DNA of 35,783 bases, taken from positions 1 to 35,783 of the forward strand of contig CATLVU010000015.1 in the NCBI GenBank assembly GCA_950061135.1. Direction: 5' to 3'. Source of the stretch: an uncultured Oligoflexia bacterium. GTDB lineage: Bacteria > Bdellovibrionota > Bacteriovoracia > Bacteriovoracales > Bacteriovoracaceae. Shown one piece after another: positions 1 through 35,783 of the stretch. The notes below the pieces were generated by a model. That model was not told the DNA's origin. It did no database searches and worked only from the letters and a program-made list of their open reading frames with translations. Positions within the stretch are counted from its first letter, which is position 1, and each line of letters starts with the position of its first letter. The position numbers were made by a program, and so were the translations under genes.

Positions 1-65
1 GTGTTGTTTTTGGTCACGGAGAATGCTACTTCCACTTGGAAAATGAGCAATTTTATGTGTTTTAC

Positions 66-172
66 CGTTACAAAAAAACAATCGCGTTACTTTTTTGAAA
101 CTAAAAATCAATGGATTATGGGCCAATAATTTTCTTACATCAAAAATTCGTTACAAATTCCACTTCGCGTTA
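66..172. repeat. Duplicated composite site upstream of a tyrosine recombinase gene
   Basis: The pattern CGTTACAAA, seven variable bases, TCGCGTTA occurs at 66-89 and again at 149-172. The 17 defined positions are identical in both copies. Within each copy the CGTTA core recurs after exactly 19 bp (66 and 85; 149 and 168), and the copies start 83 bp apart. TTCCACTT also repeats at 30-37 and 158-165. The recombinase gene starts at 220, so recombinase binding sites or an autoregulatory operator are plausible. That role is inference. Confidence 0.45.
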
Positions 173-219
173 AATAAAGTTAAAAGCGATTATGCTTTTA
201 TGAACCATTGGAGATAAAA

Positions 220-1062
220 ATGGACAAGACAAAAGTGAACAAATCAATGATTAAATTTGAAAACTACCTTGTAACGAACAAGCATGTTTCCTTACTAACA
301 GCAAGAGGCTATTCAAGATCACTAAGTATTGCACTCAGAAGGATGGAGAAATTTATTCCAAAATACGACGATGTTATTGAGCATATTGTTTGGATGAAAA
401 AAAAGTTTAGCTACTCGCATATCACCAACACCATGATAGCGATCGAGCGATACCTCGAATATAAAGGTCAGCCCATCACTCTCTCCAGACCTAGAAAACC
501 ACAAAGAATATTAAAAGACTTTTTAACTGAAGCTGAAATTACAAGAATCATAGCCGCATCTAATATATGTATCAGAAAAAAAGCAATGATTACCCTACTC
601 GCCTATAGCGGAATCAGAAATGTAGAATTTTGTAATCTCAAAGTTAAAGACGTTGATCTTGGTAATAATGAGATCACTGTTACACATGGAAAAAACTTCA
701 AGGAAAGAATCACAAATATTTCATCAGAGTGTACGAACGTTCTTATAGAATATTTAAAACATTACCCAAGAGAAGATAATGAATGCCTATTCACAACCCT
801 ACAAAAAGGAAATAAATTGGCCTCTGCTGATCTGAGAAAACACGTTAAAATTTTAGCAATGAAAGCAGGAATTGAAAAAAGAGTATATCCTCACAAATTT
901 CGTCACAGCCTAGCGAGCAACCTCCTACAAAGAGGAGCAAACATAGTTCTTATCAAAAATCAGCTCGGGCACGTCTTTATAGAGACCACGATGTTATATG
1001 TACGCTCTCTTTCTTATAGAGAAAAATCTCAATACGACTATTATAAACCTGCATATATGTAA
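220..1062 (+). CDS. XerC/XerD-like tyrosine recombinase
   Basis: This 280-residue site-specific recombinase has an N-terminal SAM-like core-binding domain (about residues 10-85) and a C-terminal catalytic domain. The catalytic set can be read: R133 in YSGIRNVE, a K at 158, H225 and R228 in PHKFRH, H251 in LGH, and the nucleophile Y260. The ATG at 220 is chosen because TTGGAG (208-213) makes a good ribosome binding site six bases upstream; an in-frame TTG at 208 is part of that site. The protein lacks the arm-binding domain of the second integrase in this window and has no insert typical of integron integrases. It faces two leftward envelope genes, so it may belong to a separate small element or be a host recombinase. 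All catalytic residues are present, so it is probably active. Confidence 0.85.
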   Translation: MDKTKVNKSMIKFENYLVTNKHVSLLTARGYSRSLSIALRRMEKFIPKYDDVIEHIVWMKKKFSYSHITNTMIAIERYLEYKGQPITLSRPRKPQRILKDFLTEAEITRIIAASNICIRKKAMITLLAYSGIRNVEFCNLKVKDVDLGNNEITVTHGKNFKERITNISSECTNVLIEYLKHYPREDNECLFTTLQKGNKLASADLRKHVKILAMKAGIEKRVYPHKFRHSLASNLLQRGANIVLIKNQLGHVFIETTMLYVRSLSYREKSQYDYYKPAYM

Positions 1063-1075
1063 TATTAATTCTTAA

Positions 1076-1100
1076 AGGTCACAGGAATTACTTGTGACCT
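1076..1100. terminator. Bidirectional hairpin between convergent genes
   Basis: AGGTCACA (1076-1083) pairs with TGTGACCT (1093-1100) around a 9-base loop. It lies in the 46-bp gap between the recombinase gene and the convergent gene ending at 1109. The flanking T/A runs are short (CTTAA on both sides), so termination may be weak, but the position suits both genes. Confidence 0.5.
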
Positions 1101-1108
1101 CTTAAACT

Positions 1109-2356
1109 TCAAAAGAATTTATATCCGACACCAAAACCATATCGAGTAATACTAAGATCTGTTGGGCCATTCATTAAATGCTGTTTAAAAAGAAAATGAG
1201 CACTCCAACTCTTATATACTGGAGTCGCAATAAAAAAGATTCCCTTTATTCCTTCAAAATCGCTATCATCCACAATCGACTTTCTTGAAGACTGCGTAAG
1301 TAAGCTATAAGAAAGGCTGGATTTTATAAAAAAGTTTTGCCTTAAAACATTAAAATTTGCTGATGCACCAAATGTTCCATAAATTAGCTGATGCTCCCTT
1401 GTTGAGAGTTTTTCTCCAAGCTCTCTTTCATCGCTGTTAAAAGTTGAAAATCTTTCAATATCAACTCCTAAATATGGAGTCCAATTTGCAAACCGATGTT
1501 TTTTTAAATCAAGATAGGAAGTTACCCCATACTCTGGAGGAATATCAACTTCCTCTTCGCTGCTTCCTGTAAAAGTTGCAGTAAGATATGAGAGATAAAG
1601 ACTCGAAGATACTTGGTAATCTTCATTCATATTATAATTATAAGATAATCCTATTGTGTACGGAGAATTTTGTTCTGCTGTAGCACTTGCTCCATCCCCG
1701 AAAGTCTCTGAAAAAAGGCCAAATGAGGTTGTAGCAAATGAACTTAAACTATGCTTGCGTGGTTTTATCTTTTGAGATTTTCTAGCAAGAAATTGATACT
1801 GTTTACGTGTATTGGCCATATAGGATATTTTTCTTTGTTTTTTTGATACTCTTTTTCCTCTGCGATCAAATGCCTCAATGACCACATAATAATCACCTTG
1901 CTTATTAAAACTTAGCTCAAAATTCTTGCTCTTAATTTTCTTCTCCGAAATCTTCTTATCAGGAGACACAATTGTTACCTTGAAGTATTTATAAAATGCT
2001 GAACCGTCCCATTTAATATTAATCTTTGAATCTTTTGTTGTGCTGATTTTTTCTTTTGGAAAAAGAACACGTAAGCCTGATGCTTTGACAGATAATTTGC
2101 CAGGGTTACTTGGAGGACTCCATTGTTTATACTTTTCGTGATAATAGTATATTCGCCAATAATATGTTCCAGCTGTCTTTAGATTAAAAACAGCGCGAGG
2201 TTCTTTTGTTAAAACGTCAATGCTATTTTTAAAATCATCTTTTGGAGCAACTTCTATTCTATACTTAGAAGCACCTTCGATTGAAGGCCATGAAATCTCT
2301 TGCTTAATATCTTCTGCAAAGCAAAAGCTTGAAAGAAAAAATGAAAAAAGAATCAA
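1109..2356 (-). CDS. Secreted protein with fibronectin-like repeats and C-terminal outer-membrane barrel
   Basis: The roughly 415-residue protein begins with a hydrophobic export signal ending FCFAED. Two immunoglobulin/fibronectin-like segments follow (about residues 20-95 and 95-180), the first with the pattern ISWPSIEGASKYRIEV and YYWRIYYY typical of such folds. A basic linker (about 180-205) leads to a C-terminal half rich in alternating strands that ends in GFGVGYKFF, an aromatic C-terminus typical of outer-membrane barrels. It lies two bases behind the upstream gene, so both are probably one operon. The start is uncertain: the TTG at 2356 is the only usual start codon, but the frame continues upstream for a few codons (encoding a lysine that would suit the signal n-region) until it overlaps the neighbour's end. 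No specific function is recognised. Confidence 0.7.
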   Translation of the reverse strand: MILFSFFLSSFCFAEDIKQEISWPSIEGASKYRIEVAPKDDFKNSIDVLTKEPRAVFNLKTAGTYYWRIYYYHEKYKQWSPPSNPGKLSVKASGLRVLFPKEKISTTKDSKINIKWDGSAFYKYFKVTIVSPDKKISEKKIKSKNFELSFNKQGDYYVVIEAFDRRGKRVSKKQRKISYMANTRKQYQFLARKSQKIKPRKHSLSSFATTSFGLFSETFGDGASATAEQNSPYTIGLSYNYNMNEDYQVSSSLYLSYLTATFTGSSEEEVDIPPEYGVTSYLDLKKHRFANWTPYLGVDIERFSTFNSDERELGEKLSTREHQLIYGTFGASANFNVLRQNFFIKSSLSYSLLTQSSRKSIVDDSDFEGIKGIFFIATPVYKSWSAHFLFKQHLMNGPTDLSITRYGFGVGYKFF

Positions 2357-2358
2357 TG

Positions 2359-2763
2359 CTATTTTGATGAGTCATTCTCCATATTTTCAAAGCTAAACTC
2401 TGGAAACTTTGGAGTTAACACAACTGCTTTTGAGTCCTCTTCTATGCTTTGTATCTGAGCTTTTCCGTACTTATCAACCCATTTTGTTTCTAAATCAAGT
2501 GGGGTTCCAGCAGGCAATCTAAATTTAATCAACGAATTTTTAGCAACTTTCTTTTTATAGCTCAAAGATGAATTATCTTTAATTGTTTGCACTAAAAATC
2601 CTTTATGGGTTATTAAAGGCAGAGGGAGTCCAACTTGAAAGTACATGACCCTTATAAGAGAATCCTCTTTTTGAGTTAAAAAATATCGTGTCTCCGAGTT
2701 ATCGAGTATTTCCTGAGCAAAAACATTGCCTATAAAAAATAGAAATAAAACAATAAGTTTCAT
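2359..2763 (-). CDS. Small secreted protein of unknown function
   Basis: This is a 134-residue protein with a clear signal peptide (MKLIVLFLFFIGNVFAQE, cleavage likely after VFA). The mature part is mixed in charge and predicted mostly as strands, with no cysteines and no family motif I recognise. The ATG at 2763 has only a weak purine stretch upstream. Its stop lies immediately before the fibronectin/barrel gene, so the two are probably co-transcribed and act together in the periplasm or outer membrane. It is not clear whether this pair belongs to the chromosome or to the neighbouring mobile element. Confidence 0.65.
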   Translation of the reverse strand: MKLIVLFLFFIGNVFAQEILDNSETRYFLTQKEDSLIRVMYFQVGLPLPLITHKGFLVQTIKDNSSLSYKKKVAKNSLIKFRLPAGTPLDLETKWVDKYGKAQIQSIEEDSKAVVLTPKFPEFSFENMENDSSK

Positions 2764-2861
2764 TCTATATATTTTATTTTGATCTTAATAATTTTCCAGT
2801 AGGTAAAATCCGCTCTAATTGATCTGATATTCAGTTTTTTAGAGTCTCACTGCCCTCTCCC

Positions 2862-2894
2862 AATTATCATTTGGACAATCGAAAATTATCATTT
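2862..2894. repeat. Two 11-bp direct repeats two helical turns apart
   Basis: AATTATCATTT occurs at 2862-2872 and 2884-2894, exactly 22 bp apart, so both copies face the same side of the helix. They lie 67-99 bp upstream of the -24/-12-like element at 2961. The arrangement resembles an activator site, but the activator is unknown. Confidence 0.4.
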
Positions 2895-2960
2895 TGATTT
2901 TACCTCTCTTAAAACCACTACCTAACCTCTGAATATTGCGTTTATTTTTCGTTTTCATTT

Positions 2961-2976
2961 TTGGCACAGTTTTTGA
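2961..2976 (+). promoter_or_regulatory. Candidate sigma-54 (-24/-12) promoter of the conjugation operon
   Basis: TTGGCAC (2961-2967) and TTTGA (2972-2976) have the exact GG-to-G spacing of a sigma-54 promoter (second G of the GG to the G of the -12 element: 11 bp), with GA instead of GC at -12. Transcription would start near 2988, about 15 bases before the first start codon. A sigma-70 reading (TTGGCA, 17 bp, TAAACA) is possible but has a poor -10. Confidence 0.4.
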
Positions 2977-3003
2977 CTAGTAATAAACATGAAGGAGCAA
3001 AAG

Positions 3004-3174
3004 ATGCAGCAATATTTTTCTGTATGTGGATGTAAAATTCCCATCGAACTAAGACCTCTTTATGAGGAAGTCTCAACTGAGTTTGAGAAAAAAGTTTTTA
3101 ACGCCATAACACCTGAGGAGAAAAAGAAAAATGAAAAGACTAAAGAGATTTCTAAAAAATCTCATCTTACATGA
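3004..3174 (+). CDS. Small hypothetical protein, first gene of the conjugation operon
   Basis: This 56-residue protein starts MQQYFSVCGCKIPIELRPL. A CxC pair sits near the N-terminus and the C-terminal third is highly charged (EEKKKNEKTKE). The ATG at 3004 is chosen over the one at 2989 because AAGGAG at 2992-2997 sits six bases before it, and that ribosome binding site lies inside the longer reading. It is the first gene after the candidate -24/-12 promoter and overlaps the next small frame. No family is recognised. The CxC and charged tail would fit a small regulator or metal-binding protein, but that is speculation. Confidence 0.6.
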   Translation: MQQYFSVCGCKIPIELRPLYEEVSTEFEKKVFNAITPEEKKKNEKTKEISKKSHLT

Positions 3175-3244
3175 TGAGTACTTAAAACACATTGAAAAAC
3201 AACAGCTTAATGTCATTAGTAAATCATACCCCAAATTTATGTAG
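3131..3244 (+). CDS. Possible 37-residue micro-protein
   Basis: An ATG at 3131 opens a frame of 37 residues (MKRLKRFLKNLILHDEYL to start) overlapping the end of the previous gene in another frame. GAGGAG at 3115-3120 is a possible ribosome binding site at a slightly long spacing of 10 bases. The N-terminus is strongly basic and amphipathic. The stop at 3242-3244 touches the ribosome binding site of the next small gene, as in a tight operon. Function is unknown, and its reality depends on conservation. Confidence 0.4.
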   Translation: MKRLKRFLKNLILHDEYLKHIEKQQLNVISKSYPKFM

Positions 3245-3253
3245 GAGTCGGTA

Positions 3254-3403
3254 ATGAATCAAAGATACTCAAATTTAAAAGAAGAACTTATGGATTTAAT
3301 CGGAACCATTAGTATTAAAGAGCTTATCACCAATAAGCCCCTGCAAAAGCAAATAAAAGAGATCACCCATTACTTAGAAGATGTCTCGCTAATCAAAGGA
3401 TAA
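3254..3403 (+). CDS. Small hypothetical protein (49 residues)
   Basis: The ATG at 3254 follows AGGAG (3243-3247) at six bases, a good ribosome binding site. The product is a 49-residue, probably helical, charged protein (MNQRYSNLKEELMDLIGTI to start) without signal peptide or cysteines. It sits three bases before the next small gene in a run of four mini-genes that opens the conjugation operon. No family is recognised. Its size and helical nature would fit a small DNA-binding or adaptor protein, which cannot be told from sequence alone. Confidence 0.55.
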   Translation: MNQRYSNLKEELMDLIGTISIKELITNKPLQKQIKEITHYLEDVSLIKG

Positions 3404-3406
3404 AAA

Positions 3407-3559
3407 ATGAAAAAAATTAATAACCATATTCTTGCATCAAAGATTGCGCAGTTTGAAAAATCAATCTCATTTTATGAGAAAAAAAGGATTTCAGTGCAAA
3501 AAAAACTCAAAAGAATCAAAAAACAAATGAGCTGTATTTTAGCTCAAAAGGATCAATAA
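3407..3559 (+). CDS. Small basic coiled-coil protein (50 residues)
   Basis: The ATG at 3407 follows AAAGGA (3395-3400) at six bases. The 50-residue product is very rich in lysine and arginine (KKRISVQKKLKRIKKQM in the centre) and should form one long basic helix. It lies two bases before the lipoprotein gene at 3562, whose ribosome binding site overlaps its last codons, so the two are probably translationally coupled. No family is recognised. Confidence 0.55.
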   Translation: MKKINNHILASKIAQFEKSISFYEKKRISVQKKLKRIKKQMSCILAQKDQ

Positions 3560-3561
3560 CC

Positions 3562-5448
3562 ATGAATTACCTAACTTTATTAATACTACTCGCCCTTAGC
3601 TCTTGTTCATTTAAAAGTGATAAAGACAAAAATGGCGCTGTTAAAAACACACAAGCTATATCCCCCCTTACCGATAGTGATGGAGATTTAATTACTGACC
3701 TTGAAGAAAAAGATAAAGGACTTGATCCTTATGTCGCAAATATCCCAAAGTTAAAAATAAATTTTCTTCAAAATTATAATATTACTATTAATTATGAAGA
3801 TGAAACAAACTTTAGACTTGATACAAAAGTTCAAAGAGATAATCCAGACTTTAAGTACCGAGTTGGAAACTTATTTTTAAAAGAACACTCTTTTAATAGC
3901 GCTGCAAAGCTTGGACGATTCTCAGGAGTCTCTTGGGGCAAAATCAATCAACATGACTTTTCTTGGGTTAAATACCCTGAAGTTGATAAAGAGTTCTACT
4001 TTAATAAAACTCGTGAGTTTAAAACTTTTGCAAAGAGCAAAATCTCTAGCTCAACTATCACATTAGAGAATACCTTAAAACTTACTGAATCTCCCCTATT
4101 TGAAAGCATCAAAGATGTAGAGCTTAATTTTTATTATTATAACTTCAAAAAAGAAGCTTATGTTTTACTACATACAGAAAAACTTGATCGGGTGTTTCAA
4201 GGTGGCATAAGAGAAGATTTTGAAATTACAATAAATAACCCTCCCCTCGATTTAATAGAAGATACATATTTTCGACATGGCGAGTTTATTATCTCAGAAG
4301 TAAAAGACTTTTATATCCCAAGCTTAAAGGTTAAATACTCAGAGCTTTTAAGTTCAGTTAAAGCTAAATCTATTGCCATCTATAAAACAACTCCTTTTGA
4401 AAATGACCTAAACTACGTTACTGTAAATCCTAAAGGTGAGAGTTTTATTTCTCTTATGACAAAGCTCTCTGCTAACAAATTTAGTATTACTGAAAATAGA
4501 CTCTCTCAAATTGAGCAGTTCTCAAATAATCTTGGCGATTACACTTACCTTCATGAAGTAGAAAAGGAGGATAAACTTGGTAAATGGTTTATTATGACCA
4601 ATAAGATCAAGAACCACTATCTAAAGCATCTATTTACAAATAATGATGCCATTACCCTATCTTATCTAACAGGAAGTGATCTTGCTAAAAGATCATCTGA
4701 GAAAATCTATTCAAAATATTCCGATATAAAAAGCACTGATACTGGAAAGCTTTATGCCCTTGGCAATATTACAAATAATAGTGAAATTAGTTTGTCTCTT
4801 TATCTTAAAGAACTCGAAGGAGTAAGACTTAGTGTTAAAGAAGGTGTCTTTTCTTTTAGCCCTCCAAGATGTCGTAACTGCACAGGAACCAATTGGTCAG
4901 TACACGCTGAATATCAAGTAAATAGTTTTTCTAAGTTTCAAGAAGATTGGAATCTTAACGAGATAAAAGAGGCAATAAGCTCTTTTGATATTTTAATCAA
5001 TAATACTTTATTAGATTTGAATGAGCTTATTGAGCAAAATCATCTAGATCTTACACTTAAAAATGATGGGGCCAATGACTATATTCATCTTAAATTAAAA
5101 AATCTTCATGAGCTTGAAATCATCAAGGCCGGGCAAGAAAATGTCGCCTTCATTAAGATTAAGCCCTTAAGTGTTGGACATACGGGTGTTGGTGTTCAAA
5201 TCAACAAAATGGGCGGACATAATATAGATAAGGTTTTTCATGCAGGACTTGTTTGCTCACAAGAAGCGGCCCGAAGAAAGATTCCCTTAGCTGTTACCAG
5301 TTGGAAATTCTCTGATTGGCAAAAAAATGTACCTTGGGGAAGGCCCGATCCCAGAACCAAGTATAAACCGACAAAAGGTGAGCTTAAAAAATACTGGACT
5401 GGCACCATTGTCGATTTAATTTCAACCGTAACAAATAATTATAACTAA
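3562..5448 (+). CDS. Large lipoprotein with calcium-binding loop, conjugation-associated
   Basis: This is a 628-residue protein with a lipoprotein signal (LLALSSC, lipid-modified Cys15). After a short polar spacer comes TDSDGDLITDLEE (about residues 37-49), an aspartate-rich loop like the calcium-binding repeats of thrombospondin type 3 and EF-hand folds. The remainder is mostly strand-rich with an isolated CRNCTG pair at about residue 437, and a conserved-looking glycine/histidine segment (HTGVGVQINKMGGHN) near the C-terminus. The gene is directly upstream of the pilin gene, whose ribosome binding site overlaps its stop. It is too large for a VirB7 and matches no Tra or Vir component I know. 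A surface-exposed adhesin, mating-pair stabiliser or exclusion protein is inference from position. Confidence 0.7.
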   Translation: MNYLTLLILLALSSCSFKSDKDKNGAVKNTQAISPLTDSDGDLITDLEEKDKGLDPYVANIPKLKINFLQNYNITINYEDETNFRLDTKVQRDNPDFKYRVGNLFLKEHSFNSAAKLGRFSGVSWGKINQHDFSWVKYPEVDKEFYFNKTREFKTFAKSKISSSTITLENTLKLTESPLFESIKDVELNFYYYNFKKEAYVLLHTEKLDRVFQGGIREDFEITINNPPLDLIEDTYFRHGEFIISEVKDFYIPSLKVKYSELLSSVKAKSIAIYKTTPFENDLNYVTVNPKGESFISLMTKLSANKFSITENRLSQIEQFSNNLGDYTYLHEVEKEDKLGKWFIMTNKIKNHYLKHLFTNNDAITLSYLTGSDLAKRSSEKIYSKYSDIKSTDTGKLYALGNITNNSEISLSLYLKELEGVRLSVKEGVFSFSPPRCRNCTGTNWSVHAEYQVNSFSKFQEDWNLNEIKEAISSFDILINNTLLDLNELIEQNHLDLTLKNDGANDYIHLKLKNLHELEIIKAGQENVAFIKIKPLSVGHTGVGVQINKMGGHNIDKVFHAGLVCSQEAARRKIPLAVTSWKFSDWQKNVPWGRPDPRTKYKPTKGELKKYWTGTIVDLISTVTNNYN

Positions 5449-5458
5449 GGAGCGCCTC

Positions 5459-5716
5459 GTGCCATTAATGATTAGTATATACTTACTTTTTACTCAAAAT
5501 AGCTTTGCAAGGAGCCTTAAAGCAACAGCAGATAAACTTGCTCAAGAAACAAATAGAATAGGACTTGGAGTTGCTCTATTTGGATTATGCCTCGCTGGAA
5601 TCTATTTTATGCTTGGAAAACAAGATGCCTCAGCAAAAATGACTCAAGTATTAATGGGTATTGCCATTGTAATTCTAAGTCCTAGCATCCTTAGCTTTAA
5701 TAAAGGATTAGCGTAA
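5459..5716 (+). CDS. virB2: VirB2/TrbC-like conjugative pilin
   Basis: The 85-residue product has a signal peptide (cleavage likely after NSFA, about residue 17). Two hydrophobic helices follow (about 35-53 and 62-80) separated by a short basic turn with GKQDASAK. This is the layout of VirB2/TrbC pilins, which assemble with phospholipid into the conjugative pilus. The start is GTG at 5459, six bases after AAGGAG (5447-5452), which overlaps the preceding stop. The next gene's ATG overlaps this stop by one base. Position just before VirB3- and VirB4-like genes supports the call; similarity is in layout more than in exact sequence. Confidence 0.75.
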   Translation: MPLMISIYLLFTQNSFARSLKATADKLAQETNRIGLGVALFGLCLAGIYFMLGKQDASAKMTQVLMGIAIVILSPSILSFNKGLA

Positions 5717-5967
5717 TGAAAAAGTTTCCAAAATTTTTACAAACAATGCCTACTATTTACGGATTAGGCCCTTATGAATTATTTTCACTTGTTATTTCTC
5801 TATACATAGCGATGCTACTTAATCTTTCATCTTTAAAATCAATAGTTGCGTGTCTAAGTCTCATCGGTATCACAAAGATAATTCGTAAAAGAGTTGATTT
5901 TATTGGATTAAGCGCACCCTCTATTAAATTTCTTGATTTAACAAAATTAAAAGGAGCAAAAAAATGA
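5716..5967 (+). CDS. virB3: VirB3-like inner-membrane protein
   Basis: The 83-residue protein has a short N-terminal amphipathic stretch, then a hydrophobic region (about 23-55) that can form one or two membrane helices, and a basic C-terminal end. VirB3/TrbD/TraL proteins are of this size and always sit between the pilin and the VirB4 ATPase, as here. The gene overlaps the pilin stop by one base and the VirB4 start by four (ATGA). VirB3 helps place VirB4 at the membrane and is needed for pilus assembly. The call rests mainly on size, topology and context. Confidence 0.65.
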   Translation: MKKFPKFLQTMPTIYGLGPYELFSLVISLYIAMLLNLSSLKSIVACLSLIGITKIIRKRVDFIGLSAPSIKFLDLTKLKGAKK

Positions 5968-7838
5968 TTCCTTTATTTGAAGTTAGCGGAAATAAGCTTG
6001 TATCTCTAAACGGAAAGAAAAGTAGTTTTTATCAGATCATTCCCCCTGACACAGAGGGAATGACTGAGTTTTCAAAAAATCAATTGTTTTCAAACATCGA
6101 AAGTGAACTTATTCAAAATGATAATGAATTAAAAATTTATTGGCTAGATCAAAAGCTTTATATCAATTCATTTTCAGATAAAAATATCAATTTGGGCACA
6201 GCCCTACCGTGCATGGAACCACTAACAACATTTTTTGGAAACTACCCGACTCAAGTTAACTTTTATGATAACTATTTAACCTGCGGTAATGAGTATTTAC
6301 GGCTTTTTTCTTTAAAAGAGTTCCCTTCCAAAATTGAAATGCTAGATACCCTTTATTGGCCCAACTTTGTCCTCAATATTAAAAAGATTGAACAAAACAA
6401 AGCAAAAAAGACAGTTAATCTTAAAAGAAAACTTCATTTTTCAGGCTTATTTGAGGGTATTAAAAATATTGACTCAGAAAATGCCTATCATGAAGCGCAA
6501 AATGTACTGGAGGATTTAACCACTGGTGAAACCTCTTTATTTCAGATTGAATGCTTTATTATAGCGAGAGGCGATACAAAAAAAGAGCTAGATAAAAACT
6601 CAGAAAAGATCGTATCCAATTTTAATGCAATTGATGCCTTGGTATTTCAAGAAGAGCGAGGATTATCCTATTTTTTTCAAACATTAATTCCAGGAGTAGA
6701 ACCTAGTTTTAAAAGATCACGCCCTTGTTTTTCTGAATATGTAGGCCTTATGATTCCTTTTCACCAAGATTTTATTCATGATGAAGGAATAGAGCTTTTA
6801 TCAAAAGATGAGCACTCCATTTACTGGAATCTTTTTGATCCAAATGCCATCAATTACAATATTTTGATCACAGGCCAATCAGGACAAGGAAAATCCATGA
6901 TGGCCCATAAAATATTAAAACATGAATTATCAGTTGGAACAAAAGCGTTAATTCTTGATCTTGGAAACAGCTTCTATAAAACAGCAAGATTTTATAATGG
7001 AAGTATCTTTTCTCAAAAGTTTAACCCCTTGCAATTTAAGAATCCAAGGTATTTAAAAGAATTTGTACTATCTGTAGTAGATGATAATTTTTCAAAAAAA
7101 GATAAAGGACACCTTTTTCAAGTCATACAAGACATCATAGAAGATGATATTCAAAGTTTTAATGAGTTTTTAGAAAGACTTGAATCCGAGTTTAATGGCA
7201 TAAGTTTTTATTTTTCTGAAATCAAAGATTATTTTACAAATGATTCAGTTGAGATCAATGATCTTACCTATTGCGACTTTTCAAATTACCCAGAAGCGAT
7301 AAAGGCGCCTCTTATCATTTATTTAATTGAGTATTTTAAAAATATGAGTGGAGAAAAGATATTTATCTTTGATGAATGTTGGCATTTATTAAATAATAAC
7401 GCTGAATATATCGCCGAATGTTTTAGAACTTTTAGAAAACATAAGGCCTCTGCAATTGCTATATCTCAAAACCTTGATGATTTTTCAATGACACCACTTG
7501 GTAGAGTTATTATTCAAAATACTTATTGGAAACTTCTATTTCGTCAAAATCTTGCTCCCTCTGAGTTTATTGATACTCACAGCATAGATTTAATGGAAGA
7601 TATATATTCCAAAAAAGATGAGTACAGTGAGTTTTTACTTTTATCTGAGAATATTAAAAAGCCTGTTCGCTTTTATCCTTCAATTTTTGAGTATGAGCTT
7701 TTTAATACCAGTAGAGATCAGCTTATAAGATTTGATAACTACTTTCAAAATAATCAAGATTATATGAGCTTTCAAGAATGTATGCGAAGTTTTGTTCAAA
7801 TAAAACATCCAAACGAAGAGGTTTATTATGAGGAATAA
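5964..7838 (+). CDS. virB4: VirB4/TraC-family conjugation ATPase
   Basis: This 624-residue ATPase energises pilus biogenesis and transfer. The N-terminal half (to about residue 280) is the CagE/TrbE/VirB4 N-domain. The C-terminal RecA-like domain has Walker A GQSGQGKS (about 304-311), Walker B IFIFDECWHLL (about 466-476), and the downstream AIAISQNLDDF segment typical of VirB4. No transmembrane helix is evident, so membrane attachment probably depends on the VirB3-like partner. It is shorter than most VirB4 proteins (about 800 residues). The ATG overlaps the upstream stop, and the next gene begins within its last codons. This is one of the surest assignments in the operon. Confidence 0.93.
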   Translation: MIPLFEVSGNKLVSLNGKKSSFYQIIPPDTEGMTEFSKNQLFSNIESELIQNDNELKIYWLDQKLYINSFSDKNINLGTALPCMEPLTTFFGNYPTQVNFYDNYLTCGNEYLRLFSLKEFPSKIEMLDTLYWPNFVLNIKKIEQNKAKKTVNLKRKLHFSGLFEGIKNIDSENAYHEAQNVLEDLTTGETSLFQIECFIIARGDTKKELDKNSEKIVSNFNAIDALVFQEERGLSYFFQTLIPGVEPSFKRSRPCFSEYVGLMIPFHQDFIHDEGIELLSKDEHSIYWNLFDPNAINYNILITGQSGQGKSMMAHKILKHELSVGTKALILDLGNSFYKTARFYNGSIFSQKFNPLQFKNPRYLKEFVLSVVDDNFSKKDKGHLFQVIQDIIEDDIQSFNEFLERLESEFNGISFYFSEIKDYFTNDSVEINDLTYCDFSNYPEAIKAPLIIYLIEYFKNMSGEKIFIFDECWHLLNNNAEYIAECFRTFRKHKASAIAISQNLDDFSMTPLGRVIIQNTYWKLLFRQNLAPSEFIDTHSIDLMEDIYSKKDEYSEFLLLSENIKKPVRFYPSIFEYELFNTSRDQLIRFDNYFQNNQDYMSFQECMRSFVQIKHPNEEVYYEE

Positions 7839-8490
7839 GCTAGCTCTTTCTTTAATTTTCTTAGGACTATCAGGACAAACGTACTCTTCCATTTTCGGAG
7901 AAGAAACAGCAGTTCTTATTGAAATTGCCTCAACCACAGCAAGCCAATTAAATGAATTAGAACAATTAGTTACCAATGCGGAAAAATACACCAAAAAGAT
8001 GCAAGAGTATAACGAGCTTATGATGGATCATTATTGGCGAGCAGAGAGGATTTTATTTGTAGCAGAATCTCTTGCGGCCAAAAAGGATGCCAAAAATCTA
8101 GGAGAGCTTAATTGGGCGATTAGAGAGTTAAAATATTCAATGTTAGAGCTTAAAACTCTTATGAATGAATATAAAGAGATTAAAAATGACGAGGATCGCA
8201 CCAAGTTTTTAGTTAAAAGACAAAAAAAGATCAATGAGAAAAAGGCAAGGCTCTCTGAACATCAAATAAAATCAGCTAAAACTGCCAAAACCACAGGTAG
8301 AGCGGCGCAGGTTACGGCTCAAAACACAGCTCTTCTTTATGAGCAAAATGTAGAGATGCACAACACCCAACTTGAAATCCTAGAAAAAATTTCAACAACT
8401 AATCGCCTTAAAGCTGAGGAACTAGAAGATAAAAGGTTTTTGCAAATTGAAAAAGAAAAGTTCTACGGACTTAAAGAAGGTAAAAGATGA
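7828..8490 (+). CDS. VirB5/TrbJ-like periplasmic coiled-coil protein
   Basis: The 220-residue product has a signal peptide (hydrophobic to about residue 20, cleavage near TYSS). A mature chain follows that is almost entirely helical and highly charged, with coiled-coil heptads over about 35-130 and 165-215. This matches VirB5/TrbJ minor pilus components, which sit at the pilus tip and affect recipient contact. It lies between VirB4- and VirB6-like genes, exactly the VirB5 position in Agrobacterium. Sequence identity to the family cannot be judged by eye, so the call combines fold type, export signal and order. Start overlaps the VirB4 gene by 11 bases. Confidence 0.6.
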   Translation: MRNKLALSLIFLGLSGQTYSSIFGEETAVLIEIASTTASQLNELEQLVTNAEKYTKKMQEYNELMMDHYWRAERILFVAESLAAKKDAKNLGELNWAIRELKYSMLELKTLMNEYKEIKNDEDRTKFLVKRQKKINEKKARLSEHQIKSAKTAKTTGRAAQVTAQNTALLYEQNVEMHNTQLEILEKISTTNRLKAEELEDKRFLQIEKEKFYGLKEGKR

Positions 8491-9752
8491 GCAATATACT
8501 TCAAGAGATGCTTTTAATAGATGATCCAAGTATTTTTAGGCTTTATAAAGAGCTTATCAAGATTGCCAATTACTTTATTGCACCTGTTTTTACAATTTCT
8601 TTAATCTTAGAGTTTTTTGGACAAATGAATTTTAGTACAAGCGTTAAAAAATTATTTTTAGTTATTATCTTTATGGGTTCATTTTATCAGTTTCACACCG
8701 GCGCTACTCAGATCGCTCTTGAAAGTGCAGGACAAACTCTAAAAAAAGTTAGTCCCGCCAATTTATTTGTCAAAAAATGGAATCAAGCAAAAATTAAAAC
8801 GAAAAAACAAAAAGGATGGGATTCACTTAAAAATATCATCATTCCGAACTTAAATGATCTTATAGGGACTGCATTTTTTGTTCTTGCTAAAATTTTTATC
8901 TGGCTTTTAAAGCTTATTTATTCAAGTGTTTATCACCTTACTTACGTTTTTGCTGGCTTTAGCGCTATTTTATATTTTCTTGGATGGACTCAAGATGCTC
9001 TAAAAGGAACTGTGCAAGCAAGTATTTGGTGTATGATAATGCCATTTGTAATTGTAGCTATATTATCCCTAGTCGGAAACAGCATTGAAGCAACAGCTCT
9101 TGGAGGCAATCTTGTTATCGCTAAAATTGATACTGTCATTTGGCTTTTTGGTGTCACTCTTCTTTTACTTATAAGTCCTCTTATTAGTTATGGCATGATT
9201 CGAGGTGATGGAATTCACTCATTTGGATCAAAAATGGGAACAATGGTTGTAAGCTCTGGACTAAAAGCAATGGCCTTATATCCCATGATGGGGAAAATGA
9301 TGAGTTCAGTAAAAAATCGTACCGTTTCCCCGTTAAGTAATAAAGCTGAGAATGTTTTTAAAAGCCTTAGACAAACAAGCTCCCCTCAAGGGCCCAATAA
9401 TCACAAAGTGGATCAAAATATCAAAAAAGAAGGAAGTAGCTTTAAACAAAACAAGCAAGTCAATACAAAGGCGCAAAGCTCCCTGAAATTAAATGTGAGT
9501 AAAAATCACAACGCACAAAGAAAAGAAACTTCTCTTAATAATAGTCCGCAAACTAATTTAGTCTCTGACAAAGGGCAACGAGTTCAAAAAATAGATAATG
9601 GAGGCAAAAGGAACGGGAAGACTAAAGTATCTGCTCAAATGCCACAAACTCATTTTAGACAAGAAAAGAAGTCACAAACGAAACGAGTGATTCGCTCTAA
9701 ACATGAGATCAAAAACAAGACCCACTTAAAAAGTAAAAGGAATAGAGAATGA
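8487..9752 (+). CDS. VirB6/TrbL-like polytopic channel protein with long basic tail
   Basis: The 421-residue protein has about five to seven membrane segments (near 20-40, 48-68, 130-150, 153-172, 182-205 and 222-245). It ends with a hydrophilic tail from about residue 285 that is rich in K, N, Q and S and low in complexity. VirB6/TrbL forms part of the inner-membrane channel of type IV systems. Position after VirB5 and before VirB8 supports the call. The 135-residue basic tail is unusual; tails on VirB6 proteins are known mainly from Rickettsiales, where they are often extracytoplasmic. The ATG overlaps the previous stop (ATGA). Confidence 0.72.
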   Translation: MSNILQEMLLIDDPSIFRLYKELIKIANYFIAPVFTISLILEFFGQMNFSTSVKKLFLVIIFMGSFYQFHTGATQIALESAGQTLKKVSPANLFVKKWNQAKIKTKKQKGWDSLKNIIIPNLNDLIGTAFFVLAKIFIWLLKLIYSSVYHLTYVFAGFSAILYFLGWTQDALKGTVQASIWCMIMPFVIVAILSLVGNSIEATALGGNLVIAKIDTVIWLFGVTLLLLISPLISYGMIRGDGIHSFGSKMGTMVVSSGLKAMALYPMMGKMMSSVKNRTVSPLSNKAENVFKSLRQTSSPQGPNNHKVDQNIKKEGSSFKQNKQVNTKAQSSLKLNVSKNHNAQRKETSLNNSPQTNLVSDKGQRVQKIDNGGKRNGKTKVSAQMPQTHFRQEKKSQTKRVIRSKHEIKNKTHLKSKRNRE

Positions 9753-10204
9753 ATTTTGATGAATTTAAAACAACATATGTTAACGAGAATAAAAGACTAA
9801 AAACTGTACTAGCACTTACTCTTATTCTAACATCACTTACAACTTTGAGTGTTGCGTTTCAGCATAGATATTTTATCTATAATGGAAAAAGTATATTTGA
9901 AGAGCGCCCTACTGCTGTCGAAGTCTGTAAACGTGCTTTTGAAAGCCTCGCTAGTGGTGAACCTAATTCTTATCTTGTAACTGATGAAATCATTGAGCTT
10001 GTAGAAAAAGAGCCTTTTAATCTTAGAGTTGATAAAATCCTAAAGCTAGAATCTCTTGAGAAAAACTTTTGTAAGATTATTCTAAAATCAGATGGCGATC
10101 TTCTCTCGTTTAAGATCGGCTTAAAAGAGAGTTCATTTTTTCCATTTCATTACAAATTAATTCAATTAGATCAACTGGCCATTGTAAAAGGAGAAAGAAA
10201 GTGA
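9749..10204 (+). CDS. VirB8/TraE-like inner-membrane assembly protein
   Basis: The 151-residue protein has a short cytoplasmic N-terminus, one membrane helix (about 20-40) and a periplasmic domain of about 110 residues. That is the VirB8/TraE bitopic layout. The domain is roughly two thirds the usual VirB8 length, closer to TraE. VirB8 nucleates assembly of the inner part of the channel. The call rests on topology and on its place between VirB6- and VirB9-like genes. Start overlaps the previous stop by four bases, and the next gene starts at the GTGA overlap. Confidence 0.6.
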   Translation: MNFDEFKTTYVNENKRLKTVLALTLILTSLTTLSVAFQHRYFIYNGKSIFEERPTAVEVCKRAFESLASGEPNSYLVTDEIIELVEKEPFNLRVDKILKLESLEKNFCKIILKSDGDLLSFKIGLKESSFFPFHYKLIQLDQLAIVKGERK

Positions 10205-10671
10205 GCTTTTATATATTAGCAAACCATATAACTACCCTATTTTTAAGCTTAAACCTTTTAACAACTCTTAGCTTTGATTCAGAGATTATTAGTTATTTAT
10301 ATGGGGGCAGTAAAGAAGATGTGTTTTTTAAGGTAACAAATAATAATCGCACCCTAGCGATTAAACCTTTAACGGATGGGAGTTTTTCAAATCTTTTGGT
10401 TATTACTAAAGAGAGAAAATACTATTTTGACCTGAATCTTGCAAAAAATAATCCTCATCAATTTATTGAAATTAAAGATGGTATTCCAAGTCATGCACTA
10501 ATTAAGAAAATGATAACTAAATCCTATGACGTACTTGAGGGACAATCATCGATTCTTTTTATTAATAAATTGGATCGTGATGTTTGGGTAAACTCTAAAA
10601 AGGTAAAACGAAAAGAGTATTTATCTAAAGGGGTCCCCATCATCTTAGAGGGCAAACGTATTTTAAACTAA
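10201..10671 (+). CDS. VirB9/TraK-like outer-membrane core component (short)
   Basis: The 156-residue product starts at GTG 10201, six bases after AAGGAGAA-type purines (10190-10197) and overlapping the upstream stop. A hydrophobic N-terminus (about 5-27) looks like a signal. The segment SNLLVITKERKYYFDL (about 61-76) matches the conserved VirB9 strand pair written as TNLVIVTdkRtYnFeL in the family. VirB9 is normally about 270-290 residues; here the C-terminal domain that contacts VirB7 seems reduced or absent. It probably forms the outer-membrane ring with the VirB10-like protein encoded next. Confidence 0.65.
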   Translation: MSFYILANHITTLFLSLNLLTTLSFDSEIISYLYGGSKEDVFFKVTNNNRTLAIKPLTDGSFSNLLVITKERKYYFDLNLAKNNPHQFIEIKDGIPSHALIKKMITKSYDVLEGQSSILFINKLDRDVWVNSKKVKRKEYLSKGVPIILEGKRILN

Positions 10672-10689
10672 AAGATTAAGGACACTTAA

Positions 10690-11448
10690 ATGAAGAGATT
10701 AACAATTATTTTAATTGTCATGGGGTTTTGCATTCAAAATAGCAATTTATGGGCGCTTGAAGCAAGAATCACCATGCTTAAAAATAAAAAAAGTAAAAAA
10801 ATAAGCTCCCCCAAAAAGCGAGGTTCAGATGAATTATTTAAAAGGCTTATGCAAAATAATCAAAAAATTAACGATCTTCTTAAAGCAAGGACTCAGATAC
10901 CTGTTATATGGGAAGGAAACGAAAGGATTCTCACAGGAAAGACATACCGTGGTACTCTTTTAAACTCTATTAATTCAACAAATATTGCATCTCCTGTACT
11001 GGTTCAAGCTGATCTAAATCAAGGACTTCCTTTTAATAGTAAGTTTTCATGTCAGGCAATCACTCAGCAAAAACGAGTATATTGTATTTGCAATAAACTG
11101 ATTACTACCACAAAAGAAATCCCCATTAGCGCCCAGCTTTTAAATATTGATGGATCATCAGGACTTACAGGTATCTATGAGGATGGAAAAGAAGATTTAA
11201 TCGCAGGAATGATTTTATCAGAGTTCTCGCAAGGAGTACTTGCATCTGCTCAAGATAAAATCACCACACCATTTGGCAATATCCAAGAGCAAAGTTTTAA
11301 AAATCATCTTTTGCAAGGAGGTGTTAATTCCGCTAACGGGGCATCTAAAATTCTTTTAGAAGAAATGAAACAAACCGTGCCTATTATCACAATTAAAGCA
11401 GGATCAAGGGTTTTAATCTATTTTATGGAGAAGATTCATGAGCTTTAG
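10690..11448 (+). CDS. VirB10/TrbI-like core protein (short)
   Basis: The 252-residue protein has a hydrophobic N-terminal segment (about 5-23), a basic linker (KNKKSKKISSPKKRG), then a C-terminal domain. That domain has VirB10/TrbI features: ILTGKTYRGTLLNSIN near 75, QLLNIDGSSGLTGIYEDGKE near 155, and IKAGSRVLIYFME near the end. VirB10 spans both membranes and gates the channel. The usual length is 370-450 residues; this one has almost no proline-rich middle region. Ribosome binding site AAGGA (10678-10682) precedes the ATG. The lipoprotein gene overlaps its 3' end by 11 bases. Confidence 0.7.
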   Translation: MKRLTIILIVMGFCIQNSNLWALEARITMLKNKKSKKISSPKKRGSDELFKRLMQNNQKINDLLKARTQIPVIWEGNERILTGKTYRGTLLNSINSTNIASPVLVQADLNQGLPFNSKFSCQAITQQKRVYCICNKLITTTKEIPISAQLLNIDGSSGLTGIYEDGKEDLIAGMILSEFSQGVLASAQDKITTPFGNIQEQSFKNHLLQGGVNSANGASKILLEEMKQTVPIITIKAGSRVLIYFMEKIHEL

Positions 11449-11944
11449 ACTACTCATTTTTTTAACCTTATTTACATCATGCTCCACACTTAAAAGATCA
11501 GTTATTAGTGGATCATTAATTGGAGCAGTGACAGGAGGAACCGGCGGTGCTGTATTTTCGCCTAATGAAGAATCCACCAACAAAAATGCTTATCTTGGAA
11601 GCTTACTTGGCGCTGTTGCAGGAGCAGGACTTGCTTATTTAATGCACGAGAAACCTAAAAAGAAAGAGGGTAAGTCAATGCTACTAGATGAACCAACACT
11701 AAATCATAAGGAGGTACCATTATTTGATTTTTCCCCAGAATTAAAAAACATCAAACCAGAAGTTAATTTTAAACCAATTAAGAAGTACGAAGTACCGACA
11801 GAAAAATTACCAAAAGAGCTGGAAGGAAAGGTAAAAAAACAGTTCATTATCGAATACCAATCTGATTCTCAAACTCTTGAGATAGGAAATAGAACAATTC
11901 AAATTAGTCCTTTTAAGGCATGGGAGCATGTATATGAACAATAA
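11438..11944 (+). CDS. Glycine-zipper lipoprotein, candidate VirB7/TraV counterpart
   Basis: The 168-residue protein has a lipoprotein signal (LTLFTSC, Cys15). A glycine-zipper hydrophobic pair follows (SLIGAVTGGTGGAVF and SLLGAVAGAGLAYLM, about 25-68), then a proline- and lysine-rich tail. Glycine-zipper lipoproteins insert in or line the outer membrane. In type IV systems the lipoprotein VirB7/TraV stabilises VirB9 and the outer-membrane ring. Here the gene lies after VirB10 rather than between VirB6 and VirB8, and the protein is larger than a classic VirB7. The role is inferred from context. The coupling-protein gene starts inside its last codons. Confidence 0.6.
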   Translation: MSFRLLIFLTLFTSCSTLKRSVISGSLIGAVTGGTGGAVFSPNEESTNKNAYLGSLLGAVAGAGLAYLMHEKPKKKEGKSMLLDEPTLNHKEVPLFDFSPELKNIKPEVNFKPIKKYEVPTEKLPKELEGKVKKQFIIEYQSDSQTLEIGNRTIQISPFKAWEHVYEQ

Positions 11945-13325
11945 AAAACAATCACCACAATTTGATTTTTTTACACCAATCTATGAAATCTTTCATGAGC
12001 TTTGCATGCTTATTGCAGAGCTTGGAAAAGAGCTTTTATTTTGGGGATATAAAAAAGCTTTTAATAAGGCCCCACCTCTTCAAAAAATTGATCGAAAAGC
12101 ATTAGCGGTTATAAACACAACTGACCTTCAAGATACTTTAGGCATTGATACAAAAACGAGAAAGGACTTTCTATTAGATGATATTGATTTTAGAAAACAT
12201 AGTTTTATTGTTGGGGCATCAGGCTTTGGAAAAACAAACTTAATTAGTATTCTTCAAGAAAATTCATTAGTGCAAAACAAGCCTATTATTTTCTTTGACC
12301 CAAAAGGCGATTTAGAGGCCCTTACTACCTTTAAATCCATTTGCGAGAAATACAACAAACCTTGCTATATCTTTTCTGAACACTACCAAGATTCAATCTC
12401 GTTAAATCCTGTGATAGAGGGAACTGTTAACCAAGTCACAGATAGAATCATGAGGGCCTTTGAATGGTCAGAGCCTTATTACAAAGATGCGTCAAGAAGA
12501 AGCTTAACTAGAGCTTTAAAGAACTTAGAGTTTGAAGATCAGGCCTTCACATTAAGAGCAATCTTTGAAGAGCTTGAAAAAATGGAGTCCAAAGAAAATA
12601 TTGGATTAATCGCCAAGATTGAAGCGATATTGGATTCAGATTTTGGAAAAATCTTAAACGCTAATAATGAAGGGCTTACCCTATCAAAAATCAGAGAAGA
12701 AAGAGCTTGTTTATATATAGGGCTTTCAACTCAAGGTTATGGTGAAACAGCAATGGCGGTAGGAAAGCTTTTTCTAGGAGAGCTTCTTTATAACTCTTAT
12801 AAGACCCTAAAGGATAATTCTAAGCTCAAGCATGGATTATCCAACCCAATCAGTGTTTATTTTGATGAGTTTGGCTCACTTGTAACACCGGACTTTATTG
12901 AGCTTCAAAATAAATGTAGAGGTGCTGGAATTGAGCTTACTATTGCAGTACAAACAGCTTCTGATATTGACCGAGTAAATCCTGAGCTTACAAAACAAGT
13001 TGTAGAAAACGCAGGGAATCTATTTGTCCTAAAACAGCGTTTAGATGCTTCAGCTTCGTTTTTTGCAGATGCTATCGGAACAATTTTATCTAAGAAAGAG
13101 ACAATTATTATCGAAGAAGGAAGATTGCAAAACCGAGGAAGTATTCGAGAAGTTAACGAGCTTTTAGTTCATCCTGACATCATCAAAAATTTAAGAATAG
13201 GCCAATGTATTTTACTACGGCAAGGCCCTACCCAAATTAACTTAATCAATATCCGAAACCGCGAGGTGGATAAGATGAAAAAACTAGCAAGTATCTGGGA
13301 TAAATTTCCAGAGCTATTTAACTAA
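11934..13325 (+). CDS. virD4: VirD4/TraG-family coupling ATPase without clear membrane anchor
   Basis: This 463-residue type IV coupling protein would bring the relaxase-DNA complex to the channel and pump DNA. Walker A is VGASGFGKTN (about 92-101), followed by IIFFDPKGDLEAL (about 117-129), typical of VirD4/TraD. Walker B is ISVYFDEFGSL (about 305-315), and AVQTASDIDRV follows. The start at 11934 is preferred because GGGAG (11922-11926) is seven bases upstream; the ATG at 11928 would be only one base away. Classic VirD4 proteins have two N-terminal membrane helices; here residues 1-50 contain only an amphipathic helix. It may be soluble and tethered by a partner, as for some short coupling proteins of other ICEs. 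Confidence 0.88.
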   Translation: MNNKKQSPQFDFFTPIYEIFHELCMLIAELGKELLFWGYKKAFNKAPPLQKIDRKALAVINTTDLQDTLGIDTKTRKDFLLDDIDFRKHSFIVGASGFGKTNLISILQENSLVQNKPIIFFDPKGDLEALTTFKSICEKYNKPCYIFSEHYQDSISLNPVIEGTVNQVTDRIMRAFEWSEPYYKDASRRSLTRALKNLEFEDQAFTLRAIFEELEKMESKENIGLIAKIEAILDSDFGKILNANNEGLTLSKIREERACLYIGLSTQGYGETAMAVGKLFLGELLYNSYKTLKDNSKLKHGLSNPISVYFDEFGSLVTPDFIELQNKCRGAGIELTIAVQTASDIDRVNPELTKQVVENAGNLFVLKQRLDASASFFADAIGTILSKKETIIIEEGRLQNRGSIREVNELLVHPDIIKNLRIGQCILLRQGPTQINLINIRNREVDKMKKLASIWDKFPELFN

Positions 13326-13337
13326 AAGGAATTGCTT

Positions 13338-14069
13338 ATGAGTTCTATATCGCATCTTAATAGCGTTTATATTAATTACCTCACACCATTAATTAAGTGG
13401 AGGATTATGGATTTAGAAAGTTTAAGGAGACAATGTGGTTCACGGCCTAACTATTTTCACTTTGCAAGAGTTATTAGAAAAATGGAAAAAGAAAAAATAC
13501 TCAGTAGCTATAAGCACCGATTTAACGGCAAAAAATATCTCTTTTTTAACTCGTTCGGAGAACGGCAAATCACGGGCATCCAAAATCCGACAGGAGTATC
13601 AAAGGATTCCATAATTCATGATTTAAAAGTATCTGAGCTTACAATGACACTATTAGAATCAGGGCTGATTGATGACGTTTCTTTAGAGCATGAACTGCAA
13701 AACAAAAGAAATTTTAGACAAACCTACAGGGTTATTCCTGATGCTCTCTTAGAAATTAATCAAGGAGATAAAAAGCAAAAATTAGCATTAGAGCTTGAAT
13801 TAACTCAGAAACAAAAACAAAGGATAAGGGAAAAAGCAAAGCAATATATGATTAGTTCTAAGTATGATTTTGTAATCTATGTATTCCCGAACAAAAGAAT
13901 GCTGCAGATGTATATGCAAGAAATTATGAGTAGCGTTGGAAGTAAATATTTTAATCGTTTTGTATTTATAACTGATGAAAGTATCACGATAAAAAAGACT
14001 AATCTCTTAGAGTTTGATTGCTATAGAGCAAATAAGGTCTATCCATTTTGTGAGTTTTTGAAGGTGTAA
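13338..14069 (+). CDS. Replication-relaxation family protein, candidate MOBC-type relaxase
   Basis: The 243-residue protein has an N-terminal winged-helix-like region (about 15-75, with LRRQCGSRPNYFHFARVIRKM) and a C-terminal domain. That domain carries a helix beginning at H95 (IIHDLKVSELTM), then IPDALLEI (D135), LALELELTQ (E152, E154) and a following K-rich helix ending in Y. This H/PD/ExE layout is that of the replication-relaxation family (PF13814), which includes MOBC relaxases and resembles PD-(D/E)XK nucleases. Known MOBC proteins nick oriT without a catalytic tyrosine. No other relaxase is visible, and the structured non-coding stretch follows directly. Start: ATG 13338, seven bases after AAAGGA; the TTG at 13332 is too close to it. 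Confidence 0.65.
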   Translation: MSSISHLNSVYINYLTPLIKWRIMDLESLRRQCGSRPNYFHFARVIRKMEKEKILSSYKHRFNGKKYLFFNSFGERQITGIQNPTGVSKDSIIHDLKVSELTMTLLESGLIDDVSLEHELQNKRNFRQTYRVIPDALLEINQGDKKQKLALELELTQKQKQRIREKAKQYMISSKYDFVIYVFPNKRMLQMYMQEIMSSVGSKYFNRFVFITDESITIKKTNLLEFDCYRANKVYPFCEFLKV

Positions 14070-14083
14070 ATGGGGTGTAAATG
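14064..14083. repeat. Tandem 9-mer GTGTAAATG with 11-bp period
   Basis: GTGTAAATG occurs at 14064-14072 (overlapping the relaxase stop codon) and 14075-14083. A weaker TTGTAAACA follows at 14120-14128. One-helical-turn spacing suggests a protein binding site at the left edge of the candidate oriT. Confidence 0.4.
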
Positions 14084-14103
14084 CACAACAAATGATTTTT
14101 TTA

Positions 14104-14232
14104 ACGGCTCGCCAAGTCGTTGTAAACATTAAGAAAATATCCGCTCCGAAATTGACTCCCTCTCTCTCACGTAATTCGATAGATGGAGTCAGTTTCTACG
14201 CGGGATAAGTTTCTATGATCAACAGGCGAGCC
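14104..14232. other. Candidate origin of transfer (nested inverted repeats)
   Basis: An outer perfect inverted repeat pairs GGCTCGCC (14106-14113) with GGCGAGCC (14225-14232). Inside it GAAATTGACTCC (14148-14159) pairs with GGAGTCAGTTTC (14185-14196) with one G-T pair, and CCGC (14141-14144) pairs with GCGG (14200-14203), extended by TAT/ATA beyond a one-base bulge. The 25-base loop holds CTCTCTCTCACG. The stretch has no coding frame and lies just after the relaxase candidate and before an accessory gene, where an oriT would be expected. A structured RNA is the alternative. Confidence 0.5.
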
Positions 14233-14252
14233 TAATTTTAGGAGTAGGAGAT

Positions 14253-14621
14253 ATGGAAAATATAATAAAGGAAGAGAGTAAAAAAAGAGGAAGGAAAACA
14301 AAAAATCAAAGTAAAGAAGTGGTTATAAATAAAGAGCAAACAAAGTTTTTTGTGGATTTAAGTAATGAAAAAAAGATTTTAGATTTGATTTTTAGTTTTT
14401 TAGTAAAGTGCAACCAAAAGAGTTATGGAAGGATTATTACTTTCAAAGACCTCTGTCTTTATTCTTTGTCTAGGCTGACAGAAAAAGACATTAGCAAGGT
14501 TCAAGAAATGAGTCTAACTCAAATGGAAAAAGTCCAAAGGGCCTTAGATGATTTTAACAAGAAGACAGATCAAAAGCTTGAGCTTGGTGAATTTTTAGTC
14601 AAGAAGCTTGGAATTAATTAA
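14253..14621 (+). CDS. Hypothetical accessory protein, possibly DNA-binding
   Basis: The 122-residue protein has a basic N-terminus (KKRGRKTKNQSK) and then a helical body without signal, cysteines or enzymatic motif. AGGAG at 14240-14244 lies eight bases before the ATG. It is the first gene after the candidate oriT and is followed by SSB, so it may be an auxiliary mobilisation or replication protein that binds the repeats. This is inference from place and charge. I do not recognise the family. Confidence 0.55.
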   Translation: MENIIKEESKKRGRKTKNQSKEVVINKEQTKFFVDLSNEKKILDLIFSFLVKCNQKSYGRIITFKDLCLYSLSRLTEKDISKVQEMSLTQMEKVQRALDDFNKKTDQKLELGEFLVKKLGIN

Positions 14622-14638
14622 AACAAGGAATGCGAAAA

Positions 14639-14944
14639 ATGAATGAACAACAATATATTTTATTATTTGGAAGACTTGGAAAAAATCCAGAGCTTAAATA
14701 CACAAAAGAGCAAAAAGCCGTATGTGCTTTTTCACTAGCACAGAATCTAGAAGGACAAGACAAACCAATATGGCACAATATCATTATCTGGGGAAAACAA
14801 GCAGAGCAATGCAATTTATACCTTAAAAAAGGTTCTCCCGTTTTTGTGCGCGGCCAAATACAATCACGTAGCTATACATCAAGTCAAGGTGAAACTAAGC
14901 AATTTACAGAAGTTAAAGCCGATTTAGTTGGTTTCACTTATTAA
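14639..14944 (+). CDS. ssb: Short single-stranded DNA-binding protein (SSB family)
   Basis: The 101-residue OB-fold protein reads FGRLGKNPELKYTKEQKAVCAFSLAQ near the start in shorter pieces: GRLGKNPELKYT, then AVCAFSLAQN, IWHNIIIWGKQAEQC and KGSPVFVRGQIQSRSY, the standard SSB strand order. It coats single-stranded DNA, here probably the transferred or incoming strand. It stops right after the OB fold with GFTY, lacking the glycine-rich linker and acidic DDDIPF-type tail that recruit host repair proteins. Start: the ATG at 14639 is preferred, with AAGGA at 14625-14629; the ATG at 14630 overlaps that site. It belongs to the module of accessory protein, SSB, excisionase and integrase. Confidence 0.88.
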   Translation: MNEQQYILLFGRLGKNPELKYTKEQKAVCAFSLAQNLEGQDKPIWHNIIIWGKQAEQCNLYLKKGSPVFVRGQIQSRSYTSSQGETKQFTEVKADLVGFTY

Positions 14945-14963
14945 AAATTTGAAGGAAATATCA

Positions 14964-15251
14964 ATGAATAAAAAAGAAAAATCTACTCAATACAATTCAC
15001 AAGACTTATGCTATACTACCATTGCTGGAGAATCTCCAGCAATGCTCTTTGACAATTTGCCAGAAATATTAAGGCCGAACACTGCTGCTGAATTACTAGG
15101 TATTTCAGTTAAAACAATCTATGATTGGCGGTATCGGCAAGAGACGAGAAATATCCCAAAGAACCTATTTATAAAAATTAATAGGTTTTTATATATCCGA
15201 ACATCTGCGTTAAGAGATTGGATTGGCCAACAAAACAACACTTTGTTGTAA
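14964..15251 (+). CDS. Excisionase-like helix-turn-helix protein
   Basis: The 95-residue reading starts at ATG 14964, seven bases after AAGGA (14952-14956). Residues about 35-90 form a MerR/excisionase-type winged helix: RPNTAAELLGISVKTIYDW, then a basic wing and FLYIRTSALRDWIG. Such proteins bend DNA at attachment sites and set the direction of integrase action; many also repress their own promoter. It lies 12 bases upstream of the integrase gene. A second in-frame ATG at 15042 would give a 69-residue protein of classic excisionase size and lies at the edge of a perfect palindrome, so the true start is open. Confidence 0.75.
   Translation: MNKKEKSTQYNSQDLCYTTIAGESPAMLFDNLPEILRPNTAAELLGISVKTIYDWRYRQETRNIPKNLFIKINRFLYIRTSALRDWIGQQNNTLL
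15009..15044 (+). promoter_or_regulatory. Extended -10 motif followed by a 25-bp perfect palindrome
   Basis: TGCTATACT (15009-15017) fits an extended -10 element (TGn-TATAAT type). Two bases later the arms CATTGCTGGAGA (15020-15031) and TCTCCAGCAATG (15033-15044) form a perfect inverted repeat around a single A. The second arm contains the alternative ATG 15042. This is the layout of an operator over a transcription start, or of an RNA hairpin covering a start codon, in front of the integrase gene. Confidence 0.5.
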
Positions 15252-15263
15252 GGAGGTTTAACC

Positions 15264-16421
15264 ATGACAATTCGCAAAGTTCAAACAGCTAAAGGTACAA
15301 ATTATCTAGTTGATATTTATGCTAATGGCCGTAACGGTAAACGCATTAGACGTAAATTCAAAAAGAAAATTGATGCTCAAAACTTTTTAGATAACTATCT
15401 CGCTGAAAAAGTAAATTATATAAAATCGGGTAAGTCTTTAGGACTTCTCGAAGAAGTTATCTATAAGGATGAGGCCATATTTTGGCTAGAGTCAATGAGA
15501 CATCACTTTTCTGTATCTCATTTAAAAAGAGTTCAAGGAATTCTAAGAGATCAATTAGAACGATTTGGAAATCATACTCTAGACAGGCTTGATGCTGCTT
15601 TTTTAACCAATTATCAAAGGGAGCTAAAAGCACATCGCCAAAAAAATGCAACGATCAATCGAAAGACAGAGGTTTTTACCTCTGTCTTTAATCACTCAGT
15701 CAGGCATAGACGTATCCCCTATTCACCAGCGATAGGGTTTAAAAAACTTCCTCTTCACAGAGAAGAAGTTTCCTTTTGGGAAAAATCAGAAGTTAGCGAC
15801 TTTTTGAGATATATGAATATACGTTATCCAAAAGCTTCTTCCAAGAGATGGGTTTACGTTGCCTACCTAACAGCTTTAAATACAGGTGTTAGAGCAGGAG
15901 AATTGTGGGGACTAAAAAAAGAAGACCTTTCCCACCAAAATGAAACTATTTTTGTAAGACGACAACTTAATCGCATTACCAAAGAATTTGATTTACTAAA
16001 GGGAAAAAGAAATTCAAAGTCAGGAAAGCTTTCAAGACGCGTCCCTTGTAACCCTGAAATAAGAAAAGAGTTAAATGAGTTGATTAAAGAAAAAAAGATC
16101 AAAGACGGTGAAACCATCTTTCAAAATCTTGAAGGGAAGCCTATAGACCATGATAACTTTCAGAGAGTTTTCAAGGCCGATTTAAAGGCTTGGGGTGGAA
16201 GGGCCATTCGTTTTCATGATCTTCGCCATACGGCAATCACACAAATGATTGCAGCAGGCATTGATATTAAAACGGTGCAAAGTATTGCAGGCCATGAAGA
16301 TGTCAAAACGACGATGAACTATGTCCATCTTGTCGGCGACTCAATTAAGGAAGTTGCAAGATCGTTTAGCTTATCTTTTAGCAACGAAAATGACAGTAAA
16401 CTAAGGTTGATTTCGGGCTAA
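15264..16421 (+). CDS. int: Phage-type tyrosine integrase of the ICE
   Basis: The 385-residue integrase has an N-terminal arm-binding domain (about 1-50, with YLVDIYANGRNGKRIRRKF), a core-binding SAM-like domain (about 65-160) and a catalytic domain. Catalytic residues: R210 in LNTGVRAGE, K255, H318 and R321 in FHDLRHTA, H344 in AGHED and Y353. It would integrate and excise the element. An excellent ribosome binding site (AGGAGG, 15251-15256) is seven bases before the ATG at 15264. The gene ends about 100 bp from the 3' end of tRNA-fMet, the usual position next to the attachment site. No frameshift or lost residue is seen, so it is probably active. Confidence 0.93.
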   Translation: MTIRKVQTAKGTNYLVDIYANGRNGKRIRRKFKKKIDAQNFLDNYLAEKVNYIKSGKSLGLLEEVIYKDEAIFWLESMRHHFSVSHLKRVQGILRDQLERFGNHTLDRLDAAFLTNYQRELKAHRQKNATINRKTEVFTSVFNHSVRHRRIPYSPAIGFKKLPLHREEVSFWEKSEVSDFLRYMNIRYPKASSKRWVYVAYLTALNTGVRAGELWGLKKEDLSHQNETIFVRRQLNRITKEFDLLKGKRNSKSGKLSRRVPCNPEIRKELNELIKEKKIKDGETIFQNLEGKPIDHDNFQRVFKADLKAWGGRAIRFHDLRHTAITQMIAAGIDIKTVQSIAGHEDVKTTMNYVHLVGDSIKEVARSFSLSFSNENDSKLRLISG

Positions 16422-16432
16422 TTCCATTGGCC

Positions 16433-16450
16433 GTAGTCACTATGTAGTCA
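16433..16450. repeat. Direct repeat GTAGTCA near the integrase end
   Basis: GTAGTCA occurs at 16433-16439 and 16444-16450, 11 bp apart. The second copy runs into a small inverted repeat GTCA TTTT TGAC (16447-16458). This lies between the integrase stop and the tRNA terminator, where integrase or excisionase binding sites would be expected. No matching copy was found at the left side of the element. Confidence 0.3.
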
Positions 16451-16466
16451 TTTTTGACTTGAGGGC

Positions 16467-16491
16467 AAAAAAAAACCACTCTGGTGAGTGG
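16467..16491 (-). terminator. Rho-independent terminator of tRNA-fMet
   Basis: Read on the minus strand, CCACTC (complement of 16486-16491), loop ACCA and GAGTGG (complement of 16476-16481) form a perfect 6-bp stem followed by nine T residues (complement of 16467-16475). It lies 31 bp beyond the 3' end of the tRNA gene. It may also stop transcription leaving the integrase gene, although the plus-strand T-run is poor. Confidence 0.8.
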
Positions 16492-16521
16492 CTTAAGTAT
16501 TTGTTTTTAAATGATTTTTTT

Positions 16522-16598
<77 letters not shown>

Positions 16599-16611
16599 TT
16601 AAAGTACTCCA

Positions 16612-16640
16612 GTTATAAATGATTAAAATGCTTATGTCTA
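16612..16640 (-). promoter_or_regulatory. Promoter of tRNA-fMet
   Basis: On the minus strand TAGACA (complement of 16635-16640), a 17-bp spacer and TATAAC (complement of 16612-16617) give a good sigma-70 promoter. Transcription would start near 16605, about 7 bases before the mature tRNA 5' end. Confidence 0.7.
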
Positions 16641-16723
16641 CCCCTGTTAAAAGTTTTTTGCTCAAGCTTAAATTGCTAATATTACTTAAAGTGCTTCCGA
16701 TAGGAATTGTAGATGGAGGCTTT

Positions 16724-17041
16724 ATGGACTTTAAATTAACTAAACCAACAACTGAAAAATTAAATTTAGATACAACTGAGTTATCAGCGGATCAAGTCAG
16801 ACTAATCAAGTCCATTAATTCAATGCTTACACATGTGATGAGCACTGAATCTGAAAAGGAATACTTTACAGGAAGTTCTGATCTTTTAAGAGTCGTAGCG
16901 ATTGCGATTAAGCAAGCGAACTTTAACAAGACACAACTAGCTGGTGAATCAATTGATTATGAACAGCAAGTGCTAGAATATTGTGCTGATGCTTTAATTG
17001 ATGAAATTCATTCTGGAAAACTAGTTAGATACGATAACTAA
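16724..17041 (+). CDS. Conserved-looking hypothetical protein
   Basis: The 105-residue soluble protein begins MDFKLTKPTTEKLNLDTTE and is mostly helical and acidic, without cysteines, signal or membrane segments. The ATG at 16724 is chosen because GGAGG (16715-16719) lies just upstream; the open frame to the left crosses the tRNA promoter and is not coding. Its stop overlaps the end of the convergent rluB gene by four bases. I do not recognise the family. It is the first chromosomal gene on the integrase side of the tRNA. Confidence 0.65.
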   Translation: MDFKLTKPTTEKLNLDTTELSADQVRLIKSINSMLTHVMSTESEKEYFTGSSDLLRVVAIAIKQANFNKTQLAGESIDYEQQVLEYCADALIDEIHSGKLVRYDN

Positions 17042-17982
17042 GACTTTTCCGCTCTTTGTTGAGCTTGAATTTCTTTCAAAATTTCTTTTTGACGCTCGAT
17101 AGTCTTAAAATAATTTTCTTTGTTATATTTTTCAAAATCTTTTGAGTTTGCAAGCTTTGCATCTTTTTGCTTTTTTGAGAACTTTTTCAGGTTTATAGAT
17201 TTTTTAATTGAAACATACTCCATGGCACCACTACGCTTGGTTCCATCCTTGTTAATTCCAATTGCCTTGAAAAGTTCATTCTTAGTAATATATGTCCACT
17301 TACCAGGTTGTAGACCTTTTATTGATAAATTCCCAATTGCAACTCGCTTAAGCTTATCTATTGTAACACCACAAGCTTCACAGATTTTTCTAATCTCTCT
17401 GTTTTTACCTTCTTCTAAACGAAATTCAAGCCAAGTTTTACCAGGTAATTGCTCAATTACGCGGACTGACTTTGGCCGTAATAATTGGCCATCGATATGT
17501 GCTCCTTTTTTGAGCTGAGACAAAATATTTTCTGAAACTTTTCCAAAAACTTTTACTTCGTAAACTTTTGTAATTTCGTATTTTGGGTGCATGATGAAAT
17601 TTGCGAAATCTCCATCGTTTGTTAAGAGAAGTAAGCCTTCTGAAAGATAATCCAACCTTCCAACTGGATAGACTCTTGTTTTAATAGGTATAAGGTCCAT
17701 TACAGTTTTTCTACCTTCTGGGTCTGTAACTGTTGTAACATAACCACGTGGTTTATTTAGGACTAGATAGATATGATCGATAGCCAATAGATCGATTATT
17801 TGGCCTCTTACTTCTACAACATCTTGTGATGGATCGACTTTAGAACCTAGTGTTGTTTGCTTTATACCATTAACTTTAACAACTCCTGAAGTTATTAACT
17901 CTTCAGCCTTTCTTCTGGAGGTAACCCCACAATCTGCAATATATTTTTGTAAGCGAATAAGTTTAGTGTCTTGAGACTTCAT
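17038..17982 (-). CDS. rluB: 23S rRNA pseudouridine synthase, RluB type
   Basis: The 314-residue enzyme has an N-terminal S4 RNA-binding domain (about 8-55, LQKYIADCGVTSRRKAEELI) and a RsuA/RluB catalytic domain. The conserved NKPRGYVTT (about 76-84), the catalytic aspartate D111 in GRLDYLSEG, and EGKNREIRK (about 196-204) are all present. RluB isomerises a uridine in helix 89 region of 23S rRNA (E. coli U2605). The lysine-rich C-terminal tail (from about 260) is longer than in minimal members. AAAGGA lies six bases before the ATG. It sits downstream of scpA-scpB as in many bacteria, but with a promoter of its own in the 87-bp gap. Confidence 0.92.
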   Translation of the reverse strand: MKSQDTKLIRLQKYIADCGVTSRRKAEELITSGVVKVNGIKQTTLGSKVDPSQDVVEVRGQIIDLLAIDHIYLVLNKPRGYVTTVTDPEGRKTVMDLIPIKTRVYPVGRLDYLSEGLLLLTNDGDFANFIMHPKYEITKVYEVKVFGKVSENILSQLKKGAHIDGQLLRPKSVRVIEQLPGKTWLEFRLEEGKNREIRKICEACGVTIDKLKRVAIGNLSIKGLQPGKWTYITKNELFKAIGINKDGTKRSGAMEYVSIKKSINLKKFSKKQKDAKLANSKDFEKYNKENYFKTIERQKEILKEIQAQQRAEKS

Positions 17983-18025
17983 ATAGATCCTTTTCTACCT
18001 CACGGCAGTAATAAATTAAAAATGC

Positions 18026-18054
18026 AAATTATGCTTTTAAAGTCTTTGTGTCAA
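18026..18054 (-). promoter_or_regulatory. Sigma-70 promoter of rluB
   Basis: On the minus strand a consensus TTGACA (complement of 18049-18054) is followed after 17 bp by TAATTT (complement of 18026-18031); CATAAT at shorter spacing overlaps it. It lies in the gap between scpB and rluB, so rluB can be expressed independently of the scp operon. Confidence 0.65.
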
Positions 18055-18069
18055 CAAAGGTCGTAATAA

Positions 18070-19287
18070 TTATCTATTCTCTTCTTCAGACTCAGTCTGG
18101 GTGAAATCAGCTCCAAATAAGTTATCAAAAGCTTTGTCGAGTTCAGAGTCAATTTGTGATTTGTTGTCAAAAACAGGCATATCATCAGCCTCTATTTCAT
18201 CATCAATAATCTTCTGGGATGTTTCGAGCATCTGATCTAGTTTTTCTTGAAACTCATCTATTTCCTCAACACTCAACTCTCCTGCAATCTGCTCGACTTC
18301 TGGTGCATTTAATAACTCAGACATATTTGAGAGTTGATTTATAGCTGCTGCCTTTGGTTCAATCACATTGGTAACAAGTTCTGAGTTAATGGACTCTTTA
18401 TTTTGTTCAATAACCTGTGACTTATTTAAATACTCTTCTAAAAGATCAAAAGCAGATTTTTTCTCTTCTCCTGATTCTGTTTTTCTAGACTTTTCAAGAT
18501 CAACTAAAGATTTAGTAAAAAGAGTTTCAGCTGAAATACTTTTAATAGAAGAGCTTAACTCATCCAACTCTTGAAGTTCATCTAAGTCAAAACCTCTTTT
18601 CTTTTCTAGCTGAACTATAGATTTAATATCTCCAACAGACTTTGTATCTGCCAATTCATCTAGTTCATGCTCTGATGGAAGGTCATTGAGATCATTTAAG
18701 TTAAAAATTTCTAAAAACTCCGGCGTCGTAGCGTACAAAGATGGCCTTCCTACTTCTTCGGATTTACCTGCTGTTTTAACAAGTCTTTTATCCATCAGCG
18801 CTCTGATTATATGAGAACTATCTACGCCTCGTACTTTTTCAACTCCAACTTTTGAAATTGGTTGTTTGTAAGCAATTATTGCCAACACTTCAAGTGCTGT
18901 CGGACTAAGTTGCATTGCCGATACTTTGTAAACTGCTTGAATGTATTTTGAAAAAGTTGCTTTAGTTCTAAATTGGTACCCTTCTGCCACTTCCATCAGC
19001 CTTACGCCGTGATGCTTTTGCTCGTACTCTTCCTGAAGTCTTGCTATTGACTCATGTAAAACTCTTAAAGGCAGATCTGTGTCTATATAGTTTTTAATCT
19101 TCTGAATGCTAATTGGTCTTTCACTCATAAAGATAATAGATTCAATTGCCCCACAAAGAGTTTCTGGGTTCAGGCCTGTTCTAGCTTGCCAAAGTTTATC
19201 CTCTTGTTCTTTTTCATTAAAAAAGTCCAAGTCTAGATCAAATTCTTCTTTGCTAAAATTCCAACTGTAATCAATCACACTCATCAT
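18070..19287 (-). CDS. scpB: Segregation and condensation protein B with long acidic C-terminal extension
   Basis: ScpB is the kite subunit of the Smc-ScpA-ScpB chromosome condensin. The tandem winged-helix core is at about residues 41-205 (LCGAIESIIFMSERPIS, LSPTALEVLAIIAYKQPIS, VRGVDSSHIIRALMDKRLV and GRPSLYATTPEFLEIFNL). The protein has 405 residues against about 180-250 usually. The extra part is a 40-residue N-terminal lead and a roughly 200-residue, glutamate/aspartate-rich, probably disordered or coiled C-terminal tail. The start MMSV follows AAAGGG closely. It lies 12 bases downstream of scpA in the same operon. No frameshift explains the extension; it is one continuous frame. Confidence 0.9.
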   Translation of the reverse strand: MMSVIDYSWNFSKEEFDLDLDFFNEKEQEDKLWQARTGLNPETLCGAIESIIFMSERPISIQKIKNYIDTDLPLRVLHESIARLQEEYEQKHHGVRLMEVAEGYQFRTKATFSKYIQAVYKVSAMQLSPTALEVLAIIAYKQPISKVGVEKVRGVDSSHIIRALMDKRLVKTAGKSEEVGRPSLYATTPEFLEIFNLNDLNDLPSEHELDELADTKSVGDIKSIVQLEKKRGFDLDELQELDELSSSIKSISAETLFTKSLVDLEKSRKTESGEEKKSAFDLLEEYLNKSQVIEQNKESINSELVTNVIEPKAAAINQLSNMSELLNAPEVEQIAGELSVEEIDEFQEKLDQMLETSQKIIDDEIEADDMPVFDNKSQIDSELDKAFDNLFGADFTQTESEEENR

Positions 19288-19299
19288 TTACCCTTTAAA

Positions 19300-20106
19300 C
19301 TATTGTAACATTTCTTCCGAAACACTCTCAGGCTCTTCAGAGTCAAAGCCCGTTGCAGATTCAACATCTAAGTCGTCTATTGATTTTACGACGTTTACAG
19401 TGATCTGACCTTGAGAGTTTTCTTGAGTTATTTGTAATTTACTTAATCTTGCAAGTTCTAATAGTGAAATAAAAGTTATTACTACTTCTTCAGTTCCTTT
19501 CGCTTGAGAAATCAAATCGTCTAAAGTTGTACTCGCTCCAACTGATAGTCGTGACTTTAATTCTATGAGCTTTTCTTTGATAGAAATTCGATCTCGCTTT
19601 ACAACAGTGTATTTTCGCTTTTCTCTACGAATAATGTCGATCATTGCACCTGTTAAGGATTGGAGATCGATTGGTTGTAAAATACTATTTTGTATGGCCT
19701 TTCTATCAACTTTCGGTCGAACAAAAATCTCTTCATTTCTTTTAGGTAGGGCCCAAAGTTTTTCGCTTAATTTTTTATATTTTTCTAACTCTTCTAGTCT
19801 TTGAATTAATTGAGTTTTAGTAGTGATATCACTAGGTAAAAAGTCGAGATCATCTTTTTGCGTTTTTTCATCTTCTGAAACGGACTTACTTTTAATATAT
19901 AAAAGAGTCGAGGCCATATAAAGATAGTCACCTGCAACATCAAAGTTTAAGTCATTCATTTGATGAATATAATTGAGGTACTGGTCAGTGATTTTGTTGA
20001 TATCCAAATCTTTTATTTCAATTTCTTCACGCTGAATAAGCTGTAATAATAAGCCTAAAGGACCATCAAATTTTTGAACTTTAACTTGAATATCAGTTTC
20101 AATCAT
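19300..20106 (-). CDS. scpA: Segregation and condensation protein A
   Basis: The 268-residue kleisin subunit bridges the Smc heads and binds ScpB. The N-terminal domain has the family signature FDGPLGLLLQLIQREEIEI (about 14-32) and DYLYMASTLLYIKSKS (about 60-75). The C-terminal winged helix is at about 195-245 (VVITFISLLELARLSKLQI). A short acidic tail follows. AGGAG precedes the ATG. The gene follows the M50 protease gene by 13 bases and precedes scpB by 12, so the three form an operon. Confidence 0.94.
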   Translation of the reverse strand: MIETDIQVKVQKFDGPLGLLLQLIQREEIEIKDLDINKITDQYLNYIHQMNDLNFDVAGDYLYMASTLLYIKSKSVSEDEKTQKDDLDFLPSDITTKTQLIQRLEELEKYKKLSEKLWALPKRNEEIFVRPKVDRKAIQNSILQPIDLQSLTGAMIDIIRREKRKYTVVKRDRISIKEKLIELKSRLSVGASTTLDDLISQAKGTEEVVITFISLLELARLSKLQITQENSQGQITVNVVKSIDDLDVESATGFDSEEPESVSEEMLQ

Positions 20107-20119
20107 TATTTAAGCTCTC

Positions 20120-20794
20120 CTAACTTAGAATATATAAAAACAACATTGTCACTTTTTGTCCTAGTAATGTAATAGGCGTTAAAACTTTTCCAATAGTAGA
20201 AATCCCCATAAAACTAAGAGCAATAATTGCCAAGAAAATCATTGGTGTATAATTCTGTATCGACTCATACAAACGTAAAGTTTCACCTTTTAAAAAAGCG
20301 GCGACCATTCTTGATCCATCAAGCGGAGGTAGTGGTATCAAATTAAAACCTCCTAATAAAAAATTTATAAAAATTGAATAATTTAGCATTTTTAACAGTA
20401 GTGGATACACTCCAAGATCACTTGGTAAATACAGCGATAGTATCGCGAATAATAAAGCGCTTAGTGTACCTAAAATAAAATTAGATAATGGCCCTGCAAA
20501 GCTTACCCAAAAAATTGCTTTTCTTTGATTTTTAAAGTTTCTAGAATCGACAGGTACAGGACGAGCCCAGCCAAAAACTGCCCAACCCAATAAAACTCCA
20601 ATCAAAGGAAAAATTATTGTTCCCATCGGGTCGATATGAACTGATGGATTTAAAGTTAGTCTTCCACTATTTTCTGCTGTTGGGTCACCGAATCTTTTGG
20701 CCACATAACCGTGAGACCATTCATGAACCACAATGGCCAATAAAAAACCAGGTGCACATTGAGCAATAGTAAAAAGAATTCCCTGAATATCCAT
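20120..20794 (-). CDS. M50-family (site-2-like) membrane zinc protease
   Basis: The 224-residue polytopic protein has the zinc motif HEWSH (H24, E25, H28) in its first membrane helix, and NLIPLPPLDGSR (about 151-162, third ligand D159) in a later one. Both are diagnostic of the M50B family of intramembrane metalloproteases. About five to six membrane segments are visible and no PDZ domain, so it is the small Rhodobacter/YwhC-like subtype often found before scpA. The substrate is unknown. It is probably the first gene of the M50-scpA-scpB operon, divergent from the Nudix gene. Confidence 0.9.
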   Translation of the reverse strand: MDIQGILFTIAQCAPGFLLAIVVHEWSHGYVAKRFGDPTAENSGRLTLNPSVHIDPMGTIIFPLIGVLLGWAVFGWARPVPVDSRNFKNQRKAIFWVSFAGPLSNFILGTLSALLFAILSLYLPSDLGVYPLLLKMLNYSIFINFLLGGFNLIPLPPLDGSRMVAAFLKGETLRLYESIQNYTPMIFLAIIALSFMGISTIGKVLTPITLLGQKVTMLFLYILS

Positions 20795-20862
20795 CTCTAT
20801 TTCATATCAAAAAGGCTTATTGATGCAAAGTAATATATACAGATAGGCCCACTTATAGGCAT

Positions 20863-20890
20863 TTACCAATGGAACTTAATCCCTCATAAT
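20863..20890 (+). promoter_or_regulatory. Candidate promoter giving a leaderless Nudix mRNA
   Basis: TTACCA (20863-20868), 16 bp and CATAAT (20885-20890) form a moderate sigma-70 promoter. The -10 ends six bases before the ATG at 20897, so transcription would start at or next to the start codon. No ribosome binding site is present upstream of the gene. Confidence 0.4.
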
Positions 20891-20896
20891 AAATAT

Positions 20897-21319
20897 ATGC
20901 AGAAGAAAAAAGTACAAGTTGCTGTTTATTATAGAGATGATGATTCTCTTAAATATTTTTTATTGCTTAAAATGAATGAGAGAAGGCACGGGCATTGGCA
21001 AAATATAACAGGTGGTGTCGAAAAAAACGAAGATTTTTTAACTGCAGCATATCGAGAATTAAACGAAGAAACCTCAATTTCAAAAGACGATATCAAACAA
21101 TTTCATAACTGCCCTTTAGTTTTTAAATTTACTGATCAGTGGGAAAACGATGTCATCGAGAATTGCTTTATTGTAGAGCTAAATAACAAAATTGAAATCT
21201 TACTCGACCCTAATGAGCACCAAGCATTTAGTTGGGTTAATGAAAACGAAATAAAACCAACTAGCGTCCATTATAAGTCTAACTATGATGTACTCATTTA
21301 TGGAATCGAAAATTTATGA
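20897..21319 (+). CDS. Nudix hydrolase, NudB-like
   Basis: The 140-residue enzyme carries a complete Nudix box at about 39-61: GGVEKNEDFLTAAYRELNEE with the required G, E, R, E, E, E residues for metal-dependent diphosphate hydrolysis. Flanking features (HWQNITGG before the box and NEHQAFSWV near 105-113) resemble NudB, the dihydroneopterin triphosphate pyrophosphatase of folate synthesis, but substrate cannot be assigned safely from sequence. The start lacks a ribosome binding site and lies right at the predicted transcription start. Its stop overlaps the start of the next gene by four bases, so it leads a small operon with two envelope proteins. Confidence 0.88.
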   Translation: MQKKKVQVAVYYRDDDSLKYFLLLKMNERRHGHWQNITGGVEKNEDFLTAAYRELNEETSISKDDIKQFHNCPLVFKFTDQWENDVIENCFIVELNNKIEILLDPNEHQAFSWVNENEIKPTSVHYKSNYDVLIYGIENL

Positions 21320-22293
21320 AAATAATAACTTTTTTACTAATTTTTTCACTCGACTGCTTGGCAATAGATGAAGCAGATTTAAAGTTCATACAAAGCCTAA
21401 ATCAATTCGAACAAGTGCAGCTTAACAAAGATAAAGAAGAAGTTAGTAAAAAAACAAATAGAAATGCTTTTAGAAAAGAGTTTTTGGCCCATATAAAAAA
21501 AGGTCGTAAACTTTATCGGATGCAAGATGGGACAACTGTTTTTACAGATAAAGCATTAGATGTAAGAGCTTATCGATTAATAAATGATGAATTGTATACA
21601 TATATTCTAGATACAAAAGGTGAAACTCTATTTAAAATTATGAGCCAAGATATTGAAGACATAAAACCTGTAACAACCTTGTATGAAAAGCCTGAAAAAT
21701 TCATAGCACAAACACCTAAGGTTGAAAAAGTTATTCCTAACTCTCTCGATTTTAATGCCTTGATTACAGCGCAGCTGGGATACTCTGATGGAGCCTTCAT
21801 TAGTGATCTTTCAAATGAAAGTTTTGGAGGAGGAATTGTTCAAAGATATGAACTAGCTCTAGTCAGTAATTTTGATCTTAAAACAAAACTTGCTTACCCA
21901 ATACAATATGGCGCCGCTATTGGCTTTGAAACCATGTCTGGAAGAACCAAGTCCAATAAGCTTGAAACAAAAACAATTACATTCGCCCCTAATGTTTTTT
22001 ATGACTTTGAAGAATTCACTGCTTACTTTAAAATTGGTTTTTCACTTTTTAGTGAACTCACTTTTGAAGCACCAGAAAAAACAAGTTCCATTCCATTTAG
22101 TAATAGCATTTTTAATATTGGTTTTTATAAAAGTGAGCCCGTTCAAGATCTTGGCCGTGCATCATGGGGCTTTAATTTTCAGCGAAATTGGGTACGTGCC
22201 TATTCTGATGATATTAACTTGAACTTGTCTTCTTCGAATAAGCCTGAAGATAGTCTAGCATTCACCATAGGATTTATACCGAGTTTTATATGA
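21316..22293 (+). CDS. Predicted outer-membrane barrel protein with N-terminal helical region
   Basis: The 325-residue protein has a signal peptide (to about residue 17, cleavage near CLA). A charged helical and mixed region follows (about 20-145), then a strand-rich C-terminal half with many aromatic and glycine residues (about 150-325) that ends in FTIGFIPSFI. This suggests a small outer-membrane barrel with a periplasmic N-terminal domain. It overlaps the Nudix gene by four bases and the next gene by four (ATGA), so the three are one operon. No family is recognised. Confidence 0.6.
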   Translation: MKIITFLLIFSLDCLAIDEADLKFIQSLNQFEQVQLNKDKEEVSKKTNRNAFRKEFLAHIKKGRKLYRMQDGTTVFTDKALDVRAYRLINDELYTYILDTKGETLFKIMSQDIEDIKPVTTLYEKPEKFIAQTPKVEKVIPNSLDFNALITAQLGYSDGAFISDLSNESFGGGIVQRYELALVSNFDLKTKLAYPIQYGAAIGFETMSGRTKSNKLETKTITFAPNVFYDFEEFTAYFKIGFSLFSELTFEAPEKTSSIPFSNSIFNIGFYKSEPVQDLGRASWGFNFQRNWVRAYSDDINLNLSSSNKPEDSLAFTIGFIPSFI

Positions 22294-23303
22294 AATATTT
22301 GTTTTTAACTTTATTCTATTCACTGAATGTTCTGTCTTTTGACGGAGTGATAAGAGTCCTTGAAGCTCCTCTGTTTTCTACTCCAAGTAAGGATGGTAAA
22401 ATTATTCAATATAAAAGAAAAGGTTCTAAAGTATATATTCATAATAGTGAAGATAGCTTAGTACCAATTTCAAATAATCAAAAATATTATATACCTCAAA
22501 GTGATCATCTATTTTACAAAACATTAACTGACAGTAGAAAAGAAGCTTATATTTTAAAGGACCACGTTTTTATACACTATCATGACAAAAGAGAGTTAAG
22601 TCAAAATAAACCATTATTTGATGATACTGATTATCGAATTGAAGAACCTCTTAAAGAAGGATATCCATTTATTCAAGAATCAGGTTACAGGGGACAATTT
22701 ATTTTTGGCCTGGGGACAAGTAATTTCTCGGCTTACCCATATAGAGAGTCTATTGCTAACACATCTTTTTCTTACTCTAAAAACATATCAGCTGTTTGGA
22801 GTACCGCCATGAGTAAAGACCTTACTGACAGGTTTTATTTAGGTGCATATGGGGGACTCTCAATGCAGTCAGGGAAATTTTCAACAGAGAATCAATTAGG
22901 AATACAAGAACTTTTCAGGTTTAGCATTGGCCCATATATTTCATATGATAATTATCAGACAGATAAACTTGTCGTAAGTTTTTTTACAACTTTGCAGGTT
23001 AATATTTTAGATGAAGTAGAGGTGAAGCTTTCCTCAAGTGATGGAAATAGCGAAAGTAGAAGTTATAACACTTGGTTTAGTCTTAGTCCGTTAATTGGCT
23101 TTAATTTTCAATTTCCCAAAGCAGTAGGAATTTTTGATATTTATCTTGGGACAAGTATGAAATTGCACTTACCTAAAAAGTATCAGACTTCATCTACTGC
23201 AAAGAACGACCAATACTGGCGATCGACCCAAGCAGGAGATTCATACTCTCAACCACTATTAGCTGAATCGCATCTTTATTTTGGTCTTCAATCCTTTTAC
23301 TAG
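22290..23303 (+). CDS. Predicted envelope protein: SH3-like domain plus outer-membrane barrel
   Basis: The 337-residue protein has a signal peptide (to about residue 17, LSFDG). Residues about 18-85 (VIRVLEAPLFSTPSKDGKII and following strands) look like a bacterial SH3-type module. A C-terminal strand-rich region (about 130-337) starts with GQFIFGLGTSNFSAY and ends in HLYFGLQSFY, an aromatic C-terminal residue as in outer-membrane barrels. It is translationally coupled to the preceding barrel-like protein, with which it may form a pair. Function unknown. Confidence 0.6.
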   Translation: MKYLFLTLFYSLNVLSFDGVIRVLEAPLFSTPSKDGKIIQYKRKGSKVYIHNSEDSLVPISNNQKYYIPQSDHLFYKTLTDSRKEAYILKDHVFIHYHDKRELSQNKPLFDDTDYRIEEPLKEGYPFIQESGYRGQFIFGLGTSNFSAYPYRESIANTSFSYSKNISAVWSTAMSKDLTDRFYLGAYGGLSMQSGKFSTENQLGIQELFRFSIGPYISYDNYQTDKLVVSFFTTLQVNILDEVEVKLSSSDGNSESRSYNTWFSLSPLIGFNFQFPKAVGIFDIYLGTSMKLHLPKKYQTSSTAKNDQYWRSTQAGDSYSQPLLAESHLYFGLQSFY

Positions 23304-23397
23304 GCAATATTTTCCAGCCTTAAAATTAAATTTTAGAACTCCTAAAGCCTTTCCGAAAAATATTGTAGGAATTATTCACAAAACCATGGAGGGTTAT

Positions 23398-23625
23398 ATG
23401 TCTAATGTAAATCACAACTCAGAAATCGAAACAGAAGTTCTTTTCCAAAAACTTGGAGCTACTTGGTATATTTTCACTGAAATAAATAATCAATTTGTTT
23501 ATTCAGCAATGCCAGAAGGAATGGATCCAAGAAGTACAAAGTTAGAGCTATTTGATATTATTGAAGATCATATGAAAAAGGTTGCGACACAACCAAAATA
23601 TCAAAACACAGGAAGTGCTGCTTAA
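23398..23625 (+). CDS. Small hypothetical protein (75 residues)
   Basis: The ATG at 23398 follows GGAGGG (23388-23393) closely and begins MSNVNHNSEIETEVLFQKL. The protein is soluble and acidic to neutral, with WYIFTEINNQFVYSAMPEG in its centre, and has no signal or cysteines. The frame extends upstream into the previous gene's end, but that part has no start signal. Its stop overlaps the next gene by one base (TAATG). I do not recognise a family. Confidence 0.65.
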   Translation: MSNVNHNSEIETEVLFQKLGATWYIFTEINNQFVYSAMPEGMDPRSTKLELFDIIEDHMKKVATQPKYQNTGSAA

Positions 23626-23807
23626 TGGGCGCACTTCCAAAATATAAAGATTTATACTCTAAAAAATCAGAGAGTAATAAAAAAGAAAACCTCACTGATA
23701 AAGAAGAGATTGAGCAAGTAAAAAAACAAATCGCTCAACTTTTAGAGTCTGAAGAAAATCAAAAAAAAGCTGCTCAGATTTTAGAGAAATTTCTGAATAA
23801 AAAGTGA
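23625..23807 (+). CDS. Small charged helical protein (60 residues)
   Basis: The product has 60 residues, over a third of them lysine or glutamate, with one predicted helix or coiled coil at about 25-58 (EIEQVKKQIAQLLESEEN to start). The ATG overlaps the preceding stop, which argues for coupled translation with that gene. It could bind the 75-residue partner. No family is recognised. Confidence 0.6.
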   Translation: MGALPKYKDLYSKKSESNKKENLTDKEEIEQVKKQIAQLLESEENQKKAAQILEKFLNKK

Positions 23808-23836
23808 TTTTTAAACTTCAGGAAAAGTGTTAGACT

Positions 23837-23857
23837 CTCCTTTTAAATAAAAGGGAG
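23837..23857 (+). promoter_or_regulatory. Hairpin that could hide the ribosome binding site of the aminotransferase gene
   Basis: CTCCTTTT (23837-23844) can pair with AAAAGGGAG (23849-23857), leaving one G bulged. The right arm contains the ribosome binding site of the gene starting at 23864. It may reduce or regulate translation if the mRNA starts upstream of the left arm. Confidence 0.3.
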
Positions 23858-23863
23858 CTTCTA

Positions 23864-24970
23864 ATGTCTATTGGATTCTACAATTTTCAAAAACTACATC
23901 ACCCAGACCTACAAAAAAAAGTAATGGAAAGGTTCGAAGAAATCGTATCCCAAAATGCTTTTGTCGAAGGAAAATACAATACTTTATTTGAAACAGAGTT
24001 TGCTCAAATGCAATCAACTAAAAATTGTAAACTTGTTGCCAACGGAACAGATGCACTTGAAATTTCATTACAGGCTTACGGTATAGGCCATGGCGATAAA
24101 GTTGCTGTAGCCGCGATCAGTTTTTATGCTTCAGCAGAAGCAATTATAAATGTTGGAGCGACACCTATATTTGTCGATGTTGAACCTGAAACAGGCCTTA
24201 TTTGTCCAGAGTCTTTTGCTCGTACTGTCGAAAAGCATGATATTAAAGCAGTCATGTGCGTACATATTTACGGGTTACCAGCTAATATCGCAGCACTTGA
24301 AAAGATTTGCTCACCTAAAGGAATTAAAATTATTGAGGACGGAGCCCAGTCCCAAGGTGGATTTTATGAAGACGGCTCTCCTATTGGATCAAGTAATCAT
24401 TTAATCACATATTCATTTTATCCGACTAAGAATCTTGGTGCTTTTGGAGACGCTGGTGCAATATTAACTCAAGATAATGATTTAGCAGAAAAAATAGTCT
24501 CTATTAGAAATCATGGCCGTAGTTCAGAAGGACATTGTTTAATTGGTAGGAATTCAAGATGTGATCATTTACAGGCAGCTGTCCTGCACTTAAAACTATC
24601 AGAAATTGAAGAACAAAATAAACAAAGAAAAGAAATCGCAAAATGGTATTTTGATGCTCTAAAAAATGTAAATGTTGAGTTAGTACCAGAGAAATATATT
24701 GACCTTTCATCATGGCATCTATTTCCAATTCGACTAGAATCTAAAGATCAAAAATATGAACTACAAAGATTTTTATCCGAGAAAGGTATCGGTTCTGCCT
24801 TATTTTATGAAAAGTCTATGCCTGAAGAAATGCCTCTTTTGGAAACAGAAGGCGAAAAAGAAAACGCTATTACTTTTGCTCATAAAACTTTATGTCTTCC
24901 GATGAATCCATTTCTAAGTAAAGAAGACGTACAAGTTGTTGCTCAAGCGCTTACTGAATTTTTAAAATAG
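23864..24970 (+). CDS. DegT/DnrJ/EryC1/StrS-family PLP aminotransferase
   Basis: The 368-residue enzyme of fold type I binds PLP through K189 in SFYPTKNLGAFGDAG, the family signature. Other markers are NGTDALEISLQAYGIG (about 60-75), HIYGLPANI (about 137-145) and EDGAQSQGG (about 158-166). Members transaminate nucleotide-linked keto-sugars for O-antigen, capsule or glycosylated flagellin synthesis. The substrate here is unknown and no other sugar genes are adjacent. Ribosome binding site AAGGGAG lies six bases upstream of the ATG within a possible hairpin. The 3' end overlaps the convergent nucleotidase gene by 20 bp. Confidence 0.92.
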   Translation: MSIGFYNFQKLHHPDLQKKVMERFEEIVSQNAFVEGKYNTLFETEFAQMQSTKNCKLVANGTDALEISLQAYGIGHGDKVAVAAISFYASAEAIINVGATPIFVDVEPETGLICPESFARTVEKHDIKAVMCVHIYGLPANIAALEKICSPKGIKIIEDGAQSQGGFYEDGSPIGSSNHLITYSFYPTKNLGAFGDAGAILTQDNDLAEKIVSIRNHGRSSEGHCLIGRNSRCDHLQAAVLHLKLSEIEEQNKQRKEIAKWYFDALKNVNVELVPEKYIDLSSWHLFPIRLESKDQKYELQRFLSEKGIGSALFYEKSMPEEMPLLETEGEKENAITFAHKTLCLPMNPFLSKEDVQVVAQALTEFLK

Positions 24971-26555
24971 AAGCCTTAGACTGCTTAGTATACTTTGATG
25001 CCTTAATGGTTGGTCTTTTCTTAATATAGGACTCCAGAGCAGAGCTCATTGAAAAGCCTGTATCTAAATATCCTTTGTGTTTTGCTAAGTCTGGATATGA
25101 ATCTCCGCCATTGGCCAAAAACTTTGAAATAGCAAAGCGAACATACTTTTTATTGCTCTTTATTTTACCATCACTAGTTTTTGAAATTTCCCAATTCGTG
25201 TAAGTACCTTTTATCTTGCTAAGCTCTTCTCCCTTGTAAATCAATTGCATCCCAACAAAATGTGGGTAGCCTCCAATCACTGACTTTGATTGAGGTTTTA
25301 AATAAACTGAAACCTTTTGGATATAATCAAAGAACTCTTTTGCCGATAATTTGGGCGCAATAATTGTATCGTTATATGGGTGTACAGCGTGTAAATCTTT
25401 TCTATTAATTTCTCCTGCTTTAAGAGTCGCACGAAGACCTCCGCCATTCACGACAGCAGCCTCTACATTTGCTAACTCAATCATTGCATGGCCTAACAAT
25501 TGTCCAATACCCATCGGGCGAGTTCGCACCTTGAAACGATCTCCAGATAGATCTTGATCCAAAGTTCCCAATACTTCTTTAGATAACTCCTCAACTTTCT
25601 TTTTATAAGGCTCAAACATTTTTACTAATGGCCTATACTCTTTGATTTCTTTTTCAATTAGTTTGTACTCACCATTAATTTTTTCTTTTAAGTTAACTGG
25701 AATGAGGGTGTAATTATTGGCCCTCCATTTTTTCTTTGAGATCTCTAATTCTAATTTACCTAAATACTTTCCCCATTCCTGAGCTTGGACAACAATTGTA
25801 TCTTTAACTTTTTCTGCCCTAATAATTTCTTGCGAATGCCCACCGACAATCACATCAATTCCTGATGTTTCACTTGCAAGGTTAATATCCCCTTGTGATG
25901 TATCACTTCCATCATGTCCCATATGAGTTACAGTAATGATAAAGTCGACCTTCTCTTTTTGCTTTAATATATCCACTACCTTTTGTGCTTCAACACTAGG
26001 CTTTCTAAACTCAAACAAGTTTTTTGCGTCTGGATGAGATGCTTTGAAAGGAGTATCTGTTGTTGTTAGGCCAAAAATTCCAACTTTGATTCCTCGAAAG
26101 TTTTTAACGATATAAAGAGGTTTATTAAAAGCGCGCTTATTTGAATTTTTCCAGTAAATATTGGCCGATAAAAATGGAAACCCCGCTAGTTTTTGTTGAT
26201 GTAAAATTGTTTTAAAAGAATTATCAAACTCATGATTTCCTACCGCCATAGCATCGTATCCGATTATATTCATTCCTTTAAAGTCTGGTTCTGCATCAAA
26301 TAAGTCTGACTCCATTGTCCCTGTATTAATATCTCCTCCGGATAATAACAAAGAAAATGCTCCTGCCTTTTTTGCATCAAGCCTCTCTTGATCAACTAAA
26401 GTTTTTCTGGCCGCCATACCAGCTTGGCCTTTGCTATCTTTCAAAAAATGTCCGTGATGATCATTTGTATGCAACAGGACCAGCTTGATTGAATCTGTAG
26501 CTTTATACGGTTGCGCTGAACAACCTATTAATAGAATCAATAATAATAACTTCAT
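24951..26555 (-). CDS. UshA-family 5'-nucleotidase-like lipoprotein
   Basis: The 534-residue protein has a lipoprotein signal (LILLIGC, Cys12). A calcineurin-like metallophosphatase domain contains LLHTNDHHGHF (about 28-37), GGDINTG (about 71), GNHEFDN (about 106) and GGHSQEI (about 237). The 5'-nucleotidase C-terminal domain is at about 325-505 with NGGGLRATL and FLANGGDSY. Such enzymes hydrolyse extracellular nucleotides or UDP-sugars for salvage, plausible for an organism feeding on prey nucleic acids (inference). AGGAG lies nine bases before the ATG. It is transcribed away from the flagellin gene and converges on the aminotransferase gene. Confidence 0.9.
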   Translation of the reverse strand: MKLLLLILLIGCSAQPYKATDSIKLVLLHTNDHHGHFLKDSKGQAGMAARKTLVDQERLDAKKAGAFSLLLSGGDINTGTMESDLFDAEPDFKGMNIIGYDAMAVGNHEFDNSFKTILHQQKLAGFPFLSANIYWKNSNKRAFNKPLYIVKNFRGIKVGIFGLTTTDTPFKASHPDAKNLFEFRKPSVEAQKVVDILKQKEKVDFIITVTHMGHDGSDTSQGDINLASETSGIDVIVGGHSQEIIRAEKVKDTIVVQAQEWGKYLGKLELEISKKKWRANNYTLIPVNLKEKINGEYKLIEKEIKEYRPLVKMFEPYKKKVEELSKEVLGTLDQDLSGDRFKVRTRPMGIGQLLGHAMIELANVEAAVVNGGGLRATLKAGEINRKDLHAVHPYNDTIIAPKLSAKEFFDYIQKVSVYLKPQSKSVIGGYPHFVGMQLIYKGEELSKIKGTYTNWEISKTSDGKIKSNKKYVRFAISKFLANGGDSYPDLAKHKGYLDTGFSMSSALESYIKKRPTIKASKYTKQSKASILKIQ

Positions 26556-26706
26556 TTTTTTAACTCCTGATTAAGCTCAATTCCTACCATATAACTCTCC
26601 TAATGTCCTATTAACTTATTGTTTTTACAGGGATAGGAAATTTTTTCCCATTTTGTTTAAAATTTTACTCACTAAGTCAGTTTCTTCTCCGATGAGTTTT
26701 GTACAA

Positions 26707-26776
26707 ATGCCTAATGGGTATAGGCATAAATATTAACGAGGGCACGGTCGCCCGATTCTGGTAGGGGTATCAGAAT
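26707..26776 (+). other. Structured leader upstream of flagellin (three consecutive stem-loops)
   Basis: Stem 1: ATGCCTA (26707-26713) with TAGGCAT (26721-26727), 7-base loop ATGGGTA. Stem 2: GGGC (26740-26743) with GCCC (26750-26753). Stem 3: ATTCTGGTA (26755-26763) with TATCAGAAT (26768-26776), one G-U pair, loop GGGG. The last stem ends seven bases before a GGAGG ribosome binding site. The 258-bp gap 26556-26813 holds nothing else firm; CCGATGAG (26689-26696) and CCCGATTC (26751-26758) resemble sigma-28 -10 elements, but neither has a well-placed -35. Confidence 0.5.
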
Positions 26777-26791
26777 ATAAATGGAGGTTTT

Positions 26792-26812
26792 ATGACGAAT
26801 TTAGGAGAATGA
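26792..26812 (+). CDS. Possible 6-residue leader peptide before flagellin
   Basis: ATG 26792 opens the frame MTNLGE and stops at 26810-26812, one base before the flagellin ATG. It has a strong ribosome binding site of its own (GGAGG, 26783-26787), while AGGAG inside it serves flagellin. Another mini-frame MEVL starts at 26781 and ends over the ATG at 26792 (ATGA). Coupled translation is possible. Chance occurrence is also possible at this length. Confidence 0.25.
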   Translation: MTNLGE

Positions 26813-26813
26813 C

Positions 26814-27647
26814 ATGGGTTTTAGAATTGCAACAAACGTAGCTTCAATTACAGCACAAAAATCACTGAGTAAGATTTCGCAAAGAGAAGGTACTACATCT
26901 GCTCAATTATCTAGCGGAAATAGAATAACAAAGTCAGCAGATGATGCTGCCGGACTTGCGATCAGTGAAAAACTAAGAGCTGGAATTCGCTCTTCTCAAC
27001 AAGCGAATCGAAACGCTAATGATGGTATTAGCATGATTCAAGTTGCTGAGGGTGGATTGGACGAGAGTTCAAATATTTTAATTAGACTGAGAGAACTTGC
27101 TATTCAATCAGCGTCGGATACTGTCGGTGAGACTGAAAGAGGATACACTGATATGGAATTCCAACAACTGAAAAATGAATTAGAAAGAATTTCTCAGACA
27201 ACAAAATTTAATAATGTTGGACTACTTGATGGAAGTGCAGAGAAGTTAGACTTTCAAGTTGGTTCTGGAAATGATGATTTTAAAGATAGAATCTCTTATG
27301 ATCCAGGACAAATCAACTCTGGTCTATCTGCTCTAGGGTTAGATGGTGAGCAAATCTCAACTAAAGATGGTGCACAAGGAACTTTGACAAAAATCGACGA
27401 TGCAATTAACACTGTATCAGGTCAAAGAGCAACACTAGGAGCTTTGCAAAACAGACTAATCACAACGTCTGCAAATTTAGAGACATCAGTAGAGAATATG
27501 TCTGCTGCGAACTCAAGAATTAGAGATGTTGACTATGCGGCTGCTACTGCTAAGAAAACACAAGAAAATGTGATGAAACAAGCAGGAATCTCCGTATTAA
27601 CACAAGCTAACACTTCAGCTCAACAAGCTTTAAGGTTAATTGGCTAA
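26814..27647 (+). CDS. fliC: Flagellin
   Basis: This 277-residue flagellin is of the short type. The conserved N-terminal D0/D1 region (about 1-140) includes SSGNRITKSADDAAGLAISE (about 34-53) and GISMIQVAEGGLDE (about 73-86). The C-terminal D1/D0 region (about 195-277) includes AANSRIRDVDYAAATAKKTQ and ends ANTSAQQALRLIG. The central surface domain is almost absent, giving a thin smooth filament subunit. AGGAG (26803-26807) precedes the ATG. The gene is monocistronic, with a long structured leader and a strong terminator. It is secreted through the flagellar export apparatus without cleavage. Confidence 0.96.
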   Translation: MGFRIATNVASITAQKSLSKISQREGTTSAQLSSGNRITKSADDAAGLAISEKLRAGIRSSQQANRNANDGISMIQVAEGGLDESSNILIRLRELAIQSASDTVGETERGYTDMEFQQLKNELERISQTTKFNNVGLLDGSAEKLDFQVGSGNDDFKDRISYDPGQINSGLSALGLDGEQISTKDGAQGTLTKIDDAINTVSGQRATLGALQNRLITTSANLETSVENMSAANSRIRDVDYAAATAKKTQENVMKQAGISVLTQANTSAQQALRLIG

Positions 27648-27663
27648 GTTATTTAAAAAATCC

Positions 27664-27688
27664 AGAGGGGCCAAGTGCCCCTCTTTTT
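27664..27688 (+). terminator. Rho-independent terminator of flagellin
   Basis: AGAGGGGC (27664-27671), loop CAAGT, GCCCCTCT (27677-27684), then a run of T to 27688. A strong GC-rich 8-bp stem 17 bp after the stop codon. Confidence 0.92.
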
Positions 27689-27702
27689 AATTGGACGAAT
27701 TT

Positions 27703-28029
27703 ATGAAGAAGAAAGAAAAATTATCAAAAGCTCACTACTCAAAAAATCTACGACGAGTATTGCTAAGACATCAAACTGACTTAACTACTATCCAGTTTAG
27801 TGCTTCTTATCATTCAGTGAGTCTATCAGGGAAACTTTTAAAAAATACTGGAGCAGAGTTTTCGATTCCAAACATTATCGAGCTGCAAAAAGAACTTAGC
27901 TCTCTGGGTCATATAACAACAGATCTTAGCAATTGGCTAATAACAAATGACTCTATTGCCAAAATTGAAAGAGATCACAATCAGAACAAGAAAGAAAAAC
28001 AACTAGAGAAAGATGACGAAGCAGCTTAA
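27703..28029 (+). CDS. Small hypothetical protein (108 residues)
   Basis: The ATG at 27703 is preferred over the in-frame TTG at 27691; a weak GGA lies about 8 bases upstream. The product is basic at the N-terminus (MKKKEKLSKAHYSKNLRRV), has a mixed central part with FSASYHSVSLSGKLLKNTG, and a charged C-terminal helix. There is no signal peptide, membrane segment or cysteine. It sits just after the flagellin terminator and before trmB. I recognise no family. The central segment might be a small nucleic-acid-binding fold, but this is a guess. Confidence 0.6.
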   Translation: MKKKEKLSKAHYSKNLRRVLLRHQTDLTTIQFSASYHSVSLSGKLLKNTGAEFSIPNIIELQKELSSLGHITTDLSNWLITNDSIAKIERDHNQNKKEKQLEKDDEAA

Positions 28030-28047
28030 TTAATGGCCATTTTTGAG

Positions 28048-28071
28048 CATTAAGGCTATATAGCCTTAATG
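28048..28071. repeat. 24-bp perfect palindrome over the trmB start codon
   Basis: CATTAAGGCTAT (28048-28059) is followed directly by its exact reverse complement ATAGCCTTAATG (28060-28071). The last three bases are the trmB ATG. A shorter palindrome AATGGCCATT lies at 28032-28041. There is no T-run, so it is not a typical terminator. It could be an operator or an RNA hairpin covering the start codon. Confidence 0.5.
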
Positions 28072-28806
28072 AGTTCCGAGCATTCTTCAAAAAACAAATC
28101 AAATACAGATGATCTAGCCTTTAAAGATCAATTTAACTATTCTCACAAGAATCCTTATCACGACCGATTAAAAACTTTTGATCAATTTGTTATGAGAGAT
28201 ACAGAGAGTGAAGACTACCAATCCAAATGGTCGACGGAGGTTTTTTCTAATAACAACGCCTTAGAAGTAGAGATTGGAACGGGATATGGACATTTTATGT
28301 TGAGCTACACACAGAGTCATCCCGAGCTCAACTTTGTAGGCCTTGACCATAGATTTAAAAGAAGCTTTTCACTAGCAAAAAAACTCTCAAAACTTGAATC
28401 AAAAAATTTTAGATATCTAAGAGCGAGGGCTGAGCGTATTGGGTTTATCTTTGGCGAAAATGAAATTGATAAATTATTTTATTTTTTTCCTGACCCATGG
28501 CCTAAAGCTAGACACCATAAAAAAAGACTTTTTCAACTTCGCTTTTTAGCAGAAGCACAGAAGGTTCTGAAAAAAGAAGGCCAGTTTTTAATAAAAACTG
28601 ATCATGATCAATATTTTGAATGGATGCTAGAAGAACTTTCAAAACAAAACTATTTTTCGATCAAAATGAAAACTTTTGATTTATACACAGAACAGCCAAA
28701 TCATTTTCTTGCCTCTTTTCAAACTAAGTTTGAAAAAATATTTCTTGAAAAAGGAATTAAAATTAAAGCATTAGAACTAATCAATACCAAAGGTGAAAAT
28801 GACTGA
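28069..28806 (+). CDS. trmB: tRNA (guanine-N7-)-methyltransferase
   Basis: The 245-residue SAM-dependent methyltransferase makes m7G46 in the tRNA variable loop. SAM motif I reads LEVEIGTGYGHFM (about 64-76) and motif II NFVGLDHRFKR. The TrmB signature FFPDPWPKARHHKKRL (about 139-154) is followed by LIKTDHDQYFEW. The N-terminal 40 residues are polar and variable. No ribosome binding site is well placed: AAGG at 28052-28055 is 13 bases away and lies in the palindrome, so initiation may be leaderless or structure-controlled. The gene overlaps dnaG by eight bases and starts the trmB-dnaG-rpoD operon. Confidence 0.93.
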   Translation: MSSEHSSKNKSNTDDLAFKDQFNYSHKNPYHDRLKTFDQFVMRDTESEDYQSKWSTEVFSNNNALEVEIGTGYGHFMLSYTQSHPELNFVGLDHRFKRSFSLAKKLSKLESKNFRYLRARAERIGFIFGENEIDKLFYFFPDPWPKARHHKKRLFQLRFLAEAQKVLKKEGQFLIKTDHDQYFEWMLEELSKQNYFSIKMKTFDLYTEQPNHFLASFQTKFEKIFLEKGIKIKALELINTKGEND

Positions 28807-30655
28807 TATTTCTGATGCAAAAGAACTTATAAAAAACACCCCTATTTCATCGATTATCCAGAACTATATTGCCATTAATCGTAAGGGACAAAACTACGAA
28901 GCTGTCTGCCCTTTTCATTCAGATAGCCATCCATCTTTAAAAATTAATGACAACAAGGGAATTTATAAATGCTTTGCCTGTGGTGCTGCCGGAGATGGTA
29001 TTAAATTTGTACAAGACAAACTGAATCTATCATTTATTGACGCCATTAAAGAAATTGCTCTTCAACTAGGAATTCAAGTCGAAGAACAAAAAACCCATAA
29101 TCCTAAAATTGAAATAGCCTTAAGAACTCTAAAGGCGGCCAATAGAATATACCAAAAAGTAGCGCTTGATCTTAAGCCTGAAGCCTTTACAAAGTTTATT
29201 AAAGAGAGAAATTTGTCAGAAGAATCTATTAAAGACTTCCAAATAGGCTTTGCCCCACAAAAAAACTCTTTATTAACGTATCTTCAGAGCATAAAAACCA
29301 AAGAAAAAAACCAGGCCATTAATTCAGCCCTGGAATTAGGCTTAATCAGAGAAGGAAGAAACAAAGAGCATTACGACTTTTTTAGGCAAAGAATAACTTT
29401 TCCCATATGGGATCACTCTGGCAAAGTAAGAGGTTTTTCATCTCGGATTGTATTTGAACATCAAAAACCCAAATACCTAAACTCAGGAGAATCTTTCATT
29501 TTTGATAAAAAGAATATTCTCTACGGGTTTCATCTTGCAAAGTCCTATATTAGAAAAACTGATCAAGTCATAATTGCTGAAGGAAATATGGATGTGGTCA
29601 TCCTGCATCAATATGGTTTTAAAAACTCAGTGGCAATCATGGGAACGGCCCTAAGCGAACAATCAGCAAAGACTTTAAAGAACATGACTTCAAATATTTA
29701 TTTAGCAATGGATTCAGATAATGCAGGAATGGAATCCATGAAAAGGGCCAATTCTATCTTTTTAGGGCTAGGCGTTGCCCCCAAGTATTTAGACTTTAGC
29801 CCAGCCAAAGACCCTGATGAATACTTACAAAAATTTGGAAGATTAAAATTGCAAGAACTCTTAGAAAATGCCCCATTTTTTGTGGACCAGCTATCTGAGA
29901 GTCTCCAAAAAGAGAATAAAACCACTGATCAAAAACTACGTGCACTTAATCAAGTCTTTACCATTTACGGCGATGCGAAAAACAATCTCTGGGCACAAGA
30001 AAAAGTTCTAGAGTTTGCAAGAAAACTTGGAGTAAACTCCAGTAGCGAAGACATTCTTGCCGAATTTAAATCATCAAAAACTAACACACCGCAAACCAAT
30101 AAAATACACAAACCAGCTCATGTACCGGTTATGGAAGCTCCTCATAATGATAATCAATACATAGAGGAGCAACAGATACAAACCCCACCCACTGAGGCGA
30201 GTACTAACCTACGCAAGGTTGACAAAAATCTGCTCACTACTTTTTTAATGAATCCTGAAATCGTGGAAGCCCCACAAATTAGCGAAATACTTGATTTAAT
30301 AGGGCATTTTGAGGTAAAAAGAATAGTTCAATGGTTACAGTCGATTTATTTAGAAATAGACGAAAGCGACTATACCAGTTTTTTAAAAGAAAAAATGCAA
30401 GAAGGCATACCTAAAGAAGTTAATGAGGTTATTGCATCTGTCATTTTTAATTTTAAAACAGATCAAAAGCTGTCAAAAGAAATTATTGACAGGTTATTGA
30501 ATGACTATAAACGCAGGCTCGAAATGGAAAAGCTTTTAATGCAAAAAGACCAACTAAAAAAACGCAGAAGTACAAGTCATTCAAATGAAGAAAGTTTAGA
30601 GTATTTAAAACAAATTCAAGAATTAGAAATAAAAATTTCAAGCTTAAAAAAATAA
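28799..30655 (+). CDS. dnaG: DNA primase
   Basis: This 618-residue replicative primase has a CHC2 zinc domain with ligands C37, H40, C58 and C61 (CPFH and CFAC). The catalytic core has the TOPRIM motif [11 protein letters not shown] (about 257-267) and AMDSDNAG (about 302-309). A linker rich in P, Q and H (about 420-470) leads to a helical C-terminal domain that would bind the DnaB helicase. The ATG at 28799 is chosen; the GTG two codons upstream belongs to the AAAGGTG ribosome binding site. It overlaps trmB and precedes rpoD by 13 bp, the conserved macromolecular-synthesis arrangement. Confidence 0.96.
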
Positions 30656-30668
30656 ATATGGAGAACAG

Positions 30669-32408
30669 ATGTCTGTAATTGTCGCTTTTTTAAATTCAAA
30701 AGATTTTTCAAAACTTATCCTAAAGGGAAAAGAGCAAGGCTTTTTAACGCCAGAAGAAGTAAACGATGCAATACCTGCCAGTATTGTTGAATATAATGAA
30801 CTAGATACTCTTCTAGAAAAACTAGAAAGTTTAAACATCACTATCAACACCATTGAGACAGAGGATGAAGAAACAGAAATGTCTGAGATCGATATGATCG
30901 ATGAAGCACTTTCGGCCATTGAAGCAAAAGAGCTAAAGTCTTCTTCATCAGACCCTGTAAAACTTTATTTAAAGAAAATGGGATCTGTTGCACTTCTTAC
31001 AAGAGAAGGAGAGGTGACGATCGCCAAAGAGATAGAAGAAGGTGAAAAAGAGATTGTACTTTCATGCTTACAATCTAAACACGCATTAGAAGAAATCATT
31101 AAGTTACGAGACAAGGTTAATGGCGCTGAAGATCAGCTTGAATATGTTAAAGACCTTGTCAGAGGCCTTGATGATGAATCAACAGAAAAACAAATCAAAA
31201 AAGTAATGAAAAGAATTCTAGAAGTCTGTGACCTTGTAGAATCTTTAGAAAATGAAATCATTAATGAAGATGGAACTCTTAGAAAGCTTACAAAAGAAGA
31301 AAATAAGACCATGGAGCGAATCGAAGAAGAGCTTGTTGATCTTACATTTAACAGAAAAGTAATCAATAGTTTTACTGAGCCTGTTAAGAATTACTATCTA
31401 CAATTTAAAGACCTTTATGAGCAACAAGACAGAATCTTCAAGTTCTTAGAAGTTGAAGGTGATAATGAATACAGAAAGCTTTACGATAAAGTCATTGAGA
31501 ATGATTCTTATAAGAGAAAGCTAGCAAGACATCTTTACACTTCAGATGCAAAAATTGAGCAAATGATTAGAAACCAAGAGGATATTCTAAGAAAGCTTAG
31601 AAGACTTCAAATGGACTCAGGAATGGTATTTGAAGATCTTGAAAAGGTTTTTAATATCATCACAAAAGGTGAGGAAAAAGCTGATGTCGCAAAAGCTCAA
31701 CTGGTTGAGGCCAACCTTAGACTCGTTGTTTCTATTTCTAAAAAATATACAAACAGAGGACTTCAATTCTTAGATTTAATCCAAGAGGGAAATATTGGTC
31801 TAATGAAAGCCGTTGATAAGTTTGAATACCGTAGAGGTTATAAATTCTCAACTTATGCAACATGGTGGATTAGACAAGCAATCACAAGAGCAATTGCAGA
31901 TCAGGGAAGAACGATCAGAATTCCTGTACACATGATTGAAACAATTAACAAGTTAGCGAGAACTAATCGCCAACTTGTTCAGGAGCTTGGAAGAGAGCCG
32001 ACACCAGAAGAAATTGCTGAAAAGATGGAAATGAGTGTTGATAAGGTTAAGAAAGTTTTTAAAATTTCAAAAGAACCTATTTCACTAGAAACTCCGATTG
32101 GTGAAGAAGAAGATAGCTCTTTAGGTGACTTTATTGAAGATAAAAAAATCATTTCTCCACAAGATGCAGTGATGAGTATTACTCTTTCAGAGCAGACTAG
32201 GTCTGTACTTGCAACATTAACTCCGAGAGAAGAAAAAGTTCTAAGAATGAGATTTGGTATTGGAGAAAAATCAGATCACACTCTTGAGGAAGTAGGTCAA
32301 GACTTCTTCGTAACAAGAGAGAGAATTAGACAAATTGAAGCAAAGGCACTTAGAAAACTAAGACACCCTAGCCGATCAAAAATGCTAAAATCTTATATTG
32401 ATAATTAA
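30669..32408 (+). CDS. rpoD: Primary sigma factor (sigma-70, RpoD)
   Basis: The 579-residue housekeeping sigma factor has region 1.1 (about 1-65), region 1.2 with [21 protein letters not shown] (about 96-115 in parts), and an acidic non-conserved insert (about 150-300). Region 2 reads [20 protein letters not shown] and [15 protein letters not shown], region 3 [14 protein letters not shown], and region 4.2 [20 protein letters not shown]. These recognise -10 and -35 elements of most promoters. GGAG lies six bases before the ATG. It is the last gene of trmB-dnaG-rpoD and is followed by a hairpin terminator. Confidence 0.97.
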
Positions 32409-32430
32409 AAAATCAACTGTCTTAAATTGT

Positions 32431-32460
32431 CGGCCATGTCGAAGAGATATGGCCGTTTCA
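32431..32460 (+). terminator. Terminator after rpoD
   Basis: CGGCCAT (32431-32437) pairs with ATGGCCG (32449-32455) around an 11-base loop, followed by TTTCATT. It lies 23 bp after the rpoD stop. The T-run is interrupted, so termination is probably moderate. Confidence 0.65.
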
Positions 32461-32485
32461 TTATCCCAATCAACTTAGAAATTTT

Positions 32486-32514
32486 TATACATACAAGTTA
32501 TCTTTGTGTATAAT
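32486..32514 (+). promoter_or_regulatory. Promoter of the SNF2-family gene
   Basis: TATACA (32486-32491), a 17-bp spacer and a consensus TATAAT (32509-32514) form a sigma-70 promoter. Transcription would start near 32521, about 20 bases before the start codon. Confidence 0.65.
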
Positions 32515-32540
32515 GTCCCTTTACAAAAATTAAGGAATAA

Positions 32541-35500
32541 ATGTTACAGAATATAATTCTAACGAACCAAGAGTGGTCTACTTGCAATAGTTTCTTTGCA
32601 CATGACCAAATCAATAAAGCTCAAAAATTACTAGAAAAAGGTGGAGTCAGCATCTCTTTTTCAAAAGGTAATAATGATAAATTTATAATTAGTGGACTCG
32701 TATCGGATGGGGGTACAAAACAAGTTAAAATTAACTTTGATCAAAATAACTTAACTTCAAAGTGCACCTGCAATGAATGGGATCATGAGTTTCATTGTGT
32801 TCATTCTTCGGCCCTATTTATTCACTACTTAAAAAACAAAGCTTCAAAAGAGAACTTACCAAAAGATGCCTCATTAAAATCTCATGTTAAGTTTTTTGGC
32901 CAATCTGTTCACGTTGAGAACTACGGACGGATAACGCGAAATGCGAATGAATTGATGGGCGCATCTATCAATAGCACTTACTCATCTCTTCAATACTTGC
33001 TAACAAACAAAGAAACAAAAAACTTTCCACTACCAAAAAAGTTTGAAGGAACCATTGAAATAAATTTCACGCCAGCTACCGAGCTAGATGAGTACAAAGA
33101 CTTTCATCACTTAAAAAATGATTACTACCCTCTTTTCTCTTACAAACATGAAGGAGTTGAGTATAAAAAGATTTCTATTTTTGAAAGTTTATATCTATTT
33201 AACTGGGAAACAGGAGAATGTTTTAATATTCCTCTTGAGTTAAAAAATATTCTCAAGAAACCATTAGTAGATGGACTTAATTCCGACATAAATCAACATA
33301 TAAAAAACTATGCGGGCCTTATTGAGAACGAACAACTTAATTTATTAATCGAAGGAAGTCTAATCCACCCGAATGATGCATTGGACGCTAAGTTTAGATT
33401 TTCGATAGATCAAGCAAAACGTAGAGGATTTTTAAATTTAAAGCTTGAAATAACTAATTCTGAAGATCAACTTGTTGCGATACCATCAATTTTTAAAGTT
33501 ATAACAAATGAAAATGGCTTTCTCTCATCCTTTAGAACAAAGACAGATAGCTATGAATTTATCAAGGGACTTATTAGTTCACTTGATTTCAACAATGAAG
33601 AATATAAAAAGCTTACTTTTAGCTCATCTAAACGTAAGGAAATCTGTGACTGGGTAGACTACCTGAAAAAGCCTGAAATACTTTTTTATGATAAAGATAT
33701 TAAAAAATGTATACAAATTTCCAGTGAGCAATTACGTTTTATCATCAAGTCTTTTTTCACGGACTTTACTGAGTCAGCTGTGCGTTTTTCGCATCTAAAT
33801 ACTGAAACAAAAAACATCACTTTCCAACTACCTAAAAGTCATCTCTTCAATGGAGTAACGGCCTTTTATATCAAGATGGAACCTCTTGGGATTCCAATTT
33901 TTTATAACGATAAACAAGTTCGAACTTGGTCGACAAATATTCGCTTTGAAAGAAAGCAGTCTCCTCTGGACTGGTTTGCTATTGATTTAGTCGTTGACGA
34001 AAAAGATTATGAAGTTATTAAAAATGCAGAAATTAACGAAGACTATATTGTTTCAAACGATGGTCTAATTCTTCTCAGCAGTAAAGAGCGTGAGCTTTTA
34101 AAGTTCATGAAAAAGTATACAAAACATGAAGCTCAAGAAGAAAACCAAAACGAAGATGGTCTAAAGAAGTTCTCACTTAATTTTAAACGGTCTCGAATTT
34201 TTGAACTTTTCGAATTGAAAAAACACGGTATTGATGGGGCACTTAACCAAGAAGAAGAAGACTTATGTGAAAATCTTCTAAACCTACAAGAGATGCCATC
34301 TTACCCTGTGCCTTCTAAGTTTGAAAATATACCTCGAGATTATCAAAAAACGGGTTATAACTGGTTAAGATTCCTATACGAACATAAGCTAGGTGCCTGC
34401 CTTGCGGATGATATGGGGCTTGGGAAGACCCTTCAGACTATAATTTTTCTAGAAAGTATTATTGATCAAGTTGAGAATATTTTAATCGTTTGTCCCGTCT
34501 CTATTCTCCTTAACTGGAAAAATGAGATTGAAAAGTTCTCATCATTGAGTGATTACATTCAAATGTACTACGGAGAGGAACGTAATTTAGATAAATCTAA
34601 GAAAATTACTTTAACAAGTTATGGTGTAATGAAAAAAGAATCCTCAATTACATTTAAGGATCATCAATTCGACATTATCATCATGGATGAAGTTCAACAT
34701 CTCAAAAATATTCGTTCACAAGGTGCAATTGCAGCAAGAGAACTTCAAGCAAGATTTCGAATCTGCTTGACTGGTACTCCTGTTGAAAACGACTTATCAG
34801 AATTTTACAATATTATGGATCTTTCAATCCCTGGGATTTGGGGAGATCTAAGTATGATTCGCTCAACATCAAGTAAGAAGAGTCGCTTGATTGCAAGAAA
34901 AACTGTTCGTCCATTTATTCTAAGAAGAACTAAAGAGCAGGTTCTTACAGAACTTCCAGAGAAAATAGAAAATCATGTTTATTTAAACTTCTCTGAAGGC
35001 GAGCACGAAAACTATATTTCAACTCTGACAAAAATTAAAAATAATTTTAATGCTGTAGAGAAAAAGAATAAATACTCTGAAGTACTTAAATCACTGCTCC
35101 AATTAAGACAAATGTGTCTTTGGCAAAAAAGTTCAACTCTTCATAGCACGAAGGTCGATTTCTTAATCGAAAACTTAGAGCAACTTTTAGAGGAAGGGCA
35201 CAAGGTTTTAGTATTTTCACAGTTCACAACTTACTTAGATATCATTCAAGATAAAATTCGAGAACACAGCTGGAAGTTCGCTAGAATTGATGGTTCTCAA
35301 ACAATGAAGAAAAGACAATCGCAAGTTGAGTTTTTTCAAGAAGGTGATGCTCAAGTTTTTTTAATCAGCTTAAAAGCAGGTGGTGTAGGTTTAAACTTAA
35401 CCGCAGCAAGTTATATATTTCTAATGGACCCATGGTGGAATCCTGCTGTAGAAAATCAAGCAATCGATAGGGCCTACCGAATAGGACAAGAAAATAAACT

Positions 35501-35660
35501 AACAGTGTATAGGCCAATTATTAAGAACTCTGTTGAAGAAAAAGTCCTCATTCTTCAAAACACCAAAAAAGAGCTATTTAAAGACCTTATGGCCACAGAT
35601 AAAGATGAATTTTTCAATGGAAAGCTCACGATGGATGATTTCACTGAACTTTTAACATAA
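32541..35660 (+). CDS. SWIM zinc-finger SNF2/HepA-family helicase-like ATPase
   Basis: The 1039-residue protein has an N-terminal SWIM finger, C-x-C-x8-C-x-H (C75, C77, C86, H88 in CTCNEWDHEFHCVH). A long variable middle part (about 110-570) precedes a SNF2 motor: DDMGLGKT (Walker A, about 623-630), IIMDEVQHLKN (motif II, about 712-722), LTGTPVEN (motif III, about 742-749), and in the second lobe KVLVFSQFTTYLD, LISLKAGGVGLNLTAASY and RAYRIGQ (motif VI). Such proteins translocate on double-stranded DNA and remodel protein-DNA complexes; bacterial relatives include RapA/HepA, which recycles RNA polymerase. The exact role is unknown. AAGGA precedes the ATG, and it has its own promoter after rpoD. 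Confidence 0.92.
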   Translation: MLQNIILTNQEWSTCNSFFAHDQINKAQKLLEKGGVSISFSKGNNDKFIISGLVSDGGTKQVKINFDQNNLTSKCTCNEWDHEFHCVHSSALFIHYLKNKASKENLPKDASLKSHVKFFGQSVHVENYGRITRNANELMGASINSTYSSLQYLLTNKETKNFPLPKKFEGTIEINFTPATELDEYKDFHHLKNDYYPLFSYKHEGVEYKKISIFESLYLFNWETGECFNIPLELKNILKKPLVDGLNSDINQHIKNYAGLIENEQLNLLIEGSLIHPNDALDAKFRFSIDQAKRRGFLNLKLEITNSEDQLVAIPSIFKVITNENGFLSSFRTKTDSYEFIKGLISSLDFNNEEYKKLTFSSSKRKEICDWVDYLKKPEILFYDKDIKKCIQISSEQLRFIIKSFFTDFTESAVRFSHLNTETKNITFQLPKSHLFNGVTAFYIKMEPLGIPIFYNDKQVRTWSTNIRFERKQSPLDWFAIDLVVDEKDYEVIKNAEINEDYIVSNDGLILLSSKERELLKFMKKYTKHEAQEENQNEDGLKKFSLNFKRSRIFELFELKKHGIDGALNQEEEDLCENLLNLQEMPSYPVPSKFENIPRDYQKTGYNWLRFLYEHKLGACLADDMGLGKTLQTIIFLESIIDQVENILIVCPVSILLNWKNEIEKFSSLSDYIQMYYGEERNLDKSKKITLTSYGVMKKESSITFKDHQFDIIIMDEVQHLKNIRSQGAIAARELQARFRICLTGTPVENDLSEFYNIMDLSIPGIWGDLSMIRSTSSKKSRLIARKTVRPFILRRTKEQVLTELPEKIENHVYLNFSEGEHENYISTLTKIKNNFNAVEKKNKYSEVLKSLLQLRQMCLWQKSSTLHSTKVDFLIENLEQLLEEGHKVLVFSQFTTYLDIIQDKIREHSWKFARIDGSQTMKKRQSQVEFFQEGDAQVFLISLKAGGVGLNLTAASYIFLMDPWWNPAVENQAIDRAYRIGQENKLTVYRPIIKNSVEEKVLILQNTKKELFKDLMATDKDEFFNGKLTMDDFTELLT

Positions 35661-35667
35661 CCTTAAC

Positions 35668-35696
35668 TTGTTCTCATTATAGTCTATTGATAATAA
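35668..35696 (+). promoter_or_regulatory. Candidate promoter for the gene at the right edge
   Basis: TTGTTC (35668-35673), 17 bp and TAATAA (35691-35696), just after the SNF2-gene stop. The match is moderate. Confidence 0.35.
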
Positions 35697-35717
35697 CTTT
35701 CTCAACAAGGAGTCGGT

Positions 35718-35765
35718 ATGAAAGACCTTAACTCCAAGAAAGATACAAGTAGAGGAATTTTTTAA
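35718..35765 (+). CDS. Possible 15-residue leader peptide
   Basis: ATG 35718 has a good ribosome binding site (AAGGAG, 35707-35712) and encodes MKDLNSKKDTSRGIF, ending at 35765, one base before the next ATG. The last codons contain the AGAGGA that could serve the following gene. It may be a coupled leader peptide or chance. No more can be said from this window. Confidence 0.35.
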   Translation: MKDLNSKKDTSRGIF

Positions 35766-35766
35766 T

Positions 35767-35783
35767 ATGACTTTGCAAAATGC
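35767..35783 (+). CDS. Start of a gene cut by the window edge
   Basis: ATG 35767 begins MTLQN and runs off the window. AGAGGA at 35751-35756 is a possible ribosome binding site at 10 bases. The product cannot be identified. Confidence 0.4.

Follow-up and report, generated by a model that had tools for sequence, protein, structure and literature searches.

Relaxases of the MOB_C type are PD-(D/E)XK enzymes, and the pAD1 relaxase TraX, which carries an N-terminal winged-HTH (wHTH) domain, binds five direct repeats located 70-120 bp downstream of nic (PMC5714925, PMC12857230). For this relaxase family, the review consulted covers one experimentally studied prototype in detail (PMC12857230). Among integrative mobilizable elements, those without a relaxase are termed iOriT and those with a relaxase iMOB (PMC11389934). 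Few descriptions exist of conjugation in Bacteriovorax-type predators; a 2025 paper on the resistance genes of a single strain reported tra/mob genes to be absent there (PMC12642874), and no described oriT for this bacterial group was found in the literature searched. Here, a specific and widespread transfer origin is proposed for these predators, together with its relaxase and T4SS. Judging from its structure, its conservation, its linkage to a relaxase gene and its retention in elements that lack a relaxase, the segment at 14063-14232 is very probably the oriT of an integrative conjugative element (ICE) in a Bacteriovoracales genome.

The element, its putative relaxase and the site

The window, i.e. 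the whole stretch of DNA that was analysed (35,783 nucleotides), makes up an entire contig in a draft genome of 88.6% completeness, and the relatives retrieved by protein search belong to Bacteriovoracales. The element in the window is an ICE with the following genes:

3562-13325, + strand: T4SS operon, assigned with Pfam/NCBIfam; the same gene order is found beside the hairpin in most sufficiently flanked loci
3562-5448, + strand: 628-aa protein, first gene of the T4SS operon
5459-5716, + strand: TrbC/VirB2 pilin, T4SS operon
5716-5967, + strand: ORF in the VirB3 position, T4SS operon
5964-7838, + strand: VirB4 ATPase, T4SS operon
7828-8490, 8487-9752 and 9749-10204, + strand: ORFs without assignment, T4SS operon
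10201-10671, + strand: VirB9/CagX, T4SS operon
10690-11448, + strand: VirB10/TrbI, T4SS operon
11438-11944, + strand: glycine-zipper protein, T4SS operon
11928-13325, + strand: VirD4-type coupling protein, T4SS operon
13332-14069, + strand: putative MOB_C-like relaxase gene, 245 aa, wHTH domain and, C-terminal to it, a PD-(D/E)XK-type domain
14253-14621, + strand: orf122, 122-aa protein, located 3' of the hairpin in most full elements
14630-14944, + strand: SSB (PF00436, E 1.8e-26)
14928-15251, + strand: small HTH_17 protein, probable excisionase (PF12728, E 1.4e-8)
15264-16421, + strand: tyrosine integrase (PF00589, E 1.5e-29)
16522-16598, - strand: tRNA-Met with its 3' end towards the integrase, probable attachment site

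The 628-aa protein has no Pfam/NCBIfam match, and its position is conserved in related elements. The product of orf122 is a possible accessory relaxosome protein. No left att of the element is present in the contig, because the contig begins within the element. A second tyrosine recombinase gene is located at the contig start (208-1062, 284 aa, PF00589, E 1.6e-34).

The first-pass annotation had named a relaxase candidate next to the site. This assignment is retained and corrected to the MOB_C-like type (wHTH plus PD-(D/E)XK): based on motif, profile comparison and structural model, the 245-aa protein is treated as a distant MOB_C-like relaxase. It matches PF13814 with an E-value of 1.2e-3 (19.4 bits against a curated cut-off of 25.3) and the MobC model NF041423 with an E-value of 1.2e-6 (28 against a curated cut-off of 200), in both cases below the cut-off; at an E-value of 0.01, PF13814 is matched by seven of 25 relatives. 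Profile comparison using hhalign relates the protein to the MobC encoded by a ColRNAI-type MOB_C plasmid (E 3e-8, probability 95) and, with remote similarity, to the pAM373 relaxase (E 5e-5). The residues P134, D135, E152, E154 and K158 (alignment numbering) are invariant across 25 homologues and form the PD-(D/E)XK nuclease pattern (P, D, E-x-E, K). The AlphaFold (AF2) model is a confident one, with a pLDDT of 88. Its N-terminal winged HTH is further indicated by Foldseek matches to MarR-type wHTH proteins with weak E-values, and Foldseek matches to the PD-(D/E)XK enzymes FokI and PaqCI are likewise weak (best E 2.6e-3). A second MOB_C-like relaxase gene of the same genome is located at 6432-7112 of G000:C7 (L129), with a divergent site of its own, TGACCTCCCTCTC...GAGAAGGAGGTCA, at 7207-7243.

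The dyad at 14104-14232 and the neighbouring GTGTAAATG repeats constitute one site with three parts. Direct repeats of 11 bp come first, and the outer inverted repeat that follows encloses an inner hairpin built around TGACNNC/GNNGTCA:

14063-14095, + strand: 11-bp direct repeats, two copies of GGTGTAAATG and a weaker third unit; proposed relaxase binding site
14106-14113, + strand: left arm of the outer inverted repeat, GGCTCGCC, 8 bp, perfect
14141-14203, + strand: inner hairpin with the invariant TGACNNC (14153-14159) and GNNGTCA (14185-14191)
14153-14159, - strand: predicted nick at 14157/14156, with GGA|GTCA as the sequence of this strand; based on the pAD1 geometry (PMC12857230) and on the CloDF13 nic sequence
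14185-14191, + strand: symmetric alternative nick, GGA|GTCA, between 14187 and 14188; suggested by the dyad symmetry
14225-14232, + strand: right arm of the outer inverted repeat, GGCGAGCC, 8 bp, perfect

The outer repeat occupies exactly the positions given in the first-pass annotation, and a terminal 8-bp inverted repeat arose by chance in 27 of 20,000 dinucleotide-resampled copies of the stretch. The imperfect inner hairpin and its CT-rich loop, also described there, were recovered with arms at 14141-14166 and 14178-14203 (77% match) and a pyrimidine-rich loop side. The core of this hairpin comprises 12 pairs, one of them T-G, between GAAATTGACTCC (14148-14159) and GGAGTCAGTTTC (14185-14196). 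Folded as a single strand, the site reaches -24.8 kcal/mol (z = -4.7), which none of 200 shuffles equalled. The tandem repeats reported beside the dyad correspond to the GGTGTAAATG copies at 14063-14072 and 14074-14083, spaced by 11 bp, the first of which overlaps the relaxase stop codon (gene end 14069). In agreement with the earlier reading of the stretch as non-coding, no ORF of at least 60 aa covers 14070-14252.

Conservation and small elements carrying the site

A covariance model of the site, built from seven copies, matches 56 of 129 Bacteriovoracales genomes, representing 24 of 48 genera, as well as four genomes that belong to a different family in the phylum. Of 47 loci, 36 have the relaxase gene upstream of the site and on the same strand, with the gene end 10-111 bp away. 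The reverse approach, a protein search, placed the hairpin just downstream of the gene in 25 of 30 relaxase loci, some of which overlap with the loci behind the covariance model. Relaxase homologues that the covariance model had missed carry the inner TGAC/GTCA hairpin in all 20 cases examined and an outer inverted repeat of at least 11 bp in 18 of them. Across the 47 loci, the inner stem is always present and an outer inverted repeat of at least 8 bp is found in 41, as compared to 9.7% of shuffles. Just upstream of the outer repeat, 38 non-redundant loci display an 11-bp periodicity (z 15, 9 and 4 at lags 11, 22 and 33), which is absent from the other three zones tested. The direct-repeat sequences vary between elements, which suits a specificity determinant, a role that the repeats may have. 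Conservation is incomplete in the loop and at the inner C-T mismatch; the mismatch was considered as a conserved functional mark and dropped, as C-T is present in 29 and a C-G pair in 17 of the 47 loci. Searches for similar DNA among plasmids and for the exact core pattern in viral contigs returned no match.

The site is also found in much smaller elements, and a search model for it reveals such hitchhikers without a relaxase. Contig C75 of the same genome holds a second copy, whose neighbours are an HTH gene and an integrase located at tRNA-Glu. The 35.8-kb window and this 12.8-kb contig have only 14065-14313 in common at the DNA level (77%, E 7e-42), and the two integrases have no blastp match to each other. 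An initial delimitation of C75 as a 2-kb element was dropped, since the far att end was not found and the element may extend beyond the contig end. The element L094 (4.4 kb) is bounded by 54-bp att repeats at tRNA-Gly (7308-7361 and 11690-11743) and contains, besides the site itself, an XRE-type HTH gene adjoining a small ORF that resembles a toxin gene, two ORFs without assignment, another HTH gene and an integrase. Relaxase or T4SS homologues were not found inside L094, which thereby corresponds to the iOriT definition of a bounded integrated element that has an oriT-like site without a relaxase or T4SS gene. A 107-aa ORF and the XRE-type HTH gene (7579-8212) probably form a toxin-antitoxin-like pair as cargo of this element. 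L012 (6.2 kb, 26-bp repeats) has no relaxase near the site; a 250-aa ORF upstream of its hairpin was removed as a relaxase candidate (15% identity, not homologous). L011 (9.3 kb) and L013 encode only the relaxase, and L104, L107 and L108 encode the coupling protein and the relaxase. Each of C75, L012, L094, L011 and L013 occupies a tRNA 3' end and has a tyrosine integrase, and complete bounds are established for L012, L094 and L011. In the terms of PMC11389934, C75, L012 and L094 are iOriT-like, while L011 and L013 are iMOB-like; unlike the elements of that study, those described here have a MOB_C-type site, and their mobility is putative. The short elements, which contain little beyond the site and an integrase, are apparently carried along by the same machinery, and their mobility would presumably be helper-dependent.

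Evidence for a DNA site and alternative readings

The first-pass annotation had proposed to look in related elements for covarying stems and for a conserved short nick-like motif, and both are present. In the 47-row alignment, 12 of 17 stem pairs have changed on both sides, with 150 two-sided changes in total, and TGACNNC/GNNGTCA is invariant. Paired cells amount to 93%, compared to 76% in shuffles, and pairing is lost if the partner is shifted by one to three columns. G-U pairs are well tolerated in RNA stems and are not expected in a dyad that is maintained at the DNA level. They account for five of 710 pairs (0.7%) in the stem and for 20 of 253 (7.9%) in a small control of 12 tRNAs from the same loci (Fisher p 2e-8), and this near-absence argues for DNA and not RNA. 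A structured RNA between the relaxase gene and orf122, either a small RNA or the 5' leader of an orf122-SSB operon, would account for the good single-strand fold, and the region, placed between two operon genes, may be transcribed. However, the direct repeats lie outside the stem and the site is kept in elements without orf122 and SSB. No Rfam family reaches its gathering score on the stretch, and no promoter-like or terminator-like sites were found on it. The RNA reading was rejected on this missing support and on the G-U depletion, and we consider it highly improbable.

Taken alone, covariation of a DNA dyad does not distinguish an oriT from another dyad-binding role of the same protein. A wHTH protein that autoregulates its operon through a double-stranded operator without nicking is compatible with the wHTH domain, the dyad symmetry and the direct repeats placed where the relaxase gene ends, and relaxases often autoregulate. 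Yet the site is retained in L094, L012 and C75, where the protein and the T4SS are missing nearby, its stem positions change freely while staying paired, unlike those of a sequence-specific operator, and the catalytic P, D, E-x-E and K are invariant; an operator is therefore very unlikely. Integrase and site do share one module, as would be expected of a recombination or attachment site, but this reading is contradicted by the att repeats of L094, L012 and L011. Such repeats lie at tRNA 3' ends, outside the hairpin and 1.7-2.5 kb away from it, and the same hairpin occurs alongside integrases that are unrelated to each other and use different target tRNAs, leaving this reading with next to no probability. 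More weight, although still a low probability, is given to a replication origin of the excised circle (a rolling-circle dso or a single-strand initiation site) served by the same relaxase. Relaxases, including the MOB_C protein TraX, can be multifunctional (PMC5714925), and an SSB is encoded alongside; against this, the site always adjoins coupling protein/relaxase or integrase genes and its layout is that of known MOB_C oriTs. A replication role would also be compatible with an oriT role. The oriT reading, already favoured in the first-pass annotation, gains strong support from the linkage to the relaxase gene, from the architecture shared with pAM373 and CloDF13 and from the retention of the site where an element has neither relaxase nor T4SS genes.

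For an oriT at 14063-14232, we infer relaxase binding, nicking, strand choice and transfer as follows. The MOB_C-like relaxase would bind the 11-bp direct repeats via its wHTH domain and extrude or recognise the nested dyad, and its PD-(D/E)XK domain would cut one strand at GNN|GTCA in the inner stem. The VirD4-type coupling protein would then hand the nicked strand to the T4SS, whose genes lie upstream. Integrated elements of smaller size that have the same site, with or without a relaxase gene, would be moved in trans.

Comparison with known MOB_C origins

By analogy, the site appears to be of the MOB_C type, with a layout matching the pAM373 oriT region and the CloDF13 nic region. Such analogy also bears on the nick, which the first-pass annotation had sought just after the hairpin, around 14204-14220. 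This placement is not upheld: comparison with known MOB_C oriTs points to the inner stem instead, where the nick is expected, with moderate confidence, at GNN|GTC. The inner stem is a dyad, so both strands present the same nick sequence. The direct repeats lie 61-94 bp downstream of the predicted - strand nick, and the geometry of pAD1 (PMC12857230), in which the repeats follow nic at 70-120 bp, speaks for the - strand over the + strand. A testable rule for the nick position of MOB_C relaxases is thereby offered.

In pAM373 of Enterococcus faecalis (also pAD1 oriT2; MOB_C relaxase TraX), the arrangement is that of the window: direct repeats, each roughly one helical turn long, precede an outer inverted repeat that encloses an inner TGAC/GTCA hairpin, and the site adjoins a gene for a wHTH and PD-(D/E)XK relaxase, as it does here (PMC12857230). 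Between its TraG-like and relaxase genes, five direct repeats with a period of 12 were located, along with an outer inverted repeat of 20 bp and an inner TGACCAT stem containing CCTGACCAT. The pAM373 site differs in its span (about 145 bp versus 127 bp in the window), its repeat period (12 versus 11) and its outer stem (20 bp versus 8 bp). It lies 5' of the relaxase gene, whereas the site in the window lies 3', and its T4SS is of the Gram-positive kind, unlike that of the window. Sites of Enterococcus hirae and E. mundtii also have 11-bp repeats. The oriT/nic region of CloDF13 (MobC, MOB_C) has the same layout as the window, with a 14-bp outer inverted repeat around an inner GACCACCC/GGGTGGTC stem, and its MobC-type relaxase is homologous to that of the window (hhalign E 3e-8 via the MobC of the ColRNAI-type plasmid). 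Its inner loop is longer, no direct repeats were detected in the region, and CloDF13 is a plasmid, whereas the window element is an ICE.

A strict nested-dyad scan yields a single match in CloDF13, which includes GGGTGGTCGGG, the sequence that we take to be the published CloDF13 nic (GGGTG/GTCGGG), and no match in shuffled copies of pAM373 and CloDF13. In 763 kb of Bacteriovoracales DNA, it recovers 35 of the 47 known sites and one more, which adjoins a second relaxase gene. Since the scan parameters had been loosened after CloDF13 was seen, only eight later MOB_C plasmids serve as a fair test, and in these five matches fall at the mobilisation operon, among them that of the CloDF13 relative L144. 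The dyads of L139 and L143 are recognised only with longer loops, L138 gave one spurious match, and L141 stands outside the assessment because the record start cuts the region. In L139 (Aeromonas, 4766-4924) and L143 (E. coli, 4691-4799), a nested GACCACC...GGTGGTC dyad is located upstream of the coupling protein and mobC.

These comparisons lead to a generalisation that may equally well hold or fail: MOB_C oriTs from Bdellovibrionota, Bacillota and Gammaproteobacteria would share one architecture and, in the inner stem, one core (GAC...GTC, in many cases accompanied by [CA]ACG in the loop) that contains the nick, and lineage-specific direct repeats of 11-12 bp, where present, would set the specificity of the relaxase. 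If true, this would make it possible to detect MOB_C oriTs from DNA alone, together with the dependent elements that lack a relaxase. This apparent cross-phylum core, which links the site in the window to those of pAM373 and CloDF13, is the most interesting part of the analysis and the one most worth testing.
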